From Pseudovibrio exalbescens DSM 16456 (GTDB lineage: Bacteria; Pseudomonadota; Alphaproteobacteria; Rhizobiales; Stappiaceae): 64,000 nucleotides of DNA. The notes under the pieces were generated by a model. It was not told the origin of the DNA. It did not search any database and worked only from the letters and a program-made list of their open reading frames with translations. The stretch is taken from assembly GCF_000422785.1 (NCBI RefSeq), contig NZ_KE383918.1, forward strand, positions 341,748-405,747, given 5' to 3'. Made by a program: the position numbers and the translations under genes. Shown piece by piece: positions 1 to 64,000 of the stretch. Position 1 is the stretch's first letter, and each line of letters starts with the position of its first letter.

Positions 1-39
1 CGTACATTACCGAAGCCTAGTCGAACCAAGGAGTTTCAA

Positions 40-1224
40 ATGTCGACTTCGTCGCTCTTTCAGACCTACGCACGCGCGGACATCCAGTTCGAGCGCGGTG
101 AGGGCGTCTGGCTAATCGCGACGAATGGCCGACGATACATGGACTGCGCCTCGGGCATTGCCGTGAGCGGCCTTGGCCATTCGCATCCCAAGCTTGTGGA
201 GGCGTTGCAGGAGCAGGCCGGCAAGCTGTGGCATGTATCCAACCTGTACAAGGTACCGGCTCAGGAGGAGCTGGGGCAGCTTCTGGTGAACAACACGTTT
301 GCTGACCGTGTGTTCTTTTGTAACTCGGGCACCGAAGCCATAGAAGGCGCGCTGAAAACCATGCGCCGCTATCACTATGCCAACGGTCACCCGGAAAAGA
401 CCCGCGTCATCACGTTTGAAGGCGCCTTCCATGGCCGCACCATGACCGCACTGGCAGCAGGTGGGCAACAAAAGTATCTGGAAGGCTTTGGCCCGGCCCC
501 GCAAGGGTTCGATCAGGTGCCACTGGGGGATCTGGAGGCTGTCAAGGCAGCAATCACCGATGAAACCGCAGGGATGTTGATTGAGCCCGTACAGGGCGAA
601 GGGGGCATTCGGCCGGTTGACCCGGCGTTCTTGCGCGCTTTGCGCGAGCTGTGTGACGAGCACGGCCTGCTACTCATGCTCGATGAGATCCAGTGCGGTG
701 TCGGGCGGACAGGCAAGTTGTTCGCCTATGAATGGGCGGGCATCACGCCGGACCTGATGGCCATCGCCAAGGGTATTGGTGGCGGGTTCCCCGTTGGGGC
801 GTTTTTGGCAACCGAAGAGGTTGCGCAGGTCATGCAGCCAGGCACCCATGGCACCACCTACGGCGGCAATCTGTTGGCCATGGCTGTGGGCAGGGCCGTT
901 ATGGAAACGTTGATGGAGCCGGGCTTTCTGGAGAGCGTGCAGAGGAAAAGCCTTCTGCTGAAGCAAAGCCTTGCCGAAGTGGTGGATACCCACCCGGAGG
1001 TATTTGAAGAGGTGCGCGGGTCCGGTCTGATGCTGGGGCTGAAATGCAAGCTGGAGGCTCCAAAGGTGCTCAAGGCGATGCGCGATGCCGAGCTTCTGCC
1101 TGTACCGGCCGGAGACAATGTGCTGCGCATCATGCCACCCATGATTATCAGCGAGGACGAGATCAAGATCCTCACGCAAAAGATCGCCGAAGCGGCAAAA
1201 GCACTGGAAACAGAAGCGGCGTAA
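40..1224 (+). CDS. argD: Acetylornithine aminotransferase
   Basis: A 394-aa PLP-dependent class III aminotransferase that converts N-acetylglutamate semialdehyde to N-acetylornithine in cytoplasmic arginine synthesis. Visible family signatures are the CNSGTEA phosphate-binding loop, the GAFHGRT segment, [11 protein letters not shown] (the Asp that pairs with the PLP nitrogen) and [11 protein letters not shown] with the Schiff-base lysine near residue 244. The length is normal. The start is supported by AAGGAG about 7 bases upstream. In many rhizobia argF follows directly, then hslO; here hslO follows with no argF. Related succinylornithine or GABA transaminases are possible, but the context favours argD. 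Confidence 0.93.
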
Positions 1225-1248
1225 AGCGGACAGAGTGCGATTGAATTG

Positions 1249-1280
1249 GGCCGGGTCTTGCGCAGATCCGGCCTTTTTGT
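1249..1280 (+). terminator. Rho-independent terminator after argD
   Basis: GGCCGG at 1249-1254 pairs with CCGGCC at 1268-1273, with partial TCT/AGA pairing inside, followed by TTTTTG. It ends the argD transcript. The remaining 289 bases up to the hslO start contain no coding signal that I can support. Confidence 0.8.
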
Positions 1281-1569
1281 TGCCGATTGGCGACAGTCTG
1301 GCCGTCTTGCTCAGGGCCAGAGGGTGACAAAATCGACGATTTGCTCCATAACGAGGCAAGGACCGAGACGCGCTTGAGCGCTCCGGTCTCTGGTAATTTG
1401 CAAGGCAGTTCCTATTTTACTGCTTTCCGGCCCGCCCTTGGACGCTGAACGGCGTGTGACGGGGCGCTGGCCGTTTCTGAAAAATTCGAAGAGGCAGATA
1501 ACCGGTTGCCAGCTCTTGCTTGCAAAGGAGAGCGGGCGGCGCGGGCTTACTGCCGGAGGCATTAGTACA

Positions 1570-2559
1570 GTGGATCAGAACCAACCTGCCAACAAACCAC
1601 TGGCCGGAGAAGATGCAGTCGTCCCGTTTGCTGTCGAGGCGCTGGATGCCCGGGGTCGCGCCGTGGCGCTCGGCCCGGTGTTGAACAGCATCCTCCAGCG
1701 GCATGATTACCCGGCGCCGGTGAACAAGCTGTTGGCGCAAGCCATCACGTTGACGGCGCTGTTGGGAAGCACTCTGAAGTTTGAAGGGCGGTTGACCCTG
1801 CAAACCCAGACGGACGGCCCAGTGTCCATGCTCGTGGTGGATTTCAACGCGCCCGACGGCCTGCGCGCGACGGCCAAGTTCGACACGCAGGCCGTGGAAG
1901 CCATGGCCGCACAGGACGACTTCCGGCCGGAATTCCTGCTTGGTCGTGGTCATATGGCCTTTACGATTGATCAAGGCCGGCACATGAGCCGCTACCAAGG
2001 TATTGTGGTACTGGACGGCATCTCGCTCGAAGAGGCAGCCCATGATTATTTCATGCGCTCCGAGCAGATCCCGACCCGTGTCCGCCTGGCTGTGGGGGAA
2101 ATGCTCACCCGCGAAGAAGACGGGACCAACACCCATCAGTGGCGAGCCGGTGGGATCATGGCGCAGTTTTTGCCCCACTCTACAGAGCGCATGCGTCAGC
2201 CGGACATTCACCCCGGTGATGCACCAGAAGGCACCGATCCGCACGAGATCGAGGAAGACGACGCGTGGGTCGAGGCGCGCGCGCTGGTCGATACCGTTCA
2301 GGATGTGGAACTGACAGACCCCGGATTGCCAGTGGAGCAGCTGTTGTTCCGTCTGTTCCATGAGCGCGGGGTCAAGGCCTATGAACCGCATGTGATGCAA
2401 GACCGGTGTACCTGTTCCGAATACAAGATCCGCTCCATGCTTAAAGGCTTGAGCGAGCAGGATCGGGCGGAAATGCTGGATGAGGGCAAGATCTCCGTGA
2501 ACTGCGACTTCTGCGGCGAGACTTACTCTTTGGATGCGGAAGATGTTTTCCGCGCCTGA
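1570..2559 (+). CDS. hslO: Hsp33 redox-regulated chaperone
   Basis: A 329-aa Hsp33 holdase, activated in the cytoplasm by oxidation of a C-terminal zinc site to protect unfolding proteins during oxidative stress. The zinc ligands are visible as CTC (Cys280, Cys282) and CDFC (Cys312, Cys315). The N-terminal holdase domain keeps the family segments ALLGSTLKFEG and GRGHMAFTID. The frame is open from TTG 1438, but I choose GTG 1570: GGAGG lies 10 bases before it, and the protein then starts with a Hsp33-like DQNQP segment. A conserved neighbour of argD/argF in rhizobia, without argF here. Confidence 0.93.
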   Translation: MDQNQPANKPLAGEDAVVPFAVEALDARGRAVALGPVLNSILQRHDYPAPVNKLLAQAITLTALLGSTLKFEGRLTLQTQTDGPVSMLVVDFNAPDGLRATAKFDTQAVEAMAAQDDFRPEFLLGRGHMAFTIDQGRHMSRYQGIVVLDGISLEEAAHDYFMRSEQIPTRVRLAVGEMLTREEDGTNTHQWRAGGIMAQFLPHSTERMRQPDIHPGDAPEGTDPHEIEEDDAWVEARALVDTVQDVELTDPGLPVEQLLFRLFHERGVKAYEPHVMQDRCTCSEYKIRSMLKGLSEQDRAEMLDEGKISVNCDFCGETYSLDAEDVFRA

Positions 2560-2590
2560 CGCGCCAGAACGATCATAAATCAGGACTAAA

Positions 2591-2617
2591 AGGCGGATCT
2601 TCGGACCCGCCTTTTTT
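2591..2617 (+). terminator. Rho-independent terminator after hslO
   Basis: AGGCGG at 2591-2596 pairs with CCGCCT at 2607-2612, followed by a run of T. It separates hslO from the RND efflux pair. Confidence 0.85.
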
Positions 2618-2779
2618 GTTAGACTATCGGCTGTGCGGGACATTTTGTTACACTTTTGGCCTTGCTGGCTAATCCATCCTGCGGCACCTAGTGTATAAGC
2701 AAATGGTAATGTAGGCAGGTGGCTCATTCTCGCCGGAAAGAACGGCGATCCTGCCCCAGCAGCAAGCAGGCGCACAAGG

Positions 2780-4153
2780 ATGCTCAAATCGTTGGATAGC
2801 GAAGTCAAAAAGCAACAGACCTCCGATGCGCTGGAAACCCGCGCCACGGCTCTGGGCAGGCCGCGCACGTCCTCCGTTCTTGTGAAAACCGGCAAGGCGG
2901 TGCTTCAGGGACTGATCGCGCTGGTCATTCTCGTGTTGGCTGTGATGGGGATGCGCTATCTGGTGGCAACCAAGCCCGAAGTGGCCACCCAACCGGCAGA
3001 AGAACGTACGTTTGCTGTTCGCGCTGCGCCGGTGGAAATGGGTGACTACGCGCCGCTTCTCAAGGTTTACGGTGAGGTGATTGCCGGCCGGGAGGTGGAT
3101 TTGCGCACGCTTGTCGGCGGTGAGGTCGTCGCGGTGAGTGACAATCTTCAGCCCGGCGGTATCGTGGAAAAGGGCGAGCAGCTTCTCAAGATCGATGAGT
3201 TTGCCTACCAGGGCGCACTGACTGAAGCCCGAGCGTCGCTGGCAGAGGCTCGGGCACGCCTGACCCAACTTGAAGGGCAGTTGCGGGTCGAAAAGAACAA
3301 CAGTATCCGCATTGAAGAGCAAGTTGAGTTTGCGAAGCGGGATCTGGCCCGGGTGGAAGCGCTGTTCGAGCGCGGTTCAGCCACTGAACGCGGCGTCGAC
3401 GAGCGCAAGCTGATCCTGTCGCAGCGCCAGCAAACACTGGAGCGGACCTACAACACCATTGCAGTGGAAGAAGCCAAGATCGAGCAACAGCGGGCAGCAA
3501 TCGATCGTGCGCAATGGCAACTACGCCAAGCTGAACGCAATCTGGCTGATACACAACTGCTGGCACCATTTGAGGGCGTTGTGCGTTCGGATGCTGTTGA
3601 GGTGGGCCGCATGATCAACCAGAACGACGTGATCGCGGTTCTTTATGATCGCAACGTTCTGGAGGTCCGTTTCACCCTGTCCGATGCCCAGTATGGACGG
3701 CTGCTGGCTGATCCGCAGCCGCTTGCAGGCAGGCCGGTCCAGGTGGTGTGGAACATCGGCGAAGACCCAATCCGCTATGACGCGGTGATCCAGCGAGCCG
3801 GCGCCGACATTGCCCGTGCCCGAGGCGGCGTTGATGTGTATGCGCGGATCTCACTGGAAGACAAGAAACGCACCATTCGCCCCGGCGCCTTTGTGGAGGT
3901 GCTGCTGCCTGATCGTACTTATGAAGGTGTGGCGCGTATCCCGGAAGAAGCCCTCTATGATGGTGACAAGGTCTACGTGATTGACGCGGATGGGCGAATG
4001 CAGCCGAAAGCTGTCAAGCCATTGGCGTTTGATGACGGAACAATTCTGGTGCGCGGCGAAGACTTGGCCGCTGATCAGACATTGGTGGCCTCGCGGATCC
4101 CCGAGGCGGGGCCAGGCTTGAAGGTGCGCGTTGTTGAAGACGCTCTGCGTTAA
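2780..4153 (+). CDS. RND efflux periplasmic adaptor (membrane fusion protein)
   Basis: A 457-aa AcrA/HlyD-family adaptor that should link the inner-membrane pump encoded next to an outer-membrane channel. After a roughly 36-residue cytoplasmic stretch there is one membrane anchor (about 37-59, rich in LVILVLAVM). Then come a split biotinyl-lipoyl domain (GEVIAGREVDLRTLVGG and LAPFEGVVRSDAVEVGRMI), a long alpha-helical hairpin (about 145-260, Ala/Glu/Arg/Gln-rich coiled coil), a beta-barrel and a membrane-proximal domain. It lies 79 bases upstream of the pump gene, almost certainly in one operon. No TolC-type gene is in the window. The substrate cannot be told from sequence. Confidence 0.9.
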   Translation: MLKSLDSEVKKQQTSDALETRATALGRPRTSSVLVKTGKAVLQGLIALVILVLAVMGMRYLVATKPEVATQPAEERTFAVRAAPVEMGDYAPLLKVYGEVIAGREVDLRTLVGGEVVAVSDNLQPGGIVEKGEQLLKIDEFAYQGALTEARASLAEARARLTQLEGQLRVEKNNSIRIEEQVEFAKRDLARVEALFERGSATERGVDERKLILSQRQQTLERTYNTIAVEEAKIEQQRAAIDRAQWQLRQAERNLADTQLLAPFEGVVRSDAVEVGRMINQNDVIAVLYDRNVLEVRFTLSDAQYGRLLADPQPLAGRPVQVVWNIGEDPIRYDAVIQRAGADIARARGGVDVYARISLEDKKRTIRPGAFVEVLLPDRTYEGVARIPEEALYDGDKVYVIDADGRMQPKAVKPLAFDDGTILVRGEDLAADQTLVASRIPEAGPGLKVRVVEDALR

Positions 4154-4232
4154 CAGGTGAGTTGCGCCAATACGGCGAATGTGGCGGGTGAAAAGGCCCG
4201 TCCTTTGACGACAAACGAGGAAACACCGATCC

Positions 4233-7200
4233 ATGCTGCAGGCAAGAGAGTCCACGGTTAGTCTGATCGGCGCCTTTGTGCGCCACAAGAACGCAGCCAA
4301 CCTGCTGATGACCGTGCTCATCCTGTTCGGCGTGTTTGCCCTCGTGAAGCTCAATACCCAATTCTTTCCGACCATCACCACAAGCACGATCACCGTTTCC
4401 ATTTCGTGGCCCGGGTCCAGTGCCGAAGATGTGGAAGCCAACGTGCTGGCCGCCATCGAACCTGAACTGCGCTTTCTTGATAGTCTGGATGAGATAACCT
4501 CTTACGCCCGCGAAGGCGGTGGCACGGTTGTGCTGGATTTTCTGGAAGGTACGGACATGCAGCAGGCCCTGTCCGATACGGAGCAGGCTGTCAGTGCCAT
4601 CACCACCTTGCCAGAAGACGCGGATACCCCGGAAGTCACCTTCGCTGCCTACTATGACAACGTGGCGCGGATTGCGCTGCGCGGCCCATTCTCTGAACAG
4701 GCACTAAAGGTTTTTGCCAAGGACATTCGCGATGATCTCATTGCCCGCGGCATCGACAAGGTGACCATCGAGGGCATGCGCGATGAAGAATACTTGGTGG
4801 AGATCCCAGAAGAACACCTTCGCCGCCTGAATCTCACAGTGGCCGATATTGCCGGCCGCATTCAGGAGAACACCGAGGACGTGCCTGCGGGGAATTTGAC
4901 CGGTGCGGTCGAGCGACAGGTGAGAGCCGTGGCCGATACCACCCAGCCAGAGGACATTGCCGATATCGCGGTGAAGACCTTTGAGAGTGGTGAACAGGTG
5001 CGCATCAATGACATTGGTCAGGTGCGCAAGGCGCTGGATGACGATGACGTGCTCGGGCTTTCGCGAGGTAATCCGGCCATCGAGCTGCGCATCCAGCGTG
5101 CCGAAAACTCCGATACGCTGGTGTCCTCTGCCATCGTCAAGGAGTATCTGGAGGAGATCCGACCCCAACTGCCACAGAGTCTGGAGTTGGTCATGTACAA
5201 CGTCTCGGCGGACAGGGTCGAAGGGCGCATCATGCTGTTGGTCAACAACGGTCTGACTGGGCTGTTCATTGTCGTTGCCGTGCTTTTTCTGTTTCTCAAT
5301 GCCCGCGTCGCGTTCTGGGTTGCCGCCGGAATTCCGGTCGCCATCATGGCGACACTCGGGATCATGTGGGGACTGGGGCAAAGCATCAACATGATCTCGT
5401 GTTTTGCGTTGATCATGATGCTTGGGGTGATCGTTGACGATGCCATTGTGGTGGGGGAACACACCGCAACACTCCACAGTCGAGGCGAGCCGCCAGTGAC
5501 CGCGGCCATACTTGGCGCAAATACCATGTTCTGGCCAATCATAGCGGCGGGTACCACCACCATCGCCGCGTTTGGCCCGATCTTGATGCTTGGGGATGTC
5601 ATGGGACAGATCATGGGCGTCATGCCCATGGTTGTGATTGCGGTGGTGATCGCCAGCCTGCTTGAGTGCTTTTTCGTGTTGCCAGGTCACTTGGCCCACG
5701 CCTTGAACGCCCGCCCGGGATGGAGCTGGTGGCGGGTAATCTTTATCGGTGCCGTTCCCTCTGTTCTGCTGCTCAGCATCGCAACGGCTGATCCGGCTGA
5801 ACTTGGCAATTGGCTTCAGCCATTGGCGCGCGCCGTGGCCGGTCCCACACAAACATTTGGTTTTGTGTTTGATCTGGCTCTGATTTGCGCCTTCTTTGCA
5901 ATTGCACTGGCGATAGAAACGCTATTGCTCAAGCTTCGCCGGCGTCACGCTCTCAGCGGGCGGTCCATCAATGAGCGGGGGCGGTTTCGCGAGGCCTTCG
6001 ACCGCGGCTTTGAGTGGTTCCGGGATCATCCCGTGCATGTGTTCTTGCATGCCACCTTCAAGTACCGCTACATCACGGTTGCTGTAGCAATTTCCACGCT
6101 TATTCTGTCCGTGGGCATGATGCAGGGAGGACGTGTGGGCTTTACGTTCTTCCCCTCGCCGGAATCCGAAAACATCAATGCAAGCATCTACCTGCATTCG
6201 GGGGTGTCAGAGGAAGAAGCGCGCCGCAATATAGGCATCATTGAAGATGCGCTGTATCAAGTGGCCGCTGATCTGTCAGGCGGCGATCCGAACCAGTTGA
6301 TTGAGGCCACGTTTACGACCCTTGGCAAAAACGGGCGCAATCGCGGGGATAACGTAGCGCGCATGGGCGTCCAACTCACATCATCCGAGGTGCGCAGCGT
6401 GCGCACGCCCGAAATCGTCAGCGCTTGGCGGGCTGCCATACCCGATTTGCCGGCACTGTCCCGCCTTGCCATTCAACAAAGCAGGGGCGGCCCTCCCGGC
6501 AAGGATCTCGATGCCCGCCTGACAGGAACCTCTCTGGTTGAACTCAAAGAGGCAGCCGATGAACTTCAGGTAGCGCTCTCCGGCTTTCCGGGGGTTAGCG
6601 GCATCGAGGACGACTTGCCCTACGGCAAGCCCGAGCTTGTTTTGTCTCTGACCGACCGCGGCCGCGCGCTGGGCTTCACAGTGGAAAGCGCGGCCCGACA
6701 GGTGCGCTCCGCCATTGAAGGATCCGTACCGCGGCGTTTTGCAGACGGCGACGAGGAAATCACCATCAAGGTTCGGCAGGCTAAGGACGGTGAGGGCCTA
6801 TCGGGCTTGCGCAATTTGTATCTAAAATCGCCCGCTGGCGAGTTCGTGCCCATGACGGAGGTGGTCTCCTTGCGAGACAAGCAAGGCTACTCTCTGATCC
6901 TTCGCCGCGACGGAAAAATTACGGTGAGTGTCGTGGCCGATGTGGATCCTGAGGTGACAAGCCGGGGAGAGATTACAGCCAAGCTTGCCGAGACCACCAT
7001 GCCAGCTCTGGAGGACCGGTATGGCATTGAGTACACGTTTGGCGGCCGGGCTGAGGAACAGCGCGCGGCGTTTTCGGACCTGTTGCTGGGGGCCGGTGTT
7101 GCCATCGCTTTGATCTACCTGATCCTCGCAGCGGTATTTGCCAGTTACACGAGGCCGTTGGCGGTCATGTCCATCATACCCTTCGGGATTGTGGGCGCGA

Positions 7201-7619
7201 TCATGGGGCACTATTTGCTGGGCTTCAAACTGACTATTCTGAGCATTATCGGCTTGCTGGGAATGGCTGGCATTCTCGTGAATAACTCGATCATTCTGGT
7301 GGCGCGGTTTGAAGATCGGCTTGAAACAGGCGACACCCTTGAAGAGGCAGCTGTCGGCGCGTCCAAAGACCGCTTGCGCGCCATCATCCTGACATCCTGC
7401 ACGACCATCGGCGGGCTGTCGCCGCTCCTGTTTGAAACCAGTGTGCAGGCGCAGTTCCTGATGCCCATGGCCATCACGGTCGTGTTTGGCTTGGCCGCAG
7501 CCACGCTGCTGGTTTTGGTGATTGTGCCAGCGTTGATTGGTATCGGAAACGATGTATCAAGGTTTCTGTCGCTACGCGGTGGGTCTGGTCGCGGTGGTCA
7601 TCCAGAGCCGGCAGAGTAG
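4233..7619 (+). CDS. RND efflux transporter permease (AcrB/HAE-1 type)
   Basis: A 1128-aa proton-driven RND pump. The first transmembrane helix is followed by a large porter-domain loop; a TM2-TM6 block includes MMLGVIVDDAIVVGEH, with the proton-relay acidic pair in TM4. A second half repeats the plan, ending with LLGMAGILVNNSIILVARFEDR. It is longer than AcrB (about 1050 aa) because the linker between TM6 and TM7 (about residues 495-600) holds two extra hydrophobic stretches (about 499-519 and 541-568) that AcrB lacks. It forms a pair with the adaptor at 2780-4153. Export of lipophilic toxic compounds is likely, substrate unknown. Confidence 0.92.
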   Translation: MLQARESTVSLIGAFVRHKNAANLLMTVLILFGVFALVKLNTQFFPTITTSTITVSISWPGSSAEDVEANVLAAIEPELRFLDSLDEITSYAREGGGTVVLDFLEGTDMQQALSDTEQAVSAITTLPEDADTPEVTFAAYYDNVARIALRGPFSEQALKVFAKDIRDDLIARGIDKVTIEGMRDEEYLVEIPEEHLRRLNLTVADIAGRIQENTEDVPAGNLTGAVERQVRAVADTTQPEDIADIAVKTFESGEQVRINDIGQVRKALDDDDVLGLSRGNPAIELRIQRAENSDTLVSSAIVKEYLEEIRPQLPQSLELVMYNVSADRVEGRIMLLVNNGLTGLFIVVAVLFLFLNARVAFWVAAGIPVAIMATLGIMWGLGQSINMISCFALIMMLGVIVDDAIVVGEHTATLHSRGEPPVTAAILGANTMFWPIIAAGTTTIAAFGPILMLGDVMGQIMGVMPMVVIAVVIASLLECFFVLPGHLAHALNARPGWSWWRVIFIGAVPSVLLLSIATADPAELGNWLQPLARAVAGPTQTFGFVFDLALICAFFAIALAIETLLLKLRRRHALSGRSINERGRFREAFDRGFEWFRDHPVHVFLHATFKYRYITVAVAISTLILSVGMMQGGRVGFTFFPSPESENINASIYLHSGVSEEEARRNIGIIEDALYQVAADLSGGDPNQLIEATFTTLGKNGRNRGDNVARMGVQLTSSEVRSVRTPEIVSAWRAAIPDLPALSRLAIQQSRGGPPGKDLDARLTGTSLVELKEAADELQVALSGFPGVSGIEDDLPYGKPELVLSLTDRGRALGFTVESAARQVRSAIEGSVPRRFADGDEEITIKVRQAKDGEGLSGLRNLYLKSPAGEFVPMTEVVSLRDKQGYSLILRRDGKITVSVVADVDPEVTSRGEITAKLAETTMPALEDRYGIEYTFGGRAEEQRAAFSDLLLGAGVAIALIYLILAAVFASYTRPLAVMSIIPFGIVGAIMGHYLLGFKLTILSIIGLLGMAGILVNNSIILVARFEDRLETGDTLEEAAVGASKDRLRAIILTSCTTIGGLSPLLFETSVQAQFLMPMAITVVFGLAAATLLVLVIVPALIGIGNDVSRFLSLRGGSGRGGHPEPAE

Positions 7620-7692
7620 GAAGGCAAGAGGTGCAACATCGCGACCGTTTATAGCCATAAAACGGGGCGAGATTATCGGCATATCAAGCAAA

Positions 7693-7716
7693 AAAGCCCG
7701 GAGTGTGCCGGGCTTT
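7693..7716 (-). terminator. Terminator for the minus-strand hydrolase
   Basis: AAAGCCCGG at 7693-7701 pairs with CCGGGCTTT at 7708-7716 around a 6-base loop. Read on the minus strand the stem is followed by a T run, so it ends the 7746-8399 gene. It may also stop transcription from the RND operon, whose stop is 74 bases to the left. Confidence 0.8.
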
Positions 7717-7745
7717 CAGTAAAGTGCCATGGGGAGGGACAGGCG

Positions 7746-8399
7746 TCACTCCGCTGTCAGGTGCTGGGCAAAATCAGCGACTGCCTTTGCGGCGATCTTG
7801 ATGTTGCCATCCCACGTTGCTGGTGAAGCGCCGCGCGGGGCGAAGTCGTGGTTGCCGTCCTCCAGATATTGAAGAGCGACGTGATCCGGCAGAGTAAGCT
7901 CCGCCAGTTCGGTCTGATTGCCAAATTGGTCGCGGTCGCCTTGCAGCACAAGAACGGGACGCTTGGCCTCTTCCAATGGTGCCAGACGCCAATGCTCAAG
8001 GTCTGGCTTGCCGGTGGGGTGGAAGGGGTAACCCAAACAGGCCACACCAGCGACGCGGCGGGGCAGGGATCCGCTGCCAGCCAGCATGGCGGCAACGCGA
8101 GATCCCATTGACTTGCCGCCGACGATCAGGGCGCCATCGGTTTGTTCGGCCACAGTCTGCACGGCGCGTTGATATTCACCCACCAGCTTGTCCGCGCGTG
8201 GGGGTGGTGTTTTCTTGCCGGTGAGGGCGCGCTTGGCCATATAGTCGAACTCGAACCGTGCGACGGTAAGGCCAACCGCGGCGGCTGCCTGAGCAAACCG
8301 TTCCATGAAATTGGCGTTCATGCCGGCGCCGGCGCCGTGCGCGAAAACAAAGGTGGCGTGTGAGGGGCCTTCAGGCCGTGTCCAGAGAATGTCAGTCAT
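7746..8399 (-). CDS. Alpha/beta hydrolase, KANL3/Tex30-like
   Basis: A 217-aa cytoplasmic alpha/beta-hydrolase fold protein of the KANL3/Tex30 (dienelactone-hydrolase-like) group. The oxyanion segment is FAHGAGAGMN, the nucleophile elbow GGKSMGS (Ser97), the acid probably Asp155 or Asp157 in QGDRDQF, and the catalytic His is 184 in GNHDF. The substrate is unknown; no family member has a firmly known role in bacteria. It is a single gene with its own terminator, divergent from the hydroxylase at 8497. Confidence 0.82.
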   Translation of the reverse strand: MTDILWTRPEGPSHATFVFAHGAGAGMNANFMERFAQAAAAVGLTVARFEFDYMAKRALTGKKTPPPRADKLVGEYQRAVQTVAEQTDGALIVGGKSMGSRVAAMLAGSGSLPRRVAGVACLGYPFHPTGKPDLEHWRLAPLEEAKRPVLVLQGDRDQFGNQTELAELTLPDHVALQYLEDGNHDFAPRGASPATWDGNIKIAAKAVADFAQHLTAE

Positions 8400-8496
8400 G
8401 GCTGCGTTGTAGCTGAAAAATGAAAATTGACTATATGTGAATTGAGCGGATCAGCAGAAAAATCTATCAAGCCCATGGAAAGCGAAGTGGGGACAC

Positions 8497-9369
8497 ATGA
8501 TCAACGAAGGCCTGATACGGCTGAGCATCTTTCTGGGCGTCTTTGCCATACTTGCCGTGATTGAAGTGGCATTGCCCCGCCGAACCGAACCGCAGGATCG
8601 AAAGCATCGCTGGCTGACGAATTTGGGAATGTCGGTTCTCAATTCGGCCATGCTGCGTTTCGTGCTGCCCGTGGCAGCAGTGGGGGCGGCGCTTTGGGCT
8701 GCAGAGGTCGGCTGGGGCCTGTTCAACATGGTCGTCATCGATCCTGTTGTTGCCGGTATCATCTGCTTCGTGGCGCTGGACTTTTTCATATGGCTTGAAC
8801 ATTGGGCCAGTCACAAGATCCTCTTCCTTTGGCACATTCACAAGGTTCATCATGCCGATCCGCACTTTGATGTGACGACTGCCTTGCGGTTTCATCCGCT
8901 GGAAATCGCCATTTCCATGGCTTGGAAGGCGCTGCTCGTGGTTCTCATGGGTGCGCCGGTGTTGGCTGTTGTCGCGTTTGAAGTGGTGTTGAACGCAGCG
9001 GCCATGTTCAACCATTCCAACATCAAATTGCCAGTCTGGGCTGACCGGTGGCTTCGCAAGGTGATCGTGACGCCGGACATGCACCGGATCCACCATTCCC
9101 GGATCAGACGGGAAACCGACAGCAACTACGGCTTCAACTTCCCATTCTGGGATTATCTGTTCGGAACCTACACGGCGGATCCTGAAAAGGGACAGACGGG
9201 GCTGGAAATTGGGCTGACGCAATACGCCGGTCCGGAGCCACGCCAACTTGGATGGTCGCTGTGGCTGCCGTTTGCGGCCTACTTCAAGCGGGAGCGGCGA
9301 AAGCCAAGCGAGGCAGTGCCGCGCACCGATGCCCCGCAGGATGGTGGCAAGGTCCAGGGACCGCGCTAA
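8497..9369 (+). CDS. Sterol desaturase / fatty acid hydroxylase family protein
   Basis: A 290-aa integral membrane di-iron enzyme. The histidine clusters that bind iron are visible: HWASH (102-106), HIHKVHH (113-119), HSN at 173-175 and HRIHH (196-200), set among hydrophobic helices (about 8-25, 50-72, 78-100, 140-165). Members hydroxylate or desaturate sterols, fatty acids, carotenoids or hopanoids; the real substrate here is unknown. ATG 8497 begins the first hydrophobic helix. Its stop overlaps the stop of the convergent solute-binding protein gene by 4 bases. Confidence 0.85.
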   Translation: MINEGLIRLSIFLGVFAILAVIEVALPRRTEPQDRKHRWLTNLGMSVLNSAMLRFVLPVAAVGAALWAAEVGWGLFNMVVIDPVVAGIICFVALDFFIWLEHWASHKILFLWHIHKVHHADPHFDVTTALRFHPLEIAISMAWKALLVVLMGAPVLAVVAFEVVLNAAAMFNHSNIKLPVWADRWLRKVIVTPDMHRIHHSRIRRETDSNYGFNFPFWDYLFGTYTADPEKGQTGLEIGLTQYAGPEPRQLGWSLWLPFAAYFKRERRKPSEAVPRTDAPQDGGKVQGPR

Positions 9370-10253
9370 AAGAAACTGATCGGGAAGTAGCGCAGGTACA
9401 AATCGTCCAGCCGGCCTTCTTCCTGAAGGCGTGTCAACGCAATGTTGATGGCTGACACCAGCACCTCATCGTCCGGGCGAACCGCAATGGACAAACCTTC
9501 GCCGAAATAGTCCGGGTCCAGCCATGCGGGGCCTGCGAAAACGCAGCAGTCCACGGAGGCCTCACTCTCAAGCCAGAAGGACAGGCGCATGCTGTCCCCA
9601 AAGTGAGCGTCCACATCACCGCGCACCAGGGCCTGCCGGGCGCGCTCTGTTGTGGGATAGGCCTTCAGTTGGGTCAGCGGAAAGAACCGCTCGAGATAGG
9701 CTTCATAGCGTGAGCCCGCAGCCACCGAAACAGACTTGCCTTCCAGTGTCTCCGGCAGGGCCTCAAGTGCCGCATCCTTTTGCATCACGAAACGAGCAGG
9801 CAGGCGCATGTAGACTTGAGAAAACGCCACCTTCTCCAATGTGTCGGGGGTGATGGCCAGGCCGGCAATAACCGCATCACCCTCGTTTCCCTCCAGCGCC
9901 GGCAGCATTTGAGCGAATGGTTTCACGCTCAAACTGCAGGGGATGTCAAGCACTTCACAAATCCCGCGCGCCAGATCCACGTTGTAGCCGACCAGGCGAC
10001 CCGAGGCATCGCGAAATGCAAACGGCGGGAAATCATCGGCTGCCATGAACCGGATCTTGTCCGGCATTTGCGTGGCGGAGGCCACGAGCCCATCCGGATG
10101 GACGAAGGAAGGGAGCTGCGGTTCCTTTGCATTTGACCCGTCAATGCTTTGAGCTAGGGCGAATGAGGACCCTGCAATAAGGGGCACGACAATCAAGGAC
10201 TGTAAAAAAAACAAGGATAAAACTACTAATTTATCGATAAAGCGCGCTGTCAT
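9366..10253 (-). CDS. Periplasmic solute-binding protein, family 3
   Basis: A 295-aa secreted binding protein of the amino-acid/ectoine (SBP_bac_3) family. The frame is open to 10346, but ATG 10253 starts a clear signal peptide: basic MTAR, then a long hydrophobic stretch ending in SFALAQ, with cleavage predicted after ALA. The mature protein has FPPFAFRDASGRLVGYNVDL near its start, typical of the first lobe. No ABC permease or ATPase gene is adjacent, so it may act as an orphan sensor or serve a distant transporter. It is divergent from the glycosyltransferase gene, with 47 bases between starts. Confidence 0.82.
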   Translation of the reverse strand: MTARFIDKLVVLSLFFLQSLIVVPLIAGSSFALAQSIDGSNAKEPQLPSFVHPDGLVASATQMPDKIRFMAADDFPPFAFRDASGRLVGYNVDLARGICEVLDIPCSLSVKPFAQMLPALEGNEGDAVIAGLAITPDTLEKVAFSQVYMRLPARFVMQKDAALEALPETLEGKSVSVAAGSRYEAYLERFFPLTQLKAYPTTERARQALVRGDVDAHFGDSMRLSFWLESEASVDCCVFAGPAWLDPDYFGEGLSIAVRPDDEVLVSAINIALTRLQEEGRLDDLYLRYFPISFF

Positions 10254-10300
10254 TTGAAACCGTGAGTCCCTTGGCTCTGCATTCCACTGGGAGATAGTAG

Positions 10301-12253
10301 GTGAATGCCAGCATAGGTGAAAGATCAGAAAAACTGGTGAACACACCGCAGGAAACTCTGGATCAGTCGTTTTTTCTGCGGCGGATGGCTCTCAAGGCGG
10401 ATCTTGGGTCAGTCCGGCCTTCTCAAAAAGGTCCTTCACCAGTCGAATTGGCAGTGGCTCGACAGTGTCAGGTGCCTTTGAAGGACATTGCACGTGTGTG
10501 TTCACTGCATGCGGTCAATGGAAAAGCGTTAAGCCAATCCTTGATTGAAAGCGGGCGGTTGTCGGCCAATCAGTTTTATTGGGCATTGGCCGGCCGGTTG
10601 CGTCTCAAGTTCGCTCAGGAAGGCAGTCTGAAAGTCGCCTCAGACAGGTTGTTGGACCACAGGCCCTTGTGTCTGGATGGCTTGCTGATGGTGCCGGCTG
10701 TCGACGCCAACCGTCGCGCTGTCATGGCCGTATCGCCAGTGGGTGCACAAGCTGACACACTGGCACGCCTCGTGTTGCAGAAGGCGACCCACGGTGTTCC
10801 GCTGGTGGTGGTCACGCCAAATGAACTGAGGCAGCTGGTCGTGACGGCCCACAGCACGGTGGGTATGGTGGAAGCCAACAGGGCCCATTCAGCCTACTCG
10901 CGCGCTCATGGCCGGCAGAAGTCGTTGATGTCCTTTGCTCCTTTCATCTTGTTTACGCTCGCACCCATTGGGGGAACTGTCATATTGATCGTGTCCGCTG
11001 TCCTGAAGGTGTGCGCGCTCGCCTTGGGCAGCCTTCGCCTTGCCGCAGCATGGCAGACGAGAAAACGCCCGCCGGTGAAATCAGCCTCACCCGGAGACCT
11101 GTGGAACCTGCCGATCTACACCATCCTCGTCCCGCTTTATGATGAGGACGCGGTGTGTCCGCAATTGGTGCGGGCACTGAGCAATCTGGATTATCCGAAA
11201 AACCGGCTGCAAATCCTGTTTTTGACAGAGCAGGACGACACCCGCACCCGCGAACGCCTCAAGGCAATGGCTGAACCACACATGCAGGTGTTGACCTTGC
11301 CCGATGGGCAGCCGCGCACCAAACCTCGGGCCTTGGGTGTTGGTCTTCAAATGGCGCGCGGCGCATTCATCACGGTGTTTGATGCGGAAGATCGGCCTGA
11401 TCCCGATCAATTGAAAAAGGCGATTGCCCGCTTTCGTACTGAAACGCCGGATCTGGCTTGCCTTCAGGCCTCACTATTCATTGATCATGCGCAATCAGGT
11501 TTGTTGGTGCGTCAGTTCGCATTGGAATATGCGAGCCTTTTTGATGTCATGCTGCCATGGCTTGCGGACAAAAATCTGCTGATCCCACTGGGGGGAACCT
11601 CAAACCATTTCAAAACCGACCTATTGCGGCAGGTAGGAGGGTGGGATCCCTACAATGTAACCGAGGACGCAGATCTCGGCGTTCGTCTCACCCGCTATGG
11701 TTATCGCGTGGCAACATTGGACAGCACAACACGGGAAGAAGCGCCCCTCAAGTGGGACGTTTGGATTTCGCAGCGTAGGCGTTGGCACAAGGGGTGGATG
11801 CAAACGGTTCTGGTGCATTTGCGTCATCCGGTTAAGTTGAGGCGGGAACTTGGACCGCGTAACAGTCTCCTGTTTCTGTTGTGGTTCGTGGGTGGCTTGG
11901 TCTGCATGATGGCTGCACCATGGACACTTGTAGCCCTTCTGGGCGTCATGATCCATTCGGCGACATCGGCTGAAGGTGTCCCCTACTGGGTGCCCATGAT
12001 AGGCGCTCTGGGGGCATTCTGTTTTTCGATCGGGTTCGGTGGCGCCGTTTTCTGTCTGAGGGAAGGAGCCCGGCGCCGCGGTTTGACCGTTCACTTTTGG
12101 GAGTACCTGAGTGTACCTGTCTACTGGCTGCTGGGAAGTTGTGCCTGCTATGGTGCCCTTATAGATCTTTTTTTCCGTCCCCATCATTGGCGCAAGACCA
12201 GCCATGGTCATGTGACGTACGACCCGGAAGCCGTTCCCGTTGCAGCGGAATAG
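10301..12253 (+). CDS. Membrane GT2 glycosyltransferase with N-terminal GspE-like region
   Basis: A 650-aa processive-type family 2 glycosyltransferase. After an approximately 200-residue cytoplasmic N-terminal region there are two hydrophobic segments (about 210-250). The catalytic domain follows with TILVPLYDED (274-283), DAED (361-364), TEDADLG (454-460) and QRRRW (491-495), the D, DxD, TED and QxxRW signatures of cellulose-synthase-like enzymes. Further membrane helices lie at about 522-545, 558-580 and 600-625. The N-terminal region (LIESGRLSANQFYWALAGRL) resembles the GspE/MshE N-terminal domain found in some NfrB-like transferases. The start is GTG 10301. Product polysaccharide unknown; no PilZ or BcsB gene is adjacent. 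Confidence 0.82.
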   Translation: MNASIGERSEKLVNTPQETLDQSFFLRRMALKADLGSVRPSQKGPSPVELAVARQCQVPLKDIARVCSLHAVNGKALSQSLIESGRLSANQFYWALAGRLRLKFAQEGSLKVASDRLLDHRPLCLDGLLMVPAVDANRRAVMAVSPVGAQADTLARLVLQKATHGVPLVVVTPNELRQLVVTAHSTVGMVEANRAHSAYSRAHGRQKSLMSFAPFILFTLAPIGGTVILIVSAVLKVCALALGSLRLAAAWQTRKRPPVKSASPGDLWNLPIYTILVPLYDEDAVCPQLVRALSNLDYPKNRLQILFLTEQDDTRTRERLKAMAEPHMQVLTLPDGQPRTKPRALGVGLQMARGAFITVFDAEDRPDPDQLKKAIARFRTETPDLACLQASLFIDHAQSGLLVRQFALEYASLFDVMLPWLADKNLLIPLGGTSNHFKTDLLRQVGGWDPYNVTEDADLGVRLTRYGYRVATLDSTTREEAPLKWDVWISQRRRWHKGWMQTVLVHLRHPVKLRRELGPRNSLLFLLWFVGGLVCMMAAPWTLVALLGVMIHSATSAEGVPYWVPMIGALGAFCFSIGFGGAVFCLREGARRRGLTVHFWEYLSVPVYWLLGSCACYGALIDLFFRPHHWRKTSHGHVTYDPEAVPVAAE

Positions 12254-12260
12254 ATCCGGG

Positions 12261-12809
12261 TTATCGTGCCATTGCCGCCTCAAGGCGCGGCAGGAATGCC
12301 CAAAAATCTCGATTGAAGGACTTCAGCTTGGACAGGGTCGTGTCCAATTCTGCAAGTCGCGCAGCGTTAACGGGACGAACCCGGCCAAGAAACACCTGTT
12401 CTTTTGTTTCTGTAACCCGCATGGAATGGGTGTGGGTGATGGCGCCGTGATCGTCCAGCACGAACATGCAATGGTTCAACTCATTACGGGTCTTGGTAAT
12501 GCGCTCGAATTGCCGGATCAAACCGCGCAATTCACCCCGAACCTGCTTGTCCTTGAGGTTGGTCTTGCTCAATCGGCCGATCAGATCCAGCCGGGCTCGC
12601 GACGTGTTCAGTGTAAAGAACACGATGGCCGCTGATTTCTGGTCAATACTCAGAAGCAGCATGAGCACATAGACGAATAGGCTCTCATTGTTGGACCAAC
12701 TAAAGTTCAGCGTACCGATGAGCGCAAGAAATCGGGTGCGTTGGTCGGAGGTTGTATCTGCAGCCGCTTCGATGGAGGCAAAGTCTGGCGTTGGGGGCAG
12801 TTTTGTCAT
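12261..12809 (-). CDS. Uncharacterised helical protein with HEPN-like RNELNH motif
   Basis: A 182-aa, largely alpha-helical protein with no family I can name. It has a hydrophobic helix (about 42-66, LFVYVLMLLLS), then TRNELNH near residues 107-113. An Arg-Asn-x3-His (R-x4-H) motif of this kind is the active-site mark of HEPN ribonucleases. This protein could be a HEPN-like toxin, an antiphage factor or simply a helical protein with a chance match. No nucleotidyltransferase (MNT) antitoxin gene is next to it. Convergent with the glycosyltransferase gene, 7 bases away. The codon choice looks like its neighbours. Confidence 0.7.
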   Translation of the reverse strand: MTKLPPTPDFASIEAAADTTSDQRTRFLALIGTLNFSWSNNESLFVYVLMLLLSIDQKSAAIVFFTLNTSRARLDLIGRLSKTNLKDKQVRGELRGLIRQFERITKTRNELNHCMFVLDDHGAITHTHSMRVTETKEQVFLGRVRPVNAARLAELDTTLSKLKSFNRDFWAFLPRLEAAMAR

Positions 12810-12921
12810 TATCTGTTCCTGCCGATTGTGTCGCCTTTATATAAAGTCCTACAATATATAGTGGGGCGGGAAAGGCTCGGGTTCAACCAGTAGGGAACGT
12901 TTACGGACGGCAAGAAGCGAC

Positions 12922-13488
12922 ATGAGCAGATCAGGAGCACTGTGGGATACTCTCTTGAGCTTCTTGCGGCTCGGACAGCCGTTGAACCGGCCCGTTCGGA
13001 TCCTGTCCCGGCGGCTGGATCCCTTTCTGGCGGATACGCGGAGGCGCTTTGGGGAAAGTAGCCAGATCTTCTATCGCCCCTTCATGATCGGTTTTCTGGG
13101 TAGCGTTATTGATGGCATGGCCCGCGACGTGGCCAGAACGAGCGACCCTAACCTGATAGGCGCTATGCAAGTGCGTGTCTGGCAACAGATTACCGGATTG
13201 TCGGACGCTTCCATCGGAGACCTCATGAGCCAGGAAAGCCTGAGGCAATCGCAGGGTTTCTTAAGGGGGTGGGATCTTGGAGATCGCTTCCGAAAAGTCT
13301 TTGAAGATCCCAATACGTTTTCGCTGTGGTACGACTTGGCGCAACTGGAGGGCGATGGCGAGAATGATGATAGTATTCGCATTGCCTTGTCGGATGTATT
13401 CGAAACGCCTTCACAAGAAAAATTAACAAAATACGACCCAAGGGTGCTTGCTGCTTGGCGTTTGTCTTTGCAGCAGGGTTTGTACTAA
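12922..13488 (+). CDS. Hypothetical protein
   Basis: A 188-aa protein I do not recognise. It begins with a basic region (several Arg in the first 45 residues), has a short hydrophobic stretch near 52-62 (FMIGFLGSVI), and is acidic toward the C-terminus. No signal peptide or catalytic motif is evident. It starts 112 bases from the divergent 12809 start and is followed by an AT-rich gap. Possibly cytoplasmic. Confidence 0.65.
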   Translation: MSRSGALWDTLLSFLRLGQPLNRPVRILSRRLDPFLADTRRRFGESSQIFYRPFMIGFLGSVIDGMARDVARTSDPNLIGAMQVRVWQQITGLSDASIGDLMSQESLRQSQGFLRGWDLGDRFRKVFEDPNTFSLWYDLAQLEGDGENDDSIRIALSDVFETPSQEKLTKYDPRVLAAWRLSLQQGLY

Positions 13489-13984
13489 TAGCGGCGTAAT
13501 GGGAAATTTCACCTTGGTGATATAATATGATAATAAAATATGATTAATGGGTATAATATTACGCAATTGCCATATTTTATTCTCATTTGATACTCGAAAA
13601 AGCTGAGCTCCGTTATGGCTGGCGTCATAGTCGTTCTCCAAAACATCGGTAAAACAATACGTTGTCATTTTATTAAAGTTTTAAATTGACGCAGCGGCGC
13701 TATGGGTCTTTACTAATCCTTGTAACCAACGGACCAACCAGCGATGCAACGCTGAAAACAAGAAGTCGCAGGGTTTACATTATGACGCATCATCACTGTT
13801 AGATGTAAGGGCCAGCGCCCGCACTCTCCGAAAACAAAAAGTAGTCGGCTTGCCATTGGCAAGAACAGGAAAAGTGCGTCCAAAACCGGGCTCACAGCCC
13901 AAAACGAAGAAGAGTGACGAACGTTAAGCACACGCGAAGAAGACGGTGCCCGTTTGATCACTCCACAAAAAGTGGAGAACTAAA
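13489..13984. other. AT-rich gap and long leader before the secretion locus
   Basis: There is no convincing gene in these 496 bases. The first 200 are markedly AT-rich (for example around 13520-13590), a plausible promoter area. The later part holds three small hairpins: CTTGCC/GGCAAG at 13849-13863, GGGCT/AGCCC at 13888-13900, and a Shine-Dalgarno-pairing hairpin at 13961-13977. A long structured 5' leader for the secretion locus is a reasonable inference. Confidence 0.6.
13961..13977 (+). promoter_or_regulatory. Hairpin that pairs the ribosome-binding site of the acidic repeat protein
   Basis: CTCCAC (13961-13966) and GTGGAG (13972-13977) form a perfect 6-bp stem with an AAAAA loop. The right arm contains GGAG, which is the Shine-Dalgarno sequence 7 bases before ATG 13985. 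When folded, the hairpin would hide the ribosome-binding site. This suggests translational control, for example by temperature or a binding protein. It is an inference from base pairing only. Confidence 0.5.
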
Positions 13985-14857
13985 ATGCCAGGACCTCGTC
14001 TGGGTGGAAACACTAACAACAATCTACTGTTCGATGACATTCGCATTGATGACGTGGACGCCAAGTTCGAAACCGACGTGAAAATTGATGATGCAGACAT
14101 CACTGCCTCATCAAATGAAAACGACAACAAGGTCGATAACGACAACAAGGTCGATAGCGACAACAAAAATGATCAAGATCAGGGCCAGATCCAGGGTCAG
14201 TCCACCCAACAGGGACAAGATCAGGGTCAGGGACAAGATCAGGGCCAAGGTCAGGATCAGGGTCAACAACAGGCTAGTTCGTCTGGTGCGCTTGCCGCTA
14301 CCAAGACTGATGTCGACAACGGTAACGACATTGACATCACCATTCAGGATCTGCTCCCCGAAGATTGGATGCGGCCTGAAGACAACGACTTCATCGACAT
14401 CGACGATGATGTGAATGCGCCAATTCTTGCAGCGGATCATGACAGCTCCATCAACTACAACCCAGGTGATGACGTCATTTTGAACGCTAATGCCAATGGC
14501 GCTGGCAATGACGCAGCATTCAACATCACGCAAGTTTCGGATCTGGTTGATAACGACCGGCTGTCGAACCCAACCGTGTCAAATGATGCCGCGTTCGTAC
14601 CTGTGGCCGTTCAGTTCGGCGGTCAGGCTGATACCGGTGACGGTATCGATGCGGATGACTCCAAGGGCAATTGGGGTTCAGGTAACGGTGATGATGGGTC
14701 TGTTGCCGCTGAAGCCATGGCTTCTGCTGACAAGTCCCTGGATACCGACGCTTTCAATCAGGACATCGTCATGGGTGCCAACCTGCAGTACAACCTCGTG
14801 GATGCGACGGTTGTCGGTGGTAACTACGTCGACTCTGATGCCGGCGAAGACGCCTAA
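13985..14857 (+). CDS. Acidic Asp/Gln-repeat protein, probable type I secretion cargo
   Basis: A 290-aa, very acidic low-complexity protein of no family I can name. Order: a short N-terminal part with NTNNNLLFDD; an Asp/Asn block of repeated DNKVDN units (about 47-64); a DQGQGQ block (about 62-97); then an Asp-rich region ending in LVDATVVGGNYVDSD. It has no signal peptide and no RTX nonapeptides. The final QYN...VGGNYVDSD stretch resembles the repeated motif of the next gene. The upstream position to the exporter and the lack of a Sec signal make it a likely secreted or surface protein. Calcium binding by the Asp-rich parts is possible but unproven. Confidence 0.72.
   Translation: MPGPRLGGNTNNNLLFDDIRIDDVDAKFETDVKIDDADITASSNENDNKVDNDNKVDSDNKNDQDQGQIQGQSTQQGQDQGQGQDQGQGQDQGQQQASSSGALAATKTDVDNGNDIDITIQDLLPEDWMRPEDNDFIDIDDDVNAPILAADHDSSINYNPGDDVILNANANGAGNDAAFNITQVSDLVDNDRLSNPTVSNDAAFVPVAVQFGGQADTGDGIDADDSKGNWGSGNGDDGSVAAEAMASADKSLDTDAFNQDIVMGANLQYNLVDATVVGGNYVDSDAGEDA
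14123..14266 (+). repeat. 18-base tandem repeats coding for DNKVDN and DQGQGQ
   Basis: Three units of 18 bases lie at 14123-14140, 14141-14158 and 14159-14176 (the first two differ at one base, the third is diverged). Three more 18-base units lie at 14213-14230, 14231-14248 and 14249-14266, coding for the Gln/Gly/Asp block. All keep the reading frame, so copy number can change without breaking the protein. Confidence 0.85.
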
Positions 14858-14874
14858 TTAACCTCCCTAAGCAA

Positions 14875-14924
14875 GGGGGGGCGAGTTCCTGCAATGATTG
14901 CCGGGCCTCGCCCCCCCTTTTTTT
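14875..14924 (+). terminator. Strong hairpin terminator/attenuator between the two cargo genes
   Basis: GGGGGGGCGAG (14875-14885) pairs perfectly with CTCGCCCCCCC (14907-14917), followed by seven T. This 11-bp GC-rich stem should stop most transcripts after the acidic repeat gene. Readthrough, or a promoter just after it, must supply the exporter genes. A partial terminator here would make the first cargo far more abundant than the transport genes. Confidence 0.9.
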
Positions 14925-14992
14925 CACGAGTAAGTCGGTGCTCAACCAAAATGGTTGGGCAAGTACCTCGGAGTAGGATGGGAGGAAAAACG

Positions 14993-17125
14993 ATGTACGC
15001 CCTGGGTGTTTCCGAATTTATTACCCGCTTTATCGGTCATTGGGAGGTCTCCGAAGATTGGGGATACTGGTTCACTTCATACGCTCCAGGTGATGCAGAT
15101 CCGCAAAAGCCTGAGTTGGTGTGGGTGGGGCGTGATCTTTTTCGGGGCAACGCGAAAGACATCGAACTCGGTGCAGGTGCACGAGGTGTTGACCTGAAAG
15201 GGTTTCCCGTTGCTGATCTTCCTTCCAGTGGCATCGGGGGCAGTCGCTTTTTTACACCTGCACAACTAGGGGATTTGCCGGTGCGTCTGGAGGCGCTGGA
15301 ACCTCAGGGTGCTGCCGGTTTCAGTACCGGTTTTATACAGATAAACGGAGAAATAGTCACTCCGGCTGTCTACAGCTATGGTGAAGACGGTGGTGTGTCC
15401 GTCGTCATCACGCAAACGAACTTCACATGGGACAATGACATTCTGATCCAAGGTGAGTTCAGCATTGGCGTTGTTTACAACCTTCAGATATCGCAGGCCT
15501 CTACAGAGTTTGTCGAAAGTGCTTACGCGCTCGTCTCGGATGCCAATGAAGCTTCGATGATGAGCTCGAACGCCTTGGCGGAACAACTGGCAGAAACACT
15601 CACGTCTGTGTCCATGTCCATGGTCGCGTCCTACGGCATTCTTTCCGACGAAGCCTACGAGGAAATTTTGGCTCAGCGTCGTCTTGAAATGGAAGAGGCT
15701 GCCGAAAACGGCGGTGTCATCGGCCCTGAAGCAGGAACAACCGTCTCATCCATTTGGGTGAACGGTCAGGAAAGCGAAGCAACCTCTGCGCCAGACCTTG
15801 AAAGCTATATAACCGTTGCGCCGCTGGATGATATGGACAGCCGTTTCGACGACCCAGCGCTCGGGGTGTTGGAGGTTGGCAGCAACACGGCGATCAACAA
15901 TGCAACAGTTGTTGATGGACCGGAGACCTTCGGCTCGCTGATGGTTCACGGCAACTATTACGACATGAGCGCTATCGTACAGCTCAACATTCTGCATGAT
16001 GGCGACACCCTGCCAACCGGTGTTCTGGCGCCGCCGGAGATGACGACCCAACAGTTCGTCGACAGTCTGGTGCAGCAACAAACAGTGTTCACTTCCATGA
16101 TGCAGGGGGCGAGCACGGCTCAGCAGACGGCAAGCTCCAATACGATGGACAACTATGCCCGCTTTGACACAGTTGTTGAAGCGCCCCCCCCAACAGAAAT
16201 GCCGCTATTGCAAGCAGGAGCCGGGGCTTCCGGCAGCTTGTGGACCATCGACTACTCTTGGGGAGACTTTTTTGATGTTTCCCGCCTGACCCAGATCAAC
16301 CATATCATTGACAACGACGTGGTTGGTCAGATCGAGTTGAGTGAAAATAAATCTCTCCTCATCGGCGACAATTATTCCGAAAATACTTCCCTATTTATAG
16401 AGATCTCCGGGAACTATGACCTGATTATCGTCGGTGGTGACTATTTCGAGATGAGTTATATCTGTCAGAAGAACATCATCTTTGATGCTGATTACATTCA
16501 AGGACTGAGTCAGGCATTTGAATCGGATCAGATGACATCGTCTTTCTCCGGCAACACGTTGATAAACTCTGCAAGTATTGGCGATGCTGGCACGCCAATT
16601 GCTTTTGACTACATGAGCGAAAGCGCGGCACAGCTGAGTGCGTTGATTGAAGCAGGCGAAACCAATCTCGATGCACTGCTTACCAGCATGTTTTCCGGCT
16701 ATGCCGGGCAGCCGTTCAATGTGCTTTACGTCAGTGGCAACTACTATGATACCACGGCGATTTTTCAGACGAACGTCATTGAAGACGCCGATGCCGTTGC
16801 CGTAGGAGCTCAGGCTGAAGCCACGACAAGCCTGAGTGTTTCAACCGGCAGCAATGTGGCCATCAACAACGCCAGCATCGTTGACTACGACAGTGCAGGT
16901 GACCTGAAGATGCTGGCCGGTGACCACTACGAAGACAGCTTTTTGATGCAGGCAAACCTGCTTCCCGAAGACCTGGAAAATGCCCAGGACATGGACGCGC
17001 TGGCATCAGAGGTTGTTGTTTTTGCAGTTGAAGGTTCAACAGAGGAAACCATTACAGGAGACTCCGCTGAGATTGTCAAACCTGACATGACCAACGACGA
17101 TATGTTCTCCTCGGTTCTGGCATAA
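14993..17125 (+). CDS. Large repeat protein of the type I secretion locus
   Basis: A 710-aa acidic protein of no recognised family. ATG 14993 is chosen over the longer open frame because GGGAGG lies 7 bases before it. Five copies of a motif of the form G-(N/D)-(Y/F/H)-(Y/F)-(D/E)-x(6)-Q-x-N occur at about 320, 424, 481, 582 and 643, each followed by Ile/Leu and Asp-rich residues. A second motif (SNTAINNATVVD and relatives) occurs at about 297, 520 and 620, ahead of the first. There is no signal peptide and there are no GGxGxDxxx repeats. The C-terminus ends in DDMFSSVLA, acidic then hydrophobic as in some PrtD-type secretion signals. The exporter gene begins one base after its stop. A secreted adhesin or matrix protein is my best guess. 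Confidence 0.75.
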   Translation: MYALGVSEFITRFIGHWEVSEDWGYWFTSYAPGDADPQKPELVWVGRDLFRGNAKDIELGAGARGVDLKGFPVADLPSSGIGGSRFFTPAQLGDLPVRLEALEPQGAAGFSTGFIQINGEIVTPAVYSYGEDGGVSVVITQTNFTWDNDILIQGEFSIGVVYNLQISQASTEFVESAYALVSDANEASMMSSNALAEQLAETLTSVSMSMVASYGILSDEAYEEILAQRRLEMEEAAENGGVIGPEAGTTVSSIWVNGQESEATSAPDLESYITVAPLDDMDSRFDDPALGVLEVGSNTAINNATVVDGPETFGSLMVHGNYYDMSAIVQLNILHDGDTLPTGVLAPPEMTTQQFVDSLVQQQTVFTSMMQGASTAQQTASSNTMDNYARFDTVVEAPPPTEMPLLQAGAGASGSLWTIDYSWGDFFDVSRLTQINHIIDNDVVGQIELSENKSLLIGDNYSENTSLFIEISGNYDLIIVGGDYFEMSYICQKNIIFDADYIQGLSQAFESDQMTSSFSGNTLINSASIGDAGTPIAFDYMSESAAQLSALIEAGETNLDALLTSMFSGYAGQPFNVLYVSGNYYDTTAIFQTNVIEDADAVAVGAQAEATTSLSVSTGSNVAINNASIVDYDSAGDLKMLAGDHYEDSFLMQANLLPEDLENAQDMDALASEVVVFAVEGSTEETITGDSAEIVKPDMTNDDMFSSVLA
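15881..16977 (+). repeat. Diverged protein-level repeats in the secreted protein
   Basis: Repeats coding for G-N/D-Y-Y-D...Q-x-N lie at 15950-16008, 16262-16320, 16433-16497, 16736-16794 and 16919-16977. The companion SNxxINNAxxxD unit is at 15881, 16550 and 16850. The spacing is irregular (roughly 60-100 residues) and the DNA is not conserved, so these are old duplications kept at protein level. Confidence 0.7.
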
Positions 17126-17126
17126 C

Positions 17127-19310
17127 ATGGCTTTAAATAAGAAGAATGAGGCTGCAGATGCCGGAAACCGGAAAGGTTTGCATCTGCCCAATGACACTGT
17201 GCGCGGAAAGCTGATTTACCTGTGGGATCATCATCCCTACAGAATGCGCACACCTCAGGCTCGTAGCACCCCACAACAAGCCGACAGCACGCCACTTGAA
17301 ACCCGGCAGGAAACACCGATCGGGCCGCCAGAAGCGTTTGGTCCTCCGCGTCCAACTCATTTGCGACGCGATGAGACCGCCAAGGGAAACGAGACAGCAC
17401 GGGACGGCGGCACAGCGGGAAAAGGCTCAACCACAAACGTCGACAAGACCGCGTCGGATGCCCGCCAACCCTCTCAAGGAGGCGGAGGAACGCCCCCTAC
17501 AGATGGCGGTTCCGGCGGGGGCGGTGGCGGCGGCGGAAATGGCTCGCCCCTTCAGGTTAAAGGCGGTTCTCCAAACTTCCGCCAGATCATGGCAGAAGGG
17601 CTCGCAGTTTGCCGCAAGAACCTGATGATCGTGTTCGTCTTCTCCCTGTTTGTGAATATTCTCGTTCTTTCCATCCCGATCTATCTGTTTCAGATCTCCG
17701 ACCGAGTTTTGACTTCACGCAGTACCGACACGCTTTTGATGTTGACGATCATCGTGCTGGGGGCGCTGGCCTTCCATGTTCTTCTCGACATGATGCGGCG
17801 TTTCATTTTGATGCGCACGGCGGTTCATCTTGAAACGCGTCTGGGTGGCCCGGTCATGAATGCAGCTGCCAAAGCGTCGCTGGATGGGTCCAACAGGGAA
17901 TTTCAGGCGCTGGGCGACTTGCAGATGATCCGGAACTTCATCACCGGCTCCACGCTGCTGACCATATTCGATGCGCCGATCGCCCCCATCTTTGTTCTTG
18001 CCGTGTTCATGATCCACCCGCAATTGGGCATGGTGGTTTGCGGTGCCATCGGACTGTTGTTTGTGGTTGCCATGATCAACCAGCGGCTGACTGCTGTGCC
18101 ATTTAGCCGAGCCAATGCCTACGCCACCCGCGCCAACATGCAGGCGGATGCCATGGCCCGCAACTCGCAGGTCATCAACGCCATGGGCATGGTTCCGGAA
18201 AGCGTGATGATGTGGGGCAAGGATACGGCCGAGTCTTTGAAGGCCCAGGTGAGCGGACAGGATCGAAACGTCGTAATGGCCGGGATCTCGAAGATGGTCC
18301 GCCTGAGCACCCAGATCACGATGTTGGGGTGGGGCGCCTATCTGGCACTCGAGAGCCAGGTCACCGGCGGTATGGTCATTGCCGCGTCCATCATCGCCTC
18401 CCGCGCGCTGGCACCGATCGAGGGTGTGATCGAGGGCTGGAAGAACATGATCCAGGCCCGGTCGGCTTACGCTCGCATACGCAATCTGTTGAACGGATCG
18501 CCGCTGAACATCGACCGTCTGCGTTTGCCTGAACCCAAAGGCAAGCTTGATGTGGAGCGCATGTTGTTTGTGCCCAAGCCAAGCAAGAAGGTGATCCTGA
18601 ACGGCATATCCTTCTCGCTGGAGCCGGGTGAGAGCCTTGCAATCATCGGCAACTCCGGTGCGGGCAAGTCCACACTGGCCAAGATGTTGGTGGGGTCGAT
18701 TACCCCGACCGCCGGAAACATTCGGCTGGACCGCATGGATCTGCGCAACTGGGATCCCCGTCAGTTGGGTGAATGCATCGGGTATCTGCCGCAAGACGTC
18801 CAGCTGTTCCCGGCAACGATCAAGGCAAACATTGCTCGCATGCGCCCTGACGCAACCGACGCGGAGATATTTCGAGCGGCGGAACTTGCGGACATTCACG
18901 AGATGATCTCCGGGTTCCATCAGGGCTACGAAACCCTGATCTCCATGGATGGGGCGCCGCTGTCTGGCGGACAGAAACAGCGGATTGGTCTGGCCCGAGC
19001 CTTTTATGGCAGTCCGCGTCTGATGGTGTTGGACGAGCCGAACTCCAATCTGGACCCCATGGGTGAACAGGCTTTGGCCCGTGCCATGGCGCGCGCCAAA
19101 CAGGAGGGCATTTCGGTTGTGGTGATCACCCAGCGGCCATCGCTGCTGCGCAGTGTTGATCAGATCATGGTGCTGAAGAACGGCAGTGTGCAGCTCTATG
19201 GCCCGCGGGATCAGGTCACGGAGCAATTGTCGGCCGCAAAGCAGCGGGCACGCAACATATCCGATGAAGATAGCGGGCCGGACGGGTCTCTGGAACCACC
19301 AAGAGCCTGA
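17127..19310 (+). CDS. Type I secretion ABC exporter, PrtD family, with N-terminal extension
   Basis: A 727-aa inner-membrane ABC exporter. The core matches PrtD/HasD exporters: membrane helices from about 165 (VFVFSLFVNILVLSIPIYL), then an ATPase with Walker A GNSGAGKST (508-516), signature LSGGQKQR (about 612), and Walker B LMVLDEPNSN (from 632). PrtD proteins are usually near 575 aa. Here about 150 residues precede the first helix: polar, proline-rich, and ending in a glycine run (118-137). Start ATG 17127 is one base after the cargo stop, so translation is probably coupled. It exports unfolded cargo together with the adaptor at 19353 and an outer-membrane channel not in this window. Confidence 0.9.
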   Translation: MALNKKNEAADAGNRKGLHLPNDTVRGKLIYLWDHHPYRMRTPQARSTPQQADSTPLETRQETPIGPPEAFGPPRPTHLRRDETAKGNETARDGGTAGKGSTTNVDKTASDARQPSQGGGGTPPTDGGSGGGGGGGGNGSPLQVKGGSPNFRQIMAEGLAVCRKNLMIVFVFSLFVNILVLSIPIYLFQISDRVLTSRSTDTLLMLTIIVLGALAFHVLLDMMRRFILMRTAVHLETRLGGPVMNAAAKASLDGSNREFQALGDLQMIRNFITGSTLLTIFDAPIAPIFVLAVFMIHPQLGMVVCGAIGLLFVVAMINQRLTAVPFSRANAYATRANMQADAMARNSQVINAMGMVPESVMMWGKDTAESLKAQVSGQDRNVVMAGISKMVRLSTQITMLGWGAYLALESQVTGGMVIAASIIASRALAPIEGVIEGWKNMIQARSAYARIRNLLNGSPLNIDRLRLPEPKGKLDVERMLFVPKPSKKVILNGISFSLEPGESLAIIGNSGAGKSTLAKMLVGSITPTAGNIRLDRMDLRNWDPRQLGECIGYLPQDVQLFPATIKANIARMRPDATDAEIFRAAELADIHEMISGFHQGYETLISMDGAPLSGGQKQRIGLARAFYGSPRLMVLDEPNSNLDPMGEQALARAMARAKQEGISVVVITQRPSLLRSVDQIMVLKNGSVQLYGPRDQVTEQLSAAKQRARNISDEDSGPDGSLEPPRA

Positions 19311-19352
19311 GCCTGAAACCCTGAGGAACACCTTTGGAGTGAGGAGCAAGAC

Positions 19353-20699
19353 ATGAGCCGCGTCCCAGCAGACTTGCAACAATGGCATCACGATGTGCCC
19401 CACAGCATCAAGGGATATGCGATATTCGGCTTCGGCCTGTTGATCCTGTTGGTCGCGGGCTTTGGTTTTTGGGGAGCTGCGGCACCCATTGCCGGAGCGG
19501 TGATTGCCAAGGGCAACTTCGTGGTGACAGGCCAGAACAAGGTCGTGCAGCACCTTGAAGGCGGGATCATTCAGGAGATCCTCGTGAATGAAGGCGATGT
19601 TGTCCAGAAAGGCGACACGCTCATTCGTCTGGACAGAACGGCGCCGCTGGCCAACTTGCGCCGCCTTGAGCTGCGGCTAAGCCGATTTGAGGCGATTGAA
19701 GCCCGCTTGAATGCCATGATAGCCGGCAGTGACACCATTGAGTTCTCTCAGTCCTTGCTGGAAAGGGCATCGGACCCGGATGTGGCTGACATCATCGAAA
19801 GTCAGCGGGCCGCCTTTGAGGTGGACATGGGCCAGCTCAAGAGTGAAATAGCGATCCTCCAGCATAGCATCGACAGTCTGCATCAACGCATTCAGGGCAA
19901 TGAAGCCCAACAAGTGGCCGCGGAAACGCAACTTGAGTTTCTTGATGCCGAGTTGAGCTCAAAGCGCCAACTTTTGGAAAAGAACCTGATCCGCTTGCCT
20001 GAAATGCTGGCCATTCAACGCGCCAAGGCCAATCTCAACGGTGATATCGGGCGTCTGGTTGGTGAGGTAGGTGATATCAACGAGCGCATCGCCCGCACCC
20101 GTGAGGAAATCCTGCGCGCCAAATCCATCAACCGACAAAAAGCGGCAGTTCAGTTGCAAGATATTGAGGCCCAGATTGATGATGTCCAAGAGCAAATCAA
20201 CGCCGCAAAGGACGTTCTCAATCGGGTGAACATCGTAGCGCCTACCCGAGGCATCATCGGCGATCTGCACTACCACACCTCCGGCGGCGTGATTGAGAGC
20301 GGGCGGGACATCGTTGAGATCGTACCCATGGACAGTGAAATGTTGCTGGAGGTCCGCATCCGCCCGCAGGATATCGATACTGTTCGGGTCGGGCAGGAAG
20401 CTGCCATTCGTCTGACCGCATTGAACCAGCGCACGACACCCACCATGAGCGGCTGGGTAACCTTTGTCTCACCGGATTCGCAGCCAACCGATGAAGTGGG
20501 CCAAGCCGGGGATGTCTATCTTGCCCGTGTCAAGCTGGACCGGACGCATCTGGAAGGACTCCGCGAGGAACTAGCCGACTTCACTCCGTTGCCCGGCATG
20601 CCCGCGGAAGTGCATATCAAGACGAAAGAACGGACATTCTTCGACTATCTGACACGGCCTCTGCGGGACAGCATGTCTCGCGCCTTCAAGGAAAACTGA
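19353..20699 (+). CDS. Type I secretion adaptor, HlyD/PrtE family
   Basis: A 448-aa membrane fusion protein for the exporter just upstream. One anchor helix (about 20-42, FGFGLLILLVAGFGFWG), a lipoyl half (VQHLEGGIIQEILVNEGDVV), long coiled-coil arms (about 95-285) and the second half beginning NIVAPTRGIIGDL. The C-terminal barrel is typical of PrtE/HlyD-D. Forty-two bases separate it from the ABC gene; a GAGTGAGGAG-like ribosome site precedes ATG 19353. The operon ends at the terminator 20733-20757. Confidence 0.92.
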   Translation: MSRVPADLQQWHHDVPHSIKGYAIFGFGLLILLVAGFGFWGAAAPIAGAVIAKGNFVVTGQNKVVQHLEGGIIQEILVNEGDVVQKGDTLIRLDRTAPLANLRRLELRLSRFEAIEARLNAMIAGSDTIEFSQSLLERASDPDVADIIESQRAAFEVDMGQLKSEIAILQHSIDSLHQRIQGNEAQQVAAETQLEFLDAELSSKRQLLEKNLIRLPEMLAIQRAKANLNGDIGRLVGEVGDINERIARTREEILRAKSINRQKAAVQLQDIEAQIDDVQEQINAAKDVLNRVNIVAPTRGIIGDLHYHTSGGVIESGRDIVEIVPMDSEMLLEVRIRPQDIDTVRVGQEAAIRLTALNQRTTPTMSGWVTFVSPDSQPTDEVGQAGDVYLARVKLDRTHLEGLREELADFTPLPGMPAEVHIKTKERTFFDYLTRPLRDSMSRAFKEN

Positions 20700-20732
20700 G
20701 GGTTTCAACGAGCCTGTGTCACCAAACGAGAA

Positions 20733-20757
20733 AGACCCGCCGGAACCCGGCGGGTCT
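20733..20757 (+). terminator. Terminator of the secretion operon, probably bidirectional
   Basis: AGACCCGCCGG (20733-20743) pairs with CCGGCGGGTCT (20747-20757), an 11-bp stem with a 3-base loop. It sits between the convergent HlyD gene and the hydratase gene, with T-containing flanks on both sides. Confidence 0.8.
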
Positions 20758-20783
20758 ATTGATTGTTGTAGTTGCGCAAGAAA

Positions 20784-21518
20784 CTAGATGACTGCGCTTA
20801 CGCTGGCATCAAACGCAGGATATTCAACGCGAATGGATGTGCCGGCTGGGTAAAAAGTACAGCCAGACAACGACCCGGTGGTCACATACTGACCGGCCTT
20901 GAACCCGCCGCAGTGATTACCGGCAGCGCGAACAGCCCCTTTGAGCAAGTCGACAGGAGCACCCAGCACGTTGGTTACGCGTGTGTCGATGACTGTGCCT
21001 TCATTGATGATGAGCTTGAGATCAACATCCGTCAGGTTGTTGAGGTCCCACTCAGCGATCTTTTGTCCGACAACAAATCCCGCGTTGGCCAGGTTGTCGG
21101 CGAGTTTCAAATCTACGGGCGCCTTGTCCAAATCTTCAATGCGACCGCCAATGAACTCGATCACGGCGTAAAGACCTTCAATTGCGTCCATGAGTTCGGC
21201 CTCGGTTGCCGGTACCTCTGGCAGATCCTTGGCAAGCCTGAAGGCCAGTTCGCATTCCACGCCCAACGGTTTGCCATCCTTCTCAAAAAAACGAGCCCCG
21301 TTCTCTCGGATGTCCGCAGCGTACATGGGAGCGTATAGCGCGTGGCCCTGAGGATCCACCGCCACTTTCCAGCCACCGATGGGGCCTTGAGTTTCAGCAA
21401 GTTCTTCCTGCACTTTGAAGGCGTCGGCCCGGCTTGGCATCAACTCGTCATAGTCGGCAACAGACAATGCAGCACCGGTTGAGCGGGCAGCCAGAAGGGC
21501 TTTTGACAAGGCAAGCAT
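20784..21518 (-). CDS. 2-keto-4-pentenoate hydratase / FAH-superfamily protein
   Basis: A 244-aa protein of the MhpD-like branch of the fumarylacetoacetase superfamily, which hydrates or decarboxylates 2-keto acids in aromatic meta-cleavage routes using a divalent metal. Visible segments are GGWKVAV, the metal-binding region GVECELAFRLAKDL (Glu-x-Glu) and IGGRIEDL. No other catabolic genes are adjacent, so the pathway is unknown. Start ATG 21518 has a GGAGATCC-like site 4-10 bases upstream. Confidence 0.82.
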   Translation of the reverse strand: MLALSKALLAARSTGAALSVADYDELMPSRADAFKVQEELAETQGPIGGWKVAVDPQGHALYAPMYAADIRENGARFFEKDGKPLGVECELAFRLAKDLPEVPATEAELMDAIEGLYAVIEFIGGRIEDLDKAPVDLKLADNLANAGFVVGQKIAEWDLNNLTDVDLKLIINEGTVIDTRVTNVLGAPVDLLKGAVRAAGNHCGGFKAGQYVTTGSLSGCTFYPAGTSIRVEYPAFDASVSAVI

Positions 21519-21975
21519 GGTGGATCTCCTGAATGGTATCTAAACCGATTGAAATTCTACGCGATGGTTACACGAACTGGCAATCGGGCACATCTGTAAG
21601 AGACCTCATCGTGTAAACCAGCCCAGCCAAGCGCCACAATGCCGACGTCAGGTGAGTGGGTGCAACTTTGGTAGTAGAACCTGCCTTTGGGGCAGGCGTG
21701 GATTCCTGTGAGTATTGCTGGAATGCGCAATAAAATTACGTCCCATTGAAAATTTGGGGCTAGACGATACCGTGTATCGGTGATTATGACTAATGATATT
21801 ACGAAGTTGATTTCGTGTCGCAGAAGTCAGATGACGCCAGCACCAGCGTCACAGCGAAGGTTTCAAGCCGAGGGGAACACAGACAGAGAAGAACCAGAAC
21901 CTGTCTGTCCTTTTCAAACAGGCGGTCCGGCAAGGGGAGAGGCCGGGCCGCCTGATGCTTCAGTCAAACCATGCA
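21519..21975. other. Intergenic gap with two hairpins
   Basis: No gene that I can support in 457 bases. Two hairpins lie near the right end: ACAGACAG/CTGTCTGT (21879-21908) and CAGGCGG/CCGCCTG with an inner CCGG/CCGG (21919-21954). The second may end the minus-strand DUF1810 gene, although its T tract is weak. A 90-residue open frame at 21780-22052 has no homology or codon evidence I can cite. Confidence 0.5.
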
Positions 21976-22410
21976 TCAGGTTTCAGTCTCAAGCAGCGCC
22001 AGCGTCTGTGGGCACTCCTGACCCTCGTAGAATTGTTCCAATACCTGCATGAAGGGATGGGCTTCCCCGCTGACCCGATAAAACAGCGTCGCGCATGACC
22101 GCAATTTCAGTGCATCGACAGACCCCAGAATGGAAACAGCCGATTTGTCCCTGTGCGTAAGCATAAGCTCGTGACCATCACGCAGCCTTGGTCCCAGCAC
22201 CGGATGTGCCAGATAGGCCTTTGCTTCGCCGCCGCCTGCCAATCCATAGAAATGTGCTGTTCCTGAGCGGCCCAAGGCCCGCAATTGGGGGAATATGAAC
22301 CACATCCAGTGTGTCGTTTTGGTGCCAGCTTGCAGCTCTTGGCACACGTTACCCCACACCTTGTCCTGTGCCTCCACAAAACGAGCAAGGTCAGTCTTAT
22401 CAGTGCTCAT
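21976..22410 (-). CDS. DUF1810 family protein
   Basis: A 144-aa cytoplasmic protein of the DUF1810 family, whose function is unknown. Recognised by FVEAQDKVW near the start, KTTHWMWFIFPQL, and the LGPRLRDGHELML segment. I set the start at ATG 22410, which has AAGGAG 5 bases upstream, rather than further out in the open frame. Single gene between a gap and the tRNA gene. Confidence 0.85.
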   Translation of the reverse strand: MSTDKTDLARFVEAQDKVWGNVCQELQAGTKTTHWMWFIFPQLRALGRSGTAHFYGLAGGGEAKAYLAHPVLGPRLRDGHELMLTHRDKSAVSILGSVDALKLRSCATLFYRVSGEAHPFMQVLEQFYEGQECPQTLALLETET

Positions 22411-22544
22411 GCTATCTCCTTGGCTGGATCTGAACAAGCTGACTGACAGGCCAGCTAATCAACGCAAGTCTTTCAAGATAGACGTTGAACGGCAAGCCAC
22501 CCAGTTGGGTGAGCACTAAACAAAAAGGAAGGATAGGGGAGAAT

Positions 22545-22618
22545 TGGAGCGGGTGAAGGGAATCGAACCCTCGTCTTAAGCTTGGGAAGCTTCTGCTCTA
22601 CCATTGAGCTACACCCGC
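22545..22618 (-). tRNA. tRNA-Gly (anticodon CCC)
   Basis: On the minus strand the acceptor GCGGGTG pairs with CACCCGC, followed by TCCA with the CCA encoded. The D arm is GCTCAATGGTAGAGC, the anticodon loop TTCCCAA between AAGC and GCTT, and the T arm contains GGTTCGATTCC. The anticodon CCC reads GGG. The sequence closely resembles E. coli glyU. Length 74 bases with CCA. Confidence 0.96.
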
Positions 22619-22856
22619 ATTACGCCGCTTTATATCTGCCAGCTGCGGGTTTCTGTCAAGGCACCAAATGTCAATGAAGTGGATAAGCCGTCGCCGGTAG
22701 AATGTCATGCAACCTCCTGCCACGCATTTGAAAATACGGATGGATGTCGTCACAAAAAAGCCGGTGGTAAGGCGGTTTTCTGCGCTGTTCCCGTCTTGAT
22801 ATGTCCGTGTTAATTCATAGGTTACCTGCGAGGTCATCTGGAACAGGTTGAAAGTA

Positions 22857-23654
22857 ATGCGGGCGAGGCTCAGAGCACTCATAGAAAGCAAGCGTTGGGA
22901 ATACACGATTGTGACGCTGATCGTGATCAATGCAGTCACATTGGGGCTGGAAACCAGCCAAACCGCCATGGCCGCCGCGGGAGGCTTCCTGATCACGGTA
23001 GACCGTCTCATTCTCTCGGTTTTTGTTGTCGAGCTCGTCACCCGCATCTATGCCTACGGACCACGCTTTTTTACCGGTGCGTGGAACCTGTTTGATACGG
23101 TGATTATTGGTATCGCCCTGGTGCCGGCCACGGGTCCCGCCAGCGTACTGCGTGCCCTTCGAATTTTGCGTGTGTTGCGCCTCATCTCCGTTGTGCCATC
23201 GTTGCGCAAGGTGATCGGCGGACTGATGGCTGCCCTGCCGGGCATGGGATCCGTCGTGCTTTTGATGGCCCTCGTGTTCTATGTGTTTTCGGTCATGGCG
23301 ACCAAGTTGTATGGCGCAGTGTTTCCTGAGTGGTTCGGATCTATTGCTGCTTCGGCCTACACGCTGTTCCAGGTCATGACGCTGGAGAGCTGGAGCATGG
23401 GCATTGTGCGCCCGGTCATGGAAGAGTTCCCCAGTGCCTGGTTGTTCTTCCTGCCGTTCATCCTGTGTACGGCCTTTACGGTATTGAACCTGTTTATCGG
23501 TATCATGGTATCGGCCATGCAGCAGGAGCATGAACAGACTGCGGAAAAAGACCGCCAGATGATCCATACCGAAACCGAACTCGTTTTGTCGGAAGTTCGG
23601 GCGCTGCGTAAGGAAGTTGCGGAACTGCGCAAACAAACCTCCGAAAAGACATGA
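22857..23654 (+). CDS. Bacterial voltage-gated sodium channel (BacNav/NaChBac type)
   Basis: A 265-aa single-domain ion channel that would assemble as a tetramer. Six helices are visible: S1 (16-34), S2 (45-66), S3 (75-92), S4 with four gating arginines every third residue (Arg99, 102, 105, 108), S5 (125-150) and S6 (195-220). The pore has TLESWSM (175-181), the sodium-selectivity filter of NaChBac/NavAb channels. A Glu/Arg-rich C-terminal coiled coil (about 222-262) probably holds the tetramer together. TTG 22848 is an alternative start; ATG 22857 has AGG 9 bases before it. Likely roles are motility, pH or osmotic behaviour, as in other marine bacteria. Confidence 0.92.
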   Translation: MRARLRALIESKRWEYTIVTLIVINAVTLGLETSQTAMAAAGGFLITVDRLILSVFVVELVTRIYAYGPRFFTGAWNLFDTVIIGIALVPATGPASVLRALRILRVLRLISVVPSLRKVIGGLMAALPGMGSVVLLMALVFYVFSVMATKLYGAVFPEWFGSIAASAYTLFQVMTLESWSMGIVRPVMEEFPSAWLFFLPFILCTAFTVLNLFIGIMVSAMQQEHEQTAEKDRQMIHTETELVLSEVRALRKEVAELRKQTSEKT

Positions 23655-23766
23655 ACAAGATAGTCGGTTTCACTTCAACCAGACTTGATTGAATTTGCAC
23701 GCGGTCACCCTAGCCTTTTCCCAGGAATGTCCCTAGGAAATGGGCTGGAGTTAACGGGAGACAACC

Positions 23767-24384
23767 ATGCTGGATGCAACGGCGCGGCGCTATATTGATC
23801 CACCGCTGAACCGCGCCGGGCAGGCTTTGGCGGATCTTGGCATTTCCGCAAACACTGTATCCGTGGTTGGCTTGCTGTTCGGTGCTTGTGCAGCTCTTTG
23901 CATCGGTGTGGGGCTGTTCGAACTGGCTCTGGTGGCTATACTCGCCAATCGGTTGGCAGACGGGCTCGATGGGGCCGTCGCCCGCGCGACGGAAAAGACC
24001 GATCTTGGCGGGTTTCTTGATATCGTGTTCGATTTCATCTTTTACGGCGCAGTGCCCTTCGCTTTTGTGGTGTATGACCCTGCCGGCAATGCCGTGGCGG
24101 GCGCCGTTTTATTGCTCAGTTTTTACTTGAACGGAGCTACCTTTCTTGCTTTTGCAACATTGGCCGCCAAGCAGGGCATGAACACGCAGGCGCAGGGTAT
24201 CAAGTCCTTCTATTATCTTGGCGGGCTGGCTGAGGGGACGGAGACAATTGCGGTATTCATCGCGTTCTGCCTGTTTCCGGGGGCTTTCGTTTATCTGGCC
24301 TGGGGCTTTGCCATAATCTGCTTCATATCGGCAGCCGCGCGAATTTTCATGGTAAAGGCGCTTCTTGAAAACAAGCAGCCGTGA
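23767..24384 (+). CDS. CDP-alcohol phosphatidyltransferase family protein
   Basis: A 205-aa inner-membrane enzyme that joins a CDP-linked lipid or alcohol to an acceptor alcohol. The family motif is intact: Asp65-x2-Asp68-Gly69-x2-Ala72-Arg73-x7-Gly81-x3-Asp85-x3-Asp89. About six helices follow. The substrate cannot be assigned; it is not a clear PgsA or PssA. Start ATG 23767 follows GGGAG. Confidence 0.85.
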   Translation: MLDATARRYIDPPLNRAGQALADLGISANTVSVVGLLFGACAALCIGVGLFELALVAILANRLADGLDGAVARATEKTDLGGFLDIVFDFIFYGAVPFAFVVYDPAGNAVAGAVLLLSFYLNGATFLAFATLAAKQGMNTQAQGIKSFYYLGGLAEGTETIAVFIAFCLFPGAFVYLAWGFAIICFISAAARIFMVKALLENKQP

Positions 24385-24558
24385 AGTTGGCAGAATGGCG
24401 GGTCGCTCCCGAGTTTCTTTCAGCGGTTCCTTCCGGAAAATTGGTCTGGACAAGGTGCAGCGCTTCCTTGAGGTTTCCAGTCTTGTGACCGGCTGGCGCG
24501 TTGAAGTAAAATGCCTTACACCCTGACCCTGAGAACGGTCATGCGAAAAGGAAACGAG

Positions 24559-24951
24559 ATGTATCGCTCCGTCACCCGAGACATTCAGGTTACCGTCGAG
24601 CCCTACTATCTCTCCGAGGAGTCTCGGCCGGAGGAGGACCAGTATTTCTGGGCCTACCGCGTGGATATCGAAAATCTTGGCACGAAAACCGTCTGCTTGC
24701 GGGCACGCCATTGGAAGATTATTGATGCAACCGGGTACATGCAGGAGATCCGCGGCGCGGGTGTCGTGGGTGAAGAACCTGTGATCGAACCGGGCGAATG
24801 CTTCCAGTATACCTCCGGATGCCCATTGGGGACGCCCTCCGGCATAATGTCCGGTGACTATCAAATGGAAACGCTTTCAGGTGAGCGCTTCGAGGTGGAG
24901 ATACCGGCCTTTTCTCTGGATATGCCAGACCAGCAGCGCACGCTGAATTAG
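24559..24951 (+). CDS. apaG: ApaG domain protein
   Basis: A 130-aa fibronectin-III-like beta-sandwich protein. ApaG/CorD has been linked to cobalt and magnesium resistance, and eukaryotic relatives bind phosphorylated partners, but its molecular role is unsettled. The family core is visible: YRSVTRDIQVTVEPYYL at the start, YRVDIENLG, GAGVVGEEPVIEPGE and a Gly-rich SGDYQMETLSGERFEVEIPAF-type end. The frame opens at 24511, but ATG 24559 has AAAAGGA upstream and gives the normal family start. Confidence 0.93.
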   Translation: MYRSVTRDIQVTVEPYYLSEESRPEEDQYFWAYRVDIENLGTKTVCLRARHWKIIDATGYMQEIRGAGVVGEEPVIEPGECFQYTSGCPLGTPSGIMSGDYQMETLSGERFEVEIPAFSLDMPDQQRTLN

Positions 24952-24991
24952 CGAAGCCAAGGGCGGGCGGTACGACCGACGCACGATAAGA

Positions 24992-26050
24992 ATGTCATCA
25001 ACCCTTTCGATGGCATGGATACATAACATGGGGCAAATCAGAACTGTGATGCACGCAGACAAAGCGGTGGTCGAAGCCGTCTATACACACTTGGCGGGTG
25101 ATGAGCCGCCGGCGTTTCGCGGGGCGATCAACGACGTATACAGGCTGGCATGGCGAGGGCGTCATTTTTGCATTCGTGTGCGCCGCAGTGATGACCTTTT
25201 TGCCTACGAGAAAACCTTTCCCAAGGAGCCATTGGCCGCTGCTCTTTTGAACCGCACCACACTGGAAACAGCCGTTCTGGATCAGGAGCTGGACCGATGT
25301 GTAGCACGGCTGACCTCACTGCCGGTTGGGCGTGGAGAGCCGTTCGTTCATCAGCCCAAGCTGGTTTTCTATGACTTCTCGCGAATGGTGGCGCCTCACG
25401 TTTTCACGGTGAGTGAGTGGGTCACCCATACCTCCATTCGCGATGCTGCTCTCTACGACAAGGCTGGCGCGGTACTTCACGAGTTGCACGCGCCGCGCTT
25501 TTCCAGTTTCAAGCGTCGGCTGGACGAAGCGTGGCAGCCAGCTGCACAGTGGCTATCCACTCAAATTGTCCAGCTCAAGCATTTGCGTGGAGTTGAGGCC
25601 GAAGTTGAGGCGGTTGAAAACCGGATCAAACAGATAGGGCCGCAAACGAGCCGGTTCACTCTGGCGCACAATGACTACCATCCTTTGAACTGGCTGGAAG
25701 AGGGGGCTGGCTTGAAGGTTATCGATTGGGATAACGCGACAATCGCACCGCCCGAGGTCGATCTCGTCAAGGTGAAGTATTGGGCCAAGTTGGATGCGGA
25801 TGGCAACTACAGGCCGGATCACGCGGCCTATGAGGCGTTTTTACGAGCCTACCAAACGGCGGGCGGTCAAATTGACCGTGCCATGCTGGCCGTCTGTGAG
25901 TTGTTGTGGCTGCCAAAAATAATTGCGTTCGAGCAGGCGCGGGAGGCGCAAGGTCTGGAAACAAGGCCGTTCCCTGGCTCGCAGCAAATGCGAGAAGCCT
26001 TGAAAGCTCTTCTGCACAGTGAAGATCTGAAAGTGGGCCACGCGGTGTGA
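24992..26050 (+). CDS. Aminoglycoside-phosphotransferase-like kinase (APH family)
   Basis: A 352-aa protein with the APH/choline-kinase fold. The catalytic loop AHNDYHPLNW gives His-x-Asp-x4-Asn, and VIDWDNA supplies the metal-binding Asp. The ATP-binding lysine region is less clear. Such proteins phosphorylate small molecules (homoserine, choline, antibiotics and others); substrate unknown. An alternative start is ATG 25028. It follows apaG by 40 bases on the same strand and is convergent with the TerB-like gene. Confidence 0.8.
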   Translation: MSSTLSMAWIHNMGQIRTVMHADKAVVEAVYTHLAGDEPPAFRGAINDVYRLAWRGRHFCIRVRRSDDLFAYEKTFPKEPLAAALLNRTTLETAVLDQELDRCVARLTSLPVGRGEPFVHQPKLVFYDFSRMVAPHVFTVSEWVTHTSIRDAALYDKAGAVLHELHAPRFSSFKRRLDEAWQPAAQWLSTQIVQLKHLRGVEAEVEAVENRIKQIGPQTSRFTLAHNDYHPLNWLEEGAGLKVIDWDNATIAPPEVDLVKVKYWAKLDADGNYRPDHAAYEAFLRAYQTAGGQIDRAMLAVCELLWLPKIIAFEQAREAQGLETRPFPGSQQMREALKALLHSEDLKVGHAV

Positions 26051-26061
26051 CCGCAAAGAGG

Positions 26062-26081
26062 GAGCGGCGCGATCGCCGCTC
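26062..26081 (+). terminator. Hairpin between convergent genes
   Basis: GAGCGGCG (26062-26069) pairs with CGCCGCTC (26074-26081), loop CGAT, between the APH-like gene and the TerB-like gene. No clear T run on either side, so a terminator role is inferred from position. Confidence 0.5.
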
Positions 26082-26113
26082 ATGTTGTCGCTGGATGAAA
26101 GGCGCCAGTCGGA

Positions 26114-26527
26114 TCACTCGGTACGATAACGTGCCTGTGCGCCGCGCTCGATAGCGGCAACGGTGAGTTTGTCCAGATCAAAGCGGTCGCGGAACATCTG
26201 CAGCATCCGCAACTCTTCCTGACGCAGGTCCAGATCTGCAGCGGCTACTTCTACTGCAACGGCATAGCCGGTGTCGTAAAGTTTGCGAGGCAAAGACTGG
26301 GCAATCAGATCAAGCGTGTTGATGAGACCGTTCTCGTCGCTCATCCGCTCTGCACATTCACCGCTGATACGGACCAACTCGCCCTCATCAAACCCCCGGA
26401 ATACTGGCAGGAACTGAACAACTTCGCCGATCGTCCGCAATTCGGAATCGGTCATGCTGCTGTCAGCAGCGGCTGTCATCACCATGATATGAACCAGGGC
26501 TTCTTGTACACTTAATAGCTTACTCAT
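26114..26527 (-). CDS. TerB-family (tellurite-resistance-like) protein
   Basis: A 137-aa all-helical cytoplasmic protein of the TerB/DjlA-N superfamily. Two repeats have acidic helix starts: MVMTAAADSSMTDSELRTI and AVEVAAADLDLRQEELRML, the A-x-AD-x4-D/Q-x-E pattern that binds metal in TerB. The role outside ter clusters is not known; no other ter genes are here. The start is ATG 26527. Confidence 0.82.
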   Translation of the reverse strand: MSKLLSVQEALVHIMVMTAAADSSMTDSELRTIGEVVQFLPVFRGFDEGELVRISGECAERMSDENGLINTLDLIAQSLPRKLYDTGYAVAVEVAAADLDLRQEELRMLQMFRDRFDLDKLTVAAIERGAQARYRTE

Positions 26528-26762
26528 GTTTCTCTCATAACCAATGGAAGGGTAAGGCGTTTCAGGCGCAGCACTTGAACTGTCAGTCCACCCAGAATTA
26601 GGGGTAAAACCCTAGGGATGCAAGAGAGGAGCGCCATTGTCTGAGAGCAGACATTGACGCGCAACCCGGTTTTACTTAAGTTCCGGCAGCCTGTCGTGAC
26701 GGCGCAGTCAGACAGGCCAAGATTTTTCCAATCAAACACAGAAAGCTGGATGGTTCAAAGCC

Positions 26763-28421
26763 ATGACCGATCAACGTTTGCCGCAACTCGATCTCAGTCC
26801 CGAATTTATCGAGGCCGCGCAGGTTTCCAAAGCCTGGCCGTTCGAAGAAGCGCGCAAACTGGTCAAACGCATTGAAAAACAGAAGAAACCCGGGCCCGTC
26901 TTGTTTGAGACGGGCTATGGTCCTTCTGGTCTGCCGCACATGGGGACATTCGGCGAAGTGGCCCGCACTACCATGGTGCGCACGGCGTTCCGCTTGTTGA
27001 CGGAAGACAAGATTGAAACCAAGCTGCTGTGCTTTTCCGACGACATGGATGGTTTCCGCAAGGTGCCGTCCAATGTCCCCAATCAGGAATTGATGACCGC
27101 CAATCTGGGCAAGCCGCTCACGCGCGTTCCCGATCCGTTTGGCGAGTATGAAGGCTTTGCCCAGTCCAACAATGCCAAGCTCATGGCGTTTTTGGACCGC
27201 TTCGGCTTTGAATATGAGTTTGCATCTTCCACGGAATACTACACTTCCGGCAAGTTCGATGCTGCACTGCTGCGCATGCTGGAAGTCTATGATGACGTGA
27301 TGAAGATCATTCTGCCGACGCTCGGCGAAGAGCGTCAGGCAACATACTCTCCATTCCTGCCTGTGTGCCCGCGTACCGGCCTCGTGCTGCAGGTGCCGAT
27401 GGTGGACCGCAATGTGGAGAAGGGAACGGTGACTTACATCGACCCGGAAACACAAGAGCGTGTTGAACTGCCCGTTACGGGTGGCAATGTGAAGTGCCAG
27501 TGGAAAGCAGACTGGGCGCTGCGGTGGTATGCGCTGGGCGTTGATTATGAAATGGCTGGCAAGGACTTGATCGACAGCGTCAACCTGTCCTCCAAGATCT
27601 GCCGTGCTCTCGGCAAGCCAGCGCCAGAAGGCTTCAACTACGAATTGTTCCTTGATGAGAACGGTCAGAAGATTTCCAAGTCCAAGGGCAACGGACTGAC
27701 AATGGAAGAGTGGCTCACCTACGCTTCCAATGAAAGCCTGGCCCTGTTTAACTTCCAGAAGCCCAAAACAGCCAAGAAGCTGTATTTCGATGTCATACCG
27801 AAGGCCGTCGATGAGTACTGCACGTTCTTGAACAAGTACCCATCCATGACAGCGGACCAGAAGCTCATGAACCCGGTCTGGCATGTGCATTCCGGTCAGC
27901 CGCCGAAGGAAGACGTGCCGATCTCGTTTGCCATGCTGATGAACCTCGTGTCCGCCTCCAATGCGGAAAACGAGGAGGTGTTGTGGGCCTTCATTTCCCG
28001 TTATGCCCCCGGTACCAGCCCGGCAAACCATCCCATCCTGAACCAGATGGTTGGCTACGCGATCCGCTACTACGATGACTTCGTGAAGCCATACAAGCAG
28101 TTCAAGGCACCGGACGAGGTTGAGACCGACATGCTCAAGAAGCTGGATGCTGTCTTGGCTGAGCTGCCCAAGGACACGGATGGCGCGGATATCCAGAATG
28201 CAATTTACGACATTGGTCGCAATATCGAGCGCTACCAAAACACCGCCAAGCCCGGTCCCGACGGCCGTCCCGGCGTAGCGCAGAACTTCTTTTCCGCGAT
28301 TTATCAGGTACTTCTGGGGCAGGAACGTGGGCCACGATTTGGCTCGTTCGTGGCACTTTATGGTATTGATGAAACACGAGCTCTGATTGCAAAAGCACTT
28401 GCAGGAGAGCTCGCTGCGTGA
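26763..28421 (+). CDS. lysS: Lysyl-tRNA synthetase, class I
   Basis: A 552-aa class I LysRS, the archaeal-type enzyme that most alphaproteobacteria use in place of the class II form. The HIGH box appears as PHMGT with His59, and the KMSKS box as KISKSKG (from about 303). Length fits the family. Charges tRNA-Lys in the cytoplasm. The start ATG 26763 has no strong Shine-Dalgarno but matches the usual beginning. A terminator lies directly after the stop. Confidence 0.96.
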
Positions 28422-28427
28422 TGAATT

Positions 28428-28457
28428 GGCCCCCTCCGGAACGAGGGGGCCTTTTTT
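28428..28457 (+). terminator. Terminator after lysS
   Basis: GGCCCCCTC (28428-28436) pairs with GAGGGGGCC (28443-28451), followed by six T (28452-28457). The next gene's ATG is at 28458, immediately after the T run. Confidence 0.9.
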
Positions 28458-29234
28458 ATGAGTCTAACAAGTTTGTTATCCTGGGCACTGTTCCCGCTCT
28501 ATGCAGTTGAAGGCATCCGTACCCGGTTGAGGACACCACGTCTGAGACCTGGCACGGGTCCCTATCAAGGCCGGTTTGAAGGGGGCGGTACGCCAGTACG
28601 CCTGTTGGTCATCGGCGATTCATCCGTTGCCGGTGTCGGGATTGGCTCGCTGGAAAACGGGTTGGCCTACCAGTTGGCGTCCATGCTGGCGGGGCGGACC
28701 GGTCGCACCGTTGAATGGCGGGCGGCTGGATTCAACAGCGCCACATCCAATCAACTACGTGAGGTGGTGGTGCCAAATCTGCCATCTCAGGACTTCACCC
28801 ATATCTACATCAGTGTCGGTTTCAACGATCTCAAGAACTTCCACTCCGGTCCAAAATGGAAAAAGGGATTTGGCGAGCTGCTTTACGCGCTCAAGGCCAA
28901 GTATCCGGGGGCCAAGGTGTTCTGGTCGTGCTTGATGGCACCAAGCGGCGTGCCCGCACTGACACCGGGTCTGGCCTTTGTGCTGGGCCTGCGCCAACCT
29001 GTCATCAACAAGATTGGCAAGACGTTGTGTGAAGAGCGCGGTGGTCAGTGGGTCACCAGCATGCCGGACATCGGGCGGGTGCACTTTTGCGAAGACGGGG
29101 TTCACGCGTCGATCCGAGGAAACAAGGATTGGGCGGAGCACGTGGTGGAGGAGGCCTTGGCCCCCTCTGTGCTACGGTTGGAAAATCAGAACGAAGTAGA
29201 CGATGAACAGGACGAGATGAACCGCGCCCTGTAG
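28458..29234 (+). CDS. SGNH/GDSL hydrolase
   Basis: A 258-aa SGNH-fold esterase or acyl-hydrolase. A hydrophobic N-terminus (SLLSWALFPLYAV) may anchor or export it. Catalytic blocks are GDSS (Ser55), GFND (Asn in the oxyanion hole) and DGVHAS with the Asp-x2-His pair. Substrate unknown. The start codon abuts the lysS terminator, and the GAGGGG of the terminator stem, 8 bases before ATG, is the only visible ribosome-binding site. Its last 63 bases overlap the end of the opposing antiporter gene. Confidence 0.85.
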   Translation: MSLTSLLSWALFPLYAVEGIRTRLRTPRLRPGTGPYQGRFEGGGTPVRLLVIGDSSVAGVGIGSLENGLAYQLASMLAGRTGRTVEWRAAGFNSATSNQLREVVVPNLPSQDFTHIYISVGFNDLKNFHSGPKWKKGFGELLYALKAKYPGAKVFWSCLMAPSGVPALTPGLAFVLGLRQPVINKIGKTLCEERGGQWVTSMPDIGRVHFCEDGVHASIRGNKDWAEHVVEEALAPSVLRLENQNEVDDEQDEMNRAL

Positions 29235-30359
29235 CATGTTGGTTCGAGTGCCACTGAAGGTGTTCAGGCTGAGGGCCATGGTCAGGATCAAAAGGACCAT
29301 GTCCGTCGGCTTGAGACCCAGAATGATGTGCATGCCCAGATAATCAGAGATCAACAAGACAGTAGGAACGGTCAGGCCAATCGTTGCCAAAGCCGAGCCC
29401 AGGCAGATGTTGATGGAGCGCTGCACCTTGTTGTTCAAGGCGGCCTTCAAGCTGCTCAATCCCTCCGGGGTCAAGACCAGCAGCGCAACAAGCACCCCGC
29501 CGAGAGCCAAAGGTAGGGAAAGCTGCGCTATTCCCAAATCAACCAGCACCGCCAGTTTCTTGGATAAAAGCACAATGGGCAGCATCGTCAATAACAGGAA
29601 AACGGCATGAAAGCTGGTGCTGTGGACCTCAAGGTCTCCGTGTTCGTCGTGGGTTGAAACGGCTGTATGTGGGCTTTCATTGTTCAGTGAATCTTCAAGC
29701 AAGAAGGGCAGGGCGATACCCGGCGTATCCGATAGCGGTTGTTGAAAGAAGGACCTGTGCCGTTTGCTCTGTATCGCAAGAAAGACGGCGTAAAGCAGAA
29801 TGATGATGACGGCAAAAATCACTTGCTGCACGGGTGAGAGGGAGGGGTCGCTAGTGGACGTTGTGTATACGGGCAGGATTAGCGAGAACGTGGCAAGCGG
29901 GATCAGAACCGCAAGGTACGCACGCGCGCCTTGGGTGTTGAAGGGCTGTTCACCATGACGCAAGCCCCCCAGCAACAGCGAGAGGCCCACCAGTCCATTG
30001 AGGACGATGTTGAGAACGGCCAGCATCGTGTCACGGGCCAGAGTGGGGTTGGCATTACCCGTCAGCATGATGGAGATGATCAAGGAGACCTCGATGCCGA
30101 TCACGGACAGTGTCAGGATCAAGGTGCCGTAGGGTTCCCCCAACCGCACTGCCAGACACTCCGCATGCCGGACCACGCCAAATGCGCCATACAGCATTGC
30201 GCCGAAAATCCAGACAAAGCTGAGTATCAAGACGGGAATCGAGGCTTGAGCGCCCAATAACTGCTCGGAGAAACCATAGAAAACAATAGCAGTCAGTGCG
30301 CCAACAAGAAAATTCCGTTCCTTGCTGATTTTAGTGATGAAGGATTTTGGCAAACTCAT
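29172..30359 (-). CDS. chaA: Calcium/proton antiporter, ChaA-like
   Basis: A 395-aa inner-membrane cation exchanger of the CaCA superfamily. About 11 helices in two halves carry the alpha-repeat segments GIEVSLIISIMLTGN (first half) and LTPEGLSSLKAA (second half), with the membrane Glu residues that bind the cation. A cytoplasmic acidic/His loop (HDEHGDLEVH) lies between the halves. It should expel Ca2+ (and perhaps Na+ or K+) in exchange for protons. Its start overlaps the stop of the nuclease-like gene upstream by 4 bases, so the two are co-transcribed. Confidence 0.85.
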   Translation of the reverse strand: MSLPKSFITKISKERNFLVGALTAIVFYGFSEQLLGAQASIPVLILSFVWIFGAMLYGAFGVVRHAECLAVRLGEPYGTLILTLSVIGIEVSLIISIMLTGNANPTLARDTMLAVLNIVLNGLVGLSLLLGGLRHGEQPFNTQGARAYLAVLIPLATFSLILPVYTTSTSDPSLSPVQQVIFAVIIILLYAVFLAIQSKRHRSFFQQPLSDTPGIALPFLLEDSLNNESPHTAVSTHDEHGDLEVHSTSFHAVFLLLTMLPIVLLSKKLAVLVDLGIAQLSLPLALGGVLVALLVLTPEGLSSLKAALNNKVQRSINICLGSALATIGLTVPTVLLISDYLGMHIILGLKPTDMVLLILTMALSLNTFSGTRTNMLQGAVHLVLFIVYFVLIFQP

Positions 30360-31207
30360 TCCATTTCAAGGGTTTCGGAGGGCAGTGCGGTCTCATCGCC
30401 TTGGCGCCACACGGTGGGAGGCGATGTTTCAATCAAAATTGCATCGTCTCGTGGCGAACTGATGTCCTGTGTGACAGAAGGTTGTAGTTCGGTTTCGATG
30501 GTTGCAAGAGGTTTGCGATCAGTCTGCCAAATGCCCTTGCGGGTTTCCTTGGCCGCCTTGGCTTTGGTCTTCAGGGCAAGTGGTGCGTCTTCTGTAGGGT
30601 GGGCCCAGCCGTTCTCAAGGATCCAGTCGGCAACATCGATAGGGCCTCGATGGCAGGTAGCCAAGCTTGGGCCGCTGTCTTGCGATTCAATCTGCGTACA
30701 GGTGATAGCCTTTTGCAAGACAAAAGCCCGCAACGCCGTTCGGGCGCGCATACCGCACGGCCAACGCCCTCCAAGCCAACTCTCACAGGTCTCATTTACT
30801 GGCAGCGGGGAGACATGGCGGAGCCGGTAGCGTTGTCGTTTGAACAAGAACGTTGCCCCGTCTTCAACCAGTGGGCGGAAAACCGTTAGTTCTTCTGGAA
30901 CTTCCTGCTTTTCGACCTTCTTTTCTGCGGGTTCTATGCGTTTCAACGGGCCGGTTACGGGCGGTGGCGGGCTTATGCCATTGCCGGTAATCGCGCGAAT
31001 GCTGGCCGGATCAACAATTGGAGCCGATACAGCAGATGTCGCCGGGGGCGACGGGGCGGCTGGCTCAGGCTCAGGCAGGCGAGAAGGCTTGTAGACCACG
31101 GCGGCCTGTTCTTTGGGCTCCTCTGGCGTATCGGTCGCGAGCAAGGCAAGCCAAGCAAGTAGACCGATCCCAAACACGCTCAGCGCAAATGGAAAGGCCC
31201 ATCTCAT
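30356..31207 (-). CDS. Membrane-anchored nuclease-fold (SNase-like) protein, probably inactive
   Basis: A 283-aa protein. A signal-anchor (about 5-25) is followed by a Pro/Ala-rich linker (about 33-100) and a staphylococcal-nuclease-like domain (about 108-225: RLRHVSPLPVNETC, WPCGMRARTALRAFV, DVADWILENGWA, AAKETRKGIWQ). The usual active-site block GIDAPE is replaced by HVSPLP, and the YGR arginine block by SGP, so catalysis looks lost. Four Cys probably form disulfides in the periplasm. A GGAGAAGGAG ribosome site precedes ATG 31207. In an operon with the antiporter (4-base overlap) and, 25 bases upstream, the HTH regulator. Confidence 0.75.
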   Translation of the reverse strand: MRWAFPFALSVFGIGLLAWLALLATDTPEEPKEQAAVVYKPSRLPEPEPAAPSPPATSAVSAPIVDPASIRAITGNGISPPPPVTGPLKRIEPAEKKVEKQEVPEELTVFRPLVEDGATFLFKRQRYRLRHVSPLPVNETCESWLGGRWPCGMRARTALRAFVLQKAITCTQIESQDSGPSLATCHRGPIDVADWILENGWAHPTEDAPLALKTKAKAAKETRKGIWQTDRKPLATIETELQPSVTQDISSPRDDAILIETSPPTVWRQGDETALPSETLEME

Positions 31208-31232
31208 GTCTCCTTCTCCTCGCTTGCTTGCG

Positions 31233-31883
31233 CTATTGGCTGACCCACACGATGCGGTGCACCCAAAGCAGTTCCTGTTCCGCCATTATCAGGGGATTGT
31301 CGCCGGGCATCAAACCTCGAAACTCATAGGATTCGAGTGTTTTACGCACCAATTTGCGCGCGCCGATCCGGCCATCCTGGCTGGCAAACAGGACCCGATC
31401 TCCGCGGCGTAGCGGTGCTTCGGGCGCAATGGCCAACAAATCACCATCACTGTAATATGGCTCCAGAGTATTACCAGAAACTTCAAGAATATAAACAAAT
31501 TGCCCGTGCGGCACAGGAAAGGCGATGTGATCCCATTGATCCATTTCTTGGATATCTTTGGGACCACCCTGTCTGGCTTGCTCCTGCAAAAATACCTGGG
31601 TTATGAAGGGCGCGGCGGTCACGATTGATGGGTTGGGGCGTGGGCTATGATCTGCCGCCAGTGCGCTGAACATTTCCAGACTGGTTCCTGTAACCTGCAG
31701 GATCTTCGCCACGGATTCGGTTGAGGGCCAACGAAGGCGGCCCTCGCTTGTTACCCGTTTCGATTTGTTCAAGGCCGTCGAATCCAGCCCGGCCAACCGC
31801 GCAAGGCCCGAGGGAGTCAGATCATTGCGGCGTGCGATCTCATCGAGCGCATACCAGAGGCCGCTATGGGTTAGCATGGGCAT
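31233..31883 (-). CDS. HTH regulator with S24 (LexA-like) domain, altered active site
   Basis: A 216-aa protein. An XRE-type helix-turn-helix occupies about 10-65 (LTPSGLARLAGLDSTALN), then a LexA/CI-type domain (about 118-216). The self-cleavage Ser in the usual SGDSM block is Thr in SGNTLEP, and the catalytic Lys position reads Arg (GARKL). It is therefore unlikely to cut itself and may act as a ligand- or oligomer-controlled regulator. First gene of a run with the SNase-like and antiporter genes, which it may control. Confidence 0.8.
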   Translation of the reverse strand: MPMLTHSGLWYALDEIARRNDLTPSGLARLAGLDSTALNKSKRVTSEGRLRWPSTESVAKILQVTGTSLEMFSALAADHSPRPNPSIVTAAPFITQVFLQEQARQGGPKDIQEMDQWDHIAFPVPHGQFVYILEVSGNTLEPYYSDGDLLAIAPEAPLRRGDRVLFASQDGRIGARKLVRKTLESYEFRGLMPGDNPLIMAEQELLWVHRIVWVSQ

Positions 31884-32043
31884 TGAACTCCCGGATTTCT
31901 GCCGTTTCTGTCAGTGGAAGTGTGACGCAGTGGAAGACCTGATGCGCACATTTTGCTCTCCACCTCTTGCATTCCGTCTCAACGGACCGTATGACACTGC
32001 TTTCAGTTGAGGTTGTCACCCCACTGAAAAGGTAATCCCCTGA

Positions 32044-32388
32044 ATGTCTCTGATTTACAAGATCGCCGATCGGGATCTTTGGCGTAAAGCTGAAGAGGCT
32101 GGCGTGTTTTCTGGCGCGCCCATCGATCTGGCGGATGGTTTCATCCATTTCTCCACTGCAGAAACGGTCGCGGAAACTGCGGCGAAGCATTTCCAAGGGC
32201 AGGACGACCTGCTGCTTGTTGCCGTGAATGCCGACAAACTGCCTGAAACCGAATTGAAATGGGAACCTTCCCGAGGTGGGGCGTTGTTTCCGCATTTGTA
32301 TGCAAAAATGCCGTTAAGCGCAGTTGAGTGGGTTCAGCCTCTGCCTCTAGTGGCCGGGCAACATGAGTTTCCAGAGGAGTTGTCATGA
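32044..32388 (+). CDS. DUF952 family protein
   Basis: A 114-aa cytoplasmic protein of DUF952, function unknown. Recognised by IYKIADRDLWRKAEEAGVFSG-type start, DGFIHFSTAETV, and WEPSRGGALFPHLYA. It overlaps pyrD by 4 bases (ATGA), so translation is coupled. The pairing with pyrD is common in alphaproteobacteria. Confidence 0.87.
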   Translation: MSLIYKIADRDLWRKAEEAGVFSGAPIDLADGFIHFSTAETVAETAAKHFQGQDDLLLVAVNADKLPETELKWEPSRGGALFPHLYAKMPLSAVEWVQPLPLVAGQHEFPEELS

Positions 32389-33488
32389 GCCTGATCCGCG
32401 TCGCTAACAAAATTGGCCTCAAGTCTCTCCACATGTTGGAGCCGGAGGCCGCCCACGAGGCCACAATCCGGCTTCTCAAGACCGGGTTGTCGATACCCTG
32501 TTTTCCTGTTTCCGATGGTCGCCTCTCTTATCAGTTAGGCGACCTTTTTTTTGCCAACCCGCTGGGCATGGCGGCCGGTTTTGACAAGAACGGCGAGGTG
32601 CCGGACGCGCTCTTGAAGATGGGATTTGGGTTTGCGGAAGCCGGCACGGTGACGCCAAAGCCGCAGGAAGGGAACCCAAAACCGCGCAATTTTCGTCTGA
32701 CGGCGGATGAAGCTGTCATCAACCGATATGGCTTCAACAATGATGGCCATGAAATGGTTTATAACCGGCTGAGGCGTCGCCACCGCAAAGGCGGGGTGGT
32801 TGGCATCAACATTGGGGCCAATAAGGCAACGCAAGACAAGGCCTCAGACTATGAAGCAGGGGTGCGGCGCTTCGCCGATATTGCTTCCTACTTCACGGTC
32901 AACATCTCTTCACCCAACACGCCGGGACTGCGCGACCTGCAGGCGCGTGGTGCGCTATCCGACTTGTTGGTTCGAACGTTGGCTGCGCGCGATGAAGAGA
33001 CAGAGAAGTTGGGGCGTCGTGTTCCGGTCTTGCTCAAGATTGCCCCCGATATGGGTGATGATCAGCTCAAGGACATCGCTGAGGAAGTGATGGCGCTTGA
33101 GGTTGACGGCCTTGTTGTTTCCAACACGACAGTCGACCGTCCTGCCTTGAAGGATGCGAAACAGGCGGTTGAAGCCGGTGGGCTCTCCGGCAAGCCTCTG
33201 TTCCGAAAGTCGACAATTGCGCTTGCGAAAATGCGCCGGCTGGTTGGGCCGAACTTACCCATCATTGGTGTGGGAGGAATTGATGGCGGGCCGGCAGCCT
33301 GGACCAAGATCACGGCAGGAGCCAACCTGCTTCAACTATACACATCAATGGTATTCAATGGCCCGGATGTGATCCGCGACATCAATACCTATCTTGTTCA
33401 GCAGGTAGAAAAGCAGGGACTTTCCAACCTTCAGGAGGCCGTTGGCGTCAATGTAGACGCATGGGCCGACCTCAGTTTGATTGATTAA
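32385..33488 (+). CDS. pyrD: Dihydroorotate dehydrogenase (quinone), class 2
   Basis: A 367-aa membrane-associated flavoenzyme of pyrimidine synthesis that oxidises dihydroorotate to orotate and passes electrons to ubiquinone. The N-terminal membrane-docking helices (about 1-45) mark class 2. Core motifs are NPLGMAAGFDKNGE, NRYGFNNDG, TVNISSPNTPGLRDLQ (class 2 catalytic Ser) and IIGVGGIDGG for FMN phosphate. Terminates at 33500-33527. Confidence 0.96.
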   Translation: MSLIRVANKIGLKSLHMLEPEAAHEATIRLLKTGLSIPCFPVSDGRLSYQLGDLFFANPLGMAAGFDKNGEVPDALLKMGFGFAEAGTVTPKPQEGNPKPRNFRLTADEAVINRYGFNNDGHEMVYNRLRRRHRKGGVVGINIGANKATQDKASDYEAGVRRFADIASYFTVNISSPNTPGLRDLQARGALSDLLVRTLAARDEETEKLGRRVPVLLKIAPDMGDDQLKDIAEEVMALEVDGLVVSNTTVDRPALKDAKQAVEAGGLSGKPLFRKSTIALAKMRRLVGPNLPIIGVGGIDGGPAAWTKITAGANLLQLYTSMVFNGPDVIRDINTYLVQQVEKQGLSNLQEAVGVNVDAWADLSLID

Positions 33489-33499
33489 AGAAATGCCAG

Positions 33500-33527
33500 C
33501 CCGCCGGTGCCATCATTCGGCGGGTTT
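33500..33527 (+). terminator. Terminator after pyrD
   Basis: CCCGCCG (33500-33506) pairs with CGGCGGG (33518-33524), followed by TTT. The stop codon of the convergent MATE gene lies in the loop, so the hairpin overlaps that gene's 3' end. Confidence 0.7.
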
Positions 33528-34844
33528 GGGGCAAAACTGCTGTTCTTCCCTGAGGCGGCACATGTACAGCAGACTTAATCCGCGAGCGCTCAGAAAGATC
33601 AACATCGCCAACCAAAGCCCGTGATTTCCAAGCTGCGGGAACAAGGCATAGTAACTGGCAAGGAAGACAGCGAGCGAGATCAGCATCATGTTCCGCATGT
33701 CTTTGGACCAAGTGGCTCCGATGAAAACCCCGTCCATTTGATAGGCGAGGGTACCCACAACCGGACCAAGGGAAGCCCAAAGCATGTAGTCGCGCGCCAC
33801 TTGCCGCACCTGGTCGTTGACTGTCATGAAGTCGACGATGTAAGTGCCGGTACCCAGAAACACCAGTGTCCCGAAACCACCCAGACCAAACCCCCAGAGC
33901 AATGAAAGTCTGACTGCGCGCCGAAAGGCGGGGCGATAACGCGCCCCGACCGCGCGACCTGCGATCTGTTCTGCGGCCACGGCATTGCCATCCAGAAAGT
34001 AACCGGCGATCAGGAGGAATTTCTCCAAGACTGCGTTGGCTGCCAAGATGGTGTCGCCTTGATCTGCACTGCGTGCGGTAAAGAATGCAAATGCAAACAA
34101 CAGGGTGAACGAGCGGATCATGATGTCGCGATTTAGGGTCATCATGGCAATCAGTTTGTCCTTGTCCAGCACCTGACGCCAGGTTGGATAGGCATCTCCC
34201 GTCATGTGCCGGTAAGCAAGAGCAGCGCCAAGCAAGAGCGTAAGCAACTCGCTGATGCCCGTGGCCGCCGCCACGCCCGTGATCCCCCAATCCAGCCCGA
34301 GAACGAACCAGACGCTCAAGACAATGTTGACCCCATTGAGAAAGGTCTGGATGAATAGACCGGTCTTTGCCTTGCCGAGTCCCAGAAACCAGCCAAGGAT
34401 AGCGTAGTTCGCCAATGAAAGTGGCGCCGCCAGAATGCGCACCGTGAAGTAGGCGCTGGCGGCTGCCTGGACTTCTTCCGATCCGCCAAGAAGATTAAGG
34501 CCGACCGAGAGAATGGGAGGGTGAATGGCAAAGAGAACGATCCCGCAAGCCAGCCCGAGCAAGACTGCCCGAAACAGCACAGCTTTGATTTCGGTGGAGT
34601 TGCCAGCGCCGAAGGCCTGTGCCGCCAGCCCCGTAGTACCAGAGCGCAGGAAGTTGAAGGTGACAAACACGATGTCAAAGATGACTGAGCCTACGGCAAG
34701 GCCGCCCAGTAATGCCGCATTGTCAATCTGACCGATTACTGCCGTATCCACGAGACCCAAAAGCGGCGTTGAGATGTACGCCAACGTCATGGGAATGGAA
34801 ATGGACAAAAACAGGCGGTTGGTGACCGCAAAGGACTGTGACAT
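33513..34844 (-). CDS. MATE family efflux transporter (DinF-like)
   Basis: A 443-aa inner-membrane multidrug/toxin exporter with about 12 helices in two halves, resembling DinF. Segments include IPMTLAYISTPLLGLVDTAVIG at helix 1 and LDGNAVAAEQIAGRAVGARY at helix 7. I set the start at ATG 34844 (MSQSFAVTNR), the usual beginning, rather than 24 codons upstream. Na+ or H+ coupled export is expected; substrate unknown. Confidence 0.88.
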   Translation of the reverse strand: MSQSFAVTNRLFLSISIPMTLAYISTPLLGLVDTAVIGQIDNAALLGGLAVGSVIFDIVFVTFNFLRSGTTGLAAQAFGAGNSTEIKAVLFRAVLLGLACGIVLFAIHPPILSVGLNLLGGSEEVQAAASAYFTVRILAAPLSLANYAILGWFLGLGKAKTGLFIQTFLNGVNIVLSVWFVLGLDWGITGVAAATGISELLTLLLGAALAYRHMTGDAYPTWRQVLDKDKLIAMMTLNRDIMIRSFTLLFAFAFFTARSADQGDTILAANAVLEKFLLIAGYFLDGNAVAAEQIAGRAVGARYRPAFRRAVRLSLLWGFGLGGFGTLVFLGTGTYIVDFMTVNDQVRQVARDYMLWASLGPVVGTLAYQMDGVFIGATWSKDMRNMMLISLAVFLASYYALFPQLGNHGLWLAMLIFLSARGLSLLYMCRLREEQQFCPKPAE

Positions 34845-34971
34845 GGGGGTCTCTTCATTGCAGAGCGGGTTAAGGGCATGGGGTACATACAAGGCTGGCG
34901 CCTGGAAAACAACCAACAGCTTTTGTTCCTACAGGTCTGGCCATTTATCCAAGAGGCACTAGCTTGGGCCT

Positions 34972-35874
34972 ATGAGGCTTCCAATTGTGCACCATCCGGC
35001 GTTCACCGCTGACATCCCGGCTCAGCACCGGTTTCCCATGCTCAAGTTTAAAGGCGTTGCGGAAATTTTGCTGGCAGATCGCATCGTGCTTGCAGGCGGT
35101 TTTGTAGAGCCCGAACCTGCAACACGCGAGCAACTCATTCGAGCGCACGATGTGACGTACGTGGATCAGGTGCTCAATGCGTCCGTGCCCGACAAGATCG
35201 CGCGGGAAGTTGGATTTCCCATGACCCATTCAGTTTGTTTCCGCGGCCAATGTGCCACGGGCGGGTCCATTGAAACCGGGCGGCTGGCACTTCGCCATGG
35301 CATAGCCTGCAATACTGCTGGAGGGTCGCATCATGCCCGCTCCAGTCACGGGGCCGGCTTTTGCGTGTTCAACGATGTGGCTGTGGCAGTGCGTGCCTTG
35401 CAGGCCGAAGGGGTGATCCGGCGCGCTCTGGTGATTGATCTGGATGTGCACCAAGGCGATGGTACGGCGGAGATCTTTCGTCACGATCCGTCTGTCTTCA
35501 CGCTGTCCCTGCACAGTGAGAAAAACTATCCGGTTCGCAAGGTTCCCTCCGATCTGGATGTGGCGCTACCCGATAGTTTGGAGGACAACCCCTATCTGGA
35601 GACGTTGGAGGACGCACTGACAGGTGTCTTGCGCCGGACAGAACCGGACATCGTGTTCTACAACGCCGGAGTGGATCCGCACCGGGATGATCGGCTGGGC
35701 AGACTGTGCCTGAGCGATGAAGGCCTGTTTGAACGCGACGCCATGGTTATGGCCGCTGTTCGAGGACGCGGGTTGCCGCTTGCCTGCGTATTAGGCGGCG
35801 GCTACTCCAAGGATATTGACGTTTTGGCCCGGCGTCACACGATCGTGCACCGTGTAGCCTCCGGTTTTATCTAG
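34972..35874 (+). CDS. Histone-deacetylase-like amidohydrolase
   Basis: A 300-aa cytoplasmic zinc hydrolase of the HDAC/AcuC/acetylpolyamine amidohydrolase superfamily. Catalytic blocks: paired His120-His121 in GGSHHA, GFCVFND (133-135), DLDVHQGDGT with zinc ligands Asp158 and His160, and NAGVDPHRDDRLG with the third zinc Asp. The transition-state Tyr is in GGGYSKD. The substrate could be acetylated proteins, polyamines or acetoin-like compounds; the window does not say. Divergent from the MATE gene. Confidence 0.88.
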   Translation: MRLPIVHHPAFTADIPAQHRFPMLKFKGVAEILLADRIVLAGGFVEPEPATREQLIRAHDVTYVDQVLNASVPDKIAREVGFPMTHSVCFRGQCATGGSIETGRLALRHGIACNTAGGSHHARSSHGAGFCVFNDVAVAVRALQAEGVIRRALVIDLDVHQGDGTAEIFRHDPSVFTLSLHSEKNYPVRKVPSDLDVALPDSLEDNPYLETLEDALTGVLRRTEPDIVFYNAGVDPHRDDRLGRLCLSDEGLFERDAMVMAAVRGRGLPLACVLGGGYSKDIDVLARRHTIVHRVASGFI

Positions 35875-36149
35875 GACTGGCCACGACCCGATTGCAACAA
35901 CCGAGAAATCAACCAGACCGGCACAACGACTGCGGCACCGATAAGGAAATAAGACCCGATCTGTTCAATCACATCAAATCCCATGTTCCAGAGCCGTTCC
36001 ACGAAGTCTTGCAGGCCGTACAACAGATCAAGCGGGTAGATGTCTAACGCAGACAAGATGACGCCGACCACGAGCGAGAGGAAGACAAGACGCAACGCGA
36101 CACGCCCCGGAGAGCCACCCAAAAAGCGCGTCAGACGATCACCCTGCAT
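35871..36149 (-). CDS. DUF6460-like small membrane protein
   Basis: A 92-aa inner-membrane protein with two helices (about 17-36 and 66-86), LVFLSLVVGVILSAL and SYFLIGAAVVVPVWLIS. I believe it belongs to DUF6460, common in Hyphomicrobiales and of unknown function. Its stop overlaps the end of the HDAC-like gene by 4 bases. Confidence 0.72.
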   Translation of the reverse strand: MQGDRLTRFLGGSPGRVALRLVFLSLVVGVILSALDIYPLDLLYGLQDFVERLWNMGFDVIEQIGSYFLIGAAVVVPVWLISRLLQSGRGQS

Positions 36150-36261
36150 GTATCAAACTCCTGATGGTTTGTAGGCCTTGCCGCTGATATAGGCAGTCCT
36201 AGCGAATTTGCACCACTTACACTAGCGTAAATTCGGGCAATGCGGTGTGACAGCCACAAAA

Positions 36262-36288
36262 AAAGGGGCGGAAATACACCGCCCCTTT
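36262..36288 (-). terminator. Terminator of the beta-oxidation genes
   Basis: AAAGGGGCGG (36262-36271) pairs with CCGCCCCTTT (36279-36288). On the minus strand the stem is followed by a T run, 23 bases after the fadJ stop. Confidence 0.9.
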
Positions 36289-36310
36289 CATGCATGTATC
36301 GATGCCTTGT

Positions 36311-38533
36311 TTATTCTGCAGCTTCCGCCATGGGGGCTGCATCCTGCGGGGCAAAGCGGTCATAGAACTTGTCATCGTTCTTGGCCATGTCACGCAGGAG
36401 CCGTGTTGGCTTGAACCGGTCTCCCCACTTCTTGTTGAACTTTTTGCAAAGTTCGAGGAAAGCTGGTGTGCCCATGCCGTCAATGTAGGAAAGGGTGCCA
36501 CCGGTGTAGGGGGCAAAGCCGAAGCCAAGGATGGAGCCCACATCTGCTTCCCGTACGTCGGTCAGGCATTTTTCCTCGAAGACGCGCATTGTCTCCAGAG
36601 CCTGCATGGCAAGCAGACGCTGCTTCAGCTCCTCAATGTCGAATTCTTCCGCCGGCTTGGACGGGCCTGTTACATCCTCAATGCCTTTCCAGAGGGATTT
36701 GTTCCGCCCCTCATAGTCGTAGAATCCTTTCGCGTTCTTGCGACCAAAGCGTTCCCGCTTGACGACCATTTCCTCAAGGATGTCATCCAGCTTGGACACA
36801 ACGTACTTATCGCCCATGTCCTTTCGGGTTGCGCTGGTGATGCGATGGGCAAGATCAAGCGCCACTTCATCGGCCAACGCCAGCGGGCCAACAGGCATGC
36901 CCGCCATGCGGCCCGCGTTTTCGATCATTGCTGCTGGCACACCATCACCCAGCATCATGATACCCTCGCGGATATAAGTCATCACCACCCGCGAGGTGTA
37001 GAACCCGCGGCTGTCATTGACGACGATCGGGGTCTTCTTGATGGCACGAATGTAGTCCAGGGCCATGGCCAGCGCTTTATCGCCGGTTTTCTTGCCCATG
37101 ATCACTTCCACCAGCATCATCTTGTCTACAGGAGAGAAGAAGTGGATGCCGATGAAGTTCTTTGGGCGAGAAGAAGCTTGCGCCAGAGAGGTGATTGGCA
37201 ATGTTGAAGTGTTGGAAGCATAGATGGCGCGAGACTTCATGGCCGCTTCAGCCTTCTCAGTCACTTCGCGCTTTACTTCTCGGTCTTCGAAGACCGCTTC
37301 AATAACCAGATCACAGTCCGCCAGTCCGTCGTAGTCGGTCGTGGCTTCAATCAGCCCAAGAAGCTTCTCCTTGTCGGCCTCGGTCGCCTTGCCGCGCTTT
37401 ACGGCCTTGCTCATGAGATCGTCGGAATGAGCCTTGCCCTTGTCGGCCGCCGCTTGTTCGCGATCGATCAAGACCACCTTGATACCGGCCTTGGCGGTCA
37501 CGTAGGCGATGCCCGCACCCATGAAGCCAGCTCCAAGAACGCCAATCTTCTTGATCTTGTTTTCTTTCTGGTCAGCCGGACGCCGCGCTCCCTTGTTCAA
37601 CTCCTGCATGGAGACGAACAGAGACCGGATCATTGCGGCCGCTTCCTTGGACTGCAAAACATTGGCAAAGTAGCGGCTTTCGATCTGAAGGCCCAAATCC
37701 ATGGGAACCATCAAGCCTTCCACTACAGAGTGCATCAAGCCGCGTGGCCCCGGATAGTTGTCAAAGGTTTCCTTGCGATAGATGGCATTGGCTGCCGGCC
37801 AAAACTGCATGCCTCCCGGCGAGTAGATCCGCCCGCTTGGCAGCTTGAAGCCTTTTTTGTCCCATGGCTGAACTGGGTCAACGCCGTCAGCGAGTGCCTT
37901 TTTAGCAGCCTCAACCAGCTTCTTTGCAGGTGCAACTTCGTCGATGAGCTTCAGGCTTTTTGCCTTTTTCGCATCAAGCGTCCGGCCCTGAAGCAGGAAC
38001 TGCATGCCGCCCTGCAGGTCTGAAACCATGCGCATGACACGCTGTGTGCCACCTGCACCCGGGAAAAGCCCCACTTTCACTTCCGGAAGGCCCATCTTGA
38101 AGGCATCGGAATCCACGGCAATGCGCTTGTGGCAGGCCAACGCCAGTTCTGTTGCACCGCCCATGCACACGCCGTTGATGGCGGCAACCCATGGCTTGCC
38201 GCAGGTTTCCAACTTGCGGAAGACAAGCGAAAGGTGACGAGACTTATCAAAGAGAAGCTGAGCAGCCTTCTCCTCGTCGTCTTCCTTGAGCTTCTTGTAT
38301 TCGCCCAGCATGCCTTCCAGCATGGTCAAGTCGGCGCCCGCAGAAAAACCGGCCTTGCCAGAAGTAACGACTACGCCCTTAATGGCATCGTCGCCTGCTA
38401 CAGCGTCAACGATCTGGTCCAGCTCTTCAATCACGGACTGATCGAAAACGTTCATGGACTTTCCGGGAGAATCCCAGGTCAGAAGGGCAAAACCGTTCTC
38501 ATCGGTTTCAAGGGTAAAGTTCTTGTAGGTCAT
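36311..38533 (-). CDS. fadJ: Fatty-acid oxidation multifunctional enzyme (enoyl-CoA hydratase / 3-hydroxyacyl-CoA dehydrogenase)
   Basis: A 740-aa alpha subunit of the beta-oxidation complex. The N-terminal crotonase domain (about 1-190) has the oxyanion segments SGKAGFSAGADL and NGVCMGGATELALACH. The central dehydrogenase has the NAD site IGVLGAGFMGAGIAY (about 332-346) and IHFFSPVDKMMLVEVI. A C-terminal 3HCDH domain ends the protein. It hydrates enoyl-CoA and oxidises 3-hydroxyacyl-CoA in the cytoplasm. Twelve bases after the thiolase gene, so one operon. Confidence 0.94.
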   Translation of the reverse strand: MTYKNFTLETDENGFALLTWDSPGKSMNVFDQSVIEELDQIVDAVAGDDAIKGVVVTSGKAGFSAGADLTMLEGMLGEYKKLKEDDEEKAAQLLFDKSRHLSLVFRKLETCGKPWVAAINGVCMGGATELALACHKRIAVDSDAFKMGLPEVKVGLFPGAGGTQRVMRMVSDLQGGMQFLLQGRTLDAKKAKSLKLIDEVAPAKKLVEAAKKALADGVDPVQPWDKKGFKLPSGRIYSPGGMQFWPAANAIYRKETFDNYPGPRGLMHSVVEGLMVPMDLGLQIESRYFANVLQSKEAAAMIRSLFVSMQELNKGARRPADQKENKIKKIGVLGAGFMGAGIAYVTAKAGIKVVLIDREQAAADKGKAHSDDLMSKAVKRGKATEADKEKLLGLIEATTDYDGLADCDLVIEAVFEDREVKREVTEKAEAAMKSRAIYASNTSTLPITSLAQASSRPKNFIGIHFFSPVDKMMLVEVIMGKKTGDKALAMALDYIRAIKKTPIVVNDSRGFYTSRVVMTYIREGIMMLGDGVPAAMIENAGRMAGMPVGPLALADEVALDLAHRITSATRKDMGDKYVVSKLDDILEEMVVKRERFGRKNAKGFYDYEGRNKSLWKGIEDVTGPSKPAEEFDIEELKQRLLAMQALETMRVFEEKCLTDVREADVGSILGFGFAPYTGGTLSYIDGMGTPAFLELCKKFNKKWGDRFKPTRLLRDMAKNDDKFYDRFAPQDAAPMAEAAE

Positions 38534-38545
38534 CGGTTCCCCCCT

Positions 38546-39754
38546 TTAAACGCGTTCAATGATTGTTGCAGTGCCCATGCCGGCACCAATGCACAGGGTT
38601 ACCAGCGCGGTGTTGAGATCGCGGCGCTCCAGTTCGTCGAGCACGGTTCCCAAAATCATGGCGCCGGTTGCACCCAGCGGGTGACCCATGGCGATAGCAC
38701 CGCCATTTACGTTCACCACTTCGGGGTCCAGATCAAACGCCTGCATGTAACGCAGGACAACGGACGAGAACGCCTCATTGATTTCGATGAGATCGATATC
38801 CGACCATTCCATCTTTGCGTTCTTCAGCAACTTGTTGGTCACATCAACCGGGCCTGTGAGCATCAAGGCCGGTTCCGAACCGATGTTGGCAAAGGCCTTG
38901 ATCCGCGCACGCGGCGTCATGCCCGCAGAACGGCCCGCCCGGCGTGATCCGATCAAGATGGCGGCTGCCCCATCCACAATGCCGGAGGAATTACCCGCAT
39001 GGTGAATGTGTGTAACGGCTTCGATTTCCGGATGGGCCTGAATGCCGACGGCATCGAACCCGCCCATGTTCCCCATCATTTCGAAAGAGGGGTTCAGGCT
39101 CGCCAATGACTGCATGTCTGTTTCGGGGCGCATGTGCTCGTCCCGATCCAGAATGGTCAGACCGTTGATATCCTTCACAGGGATGACCGACTTGGAAAAA
39201 CGCCCTTCCTTCCAGGCGGTTTCGGCGCGCTTTTGCGACTGGATTGCATAGCTGTCCGCGTCATCACGAGAGAAGCCATACTTTGTTGCAATAAGATCAG
39301 CGGACACGCCCTGTGGCATGAAGTAGGAGGGGATTGCCACCTGAGGGTCGACTGGCCAAGCGCCACCAGAAGCCCCAATGCCGATGCGGCTCATGCTTTC
39401 AACACCACCAGCAACAACCATCTGGTGTTGACCAGCCATGACTTGCGCCGATGCGGTGTTCACTGCATCCAGACCCGAGGCACAGAAACGGTTGATCTGC
39501 ATTCCAGGAACGGAGCGGTCATAGCCGGCCGTGAAGGTCGCGGCGCGCGCAATATCGCCGCCGGCTTCCCCAACCGGGTCTACGCAGCCCAGAATCACAT
39601 CGTCTACGAGTTTTGTATCCAGGTCATTGCGATCCCGGAGCGCTTCCAAAGCACTGGCTGCAAGGCGAACCGGTGCAACTTCGTGTAGCGCTCCGTCCTT
39701 CTTGCCGCGCCCTCGTGGGGTCCTCACGTGATCGTAAATAAAGGCGTCAGCCAT
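38546..39754 (-). CDS. fadA: Acetyl-CoA acyltransferase (beta-ketothiolase)
   Basis: A 402-aa thiolase and beta partner of the enzyme encoded just downstream. Catalytic residues are visible: Cys in [10 protein letters not shown], His in [18 protein letters not shown] and the second Cys in [15 protein letters not shown]. It cleaves 3-ketoacyl-CoA to acetyl-CoA and shortened acyl-CoA. The symbol fadI is equally possible because the partner resembles FadJ. ATG 39754 has a GGAGGAGACC site. Confidence 0.92.
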
Positions 39755-40137
39755 GGTCTCCTCCGCAGCTAAATTGTGTCAGGCTGTTTCCGGCAGAACG
39801 GGTAGGTCACCTGCCAGAGGCAGGCATCTCCGGTCTGTCGTTCCCATGATATGAAACGGCCTGTGATTGATGTTCGAAAAGAATAGGTGAGGGCGAGGGC
39901 TGCAGCAGCACTCGACCAACTTCTTTCCTGATCGGTCCCGACACGTCATCTTGTCATGGCCTCCGGCAACGTTTCGTCCCAGTACGCTCTTGGAGCATGG
40001 TGACACGCCGGCAAGGCGGGCCTGAACTGGGAAAACGCCAAGGGTTGAGGTCATTCAAGCATCTCCGAAACTGAACAGCGTGAAATAGTTAACAGGCGAG
40101 CGAGCACTTACCTCACTCGCCTGAATAATGCGTGGTT
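39755..40137. other. Gap between thiolase and acyl-CoA dehydrogenase genes
   Basis: No gene that I can support in 383 bases. A hairpin near the right end, CAGGCGAG (40093-40100) with CTCGCCTG (40116-40123), may end the acyl-CoA dehydrogenase transcript. If so, the thiolase-fadJ pair has its own promoter in this gap. Confidence 0.55.
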
Positions 40138-41934
40138 TTAAAATGCCTCTTCCGGGAGGCTCATCATGGTCTGGGCTCCAGTGGACAAGCGTGCCAACTG
40201 CGCTCCGGTCTCTGGCATCAGGCGTTCCATGTAGAACGTGCCAAGAGTAAGCTTGTTTTTAAGCATCTCTTCCTTGTCGCCAGCACCTTCTTCAAGTTTG
40301 GCCTGCGCGACGACGGCGATCTTCGCCCACATGTATCCCATGCCGACAAGACCCATGAGATGCATGTAGTCTGTGGAGGCTGCACCTGCATTGTCCGGGT
40401 TGGCCATGCCATTTTGCATCAACCACATGGTTGCGGCCTGAAGGTCATCAAGGCCCTTTTTCAGCGGTTTGGTGAAGCCTTGCAGGTCTTCGTTGTCACC
40501 GTGCTCCTTCAAAAAGCCCCCGACTTCCTTGAAGAAGGCCTGAATGGCGCGCCCACCATTGGCAGGCAGTTTGCGCCCTACAAGATCGAGCGCTTGAATG
40601 CCGTTGGCGCCTTCGTAAATCATGGCAATGCGGGCATCGCGAACAAACTGCTCCATTCCCCACTCGGAAATGTAGCCATGGCCGCCAAACATCTGCTGGG
40701 CCATGACGGAGTAGTCGAAGCCCTTGTCCGTCAAAACACCCTTGAGTACGGGTGTCATCAAGCCCATGAAGTCATCCGCTGCTTGGCGTTCTGCTTCATC
40801 TTCCGAAACGTGCGAAATGTCGCCCTTGATGGCGGTATGAATGTATAGAGCACGTGCAGCTTCATTGAACGAACGGATTGTCATCAGGACACGGCGTACA
40901 TCCGGGTGAACGATGATCGGGTCTGCCGGCTTGTCCGGTGCTTTGGGCCCGGTGAGGGAACGGCCCTGAATGCGGTCCTTGGCATAAGCTACAGCATTCT
41001 GATAGGCCACTTCAGACTGGGATACACCCTGAATGGCAACTCCAAGACGCGCTTCGTTCATCATGACGAACATCGCGCGCAGGCCCTTGTTTTCCTCACC
41101 TATCAGCCAGCCTGTCGCCTCATCATAGTTCATCACGCAGGTCGCGTTGCCGTGAATGCCCATTTTCTCTTCAATGGACCCGCAGCTGACACCATTGTCT
41201 TCAGCCGGGTTGCCATCTGCATCCAACCGCTTTTTCGGCACCAGAAACAGCGAGATGCCCTTTGTACCGGCAGGAGCCCCTTCAATGCGGGCGAGAACCA
41301 GATGTACGATGTTGTCGGACAGGTCATGTTCACCAGCGGAAATGAAAATCTTGGTGCCACTGATCTTGTAGCTGCCATCACCCTGAGGAACAGCCTTGGT
41401 GCGCAACAAACCAAGATCCGTGCCGCAATGTGGCTCGGTCAGGTTCATGGTGCCGGTCCACTCGCCGGTGGTCATCTTGGGTAGGTACGTGTCCTTGAAC
41501 TCGTCGGAGGCATGTTCCAGCAGCGCTGCGATAGCCCCTTGGGTCAGGCCGGGATACATGGCAAACGCCATGTTTGCCGAACACATGAACTCATTAAGCA
41601 CTACAGCAAGGCTGGCGGGCAGGTTCTGGCCACCATATTGTTCTGGAATGGCAAGTGACCCCCATCCCGCTTCGCAGAAGGCATCGTATGCTTCCTTGAA
41701 CCCTTTTGGCGTCGTAACGCGGCCATCGTCGTGGCGCGTGCAGCCTTCGTGATCCCCAATCTGGTTGAGAGGCTGCAGCTGTTCTTCGCAGAACTTGGCG
41801 CCCTCTTTCAAGATGGCTTCCACGACATCCGGCGTTGCCTCCGAAAAACGAGGCAAGTGACTATGATCATGAAAACCCAATACATCATTCAGCAGAAAAA
41901 GGGTGTCTTCAACAGGAGCGTTATAGCTTGGCAT
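40138..41934 (-). CDS. Acyl-CoA dehydrogenase, long form with C-terminal extension
   Basis: A 598-aa flavoenzyme, about 200 residues longer than a basic acyl-CoA dehydrogenase, of the group that includes DmdC and proteobacterial long-chain enzymes. Core signatures are MNLTEPHCGTDLG (substrate/FAD loop), QMFGGHGYISEWGMEQFVRDARI and the catalytic Glu in MIYEGANGIQALDLV. It performs the first oxidation of beta-oxidation. Transcribed toward the thiolase and fadJ genes. Confidence 0.92.
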   Translation of the reverse strand: MPSYNAPVEDTLFLLNDVLGFHDHSHLPRFSEATPDVVEAILKEGAKFCEEQLQPLNQIGDHEGCTRHDDGRVTTPKGFKEAYDAFCEAGWGSLAIPEQYGGQNLPASLAVVLNEFMCSANMAFAMYPGLTQGAIAALLEHASDEFKDTYLPKMTTGEWTGTMNLTEPHCGTDLGLLRTKAVPQGDGSYKISGTKIFISAGEHDLSDNIVHLVLARIEGAPAGTKGISLFLVPKKRLDADGNPAEDNGVSCGSIEEKMGIHGNATCVMNYDEATGWLIGEENKGLRAMFVMMNEARLGVAIQGVSQSEVAYQNAVAYAKDRIQGRSLTGPKAPDKPADPIIVHPDVRRVLMTIRSFNEAARALYIHTAIKGDISHVSEDEAERQAADDFMGLMTPVLKGVLTDKGFDYSVMAQQMFGGHGYISEWGMEQFVRDARIAMIYEGANGIQALDLVGRKLPANGGRAIQAFFKEVGGFLKEHGDNEDLQGFTKPLKKGLDDLQAATMWLMQNGMANPDNAGAASTDYMHLMGLVGMGYMWAKIAVVAQAKLEEGAGDKEEMLKNKLTLGTFYMERLMPETGAQLARLSTGAQTMMSLPEEAF

Positions 41935-41968
41935 ACCTCTTCCTTCCCAGCGGACCCTAATGGTATTC

Positions 41969-41988
41969 CGTTGACGTTATGGTCAACG
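41969..41988. promoter_or_regulatory. Palindrome upstream of the acyl-CoA dehydrogenase gene
   Basis: CGTTGAC-N6-GTCAACG, with an overlapping GACGTT-N6-AACGTC dyad (41973-41990), lies about 35-55 bases before the start of the acyl-CoA dehydrogenase gene. Its symmetry and placement suit an operator for a MerR-type (LiuR-like) or TetR-type regulator. The MerR gene at 42499 is the obvious candidate, but I see no second copy in front of that gene. Confidence 0.45.
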
Positions 41989-42138
41989 TCCTCTGACTAC
42001 AGATATACGTCTCAACCCTGTACGCGACAACCCGAACTTCAGGCCCAGTTTCGGCTGAAATCCGCTGTTTTTCGAAAACTTCCCCTAAAGTCTGATTTTA
42101 TGCGTAGCAAGTGATGTATCAGTGCGGGAGGTGGTGGG

Positions 42139-42324
42139 GTGAATAAATCTGCTGGTTGTGATAGCGGCGCTATGGAGAGCGTTAGCCTCAAGCCTGCTCG
42201 GTACGGACTTCGTTGTGATCGTGAGTTCTATGGCCAGACAGTGAGGCTTGAGAGAAAGCTGCTGGTTCTTTTGCCGGGGGAGATCGCGAGGCACTGCGAA
42301 ACAGCCGTATCAGGCGGGGTTTGA
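42139..42324 (+). CDS. Possible small protein
   Basis: A 61-codon open frame with GTG start and GGGAGG 7 bases before it. It matches no family I know, has no membrane helix, and is isolated between two minus-strand genes. It could be chance. Confidence 0.22.
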   Translation: MNKSAGCDSGAMESVSLKPARYGLRCDREFYGQTVRLERKLLVLLPGEIARHCETAVSGGV

Positions 42325-42361
42325 AGAATGCTCTCGCCGTCATGGCAGGGTATAAAACGAA

Positions 42362-42397
42362 ACTGGCCGGGCATCACCCCCATGATGCCCGGCCAGT
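42362..42397 (-). terminator. 15-bp perfect hairpin, probable terminator of the MerR gene
   Basis: The arms 42362-42376 and 42383-42397 are perfect 15-base complements (core GGCCGGGCATCA) with a 6-base loop. On the minus strand the stem is followed by TTTCGTTTTATA. It lies 102 bases after the MerR stop. Confidence 0.7.
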
Positions 42398-42498
42398 CGT
42401 GGTAATCGCGATCCGCGTCACGGTGGCTCCCCCGAAGAACCTCCGCACATGACTGGCGCTGCCCCGAAATAGCGCCGGCGCGATCACTCTACGGCGTG

Positions 42499-42954
42499 TT
42501 AAGCCGCCTCAGTTTGCTTCTGCTTGAGAAGGCCTGAGACGATTTCCACCGTCCTCTGCAGCTCATCCTGTGCCTGATCAATGGCTTGGCGCTGTTCGTC
42601 GAGCACCTTGATCTGTTCCTGGAAACGCTCGAGTGCTGTGCGCAGTTGGGTCTCTTGTCCGTCACGCAGATCATACAGATCCAGCAAATCGCGGATTTCG
42701 GTCAGCGAAAAGCCCACGCGCTTGCCCATCAGCACCAGCTTCAGCCGAGCCCGATCCCGGCGATTGTAAATTCGGTTCATGCCCTCACGGCGCGGGGTGA
42801 TCAAGCCCTTGTCTTCATAGAAACGAAGCGTGCGAAGTGTAATGTCGAATTCTTTTGCGAGTTCGCCGATAGTAAACTGTGTTTTCTTGGGGTCTTCCGT
42901 GTCGCTGCTTACAGCTTGCACAAACGTATCGTTAATCTGTAGCGCTTCGCTCAT
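42499..42954 (-). CDS. MerR-family transcriptional regulator
   Basis: A 151-aa regulator (from ATG 42954; GTG 42963 is an alternative). The winged HTH is FTIGELAKEFDITLRTLRFYEDKGL followed by RIYNRRDRARLKLVLMGKRVGFSL, typical of the LiuR/AtuR-like MerR group without metal-binding Cys. A long C-terminal dimer helix follows. Position beside the beta-oxidation genes suggests it controls them in response to acyl-CoA, as LiuR does for branched-chain catabolism in other proteobacteria. Confidence 0.87.
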   Translation of the reverse strand: MSEALQINDTFVQAVSSDTEDPKKTQFTIGELAKEFDITLRTLRFYEDKGLITPRREGMNRIYNRRDRARLKLVLMGKRVGFSLTEIRDLLDLYDLRDGQETQLRTALERFQEQIKVLDEQRQAIDQAQDELQRTVEIVSGLLKQKQTEAA

Positions 42955-43408
42955 TCCATACACCCGTTTCTAAAAAGCCGAGCCCTTAAAGCCCCTGAAC
43001 CCAACGTTCGGCCTGTGCTTTATCCCGTGACTGTGAGGCGGGAGAGCGGATGACCGTGCGTCAGCTGGGCTTTTGCATAGTCTGTCCCTAGCGTAATCTG
43101 CCAGTATTTTGCGGTGACTTAACCGTTAAATCAGGGGGTAAAAGTGTACTTCATGCACAATGCAACCTCTGTAAACCCACAACTTGTGAGTACATAAAAT
43201 TATCTCAGCGAAAATGGCCTCAATGTGGCTGCCATCTCACTGAAGTCACAGACATTAACGCCCTATTTACCCTAAACAGTAAAAGTTTGGCACTGAAGTC
43301 ATGAAAGACCGGTTTCATGAAGACAGTGATTCGTGCCGAATTTTCGATTCTCGATACGTTGCGGGCTTGTCGTTGAAGCTGGACCTTAAATTACGAGGCA
43401 GGGAACAC
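42955..43408. promoter_or_regulatory. Regulatory region of the PodJ-like gene
   Basis: No gene in this 454-base gap. It holds TTAA-N7-TTTA at 43255-43269, one base off the CtrA consensus TTAA-N7-TTAA, and two GANTC sites (43328-43332 and 43346-43350) between it and the start codon. In Caulobacter podJ is under cell-cycle control, so these motifs fit, but they are common enough that chance is possible. Confidence 0.45.
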
Positions 43409-46400
43409 ATGTCCTGGACCAAGCATGGACACAATATCCCCGATTGGGACGCTGACGGTGCTGATACCCGCGATACGGGAAAATCTGCACAGGAAATTTA
43501 TGCGTCTTTGCTTGCCGACAAATTGAGGAAAAAAAGCTTCAAATCTAACCAAGGTGACCTTATGGGTAACGGTAACCTTGCACAGGACGGCTCTGCAGAA
43601 TCCTTTTTTCATGATCCATACCCCCGAATTTCCGATGCTGAGAATGTAGGGGGGGACCCGCTCAATCGTTTGGAAGCGCAACTCGACGACGTTGCTGACG
43701 CGTTGAACGAGCTTCTCCCGTCGCGCGACACAAACCGTTCTGCTGACATTTCCAATTCCGACGCCGGTCTTGACGCTCACGAGGGTGCTGCGCCGTCTCT
43801 ACGGAAAAATCGGGCGGAAGATCCAAGCCGTGCCGAACGAGTGTCCACGGTTCTGGAAGCGTTGGACCGACTGGATGCGAGACTGGACGCCATGAACCAG
43901 TCAATCGCGACAGGTTCTAACGAGCGCCAAAAAACGCCGGATGTTTCCGATTCCAGGATTTTGAAGGACAAAAAGTCGACCGCTACCGGTGCGACGCGCC
44001 ACCCACAGCCTTCACCCTCACGCTCTCCAAGGGGCATGGCAGGGGTTCAGAACCTGATACAGGACCACTACGCGCAACTCTTGCAGCAGATCGAGGAACT
44101 GCAGCAAAGTGAAGCCAATCCAGATCCGTCCTTGATGCGGTTGGATGGTGATATGGCCGCACTGCGCAAGGATATTGCTGATCACACAGCGGTAAATCGC
44201 GAGCAGCTCAGTGACATCGTGTCCCGCCTGACCCGCACAGAAAAACATGGCGAAGCGCTTGAAGAACTGCGTGGAGAAATTGCCTCCATGAAGCAGGCGC
44301 TTTCGAGTGGGGAGACGGAACAATCGCTGAAAACGCTGGAAGATAGCTACAAGGCTATTCGCCAGCGGTTGGAAGACCTTTCCCATCAAAAGGTTGATCC
44401 CACAATTTTGCAAACGCTCGTTGGGCGTCTTCACGAGTTGGAGGCCTATCTGCAGCAGCTGCCTCGCGTGGACCAACTCGCCGCAATGGATGAACGCCTT
44501 ACGGCAATGGGCGAGCGGCTCGAAAATGTCATGCGCCAAAGCGGTACTGAAGGGCTTGAAGCTGTTCGGACCGATATACGAAACCTGCGGTCCGTCGTTG
44601 ATACGCTGGATTCGGGGCGGGCCATCATGGAAGTGGATCAACGGATCCGTTTCTTGGTCGCACGCATGGATGAACTGGAGCATTTCTCCCAGATTCAGCG
44701 GGATATTCAGACCCGGTTGAGCCATGTCGAAACGCGGCTGCCAGAGGCGGGAACCTACGATCAGCTTCACACACGGCTGGAAACGATCACTTCACTTCTG
44801 GCTGATGATCAGTCCCGCACAGACAATTCTCAGCAATTAGACCGCGTAGAGGCCCGTCTGCAATCCATCACGACAAAGCTGGAAGGCATCGAAGCGGAAA
44901 GAGACGCTCCCAACGCATTCGAACAAGCCGTAGATCGGATTGAAATGCGTATCGATGATCTGGCTAACCAGGTCAATGGGCTTGAGACGAAAGTCGCCAA
45001 CATCCCGATGGGAGAGGCAGGAACCGGCGCTGACACGGAACTACTCGGTCGTCTCGAGCAGCAGGTGGCTGAACTCACCTATTTGGTTGAAAAAAGTTCA
45101 TCTACCGGCGCGGCTGACCAATCTGTCAGCGCGCTCAAAGAGGAAGTGAATGCACTGCGTAGCCAGCTATCCACTCTGGCAACACCGCAGGATATTGAAG
45201 CCCAGGTACAGGCCCTGGCTGAAAGCCTTGCCCAACCTTCGGCGTTTCTGGATGACGCCAAGCTGACGCACATCGAAGACCAGATCGCTACACTTGCCAC
45301 AAAGCTGGATGAGACCTCGCAGCGAATGGTGGGTCCGGAACACATTGAAGCCGCCATTGCCAAAATGGACGCTCAGATCTCCGGTAGCAAGGACGAGATG
45401 ATGCGCACCGTGCAAATGGCGGCGCGGGAAGCAGCAGAAGCAGCGACAAGACATGTCGGTATCGGGCAACAGGCTACTGATGTCGCTCCGATCGAGGAGG
45501 CCATTGCAGACCTGCGCAAGGATTTGCAGGCGCTGTTGGACCGGGAGCAGCGAGACGATGGGAACTCCCTCCACGACGTAAAAAACACCTTGGCCACTAT
45601 TTCCGAGCGCATTGCAGCGCTGGATGCACGGTCGGCGCAACTGGGCAACACGCCCATTTCCCGCGAGCATCAAAAGCTGGTCGGGGATGATCATGCCCGT
45701 GGTGTCCTGTCCGCTTTTACAAAGCGCCATCGGCACCAGAATGCCCAACAAGATGAAGATACAACTTCGGCCAGTCAGGCAGCGCGCGACAAGACAGCGG
45801 ACTTCATTGCGGCTGCGCGTCGGGCGGCTCAAGCGGCGGCCGCTGAAGTGCGTGCCGAAGAGGGGGAGCCGGAAACACGCAAACCCATTATGCCGGATCG
45901 CGCTCGGCGCTTGCGGGACTATCTTCAAAGTCACAGTGAGCAGCCCTCCGTTGAGGTGCCTGAACAATACAGATCCGCAACGGCCGAGACGGTGCCTGAG
46001 GCAGCGGTGGAGCCTGATGACGGCGCTGTTGAACTGACCGAAGATCTTGTGGTGGCAGAAGAAGGCGCCCGTGAAAAACGCAAGGGCCTGTTCAAGCTTT
46101 ACAGCCGCAAGAGCAAGACACCCGAACCATCTGATGCCAACGAAGGTAAAGAGGGGACGAGTTCGAGCCGACGCCGTGCGGTAGTATTGGCAGCGGCTGC
46201 TGTCGTGTTGACCATCGGGACCTTGCAGGTATTTAACTCGGGCGTATTGCAGCCATCGGAACCTGAGTTGGCCTCAGAGGAGCCAGAAGCCGCACTGGAC
46301 AGTCAAACACAACCGGTCCAGCAAGCTGCTATCCAGGAAAAGGTCCAGGATCGCATGCCGCAACCCACGGCAAATGCTGAGAAACAAACCGAGATTGCCA

Positions 46401-47485
46401 ACGTACAGGCACCAGTTGATCCGTCTTCTGACGTGGTATTTGGTGATATCGGCAACGTGGGTAGCATAAGTGCGCCAAAGCCGGACGGTGAACAGTTGAA
46501 CAACACGCCAATGAGCCGACCCACGTCGGCTATGGCTGAAGATCTGAGCGTCGATAGTGTTCCGCAACCTCGGTGGTCCATCCCCCAGGCAGCGCGAGAT
46601 GCCATTGATGGTGGTAGTACAACGTCGGTGCCTTTGCCGCCGGAGACAGTAGGTCCGATTGAATTGCGCCAGGCCGCAGCAAGCGGAGATGCAGCTGCTC
46701 AGTTTGAAGTCGCTGTTCGCTTTACTGAAGGCGAAATGGTGACCGCAGATCTTCAACAGGCCGCTGAATGGTATCGCAGGGCGGCGGCTCAGGGACTTGC
46801 ACCAGCTCAATATCGGTTGGGTAGCCTTTATGAAAAGGGGCGTGGCCTGCAGCGCGATCTTGAAAAGGCACGCGACTGGTATTCCCTTGCTGCCGCGCAA
46901 GGCAACGTCAAGGCAATGCACAACCTCGCGGTTTTGTATGCGGAAGGGATCACCGGGGAGCCGGATTTCGAAGAGGCCGCGCGCTGGTTCCAGATGGCAG
47001 CTGACTATGGCGTGGCCGACAGCATATTCAACCTGGGCATATTGACTGCGCGAGGTCTGGGAACGCCAAAGGATCTGATCAAGAGCTACAAATGGTTTGC
47101 CATCGCGGCCCAGCAGGGCGATCAGGGCGCAGCCCAAAAGCGTGATGAGATCGCCAACATGCTCGACGATGAACAGTTAACGGTAGCCCGCGAAGCTGTT
47201 GATTCCTATGCAAGAAAGAAGGTTGATCCGCTTGCCAACAAAGTGCCGTCCAAACCATCCTGGAAGGCATCGCCCGCAACGCCGATTTCCTTTGAAATGC
47301 CTGGGAAAATTCGTCTCGTGCAAGAAAGACTCATGGATTTGGGTTTTAAACCAGGCGGGGCGGACGGACAAATGGGACCGAAAACCCGTCAGGCCATACG
47401 AGCCTATCAGAAGCAGCAGGGCATGATACCAACGGGTGTTGTGGATGGTCCGTTGTTGAGTGCGTTAACAGGTCAGTCCATTTAA
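43409..47485 (+). CDS. podJ: PodJ-like polar organelle development protein
   Basis: A 1358-aa single-pass membrane scaffold. The cytoplasmic part (1 to about 915) is rich in coiled coil. One helix (about 922-943, VVLAAAAVVLTIGTL) crosses the membrane. The periplasmic part has four Sel1/TPR-like repeats (about 1081-1250; for example AAEWYRRAAAQGLAPAQY) and a C-terminal peptidoglycan-binding domain (about 1297-1358; VQERLMDLGFKPGGADG). This order matches PodJ, which marks a cell pole and recruits polar-growth and division factors. I chose ATG 43409 because GAGGCAGGGA precedes it; the frame opens at 43301. Confidence 0.87.
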   Translation: MSWTKHGHNIPDWDADGADTRDTGKSAQEIYASLLADKLRKKSFKSNQGDLMGNGNLAQDGSAESFFHDPYPRISDAENVGGDPLNRLEAQLDDVADALNELLPSRDTNRSADISNSDAGLDAHEGAAPSLRKNRAEDPSRAERVSTVLEALDRLDARLDAMNQSIATGSNERQKTPDVSDSRILKDKKSTATGATRHPQPSPSRSPRGMAGVQNLIQDHYAQLLQQIEELQQSEANPDPSLMRLDGDMAALRKDIADHTAVNREQLSDIVSRLTRTEKHGEALEELRGEIASMKQALSSGETEQSLKTLEDSYKAIRQRLEDLSHQKVDPTILQTLVGRLHELEAYLQQLPRVDQLAAMDERLTAMGERLENVMRQSGTEGLEAVRTDIRNLRSVVDTLDSGRAIMEVDQRIRFLVARMDELEHFSQIQRDIQTRLSHVETRLPEAGTYDQLHTRLETITSLLADDQSRTDNSQQLDRVEARLQSITTKLEGIEAERDAPNAFEQAVDRIEMRIDDLANQVNGLETKVANIPMGEAGTGADTELLGRLEQQVAELTYLVEKSSSTGAADQSVSALKEEVNALRSQLSTLATPQDIEAQVQALAESLAQPSAFLDDAKLTHIEDQIATLATKLDETSQRMVGPEHIEAAIAKMDAQISGSKDEMMRTVQMAAREAAEAATRHVGIGQQATDVAPIEEAIADLRKDLQALLDREQRDDGNSLHDVKNTLATISERIAALDARSAQLGNTPISREHQKLVGDDHARGVLSAFTKRHRHQNAQQDEDTTSASQAARDKTADFIAAARRAAQAAAAEVRAEEGEPETRKPIMPDRARRLRDYLQSHSEQPSVEVPEQYRSATAETVPEAAVEPDDGAVELTEDLVVAEEGAREKRKGLFKLYSRKSKTPEPSDANEGKEGTSSSRRRAVVLAAAAVVLTIGTLQVFNSGVLQPSEPELASEEPEAALDSQTQPVQQAAIQEKVQDRMPQPTANAEKQTEIANVQAPVDPSSDVVFGDIGNVGSISAPKPDGEQLNNTPMSRPTSAMAEDLSVDSVPQPRWSIPQAARDAIDGGSTTSVPLPPETVGPIELRQAAASGDAAAQFEVAVRFTEGEMVTADLQQAAEWYRRAAAQGLAPAQYRLGSLYEKGRGLQRDLEKARDWYSLAAAQGNVKAMHNLAVLYAEGITGEPDFEEAARWFQMAADYGVADSIFNLGILTARGLGTPKDLIKSYKWFAIAAQQGDQGAAQKRDEIANMLDDEQLTVAREAVDSYARKKVDPLANKVPSKPSWKASPATPISFEMPGKIRLVQERLMDLGFKPGGADGQMGPKTRQAIRAYQKQQGMIPTGVVDGPLLSALTGQSI

Positions 47486-47604
47486 ACGCATTATAAAACA
47501 CTATCGGTTAAGACTGACGTTGACACGCGCACAACTCTCGCGCATTAAAGCCACAACCTTCGACGTTCCGCCGACTTTTTCGGTTCAACTGGCTTGGTGA
47601 TGCC

Positions 47605-48534
47605 TTGCAGATCTACCTTCCCATCGCCGAAATACCGATCAATATGTTCATGATTTTTGGCATGGGCGGTGCGGTCGGTTTTCTTTCCGGCCTGTTTGGC
47701 ATTGGTGGTGGTTTTCTACTAACCCCACTCCTGATTTTTTCAGGAATTCCGCCAGCAGTCGCCGTGGCCACTGTGACAACGCAAACAGTTGCTTCTTCCT
47801 CATCCGGTGTGCTCGCCTATATCCGCCGCAATGCCATCGATTTCAAACTGGCATTTGTGTTGTTATGCGCAGGTATCGTCGGTTCGTTTCTAGGTGTCTG
47901 GCTGTTTGGTGTCCTGCGGGAAATGGGGCAACTGGATCTGGTGATCTCGCTGGCTTACGTAACGTTTCTCGGTGCTATCGGCATTTTGATGCTTACGGAA
48001 TCCCTGAGGGCAATTGCACGCAAGAAAGCCGGCGGGCAGGCCGAGTTGCGCCGTCCAGGCCAGCATAATTGGGTGCACGGCCTCCCGTTCAAGATGCGGT
48101 TTCGTCGCTCGAAAATCTACGTCAGTGTGATCCCGATCTTCGCAATTGGCAGTTCCATCGGCTTTCTGGGTTCTATTTTGGGTCTGGGTGGCGGCTTCAT
48201 GATGGTGCCCGCGTTGATTTACCTTCTGCGCGTTCCAACCAATGTGGTTATCGGCACGTCCTTGTTACAAATCCTCGTGACCATGGCGGTGGCGACAATC
48301 CTGCACTCCATCAACACACAGACGGTGGACGTTGTGTTGGCGCTTACCTTGATGGTTGGGAGTGTGATTGGTGCGCAGTTCGGGGCGCAGATTGGGCAGG
48401 GGCTGCGCGGTGAGCATCTGCGACTAATGCTGGCCCTTCTTGTCTTGTCTGTGGGGCTGCGGTTTGCGTTCAATCTGGTGATTGAACCACAAGACCTTTA
48501 CTCGGTGACCATAGATATGAGGTTGCCGCAATGA
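47605..48534 (+). CDS. Sulfite exporter TauE/SafE family membrane protein
   Basis: A 309-aa inner-membrane protein with about eight helices and the duplicated TauE/SafE glycine motif: GFLSGLFGIGGGFLLTPLL in the first half and LGSILGLGGGFMMVPAL in the second. Members export sulfite or organosulfur anions. It begins at TTG 47605 (MQIYLPIAEIP), the usual family beginning. It overlaps the next gene by 4 bases. Confidence 0.87.
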   Translation: MQIYLPIAEIPINMFMIFGMGGAVGFLSGLFGIGGGFLLTPLLIFSGIPPAVAVATVTTQTVASSSSGVLAYIRRNAIDFKLAFVLLCAGIVGSFLGVWLFGVLREMGQLDLVISLAYVTFLGAIGILMLTESLRAIARKKAGGQAELRRPGQHNWVHGLPFKMRFRRSKIYVSVIPIFAIGSSIGFLGSILGLGGGFMMVPALIYLLRVPTNVVIGTSLLQILVTMAVATILHSINTQTVDVVLALTLMVGSVIGAQFGAQIGQGLRGEHLRLMLALLVLSVGLRFAFNLVIEPQDLYSVTIDMRLPQ

Positions 48535-49313
48535 TCCACAACCTCGCTTTGTATCTGTTATCCCTACTGTTTCTCGCTCTGCCGTTACAACAGACCGCGC
48601 AAGGTGAAACCTTGGTATCTGCGTTGTCGGCGCATGAAGTGAACATCACGTCAAACTTTACCGGCACCGAAATCACCGTGTTTGGAGAAATCTCCCGGGA
48701 TGCGGCCACGGTTGCACGGGCAGGCAGTTACGACATCGTCGTTGTGGTTGAGGGGCCTCCGGAGCGGGTCACAACGTGGCGCAAGGAACGCATCTTCGGG
48801 TTATGGATCAATGCGGCTTCGAAGACGTACACCAACGTTCCGTCGTTCTACGCCGTACACTCCACGCGGCCTCTGCTGGACATCACAGAGGACAACACTC
48901 TCAAGGTTCAGCGCACGGGCTTGGTGAACTTGCCTCTTGCGCCATTCGGCGTTCGTCTGCCCACTGCTGAGGATCGGCGAGCCTTTCGGGAAGCCTTTCT
49001 GCAAGAGCGAGTTGACTTGGGCCTTTATGCAGAACGCCCGGATACAATTCGGTTTTTGAGCTCCACCCTGTTTGCCACGTCAATTCCTTTGCCCGCCAAT
49101 GTGCCCGTGGGAACGTTCACGGTAACCAGTTATCTTTACAACGGTGGGATCGTATTGGCGCAGGAAACGCAGCACCTGACAGTCGCCAAAAAGGGATTTG
49201 AGCAGTTTACCTTTGATTTGGCCAATGACAATCCAGCACTATACGGCATTATCGCCGTTGTTTTGGCCCTGTTCACTGGGTGGCTTGCTGGAGTGATTTT
49301 CCGCAAGGACTAA
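48531..49313 (+). CDS. TIGR02186 family protein
   Basis: A 260-aa exported protein of unknown function. Signal peptide 1-24 (LLSLLFLALPLQQTAQG), a beta-rich periplasmic part containing VVEGPPERVTTWRKERIFGLW, and a C-terminal membrane helix (about 237-256). TIGR02186 proteins usually follow a TauE/SafE gene in alphaproteobacteria, as here, so it may be an accessory subunit. Start overlaps the upstream stop (ATGA). Confidence 0.82.
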   Translation: MIHNLALYLLSLLFLALPLQQTAQGETLVSALSAHEVNITSNFTGTEITVFGEISRDAATVARAGSYDIVVVVEGPPERVTTWRKERIFGLWINAASKTYTNVPSFYAVHSTRPLLDITEDNTLKVQRTGLVNLPLAPFGVRLPTAEDRRAFREAFLQERVDLGLYAERPDTIRFLSSTLFATSIPLPANVPVGTFTVTSYLYNGGIVLAQETQHLTVAKKGFEQFTFDLANDNPALYGIIAVVLALFTGWLAGVIFRKD

Positions 49314-49343
49314 GCGTTTGACGGCGTAAGGTCCTGCTTACAG

Positions 49344-50069
49344 TTAGTCCGCAATCAGTTTGTTCGCGGTAAACGGAAACAAACGCCCGGCCCCCAGAAG
49401 AAACACGGAAAAACGCTTTGCATCGAATATTTGTGACCACGCGGGATCCAGAACGTTCAGTCCCCCGGTCAATGCGCCAAATGAAGGCATGACGAGGCGG
49501 GTGCCATTGGTTGCGAAACAGGGACGCCGGATGCTCCTCCCGAGCTGACGTACCTTTCCCACCGGATGCAAGTGGCCACAGACCTCTCCGGAGGCTGGCC
49601 CTTCGCTTGGTTCATGTTGAAAGCTCAGAGAGCCCAAAGACAGCTTTTCGGTGCGATCCCCGCCGAGGCCCGTTGGAATTTCGGGATCATGGTTGCCTGA
49701 AATCCATACCCAGTCTCTGCCCAGCTGCATGGTGGACAGCATGGCTCGGTATGACACCGGCATCTGTTGAGCGCCCTTCGTGTCGTGAAAGCTGTCTCCC
49801 AGAGCAATGACACGGCGTGGTTTGAATACATCAATCAATGCCGAGAGACGCTCAAGTGTTTCACCGGTATCGTAGGGTGGAAGCATCACACCCCGACGGG
49901 CGAACGAGGCACCCTTTTCCATGTGCAGGTCGGAGACGATTAATGCGCTTTGGTCTGGCCACCACAGCGCTCCGCTGTCGTGAAGGCCGATGATTTCATC
50001 ACCAATCGCCAGATCGTGGCACACAGGAACGGGGGTGCGCCGAATGTTGAGTGCGTGGGCAGTAGTCAC
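49344..50069 (-). CDS. pdeM: Ligase-associated DNA damage response phosphoesterase
   Basis: A 241-aa calcineurin-like metallophosphoesterase. Metal-binding blocks are DLHMEKG, GDSFHD, GNHDPE and GHLHP. It is the PdeM/LDDR endonuclease-type partner of the adjacent helicase, thought to process DNA ends during repair. Its ATG overlaps the helicase stop by 4 bases. Confidence 0.92.
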   Translation of the reverse strand: MTTAHALNIRRTPVPVCHDLAIGDEIIGLHDSGALWWPDQSALIVSDLHMEKGASFARRGVMLPPYDTGETLERLSALIDVFKPRRVIALGDSFHDTKGAQQMPVSYRAMLSTMQLGRDWVWISGNHDPEIPTGLGGDRTEKLSLGSLSFQHEPSEGPASGEVCGHLHPVGKVRQLGRSIRRPCFATNGTRLVMPSFGALTGGLNVLDPAWSQIFDAKRFSVFLLGAGRLFPFTANKLIAD

Positions 50070-52573
50070 GCCATGGCCTCCAGAGCAAGATCGTCCGCAG
50101 CAGATGCGAGCAGAGCTTCGTTTGTTTCGCCATATATCGGTTCGCGGCCAATCTCAAGCAGCACTGGTACAGCTAACGGGGAAACTCGCTGTAAAATCAT
50201 AGGATCGATTCTGCCCTGAATTCGAGAGAGAAATTCCGATAGACGAGAGATATCCAACAGTCCTGTTGCCGCATCGGCCCAGGTGGCTTTCATCAGCAGG
50301 TGGTCCGGCTCATGCGTTCGCAACACGTCATAGACGAGATCCGTGCTCATGGTGACTTGCCGACCGGTTTTTTCCTGACCGGGAAAGCGTCGTTCGATGA
50401 GGCCTGCAATGACGGCACACGCGCGGAAAGTACGTTTCATCAATGCCGATTCCGCGAGCCATGCATCCAGATCATCGCCCAACATGTCCGCATCAAATAG
50501 CGCCCCTAGATCAAGAAGACCCGACTTGGTGGCGGCACCGATATCTTTCATGGACCAGAGCGCGAGCGCATAGTCTGATGCCACAAACCCCATGGGATGC
50601 AGGCCAGCGCGGTCCAGTCGGCGCGTCAGCAACATGCCCAGAGTTTGGTGGGCGAGGCGGCCTTCGAAAGGGTAACACACCATGTAGTGTTTGCGCCCTC
50701 GTGGGAACGTTTCCACCAAAAGCCGATCTGGACGCGGCAATTGTGATTTCAGTTGTTGAAGGCGTAACCATTCGCCAACTTGGGGCGGTAGCCGGTGCCA
50801 GTCGTTCGGTTGGCCCAGCATTGTCCTAACCCGGTCTGCCAGATAGGTTGAAAGAGGAAACTTGCCGCCTTGAAAAGAAGGTACCTTGGGTTCAGTCGCT
50901 GTCGTGCGAGAGACATAGGCTTCGCTCTCCTGCAGGCCCTCAAACCGCAAGATTTCGCCGCTGAATACAAAGGTGTCACCGGGAGCGAGCTGTTCGGCGA
51001 ACCATTCTTCCACTTCGCCCAAAACACGGCCACCGCGCCCAAGTGGTCGGTCGCCCTTGCCCCGGCGAGGCTTGACGAGGCGCACCTTGAGCATGGCATC
51101 GGCGACGATGGTACCGATGTTGAGACGGTATCTTTGAGCAATACTGGGGTGGGCCACACGATATCGACCGTTCTTGGTTTCCCGCAGCCTTGCGAAGCGG
51201 TCGTAGCTGCGCAGGGCGTATCCACCGGTGGCGACGAATTCGAGCGCCTTGTCGAACTGGTCACGGGTAAGCGTGCGGTAGCTGAAGCTTCCTTTGACCT
51301 CAGCAAACAGATCGTCAGCATCAAAGGGCTCGGCGCAAGCCATGCCCATGATGTGCTGGGCAAGCACATCCAGTCCCCCATAACGGAGTGGAGGAGTATC
51401 CTGTTCTCCCGCTGTAGAAGCGGCGAGCGCGGCCTGACACTCCAGCACTTCGAAACGGTTGGCCGGAACGAGAATGGCCTTGGAGGGCTCATCCATGCGG
51501 TGGTTTGCACGTCCAATGCGTTGTGCCAGTCGGCTGGCTCCCTTGGGTGCGCCTACATTGATCACCAGATCGATATCGCCCCAGTCAATGCCCAGATCAA
51601 GCGAGGACGTGCATACCACAGCCTTTAATGCACCGCGCGCCATGGCCTCTTCAACCTTCCGTCGTTGGGCGACATCCAAAGAGCCGTGATGCAGGGCAAT
51701 GGGTAGCGTATCCTCGTTGATCCGCCACAGTTCCTGAAACAACACTTCAGCTTGTGAGCGGGTATTTACAAAAACCAGCGTGGTCTTGTGGGTTCGGATC
51801 TGGTCATAAATATCGTTCAGAGCATAGTGTGCCGAATGTCCGGCCCATGGTAGCCGCTCCGCACTGTCCAGAATGGTTATCTCCGGTTTTACCTGAGTTT
51901 GCGCCAGCACAAGCTCTGCAAGAGCAGGCGTGGTCCCTTCATGACGCTGGTCCATGAGAAATGCGCGCAGTTCATCTGGCTCGGCAACGGTTGCAGAAAG
52001 TCCTATGCATTGCACTTTGGGTGATAGCGTGCGCAGCCGTGTCAGTCCGAGCGATAACAGGTCGCCGCGTTTGGATGTTACCAACTCGTGCAGTTCGTCA
52101 AGAATGATGGTCTGCAGGTTCTCGAACATGGACGCGCTGGCCTTGTCCGCCAGTAGGAGGGCGATTTGTTCTGGTGTTGTCAGCAGAATATCGGGCGGTT
52201 GTCGTTTTTGTCGCTGGCGCTTGTGTGTGGGCGTATCGCCGGTGCGCGTCTCCATCTTGATGGGGAGCTGCATATCCGTTATCGGACGCTCGAGATTGCG
52301 TTGAATATCTGTGGCCAGCGCCTTGAGCGGGGAAATATACAGCGTGTGAACGCCTCTAGGTGCTTCTGGGGTCGCGGCTGGTTGCTGAGATAGACTGATG
52401 AGAGTGGGCAGAAAGCCTGCCAACGTCTTTCCCGCCCCGGTCGGGGCGATCAGCAGCGCTGACTGGCCTGTACGGACCGTGTCCAGCAGGGAAAGCTGAT
52501 GCGATCTGACATGCCAGGATCGAGCATTGAACCAGTCCTCAAATTGCCGGGGTAGCACGCGGTGGGTCTCCAT
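50066..52573 (-). CDS. Ligase-associated DEXH-box helicase (Lhr type)
   Basis: An 835-aa superfamily 2 helicase of the LDDR group. Motif I is APTGAGKTLAGF, motif II DELHEL, motif III SATVAEP and motif VI RIGRANHR, followed by the Lhr-core winged-helix and C-terminal domains. It should unwind DNA with 3'-5' polarity during repair. An in-frame TTG at 52609 would add 12 residues; I prefer ATG 52573. Divergent from the exonuclease gene, with only about 80 bases between. Confidence 0.92.
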   Translation of the reverse strand: METHRVLPRQFEDWFNARSWHVRSHQLSLLDTVRTGQSALLIAPTGAGKTLAGFLPTLISLSQQPAATPEAPRGVHTLYISPLKALATDIQRNLERPITDMQLPIKMETRTGDTPTHKRQRQKRQPPDILLTTPEQIALLLADKASASMFENLQTIILDELHELVTSKRGDLLSLGLTRLRTLSPKVQCIGLSATVAEPDELRAFLMDQRHEGTTPALAELVLAQTQVKPEITILDSAERLPWAGHSAHYALNDIYDQIRTHKTTLVFVNTRSQAEVLFQELWRINEDTLPIALHHGSLDVAQRRKVEEAMARGALKAVVCTSSLDLGIDWGDIDLVINVGAPKGASRLAQRIGRANHRMDEPSKAILVPANRFEVLECQAALAASTAGEQDTPPLRYGGLDVLAQHIMGMACAEPFDADDLFAEVKGSFSYRTLTRDQFDKALEFVATGGYALRSYDRFARLRETKNGRYRVAHPSIAQRYRLNIGTIVADAMLKVRLVKPRRGKGDRPLGRGGRVLGEVEEWFAEQLAPGDTFVFSGEILRFEGLQESEAYVSRTTATEPKVPSFQGGKFPLSTYLADRVRTMLGQPNDWHRLPPQVGEWLRLQQLKSQLPRPDRLLVETFPRGRKHYMVCYPFEGRLAHQTLGMLLTRRLDRAGLHPMGFVASDYALALWSMKDIGAATKSGLLDLGALFDADMLGDDLDAWLAESALMKRTFRACAVIAGLIERRFPGQEKTGRQVTMSTDLVYDVLRTHEPDHLLMKATWADAATGLLDISRLSEFLSRIQGRIDPMILQRVSPLAVPVLLEIGREPIYGETNEALLASAADDLALEAMA

Positions 52574-52654
52574 TGCCTTTGAGTCGCTTCGACTTATAGT
52601 AGGGCGCAAACTGCAATGCTACGACCCGCCAGAACGCAATCAAAGGAGAACCGT

Positions 52655-53659
52655 GTGGGGTTGAGTTTTCTGGCACCTGTTCGTGCCATTTTGGAAAACA
52701 GGCGTGAAGGCCTCTATTGCATACCCGGTGACTTTTATGTCGATCCTGTCCGGCGCGTGCCGCGTGCGATCATCACACACGGTCATGCCGATCACGCTCG
52801 TACAGGTCACGAAACTGTTTTGGCGACACCTCAAACCATCGCCATCATGCAGGCGCGTAGTGGACGAAACTGTGCCGGCCGTTTCGAGCCACTGGACTAC
52901 GGCAAGCCGCTCTGCATCAATGATGTTACCGTGACCCTGCGTCCAGCGGGCCACGTGCTCGGCTCTGCTCAGGTTGTCATGGAGTACAAAGGATATCGCA
53001 TTGTCGCGCCGGGCGATTTCAAGCGGTCTCCCGATCCGACGTGCGCGCCTTTTGAGCCGGTTTCCTGTCATTGTTTTATTACGGAGGCCACCTTTGGCCT
53101 CCCCCTGTTTCAGTTGCCGCCCGTTGAGGATGAACTTGCCAAGTTGATGCAGTCGTTACGGCTTTTTCCTCAATGCACTCATGTTCTGCTTGCCTATTCT
53201 CTGGGCAAAGCACAGCAGCTCATTGCCTTATTGCGCCGGCAAGGGCTGGTCGATCCGATTCTGGTTCATCCAAGTGTCTGGGATGTTTGCCAAGTCTATG
53301 AGGCATTCGGCGTTGCGATGGGCGTGTTGGAAAAACTGCCACAGAACCCGTCGCGAGAAAAGAACATGCGGGGCATTGCCGTCATGCCGCCGGGGCGCGG
53401 TTCAACAGGTTTGGTGGAGCTGTTTGGCAACCACCGTACGGTTGGAGCGTCTGGCTGGCTGCATACCTCTAAAGGCAGAAAGCAGCGTACCTGCGATTTG
53501 CCGCTCGTCATATCGGATCATGCGGATTGGCTGGAGTTGTTGCGCACCATTGAAGAGACTCACGCTGAAACCGTTTTGGTAACGCACGGTCCTGATGCTG
53601 CGCTGAAGCGGGCATTGCACGGCGGACCTGTGAATTGTGCGGGACTGACAGAACTTTAG
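52655..53659 (+). CDS. Ligase-associated beta-CASP exonuclease
   Basis: A 334-aa metallo-beta-lactamase/beta-CASP nuclease of the LDDR group. Motif II is THGHADHARTGH, motif III includes AGHVLGSAQ, motif IV GDFKRSP. The C-terminal motif is ISDHADWLELL, and the beta-CASP domain is in between. GTG 52655 is chosen because AAAGGAG lies 6 bases upstream. It trims DNA ends in the same repair route as the helicase. Confidence 0.9.
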   Translation: MGLSFLAPVRAILENRREGLYCIPGDFYVDPVRRVPRAIITHGHADHARTGHETVLATPQTIAIMQARSGRNCAGRFEPLDYGKPLCINDVTVTLRPAGHVLGSAQVVMEYKGYRIVAPGDFKRSPDPTCAPFEPVSCHCFITEATFGLPLFQLPPVEDELAKLMQSLRLFPQCTHVLLAYSLGKAQQLIALLRRQGLVDPILVHPSVWDVCQVYEAFGVAMGVLEKLPQNPSREKNMRGIAVMPPGRGSTGLVELFGNHRTVGASGWLHTSKGRKQRTCDLPLVISDHADWLELLRTIEETHAETVLVTHGPDAALKRALHGGPVNCAGLTEL

Positions 53660-53679
53660 TTCCCAGTGATGAATATTTC

Positions 53680-53739
53680 GACGGGAATTTCAAAGAGATG
53701 AGATGACAATCTCAGTGAAATACTGTTTTTATTCCCGTC
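53680..53739. repeat. Nested inverted repeat
   Basis: The outer arms GACGGGAAT (53680-53688) and ATTCCCGTC (53731-53739) are perfect complements. Inside, TGAGAT (53699-53704) pairs with ATCTCA (53709-53714) around GACA. A five-T run sits before the right outer arm. The element fills most of the gap after the exonuclease gene. It might stop transcription, be a remnant of a small mobile repeat, or fold as RNA. Confidence 0.55.
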
Positions 53740-53798
53740 AGGGTGTACATCACATGGATGTGCCCCTTAGCAACAACAAATCACAGGGCGCGTGATTC

Positions 53799-54191
53799 AT
53801 GAATGAAGAGAGCGACGTAGAGCTGCAGCTATCTGAGCTTTTTGATAGGTACGCTGACGGCTACGACGACTATGACGTGGCGGCCATTGCTGATTGCTTC
53901 GCCTTTCCCTGTGTGGTCTGGCAGATGGATCAGGGGCATGTTTTCGCGGATCAGGAAGAACTGGTCGAAAACCTTGAAGCCTTGCTCGACGTGCATCGAG
54001 AAAACAACGTCACTCAATCCACTTACGAGGTGATTTCCACGCACGTATCTGGATGTACTGCCCACATTACATTGGACTGGCAGCAGGAAGATGATGCTGG
54101 TGATGTCGTGTTTGACTTCACTTGCCACTACACCATCGTTCAGATTGACGAGAATTGGCGCATCACGATGATCGTGAACGAGCCAGCCTGA
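53799..54191 (+). CDS. NTF2-like (SnoaL-fold) protein
   Basis: A 130-aa acidic protein with the NTF2/SnoaL alpha+beta cone fold: a first helix pair with RYADGYDDYDVAAIADCFAFP, then strands ending in HYTIVQIDENWRITMIV. Such domains bind small ligands or act as minor enzymes; nothing indicates which. It sits between the exonuclease and the ligase-like gene, an unusual place, since those two normally touch. Confidence 0.75.
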   Translation: MNEESDVELQLSELFDRYADGYDDYDVAAIADCFAFPCVVWQMDQGHVFADQEELVENLEALLDVHRENNVTQSTYEVISTHVSGCTAHITLDWQQEDDAGDVVFDFTCHYTIVQIDENWRITMIVNEPA

Positions 54192-54226
54192 ACTGATTTT
54201 GGATCAGGAGAGCTGAAAGGTAGGCT

Positions 54227-55738
54227 GTGAAGGCGTTTTCCCAGTTGTGCGAAGCGATTGCCTGCGATGCCTCGGAGAACCGCCAGAGCGCCTACCTCAA
54301 AGTGTTTCTGGAACAGAGCAATGCGCGAAATGCTGCCTATGCGCTTGCGTTGGTAACCGGATCTTTCAAGGTTCGGCCTGCGCTCACACCTGCTTTGATC
54401 AATCAACTGGCAGACTGCACGTTAGATACCGCACTGTTCGATCTCAGCGTTGAGTTTACCGGCGACAAGACTGAGGCGGTTGCGTTGATGTGGCCGCATG
54501 CCAAGAGCGAGGCTTGCGCGCCTGATCTTGCGGATCTGGTTGAGGATTGGCAATCCACGGCAAAAGCTGATCGTCTATCCTATCTGCAGAAAGCGATGGA
54601 TACCATGCCGGCAACGCTCCGCCCGCTGGCATTGAAGGTGCTTCGAAGTGCCCGTTTGCAGTTGCTGTCCGCCCCATTGGTCTGGAAGACGTTGGCGGAA
54701 GTTTTTAATCAACCGCAAGAGCTGATCGCCCAAGTCTGGCAGGAGAGTGGCATGCCTCCTGAGGATCTGATGAACTGGCTGATGGAGGGAGGTTCTTGTC
54801 CGCTCAAAGGCCATGTTTTTGCTGTCGGGCCCGACGCACCATGGCAAGTTTTGACACCAGACGAAATTCTCACTCATAAAGAAAAGAGGATATGGTATCG
54901 GCCTGTTCCCGTCGGATTTTATTGCCGTTTGCTCAAAGGCGCGTTTAGAAATGAGCGGCACTGCACTGATGAATTTCAAGATCTGGACGGTACGCGGCTT
55001 CTGGTAATGGAGCGGCCGGAGTTTACAGCGCACTTGAGCGAAGGCGCGTATCATGGTGTGTTGACAGCAAGACAAGGTTCCGTCACCTGCTCAGGAGCTC
55101 ACATCCGTCAATTGCTTGACCGCAAGAAGCCGCCTGACGTCTCGTGGGGCTTTGTCCCGCTGTGGTCAACCCGTGCGCCTGAGGAGGAGGCGTTAAAGGC
55201 CCTCGGATATTCTCGGGAGGTTTTGCATAGGAGCATTTTGCCCTCCAACTGGCATAATTCCGGCCTGCAAGCAGTAGCGCTGCACGCGCCGTGTCATCCG
55301 GATCAACAAGAGTATGAGCAGGCAATATGGGTAAGCCGGCCGCCCTATGAAGTTATGGCCCAGGTCATGCACGCACGGTTTAGTGCAGGGTTAAAGACGC
55401 CCGGCCCGGTGGAGTTATCCTTCGGCATGCCTGCCACGCAACAGATGGACAGTCCTCTGGTGCCTATTGGCAAAGCTCGGCTGGATGGTGACAGGAGCGC
55501 GTTTGAAGCCGTGTCGCTGGCCTTTTCTACGCATACGCTGGCTCGCTTCGGTCCGCTTCGAGAATTGCGCCAGCTTCCGGAAACACGTCTTGTCTTTCGT
55601 TTGGCATTTGCGGAGGTTCTTTCGGCTCCAAGACGCAAGTCAGGAATTCAATTGACCGAGTTGCGTATCCTGAAGTTCGAACCGGATGGGATGCCAACGT
55701 CTCTGGACGACTTGAGGCAAGACGTGCGTGCGCCCTAA
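54227..55738 (+). CDS. Degenerate LDDR-type ATP-dependent DNA ligase homologue (pseudo-ligase)
   Basis: A 503-aa protein. The N-terminal DNA-binding domain resembles LDDR ligases (AYALALVTGSFKV, EFTGDKTEAVALMWP, PLALKVLRSARLQLLSAPL). The C-terminal OB region also fits (SPLVPIGKAR at 409, ARFGPLREL, LVFRLAFAEVL, PRRKSGIQL). Between them the catalytic domain is out of consensus. Where ligases have EWKWDGIR with the AMP-accepting Lys, this protein reads IWYRPVPVGF (222-231, 54890-54919). The DGE block is HGV, and the EG-x-x-x-K and KWK blocks are absent. RQLLDRKKPP keeps the shape of the LQQRLNRK helix. It cannot be a standard ligase; a DNA-binding scaffold is likely. GTG start after AAAGG. Confidence 0.78.
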   Translation: MKAFSQLCEAIACDASENRQSAYLKVFLEQSNARNAAYALALVTGSFKVRPALTPALINQLADCTLDTALFDLSVEFTGDKTEAVALMWPHAKSEACAPDLADLVEDWQSTAKADRLSYLQKAMDTMPATLRPLALKVLRSARLQLLSAPLVWKTLAEVFNQPQELIAQVWQESGMPPEDLMNWLMEGGSCPLKGHVFAVGPDAPWQVLTPDEILTHKEKRIWYRPVPVGFYCRLLKGAFRNERHCTDEFQDLDGTRLLVMERPEFTAHLSEGAYHGVLTARQGSVTCSGAHIRQLLDRKKPPDVSWGFVPLWSTRAPEEEALKALGYSREVLHRSILPSNWHNSGLQAVALHAPCHPDQQEYEQAIWVSRPPYEVMAQVMHARFSAGLKTPGPVELSFGMPATQQMDSPLVPIGKARLDGDRSAFEAVSLAFSTHTLARFGPLRELRQLPETRLVFRLAFAEVLSAPRRKSGIQLTELRILKFEPDGMPTSLDDLRQDVRAP

Positions 55739-55803
55739 GGCCCATCGCACAAGCGAGAGTTTCTCAGTAGTCTGCATCTGCCAATAAGAGTTAGGGAGTG
55801 ACG

Positions 55804-56424
55804 ATGAGTATCCAGATTGACTATTTCTACACGCATTTATCTCCATGGGCCTATCTGGGACATCAGGCGCTTCTTGACATCGCAGCATCCTATGGCGCGG
55901 CAATTCATTTTCGGCCGGTCAATTTGGGTGAGGTATTTGCCCAGACCGGCGGTTTGCCTTTGGGACAGCGGCATCCGGCCCGCCAAGCTTACCGGTTCAT
56001 CGAAATGCAGCGCTGGAAGGAAAAACGAGCCCTTCCATTAACTTTCAAACCCGCGCATTTCCCAACAGACCCGAAACTCTCTGATCTGGCCGCGGTCGTT
56101 CTTCAGGAAACGGGTGGCCCCGTGGCAAGCTTTTCTTTGAAGGCCTTTCAGGCCATCTGGGCAGAGGACCGCGATATCGGTGATCCTGATACAGTTGCGC
56201 AACTGTTGGATGCGGTTGGGGTCAATGCCACGCAGGTTCTGGAAAAGACACAGGATCCCGCCATTTTGCAGAGTTTCGAAGAAAACAAAAAACGCGCATT
56301 ATCATGGGGTGTAATCGGTTCGCCAGCTTACGTTCTGAACGCAGAGCCGTTCTGGGGACAAGACCGGTTGGATCTGCTGGAAGATGCCCTGCGAAGTGGG
56401 CGCGTGCCGTACAGGCCATTGTAA
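55804..56424 (+). CDS. 2-hydroxychromene-2-carboxylate isomerase / DsbA-like
   Basis: A 206-aa thioredoxin-fold, kappa-GST-like protein. FYTHLSPWAYLG carries the Ser near the glutathione site, and GVIGSPAYVLNAEPFWGQDRLDLL is the cis-Pro and C-terminal signature. Members isomerise 2-hydroxychromene-2-carboxylate in naphthalene breakdown with glutathione; here no aromatic cluster is adjacent, so a general glutathione role is as likely. ATG 55804 follows AGGGAG. Confidence 0.85.
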   Translation: MSIQIDYFYTHLSPWAYLGHQALLDIAASYGAAIHFRPVNLGEVFAQTGGLPLGQRHPARQAYRFIEMQRWKEKRALPLTFKPAHFPTDPKLSDLAAVVLQETGGPVASFSLKAFQAIWAEDRDIGDPDTVAQLLDAVGVNATQVLEKTQDPAILQSFEENKKRALSWGVIGSPAYVLNAEPFWGQDRLDLLEDALRSGRVPYRPL

Positions 56425-56517
56425 ACAGGGTCAAAAGGCGCGAATGTATTTCGAGTCTGCTTGAGTATCTGTGAGTCCCATCAGGTTAGAAAGACAAACC
56501 ACACCAAAGAGAGATAC

Positions 56518-57069
56518 ATGGCACGGCCTTCGAAAATCCCCTTTATGCTTGTTGTTGTCACCGCTTTTTTTGCCGTACTTGGAGTAGCACAGGCACAGGA
56601 CTTGGCACCCCGTGCGCAGGAAGCGCGGTTTATCCTGACCGAGACCCCCCAGGGCATAATGCGCCTCGATCAAGCAGATGGAACGGTGTCATACTGCGAA
56701 GAGCGGAACGGCAAACTGATTTGCACTCCCTCAGCCGACGCGATTTTGGCCTATGAAGCCGAAATTGCTGCTCTGGAACGGGAAAATAAACAACTTCGCG
56801 AAGATTTGGCGCAGATTGGCGAGCAATTGCGCAATCTGGCGGAAATGGTTGAGGCTAAAAGAGCTGGCCCGGTTGTAGAGCAACCGCAGCGGACGGAGAA
56901 GGACGGTTGGCTCGGTCCTGATGAGGAAGAAAAGCTTGATCAGGCGTTTGACTTCACCGAAAAAGCGATGCGTCGTTTCTTCAATATGATTGAAGGTCTG
57001 CGGCAGGACTTTGACAATCCGGGTGCAGTACCCCAAACCACTCCAGAAGAGGGCTCAGGGACACCCTGA
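56518..57069 (+). CDS. Exported coiled-coil protein, unknown function
   Basis: A 183-aa protein. Signal peptide 1-26 (basic MARPSK then hydrophobic, ending VAQAQ), a small region with two Cys (YCEERNGKLIC), a coiled coil (about 75-105, EAEIAALERENKQLREDL), and an acidic tail (DFTEKAMRRFFNMIEGL). No family recognised. ATG 56518 has AAAGAGAGA upstream. Confidence 0.7.
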   Translation: MARPSKIPFMLVVVTAFFAVLGVAQAQDLAPRAQEARFILTETPQGIMRLDQADGTVSYCEERNGKLICTPSADAILAYEAEIAALERENKQLREDLAQIGEQLRNLAEMVEAKRAGPVVEQPQRTEKDGWLGPDEEEKLDQAFDFTEKAMRRFFNMIEGLRQDFDNPGAVPQTTPEEGSGTP

Positions 57070-57089
57070 CGCCTTCTTCCTGCAAAAAA

Positions 57090-57107
57090 GCCGCAGTTTC
57101 CTGCGGC
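57090..57107 (-). terminator. Terminator of the thioesterase gene
   Basis: GCCGCAG (57090-57096) pairs with CTGCGGC (57101-57107), loop TTTC. On the minus strand it is followed by six T. It also closes the plus-strand gene ending at 57069. Confidence 0.85.
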
Positions 57108-57144
57108 CTGTTTGAGTAACGAGTTCAAGTGTTTTTTGGTCCAG

Positions 57145-58014
57145 TCAGGACGCTTGCATGGCCATGATGGCCTCCCGTACATCATCCGCAATCGGAACAA
57201 TGCTGCGTTTTTCCAGATCCATGGTCAAAGCCACCATGTCGCAAACAGCAGCAAGGCGGTTGGTCTTTGATTCAAAAATATAGTGGCGCAAGGTAAACAC
57301 GTTCTTCTGAACGCCCGTGAAGCTCGTCAACACCACCACCGTATCGCCGCTTTTCAGAGGGCTGATCCATGTCAGCTTTTGCTCCATCGCAACGCGGCCA
57401 TAGTAGTTTTCATCCAGCCACGCTGTCTTCATCGGAGTGCGTTCCCACGCATGGTTGATCGAGTCACTGATCAAGCCGATGGCAAAGCCGTCATCTGCAC
57501 GTCCTTCGTGTGTTAGATGGCGTGGCAGAACCGTTGCGCGTCCGGTGACAGAGGAGCCGTTGTTCAGCAGGTCATTGACAAGCGGCTTGCCCACGAACGG
57601 GGAGGGAGCAATGCCCTTCGGGCTTGCATCCGCGCTCATGGTGTCTTCCACGTCCTTGAACCGGGTGCGGAGCTGTTTGGCCGCGTTCTGGTTGGGCGTG
57701 TAGCCATCAATGGCGGTAGCTGCAATCTGGTTCGTCGAGCATTCAATCATTTCGTGAACGACGCTCAACATATGGGGGCCATCGAACGCAATATAGGACC
57801 GAATCTTCAGTGGCACGGCCGAGCGCAATTCCGCGTGGTAGCGAACATGGCGCACACGTCGTGGACCTGCTAGTGCATCACTGAAACCAGTTAGCAAACG
57901 AAATTGACGGTCTGCTTCTTCAAATTTCGCGAAGTAAAACTGGACGTTCAGATGATCGTTCTCGTCACACTCCCAAGTGTTTACAAAAGACAATAGTGTT
58001 TCGAGGGCAGGCAT
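57145..58014 (-). CDS. Double-hotdog acyl-CoA thioesterase
   Basis: A 289-aa protein with two hotdog domains. The first has TWECDENDHLNVQFYFAKFEEAD with the catalytic-type Asp/Asn. The second begins near 170 and contains WERTPMKTAWLDENYYGRV. Resembles the thioesterases that sit beside carnitine or acyl-CoA metabolism genes. Cleaves acyl-CoA; chain length unknown. Divergent from nothing nearby; single transcript with its own terminator. Confidence 0.82.
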   Translation of the reverse strand: MPALETLLSFVNTWECDENDHLNVQFYFAKFEEADRQFRLLTGFSDALAGPRRVRHVRYHAELRSAVPLKIRSYIAFDGPHMLSVVHEMIECSTNQIAATAIDGYTPNQNAAKQLRTRFKDVEDTMSADASPKGIAPSPFVGKPLVNDLLNNGSSVTGRATVLPRHLTHEGRADDGFAIGLISDSINHAWERTPMKTAWLDENYYGRVAMEQKLTWISPLKSGDTVVVLTSFTGVQKNVFTLRHYIFESKTNRLAAVCDMVALTMDLEKRSIVPIADDVREAIMAMQAS

Positions 58015-58082
58015 TGCTTATCCTTTTGAATAGACTTGGCCGCGAAGCTGGCAATTGCAGAATTATCTTTTTTGCGTATCCG

Positions 58083-59051
58083 TCAGAATTGCGACGCCAT
58101 ACGTTTCTTTATAAATGTATCTATACTGCTCAAACTCACCTTGGCAAGTCCAAGTTCAAAACCCTGGAACACATGGCAGCCATTTGGATAGATTTCCACT
58201 TCTACGTCGCTATTGGTGGCCTGTAATCGTGAAGTGAGGAAAAGACTATCGTCAAGTAAAGGGTCTTGTGTACCGGCCGTTACAATCGAGGGTGGCAAGT
58301 CGTGGAGTTCTGCAAATAGAGGTGAGGCCTCTGGATGCTGGCGATCTTCTCCGTTAAGCAAGTAGTGTTTGGCAAACAAGTTGAGATCACGGGTGGTGAT
58401 CAACAGTGGCTTGTTACCCCAATTCCGTGCCGACGGCGTCAGGCCCAAATCGAAAAAGCCGGAGAGAAAGGCAGCACAGCTGAACGGGGCTGTCTTGTAA
58501 GTGTCGCGCAGTCGAACAAGTGTTGAAAGCGCAAGGTTCGCGCCTGAGCTTTCGCCGGCGATGGCTATCTTGCGCCAGCCATGCTTTGTCGCACCTTCCC
58601 CGGTGATCCACAGCGCGGCAGCAACACAGTCGTCCAGTCCGGCTGGGAATGGATGCTCAGGTGCAAGGCGGTAGTCGACTGAAATGATATCCAGATTGGT
58701 GGCACGACTGCGCGCTTCCAAATAAGCGTCCTGAAACGAGGCGGATCCAAACACGAAGCCGCCACCATGAATGTGCATCATAACGCCATCAGGGGCGCCA
58801 GACGGCGCTTTCAACAGCCGCAACGGGATCGGCTGCCGTTGACCCGGAATGGAGAGTGTTTCAGCGTTCGGACTGAGTTCGGGCGCCGGAAAGGTACTCG
58901 ACCCCTGCATGCGTCGTTCTCGGGTTACCGAAGGGGGAAACTGCCACTGGTCTGGTAGAGCCTGGATGGTTGCAATCAAGTTTTGGTTGAACTGTTTGGC
59001 TTCATCAAGCATCGCGGATTCTACAGACACTACAGGAAATGAGAACGACAT
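58083..59051 (-). CDS. Alpha/beta hydrolase of the hormone-sensitive-lipase family
   Basis: A 322-aa esterase. The HGGG oxyanion motif (95-98), the nucleophile GESSG with Ser168, DPLLDD for the acid and GCHVFQ for the His place it in the HSL/arylacetamide-deacetylase group. Cytoplasmic ester hydrolysis; substrate unknown. ATG 59051 is chosen because AAAGAGG precedes it; nine residues upstream are not typical. Confidence 0.86.
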   Translation of the reverse strand: MSFSFPVVSVESAMLDEAKQFNQNLIATIQALPDQWQFPPSVTRERRMQGSSTFPAPELSPNAETLSIPGQRQPIPLRLLKAPSGAPDGVMMHIHGGGFVFGSASFQDAYLEARSRATNLDIISVDYRLAPEHPFPAGLDDCVAAALWITGEGATKHGWRKIAIAGESSGANLALSTLVRLRDTYKTAPFSCAAFLSGFFDLGLTPSARNWGNKPLLITTRDLNLFAKHYLLNGEDRQHPEASPLFAELHDLPPSIVTAGTQDPLLDDSLFLTSRLQATNSDVEVEIYPNGCHVFQGFELGLAKVSLSSIDTFIKKRMASQF

Positions 59052-59158
59052 GAATGACCTCTTTTTGTTGCACCGCAAACTGGATAGGTTACGCTTGCAG
59101 GCTTCGTATACCGCGATTCAGAAAAATGAGCGTAAGTCAAAAGCGTTAGGAAACCCAT

Positions 59159-59662
59159 ATGCGTAGATGGAAAGGGAGTGCCTCTCCTGCAGAAGTCTGG
59201 ATGGTTGACGCCGCAAATGCGCCCGTTCAGCAATGCATGGGGCGGCTGTTGGTGCAAACGGATGGTATCGGGTTTTATGATGTGAGCCCATCTGTGACCA
59301 AATGGCTGGAAGAGGCTCAAGTGCGTGATGGGCTATTGACATTGTTTCTCCGTCACACGTCGGCAGGTTTGACCCTGCAAGAAAATGCAGACCCTGACGT
59401 TCTTCATGACTTGAAAACAGCTTTAGACCGGCTGGCGCCGGAGGGCGGGCCATGGCGGCATACCATCGAAGGTCCTGACGACATGCCTGCCCATATCAAG
59501 AGCTTGATGTGTGGCGTCCAGTTGCAAATTCCGGTCATCGGCGGCCAACTGGATTTGGGCACTTGGCAGGGCATTTATGTTGCAGAGTTTCGAAAGCCGG
59601 CCCACCGTCGATCGGTCACGTTGGTGTTTCAAGGAACAACAATCACGCAAGCGCCGCTTTAA
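59159..59662 (+). CDS. YjbQ family (UPF0047) protein
   Basis: A 167-aa protein of the YjbQ family, reported to have weak thiamine-phosphate synthase activity but with no settled role. Signatures are HTSAGLTLQENAD, EGPDDMPAHIK and LGTWQGIYVAEF. A metal-binding His and the conserved Glu/Asp are present. The first 26 residues may be extra, but TAGGA before ATG 59159 supports the start. Confidence 0.88.
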   Translation: MRRWKGSASPAEVWMVDAANAPVQQCMGRLLVQTDGIGFYDVSPSVTKWLEEAQVRDGLLTLFLRHTSAGLTLQENADPDVLHDLKTALDRLAPEGGPWRHTIEGPDDMPAHIKSLMCGVQLQIPVIGGQLDLGTWQGIYVAEFRKPAHRRSVTLVFQGTTITQAPL

Positions 59663-59723
59663 GGTATGACGAGCCAAGCGCAAGTTCAGGCTCCTTGCAG
59701 AGCGTCGTGATCGAAAACTACAC

Positions 59724-60674
59724 CTAGGCTTGAGCGCGGACTTCCTTGTATTTCTCGGTGGCGTCGATCAATGCGCTCGCCAGCCCCGGTTCGCTCATTG
59801 TGTGCCCTGCATCATCAACGATTTTGAACGAGGCCTCTGGCCATGCCTTGTGAAGGTCCCAAGCCGATTTGACTGGGGTAACAACATCGTATCGGCCTTG
59901 GATAATACTGGCCGGAATATGTCGAATGCGCACCATATCGCGCAGCAACTGGTCATCAGCCTCGAAAAAGCCCTTGTGATAAAAGTAGTGGCACTCGATC
60001 CGTGCGAAGGCGAGGGCGACGTGTTCCTCACCGAACTGTGCCACCCTGCCGGGATTGGGGAGCAAAGACAACGTGCTGCCTTCCCATTGCGCCCACCGGC
60101 GGGCGGCTTCCTGTTGAACGCTTCGGTCGTCCCCTGTCAAACGCTTGTAATAGGCAGCTACCAAATCGTGCTGTTCTTCGGCGGGGATGAAATCGCGATA
60201 CCGCTCAAAATAGTCAGGGAACAGAGCGTCCGCGCCCTTTTGATAAAACCAGTGAACTTCTTCGTGGCGCAACATGAAGATGCCGCGCAAAATAAGCTCG
60301 CTTACCCTGTGCGGATGGGTTTGAGCATAGGCCAGCGACAGGGTTGATCCCCAGGACCCGCCAAACACCTGCCACCTCGTGATGTCTAGATGCTCCCGCA
60401 ATAACTCGATGTCCGACACAAGGTCCCAAGTGGTGTTTTCGCGCAGTTCCGCATAAGGCGTTGAGCGTCCGCACCCGCGTTGATCGAACAAAATGATGCG
60501 ATAGTGGGCTGGATCATGGAGGCGACGCATGGCAGGGCTTGAGCCACCACCGGGGCCACCATGAAGGATGACAACTGGCTTTCCATCGGGGTTGCCGGAT
60601 TCCTCATAGTAGATGGTGTGCAAATCGCTGACGCGCAAAAAGCCGCTGTTAAATGGCTGAATGGCCGGAAACAT
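59724..60674 (-). CDS. pip: Proline iminopeptidase
   Basis: A 316-aa alpha/beta-hydrolase that removes N-terminal proline from peptides. HGGPGGGSSP is the oxyanion segment, GGSWGSTL the nucleophile (Ser), GRYDVVTP the Asp and DDAGHTM the His. The frame opens at 60731, but ATG 60674 has GAGG upstream and matches the usual MFPAIQPFNSG-type start. Confidence 0.93.
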   Translation of the reverse strand: MFPAIQPFNSGFLRVSDLHTIYYEESGNPDGKPVVILHGGPGGGSSPAMRRLHDPAHYRIILFDQRGCGRSTPYAELRENTTWDLVSDIELLREHLDITRWQVFGGSWGSTLSLAYAQTHPHRVSELILRGIFMLRHEEVHWFYQKGADALFPDYFERYRDFIPAEEQHDLVAAYYKRLTGDDRSVQQEAARRWAQWEGSTLSLLPNPGRVAQFGEEHVALAFARIECHYFYHKGFFEADDQLLRDMVRIRHIPASIIQGRYDVVTPVKSAWDLHKAWPEASFKIVDDAGHTMSEPGLASALIDATEKYKEVRAQA

Positions 60675-60735
60675 GAAGTACCTCGGGCACGAATAACTGG
60701 GAACTTGATGCATTCGCAGTACCATGCCCACTACG

Positions 60736-61098
60736 TCATGTCATTGAGTTCAGAACGAGAGAGATCGACCACAAGGCCAGCCCTCCATACATGGCGGTGC
60801 GCGCGCCCTTGATGTAGGCGGCTTCAAGGGCGCGGGATTCATCTGAGGATTGCTCGTCGGATGGCGCGGGAACTTGTTGAGATGCAGTTACCGGCGCAGT
60901 TGATTGTTGTGTGGATGGCGGTGGTTGTGTGCCCTTGAGAAGGAAAAATCCGGCAAGCAGGAGAGTCATCAATGCGCCATATCGGAACGAAGCCGCGGGA
61001 TCAAAGCTCAATCCTGCCATGATCAACAAGGTGCCAGTGGAATACAGGACGGCGGTGCGAACAACAGTCATGGCCGCTGAATGTGTTGTGTTATTCAT
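60736..61098 (-). CDS. Small membrane protein, unknown
   Basis: A 120-aa protein with membrane helices at about 14-31 and 37-55 and a third hydrophobic stretch near 103-117, separated by a Pro/Gln/Ser-rich linker (58-85). No family recognised. It is 61 bases upstream of pip on the same strand. ATG 61098 follows GGAGCG. Confidence 0.65.
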   Translation of the reverse strand: MNNTTHSAAMTVVRTAVLYSTGTLLIMAGLSFDPAASFRYGALMTLLLAGFFLLKGTQPPPSTQQSTAPVTASQQVPAPSDEQSSDESRALEAAYIKGARTAMYGGLALWSISLVLNSMT

Positions 61099-61144
61099 TA
61101 TACGCTCCTGAGTGACTTAGCGTCAGACGCTAATGATAACCCTA

Positions 61145-61474
61145 TTAGGCACGGGCAGCGCAATTGGTTTTTTGATCTGTTGTAAAAATCGTGCCGCCCT
61201 TCTCAGTAGTCGTCTTCACCTTCACCGAGTCTTTCCTATCTGATTTCCAATAGATCCGAGGAATTTCGGCTCTTGTGGATTGACAGGAAATGACGAGAAA
61301 TAGCGTACAGAAAATAACGCGTTTTATTGGATAGTACCCGATATCAGTTTTGATAGGAGAAAGGGTGGCTGTGTAATCATAAGTAGATCCGATGTATTTT
61401 CGATTTTTATAAATTAATGTATACAATAACAACTTGAGATAGATGAATTTAGTCTTATTGTAGCCATATTGCAT
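61145..61474 (-). CDS. Possible lipoprotein or secreted peptide in an AT-rich island
   Basis: A 109-codon open frame in strikingly AT-rich DNA. The interesting part is the middle: KRVIFCTLFLVISCQST looks like a lipoprotein signal with its lipobox cysteine, followed by a short charged tail. No good start codon sits directly before it. It may be recently acquired or non-coding. Confidence 0.28.
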   Translation of the reverse strand: MQYGYNKTKFIYLKLLLYTLIYKNRKYIGSTYDYTATLSPIKTDIGYYPIKRVIFCTLFLVISCQSTRAEIPRIYWKSDRKDSVKVKTTTEKGGTIFTTDQKTNCAARA

Positions 61475-61558
61475 GTGTGCGTCTGTCTTCAGGATGGCTT
61501 ACCTACTGTTCGTAATGGGTTCTTCAGCGGATTTGAGTAACCGTTTAAGCAGAACAAG

Positions 61559-61765
61559 GTGAAAACGTTTGAGTTATTGCTTGCGACTTTCGTTGGTATT
61601 AGCCTATTACTTATAGGGAAGGGTGGTGCAGTGCGAGAACTGTATCACGAGGAGGAACGTCAGTTGCGCTCGCGCGGCATACCGGTGAGCTCAACGCCAG
61701 TGTTTGCTGGACCCGGGACCTGGGAGACCTGTCGTCCGTACGAGGTCGTGCAAGCTCGAGCATAA
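61559..61765 (+). CDS. Small membrane protein upstream of the response regulator
   Basis: A 68-aa protein with a hydrophobic N-terminus (FELLLATFVGISLLLIG, about 4-20) then a polar tail (RELYHEEERQLRSRG). GTG start with weak ribosome site. Lies 11 bases before the regulator gene, probably in one transcript. Confidence 0.42.
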   Translation: MKTFELLLATFVGISLLLIGKGGAVRELYHEEERQLRSRGIPVSSTPVFAGPGTWETCRPYEVVQARA

Positions 61766-61776
61766 AGGAGCACGGC

Positions 61777-62445
61777 GTGCAAACCGATAAACAACATTTC
61801 ATCATCGCAGACGATCATCCGCTGTTTCGTGGTGCGATGAAGCAGACAATTGAGAAACTGTTCGCTGCGGCGACCATTTCTGAGGTTGGCAGTCTGGAGG
61901 AGGTGACGGAAACCCTGGATCGTGAGGAGGATGTTGATCTGGTGTTTCTTGACCTGACAATGCCCGGCATGCGTGGCTTTTCTGGGTTGATGTACTTGCG
62001 AGCTCAGTACGTGGGTGTGCCGGTTCTGGTGGTTTCGGCAACAGAAGACCCCGCTACCATTCGTAGTTGCATTGAGTTTGGGGCTTCTGGCTTCATTCCC
62101 AAGTCGCTCGGTATCGACGTTATTCAAGAAGCGGTTTCCACGGTCATGGCCGGAGGCATTTGGACACCGCCAGATATCGATCTGTCTGTCGAGGATGAAG
62201 CGTCAAAAATGGCTCGCCGGCTTGCCAGTTTGACACCGCAGCAAGTGCGAGTGCTCATGATGCTGTCGCAAGGGTTGTTGAACAAGCAGATTGCCTATGA
62301 ACTCTCCGTGTCGGAAGCCACGGTCAAGGCCCATGTTTCGGCCATACTGCAAAAGCTGGGAGTAGAAAGCCGGACACAGGCTGTCATCGCGGCCGCCAAG
62401 ATCGAGGCCGGTCAGTGGCAACAAATGGCCAACGCCCTGGTTTGA
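61777..62445 (+). CDS. LuxR/NarL-type response regulator
   Basis: A 222-aa two-component regulator. The receiver domain has Asp12-Asp13 and the phosphoacceptor Asp59 in VFLDLTMPGM, with conserved Ser and Lys in LVVSATE and IPKS. The LuxR HTH (about 155-215) has LTPQQVRVLMMLSQGLLNKQIAYELSVSEATVKAHVSAILQKLG-type spacing. GTG 61777 follows AAAGGAG. Probably phosphorylated by the convergent hybrid kinase. Confidence 0.92.
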   Translation: MQTDKQHFIIADDHPLFRGAMKQTIEKLFAAATISEVGSLEEVTETLDREEDVDLVFLDLTMPGMRGFSGLMYLRAQYVGVPVLVVSATEDPATIRSCIEFGASGFIPKSLGIDVIQEAVSTVMAGGIWTPPDIDLSVEDEASKMARRLASLTPQQVRVLMMLSQGLLNKQIAYELSVSEATVKAHVSAILQKLGVESRTQAVIAAAKIEAGQWQQMANALV

Positions 62446-62473
62446 TTTGAGGCTACACGCTCGAAGTTACAGA

Positions 62474-62506
62474 AAGGCCCTGCTTATTGGCAGGGCCTTG
62501 TTTTTT
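62474..62506. terminator. Bidirectional terminator
   Basis: AAGGCCCTGC (62474-62483) pairs with GCAGGGCCTT (62490-62499), followed by six T on the plus strand. It separates the convergent regulator and kinase genes. Confidence 0.9.
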
Positions 62507-62552
62507 ATTATGCAATAACGCAATGGCGGGGCTCGCGAAGTTTGTCTTTGCC

Positions 62553-64000
62553 TTACGCCGTTGTCTCGGCGGTTTCTTCCAAGGCGGATTTGCGCCGTGC
62601 CAAATGCCCTCGCAACGCCGCGGGCTTGAGTGGCTTGTTCAACAGCACAATGCCTTTTTCTTCGGCTTCTTCGCGAACTTCCTTGCTTCTATCTGCTGTT
62701 ATGAGGATAGCAGGCAAGTCTGGCCCGAATTTCCAACGAAGTTGTCCAATTGCATCAATGCCGGTTCCTTCATCGAGGTGATAATCTGCCAGAATGATGT
62801 CAGGCAATTTTTTGTCTTGATGAACTTTTTTCGCCGCCGCAAGGCCGCTTTCGGCGCTGATGACATGGCAATTCCAGTTCTTGAGAAGCATTTCCATGCC
62901 TTCGAGGATTTGAGGTTCATTATCAATAGCCAACACCACAAGGCCATCCAGTTGGCCGGCCGTTTTGGCTTTGGCCGGGGTAACAGCCGTCTCCGGCAAG
63001 GCGGCCGCGCATTTGAAATGCACTTGAAACCGTGTCCCGCGCCCTTCGACCGAATTCAGGGTGACCTCATGCCCCAACACTCGACTGATCCGCTCCACAA
63101 TGGACAGTCCCAGACCGAGACCGGAGGCAATGCGGGCCCCTGCGTCCAGCCTTTGGAACTCTTGAAAAACAAGTCGCTGCTGATCTTCCGGAATACCTAC
63201 CCCGCTATCATAGATCTCGATGATGGCGTTACCTCCGGCGCGTTTGCGGCATCCAACCAGAACACCGCCGCGTTCCGTGTACTTGATGGCATTGGAAATC
63301 AGGTTCTGTAGCAGACGTCGCATCAACCGGCGGTCGGAATGAAGGGTCAGTTCCGTGGGTAATACCGTCAGTTTCAAGCCCTTCTCAGCGGCAATGGGTT
63401 TGAACTGTGTCTCCAGTGGGCGTAGGACTTCATCAAGACGAAATAGCGAGAACTCCGGTTTGAAGGAGGCGGTATCCAACCGGGATATTTCGAGAACCGT
63501 GCCGATGATTTCCTCTACGGATTCAAGGGAGGCTTCAATGTTGCGTACCAAATCCCCTTCAGGGTTGTTCTGACTGGCAAATCGATCTGTCAGCGCGGAT
63601 GAGTACAGTTTGGCCGCGTTCAGTGGTTGAAGGATGTCGTGACCAGCTGCCGCCAGAAAACGGGTCTTGTCCTGATTGGCCAGTTCCGCCTTTTGCCGGG
63701 CCTCCAGTAGTTCGTCATTGACAGCGGTCAGCTCGGCTGTCCGTTGGCGGACGCGGCGCTCCAATGTCTCATTGGCATGGGCCAGAGCATCCTCGGCCAT
63801 CACCCGCTCGGTGATGTCGCTGTAGGTGATAACCAGACCCCCTGACGGCATCGGACTGGTACGCACTTCAAGAACGCTGCCAGACATCATCATTCGCTCT
63901 TGATAGGTATCCTGCGCTCCAATGAAGTTGCTCAGCCTGTCACTAACGAGATCAGCGACCACCCCATCGCCAAACTCGCCACGCTCGGCGTTGTAGGTGA
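62553..64000 (-). CDS. Hybrid sensor histidine kinase, cut by window edge
   Basis: At least 482 codons; the frame runs open off the right edge (reading ...YNAERGEFGDGV upstream of the first in-window start), so the N-terminus is missing. In order: a PAS end (GGLVITYSDITERV), coiled coil, the dimerisation His in GHDILQPLNAAKL, N box LISNAIKYTE, G1 DSGVGIPEDQ, G2 GLGLGLSIV, and a C-terminal receiver with DYHLDEGTG. HD-x2-QPL in place of HE-x-RTP is typical of NahK-type kinases. Convergent with the LuxR regulator. Confidence 0.92.
   Translation of the reverse strand, partial: TYNAERGEFGDGVVADLVSDRLSNFIGAQDTYQERMMMSGSVLEVRTSPMPSGGLVITYSDITERVMAEDALAHANETLERRVRQRTAELTAVNDELLEARQKAELANQDKTRFLAAAGHDILQPLNAAKLYSSALTDRFASQNNPEGDLVRNIEASLESVEEIIGTVLEISRLDTASFKPEFSLFRLDEVLRPLETQFKPIAAEKGLKLTVLPTELTLHSDRRLMRRLLQNLISNAIKYTERGGVLVGCRKRAGGNAIIEIYDSGVGIPEDQQRLVFQEFQRLDAGARIASGLGLGLSIVERISRVLGHEVTLNSVEGRGTRFQVHFKCAAALPETAVTPAKAKTAGQLDGLVVLAIDNEPQILEGMEMLLKNWNCHVISAESGLAAAKKVHQDKKLPDIILADYHLDEGTGIDAIGQLRWKFGPDLPAILITADRSKEVREEAEEKGIVLLNKPLKPAALRGHLARRKSALEETAETTA

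Follow-up and report, generated by a model that had tools for sequence, protein, structure and literature searches.

We identified, in a 64,000-nucleotide stretch of Pseudovibrio DNA (hereafter the window), a gene for a 503-residue homologue of the ATP-dependent DNA ligase of the LDDR repair set (54227-55738, plus strand). As judged from its sequence, it is an in-place descendant of an LDDR (LigB-type) ligase and has no recognisable ligase active site. An uninterrupted gene of this kind was present in four Pseudovibrio species of three lineages, and this dead ligase is very probably kept by selection. That an unbroken dead ligase lies beside an intact-looking nuclease suggests a second job besides DNA joining. 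Our preferred reading, to which we give a probability of about 0.5, is that the role kept is that of a partner of the neighbouring LDDR exonuclease.

The open reading frame starts with GTG, contains 503 codons without an internal stop and ends with its stop codon at 55738. Against TIGR04120, the profile of the cisplatin damage response ligase, the protein scored 130.9 bits in total (cut-off 400); the best stretch paired window residues 2-192 with profile positions 1-193, and one further stretch was matched. No Pfam family was detected at E up to 1, including the DNA_ligase_A_M domain (PF01068). When all three domain types of an LDDR ligase were sought, both end domains were found and the middle one was not recognisable. 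The N-terminal DNA-binding-type domain (residues 1-190; 54227-54796, plus strand) was delimited by TIGR04120 positions 1-193, hhalign and model confidence (pLDDT by block 68-94). It is followed on the same strand by an eroded adenylation (nucleotidyltransferase) region (residues 191-372; 54797-55342), recognised by hhalign, pLDDT and invariant positions, and by a C-terminal OB-fold domain (residues 373-503 with the stop codon; 55343-55738), defined by hhalign, with pLDDT by block mostly 74-89 and lowest values of 53 and 60. The original prediction, made from this DNA alone, had placed IWYRPVPVGF at residues 222-231, and our alignment puts this segment (54890-54919, plus strand) at the position of motif I, where intact ligases contain EWKWDGIRVQ. 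It had also stated that both ends align with LDDR ligases and that the flanking alignment is continuous; the ends do align, but the approximately 175 residues between them are not detectably related to an intact adenylation domain.

Comparison of the four Pseudovibrio proteins with intact ligases by hhalign gave strong matches for the N-terminal domains (E 3.7e-32) and the C-terminal domains (E 3.4e-21). The middle domain of all four together gave a weak match (E 6.5e-5, probability 64%). It was clear for P. flavus and P. hongkongensis (E 9.3e-9, probability 95.7%) and undetectable for the window protein and P. exalbescens (probability 0.9%), so that erosion of this domain is graded. An AlphaFold model of the window protein was fairly confident for the N-terminal part (1-190) and the OB domain (373-500), with pLDDT below 50 for residues 194-372 (mean 65.8, pTM 0.42). 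The P. flavus protein presented the same picture (low stretch 188-394, mean 59.2). The input consisted of six sequences, and such a shallow alignment may account for part of the low confidence in the middle. Foldseek returned 51 matches to the window model at E up to 0.001, and each of the 50 listed was either an ATP-dependent DNA ligase or an NHEJ complex containing ligase IV. Over the whole chain, TM-scores were low, at 0.23-0.36 when normalised by query length, and the rmsd was about 20; this indicates kinship of domains and not of the whole arrangement. Because the window protein, as a single query against the PDB, produced one match that was unrelated (E 0.43), structural kinship rests on the model and on a six-row profile, among whose rows are an intact ligase and the planctomycete protein described below. 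Chance similarity to ligases was ruled out by the profiles and the fold.

As the original prediction had claimed for the window protein, the catalytic blocks are replaced. In an alignment with 31 distinct intact ligases, motif I (KxDG), the DGE motif, the lysine of EGLMLKR, the KWK motif and the terminal RxRWDK were changed in all four Pseudovibrio proteins. A K-x-D-G displaced to another place, for which inspection of a predicted structure had been proposed, was absent from the window translation and from the three relatives. Outside the genus, KxDG within EWKWDG was kept in 36 of 36 ligase rows (31 distinct), a control set that omits the P. flavus locus (L008), itself one of the four dead copies. 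KxDG was also kept in all 80 ligases examined from other families of the order, two of which were shared with the first set; together the two sets comprise 109 distinct ligases, all with the motif. The 80 controls were picked from places listed for matches in 244 of 397 genomes, and weaker, unlisted matches, which may include dead ligases, lie outside this set. Retention was also counted at positions that were the same in at least 95% of the 31 intact ligases: the window protein kept 24 of 47 in the N-terminal domain, 10 of 53 in the middle domain and 27 of 66 in the C-terminal domain.

Several positions that we take to be DNA and nucleotide contacts of the ligase were changed as well. Numbered as in the intact ligase of locus L072, these positions, all lost in the four Pseudovibrio proteins, are R149 and G151 in the N-terminal domain and, at the OB end, R512, P514, R518, R520 and K523; R518 was present in 79 of the 80 intact ligases and the other six were invariant in all 80. 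G481, P482, R484, R504 and K506, among others, were kept. Net charge per domain was within or below the range of intact ligases, with no domain more basic. Two motifs stood out in the OB domain. RFGPLREL (R440-L447; 55544-55567, plus strand) is a retained motif, with R440 and G442-L447 invariant across the four Pseudovibrio proteins. APRRKSG (467-473; 55625-55645, plus strand) is an altered motif that replaces the S-x-R-H-[KR] of intact ligases: APRRK was common to the four Pseudovibrio proteins, and the S and H at these places were unchanged in 80 of 80 intact ligases.

Dead copies were detected in 4 of 16 Pseudovibrio genomes (the window, P. exalbescens, P. flavus and P. hongkongensis). The proteins (503, 488, 527 and 540 residues) were all uninterrupted and 25-39% mutually identical. 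The three relatives were identified by a four-row profile search of named genomes; genome contigs yielded no relative when scanned with the window protein as the sole query. In a tree built from the LigA sequences of all 16 genomes, the window adjoined P. exalbescens (support 100/99) and the crown clade was well supported (100/99), with a weak deepest fork (41/9). That the frame is uninterrupted and does not reflect a simple frameshift, as originally proposed, was borne out: no relative was decayed with stops, and a frameshift or sequencing error was ruled out by the four uninterrupted copies. In addition, a purine-rich, ribosome-binding-type sequence was present upstream of the start codon in all four.

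The claim that selection keeps the gene in the LDDR set also appears to hold. When the window gene was evolved neutrally to 39% identity, a mean of 10.2 stops per copy accumulated, and none of 500 runs was stop-free in both copies. Differences between the window and P. exalbescens genes were most frequent at third codon positions, with values at positions 1/2/3 of 0.50/0.41/0.70 overall, 0.49/0.33/0.67 in the N-terminal domain, 0.57/0.53/0.73 in the middle domain and 0.42/0.39/0.70 in the C-terminal domain. Coding constraint was therefore weakest in the middle domain, and alignment choice inflates it somewhat. Synonymous divergence of the dead ligase gene is saturated, which places dN/dS and the strength of selection beyond reach. 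Uninterrupted frames and coding constraint in several lineages, which a pseudoenzyme under selection should present, were both observed. The protein also diverges very fast: intact ligases were 70% identical (62-76%, n=19) in pairs whose helicases were 78-86% identical, whereas window and P. exalbescens had helicases at 81% and pseudo-ligases at 40%. This comparison used 66 of 91 intact pairs, the others being dropped because the helicase gene was missing or cut.

The neighbourhood typical of an LDDR ligase, composed of an Lhr helicase, PdeM and an MBL-fold exonuclease, was found at the window locus. The LDDR phosphoesterase/endonuclease PdeM (49344-50069, minus strand; TIGR04123, 230.3 bits, cut-off 150) and the Lhr-core DEXH helicase (50066-52609, minus strand; TIGR04121, 1131 bits, cut-off 850) are followed by the LDDR exonuclease (52616-53659, plus strand), which looks intact (TIGR04122, 373.3 bits, cut-off 325; HGHADH). 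An NTF2/SnoaL-like gene (53799-54191, plus strand; Pfam DUF4440 and SnoaL_4 over cut-off) lies between the exonuclease and the ligase homologue. All 14 intact loci that were read had the order exonuclease-NTF2-ligase, as did the four dead-ligase loci. The full arrangement, PdeM-Lhr/exonuclease-NTF2-ligase-DsbA, occurred in 8 of the 14 intact loci and in the carriers, which indicates that the dead gene occupies its ancestral position. In all four carriers the exonuclease kept H-x-HADH and 102-106 of the 146 positions invariant in the 14 genomes with intact loci.

Evolution of the exonuclease itself was accelerated in Pseudovibrio compared with relatives whose ligase is intact, with H-x-HADH still kept. 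Its identity between the window and P. flavus was 0.50 at a helicase identity of 0.72, compared with 0.63-0.77 in the corresponding bin (42 intact pairs, helicase identity 0.72-0.78); exonuclease pairs that differed greatly in length had been dropped.

Distribution of the set was assessed across the 16 Pseudovibrio genomes, several of which are drafts. TIGR04120 matched in four genomes and exceeded its cut-off in none; the exonuclease was over cut-off in the same four, and both genes were not found in the other 12. The helicase and PdeM were over cut-off in the same 14 genomes. Elsewhere in the family the intact ligase is common: 65 of 87 genomes had a ligase over the TIGR04120 cut-off, none of them Pseudovibrio, corresponding to 65 of 71 in the rest of the family. 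Ten crown Pseudovibrio species had the helicase and PdeM and lacked the exonuclease and the ligase-like gene, a separation that probably represents one lineage event. In the five of these loci that were read (G005, G007, G009, G010 and G014), the NTF2 gene and DsbA were in place. Persistence of the NTF2 gene between the missing pair implies two deletions or a rearrangement, not one simple deletion. Two genomes (G001 and G011) had no helicase, PdeM, exonuclease or ligase over cut-off, that is, they lacked the whole LDDR set, and are thus uninformative about the exonuclease/ligase pair. Retention of the NTF2/SnoaL-like gene in the five crown loci without both of its neighbours makes it a possible extra companion of the cluster.

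The original prediction had assigned sealing to another ligase. NAD+-dependent LigA, present in 16 of 16 Pseudovibrio genomes, is available for this role and may well perform it; PF01068 was over cut-off in 0 of 16, with one sub-threshold match (E 0.55) and none in the window's own genome. A search of the genome for an additional LDDR ligase, one still active, found none.

A further ligase homologue with a changed active site was detected in a Planctomycetaceae MAG, UBA11682 (locus L073). At 5737-8468 of this locus, an LDDR exonuclease (TIGR04122, 397.9 bits) overlaps a ligase homologue of 542 residues (6840-8468) with NWVG in place of KWDG; the overlap is 1 base for an ATG start or 4 bases for a GTG start. 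DGI replaces DGE, KWK is absent and CDE replaces WDK. These several separate substitutions make sequencing error unlikely. The locus was returned by the four-row profile and confirmed by tblastn on its C-terminal segment, and the C-terminal motif that it shares with the Pseudovibrio proteins therefore partly reflects how it was found. Like the window protein, the homologue has an LDDR-exonuclease neighbour, has lost the catalytic Lys, Asp and Glu, and carries related OB motifs (APRRRSG and GPVREL, against APRRK and GPLREL in the Pseudovibrio copies). It differs in belonging to another phylum and in an adenylation domain that is still recognised (PF01068, 45.6 bits, cut-off 26.2; TIGR04120, 183.2 bits), and it retains R149 and K389, which the Pseudovibrio copies do not. 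The gene presumably represents a separate loss. The APRR likeness may be convergence or may be native to the planctomycete lineage, the 80 intact reference ligases coming from other families of the order.

We propose that the pseudo-ligase would act as a non-catalytic partner, either a scaffold or a regulatory subunit, of the neighbouring LDDR exonuclease. Docking surfaces would persist on its end domains, those of the OB domain containing GPLREL and APRRK, and would hold the exonuclease on damaged DNA or position it there. The adenylation region, no longer needed, would have turned variable, and nicks left after processing would be sealed by LigA. An LDDR ligase would then also hold or control the exonuclease, a role that could have outlived catalysis. 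The physical partnership with the exonuclease, which we infer from co-occurrence and gene neighbourhood, and sealing by LigA are both predictions. This proposal is favoured by the loss of all catalytic motifs in four of four proteins, set against KxDG throughout the controls outside the genus, and by the second dead copy, whose gene overlaps that of its exonuclease. It is also supported by the shared gene order, the signs of selection, the homology of the end domains, the joint presence or absence of exonuclease and ligase-like gene across the genus, the conserved residues of the exonuclease and the reported exonuclease-ligase fusions. Points against it are the fast pseudo-ligase together with an accelerated exonuclease, as expected of a module losing importance, and the crown species without both genes and two species without the whole set, which show that the function is dispensable; in addition, the crown loss is probably one event, dS is saturated and whole-chain TM-scores are low. 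A broader view, that LDDR ligases have two jobs, of which sealing was dropped and holding kept in at least two phyla (Pseudomonadota and Planctomycetota), with OB domains converging by S to A, H to R and V to L changes on APRR[KR] and GPxREL, is tentative, and we lean against it.

The original prediction had favoured a DNA-binding scaffold or end-protector. Its core, a ligase-derived protein without catalysis, is retained in our proposal; its DNA-binding part is weakened. Ligases clamp DNA with their end domains, which here could grip nicked or broken DNA, leave it unsealed and either pass it to LigA or shield it. The fold matches listed, all to ligases or complexes holding one, and the conserved R484, R504 and K506 of the OB domain are consistent with such a clamp. 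However, the seven presumed contact residues that nearly every intact ligase has were lost in all four proteins, and in no domain did net charge exceed the range of intact ligases, which makes this role rather unlikely. The surviving OB features and co-loss with the exonuclease fit a partner role better. We also consider it unlikely that the gene is a slowly decaying remnant, with catalysis lost in the Pseudovibrio ancestor and drift towards a loss that was completed in the crown clade. Such decay would agree with the fast divergence, the graded erosion of the middle domain, the failure to find the gene in 12 of the 16 genomes and the acceleration of the exonuclease, but four uninterrupted copies when no neutral run stayed stop-free, end domains still detectable by profiles and the ribosome-binding-type sequence before every start codon speak against it. 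A nucleotidyltransferase or ligase still active through a moved active site is very improbable: the middle domains of P. flavus and P. hongkongensis are still related to the intact one, but every catalytic motif position is changed in all four proteins, none contains KxDG, and the middle of the window and P. exalbescens proteins has no detectable relation to an intact domain.

Among known systems, the TIGR04120 ligase resembles the window protein in locus position, end domains, length class and neighbours; the window protein differs in its profile score, far below cut-off, and in the loss of catalytic motifs and of a recognisable adenylation domain. Exonuclease-ligase fusions from Opitutus terrae and an Antarctic metagenome, as well as the operon, are described in PMC10140301. 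The same two families as in Pseudovibrio are there physically joined; unlike the pseudoenzyme, the ligase part of the Antarctic fusion is reported to be active when expressed apart from the nuclease. The same paper describes the role of the pathway and its target damage as not known. In NHEJ, PMC10858965 and PMC11754673 describe a structural role of Lig4 in the repair complex while another ligase seals. The inactive Lig4 of these studies is an engineered catalytic point mutant in eukaryotes, whereas the Pseudovibrio loss is natural, affects a whole domain and involves no NHEJ complex. Our searches of open-licence papers listed no report of a natural DNA pseudo-ligase or dead LDDR ligase, in agreement with the earlier statement that no pseudo-ligase had been described in this locus. 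If real, the Pseudovibrio protein would be a natural separation-of-function variant of the LDDR repair pathway and would imply a non-catalytic task of the ligase, with exonuclease binding predicted; together with an intact ligase of the same family, it would provide an experimental pair for finding that task.

Scans were extended to mobile elements and viruses. A phage scan gave no match, and viral contigs scanned with the planctomycete protein contained no relative. Plasmid scans gave matches in 74 and 75 records, three of which were read: the ligases on plasmids of Comamonas and Paroceanicella were intact, and a Shinella plasmid stretch contained a 596-residue open frame with KWDG.
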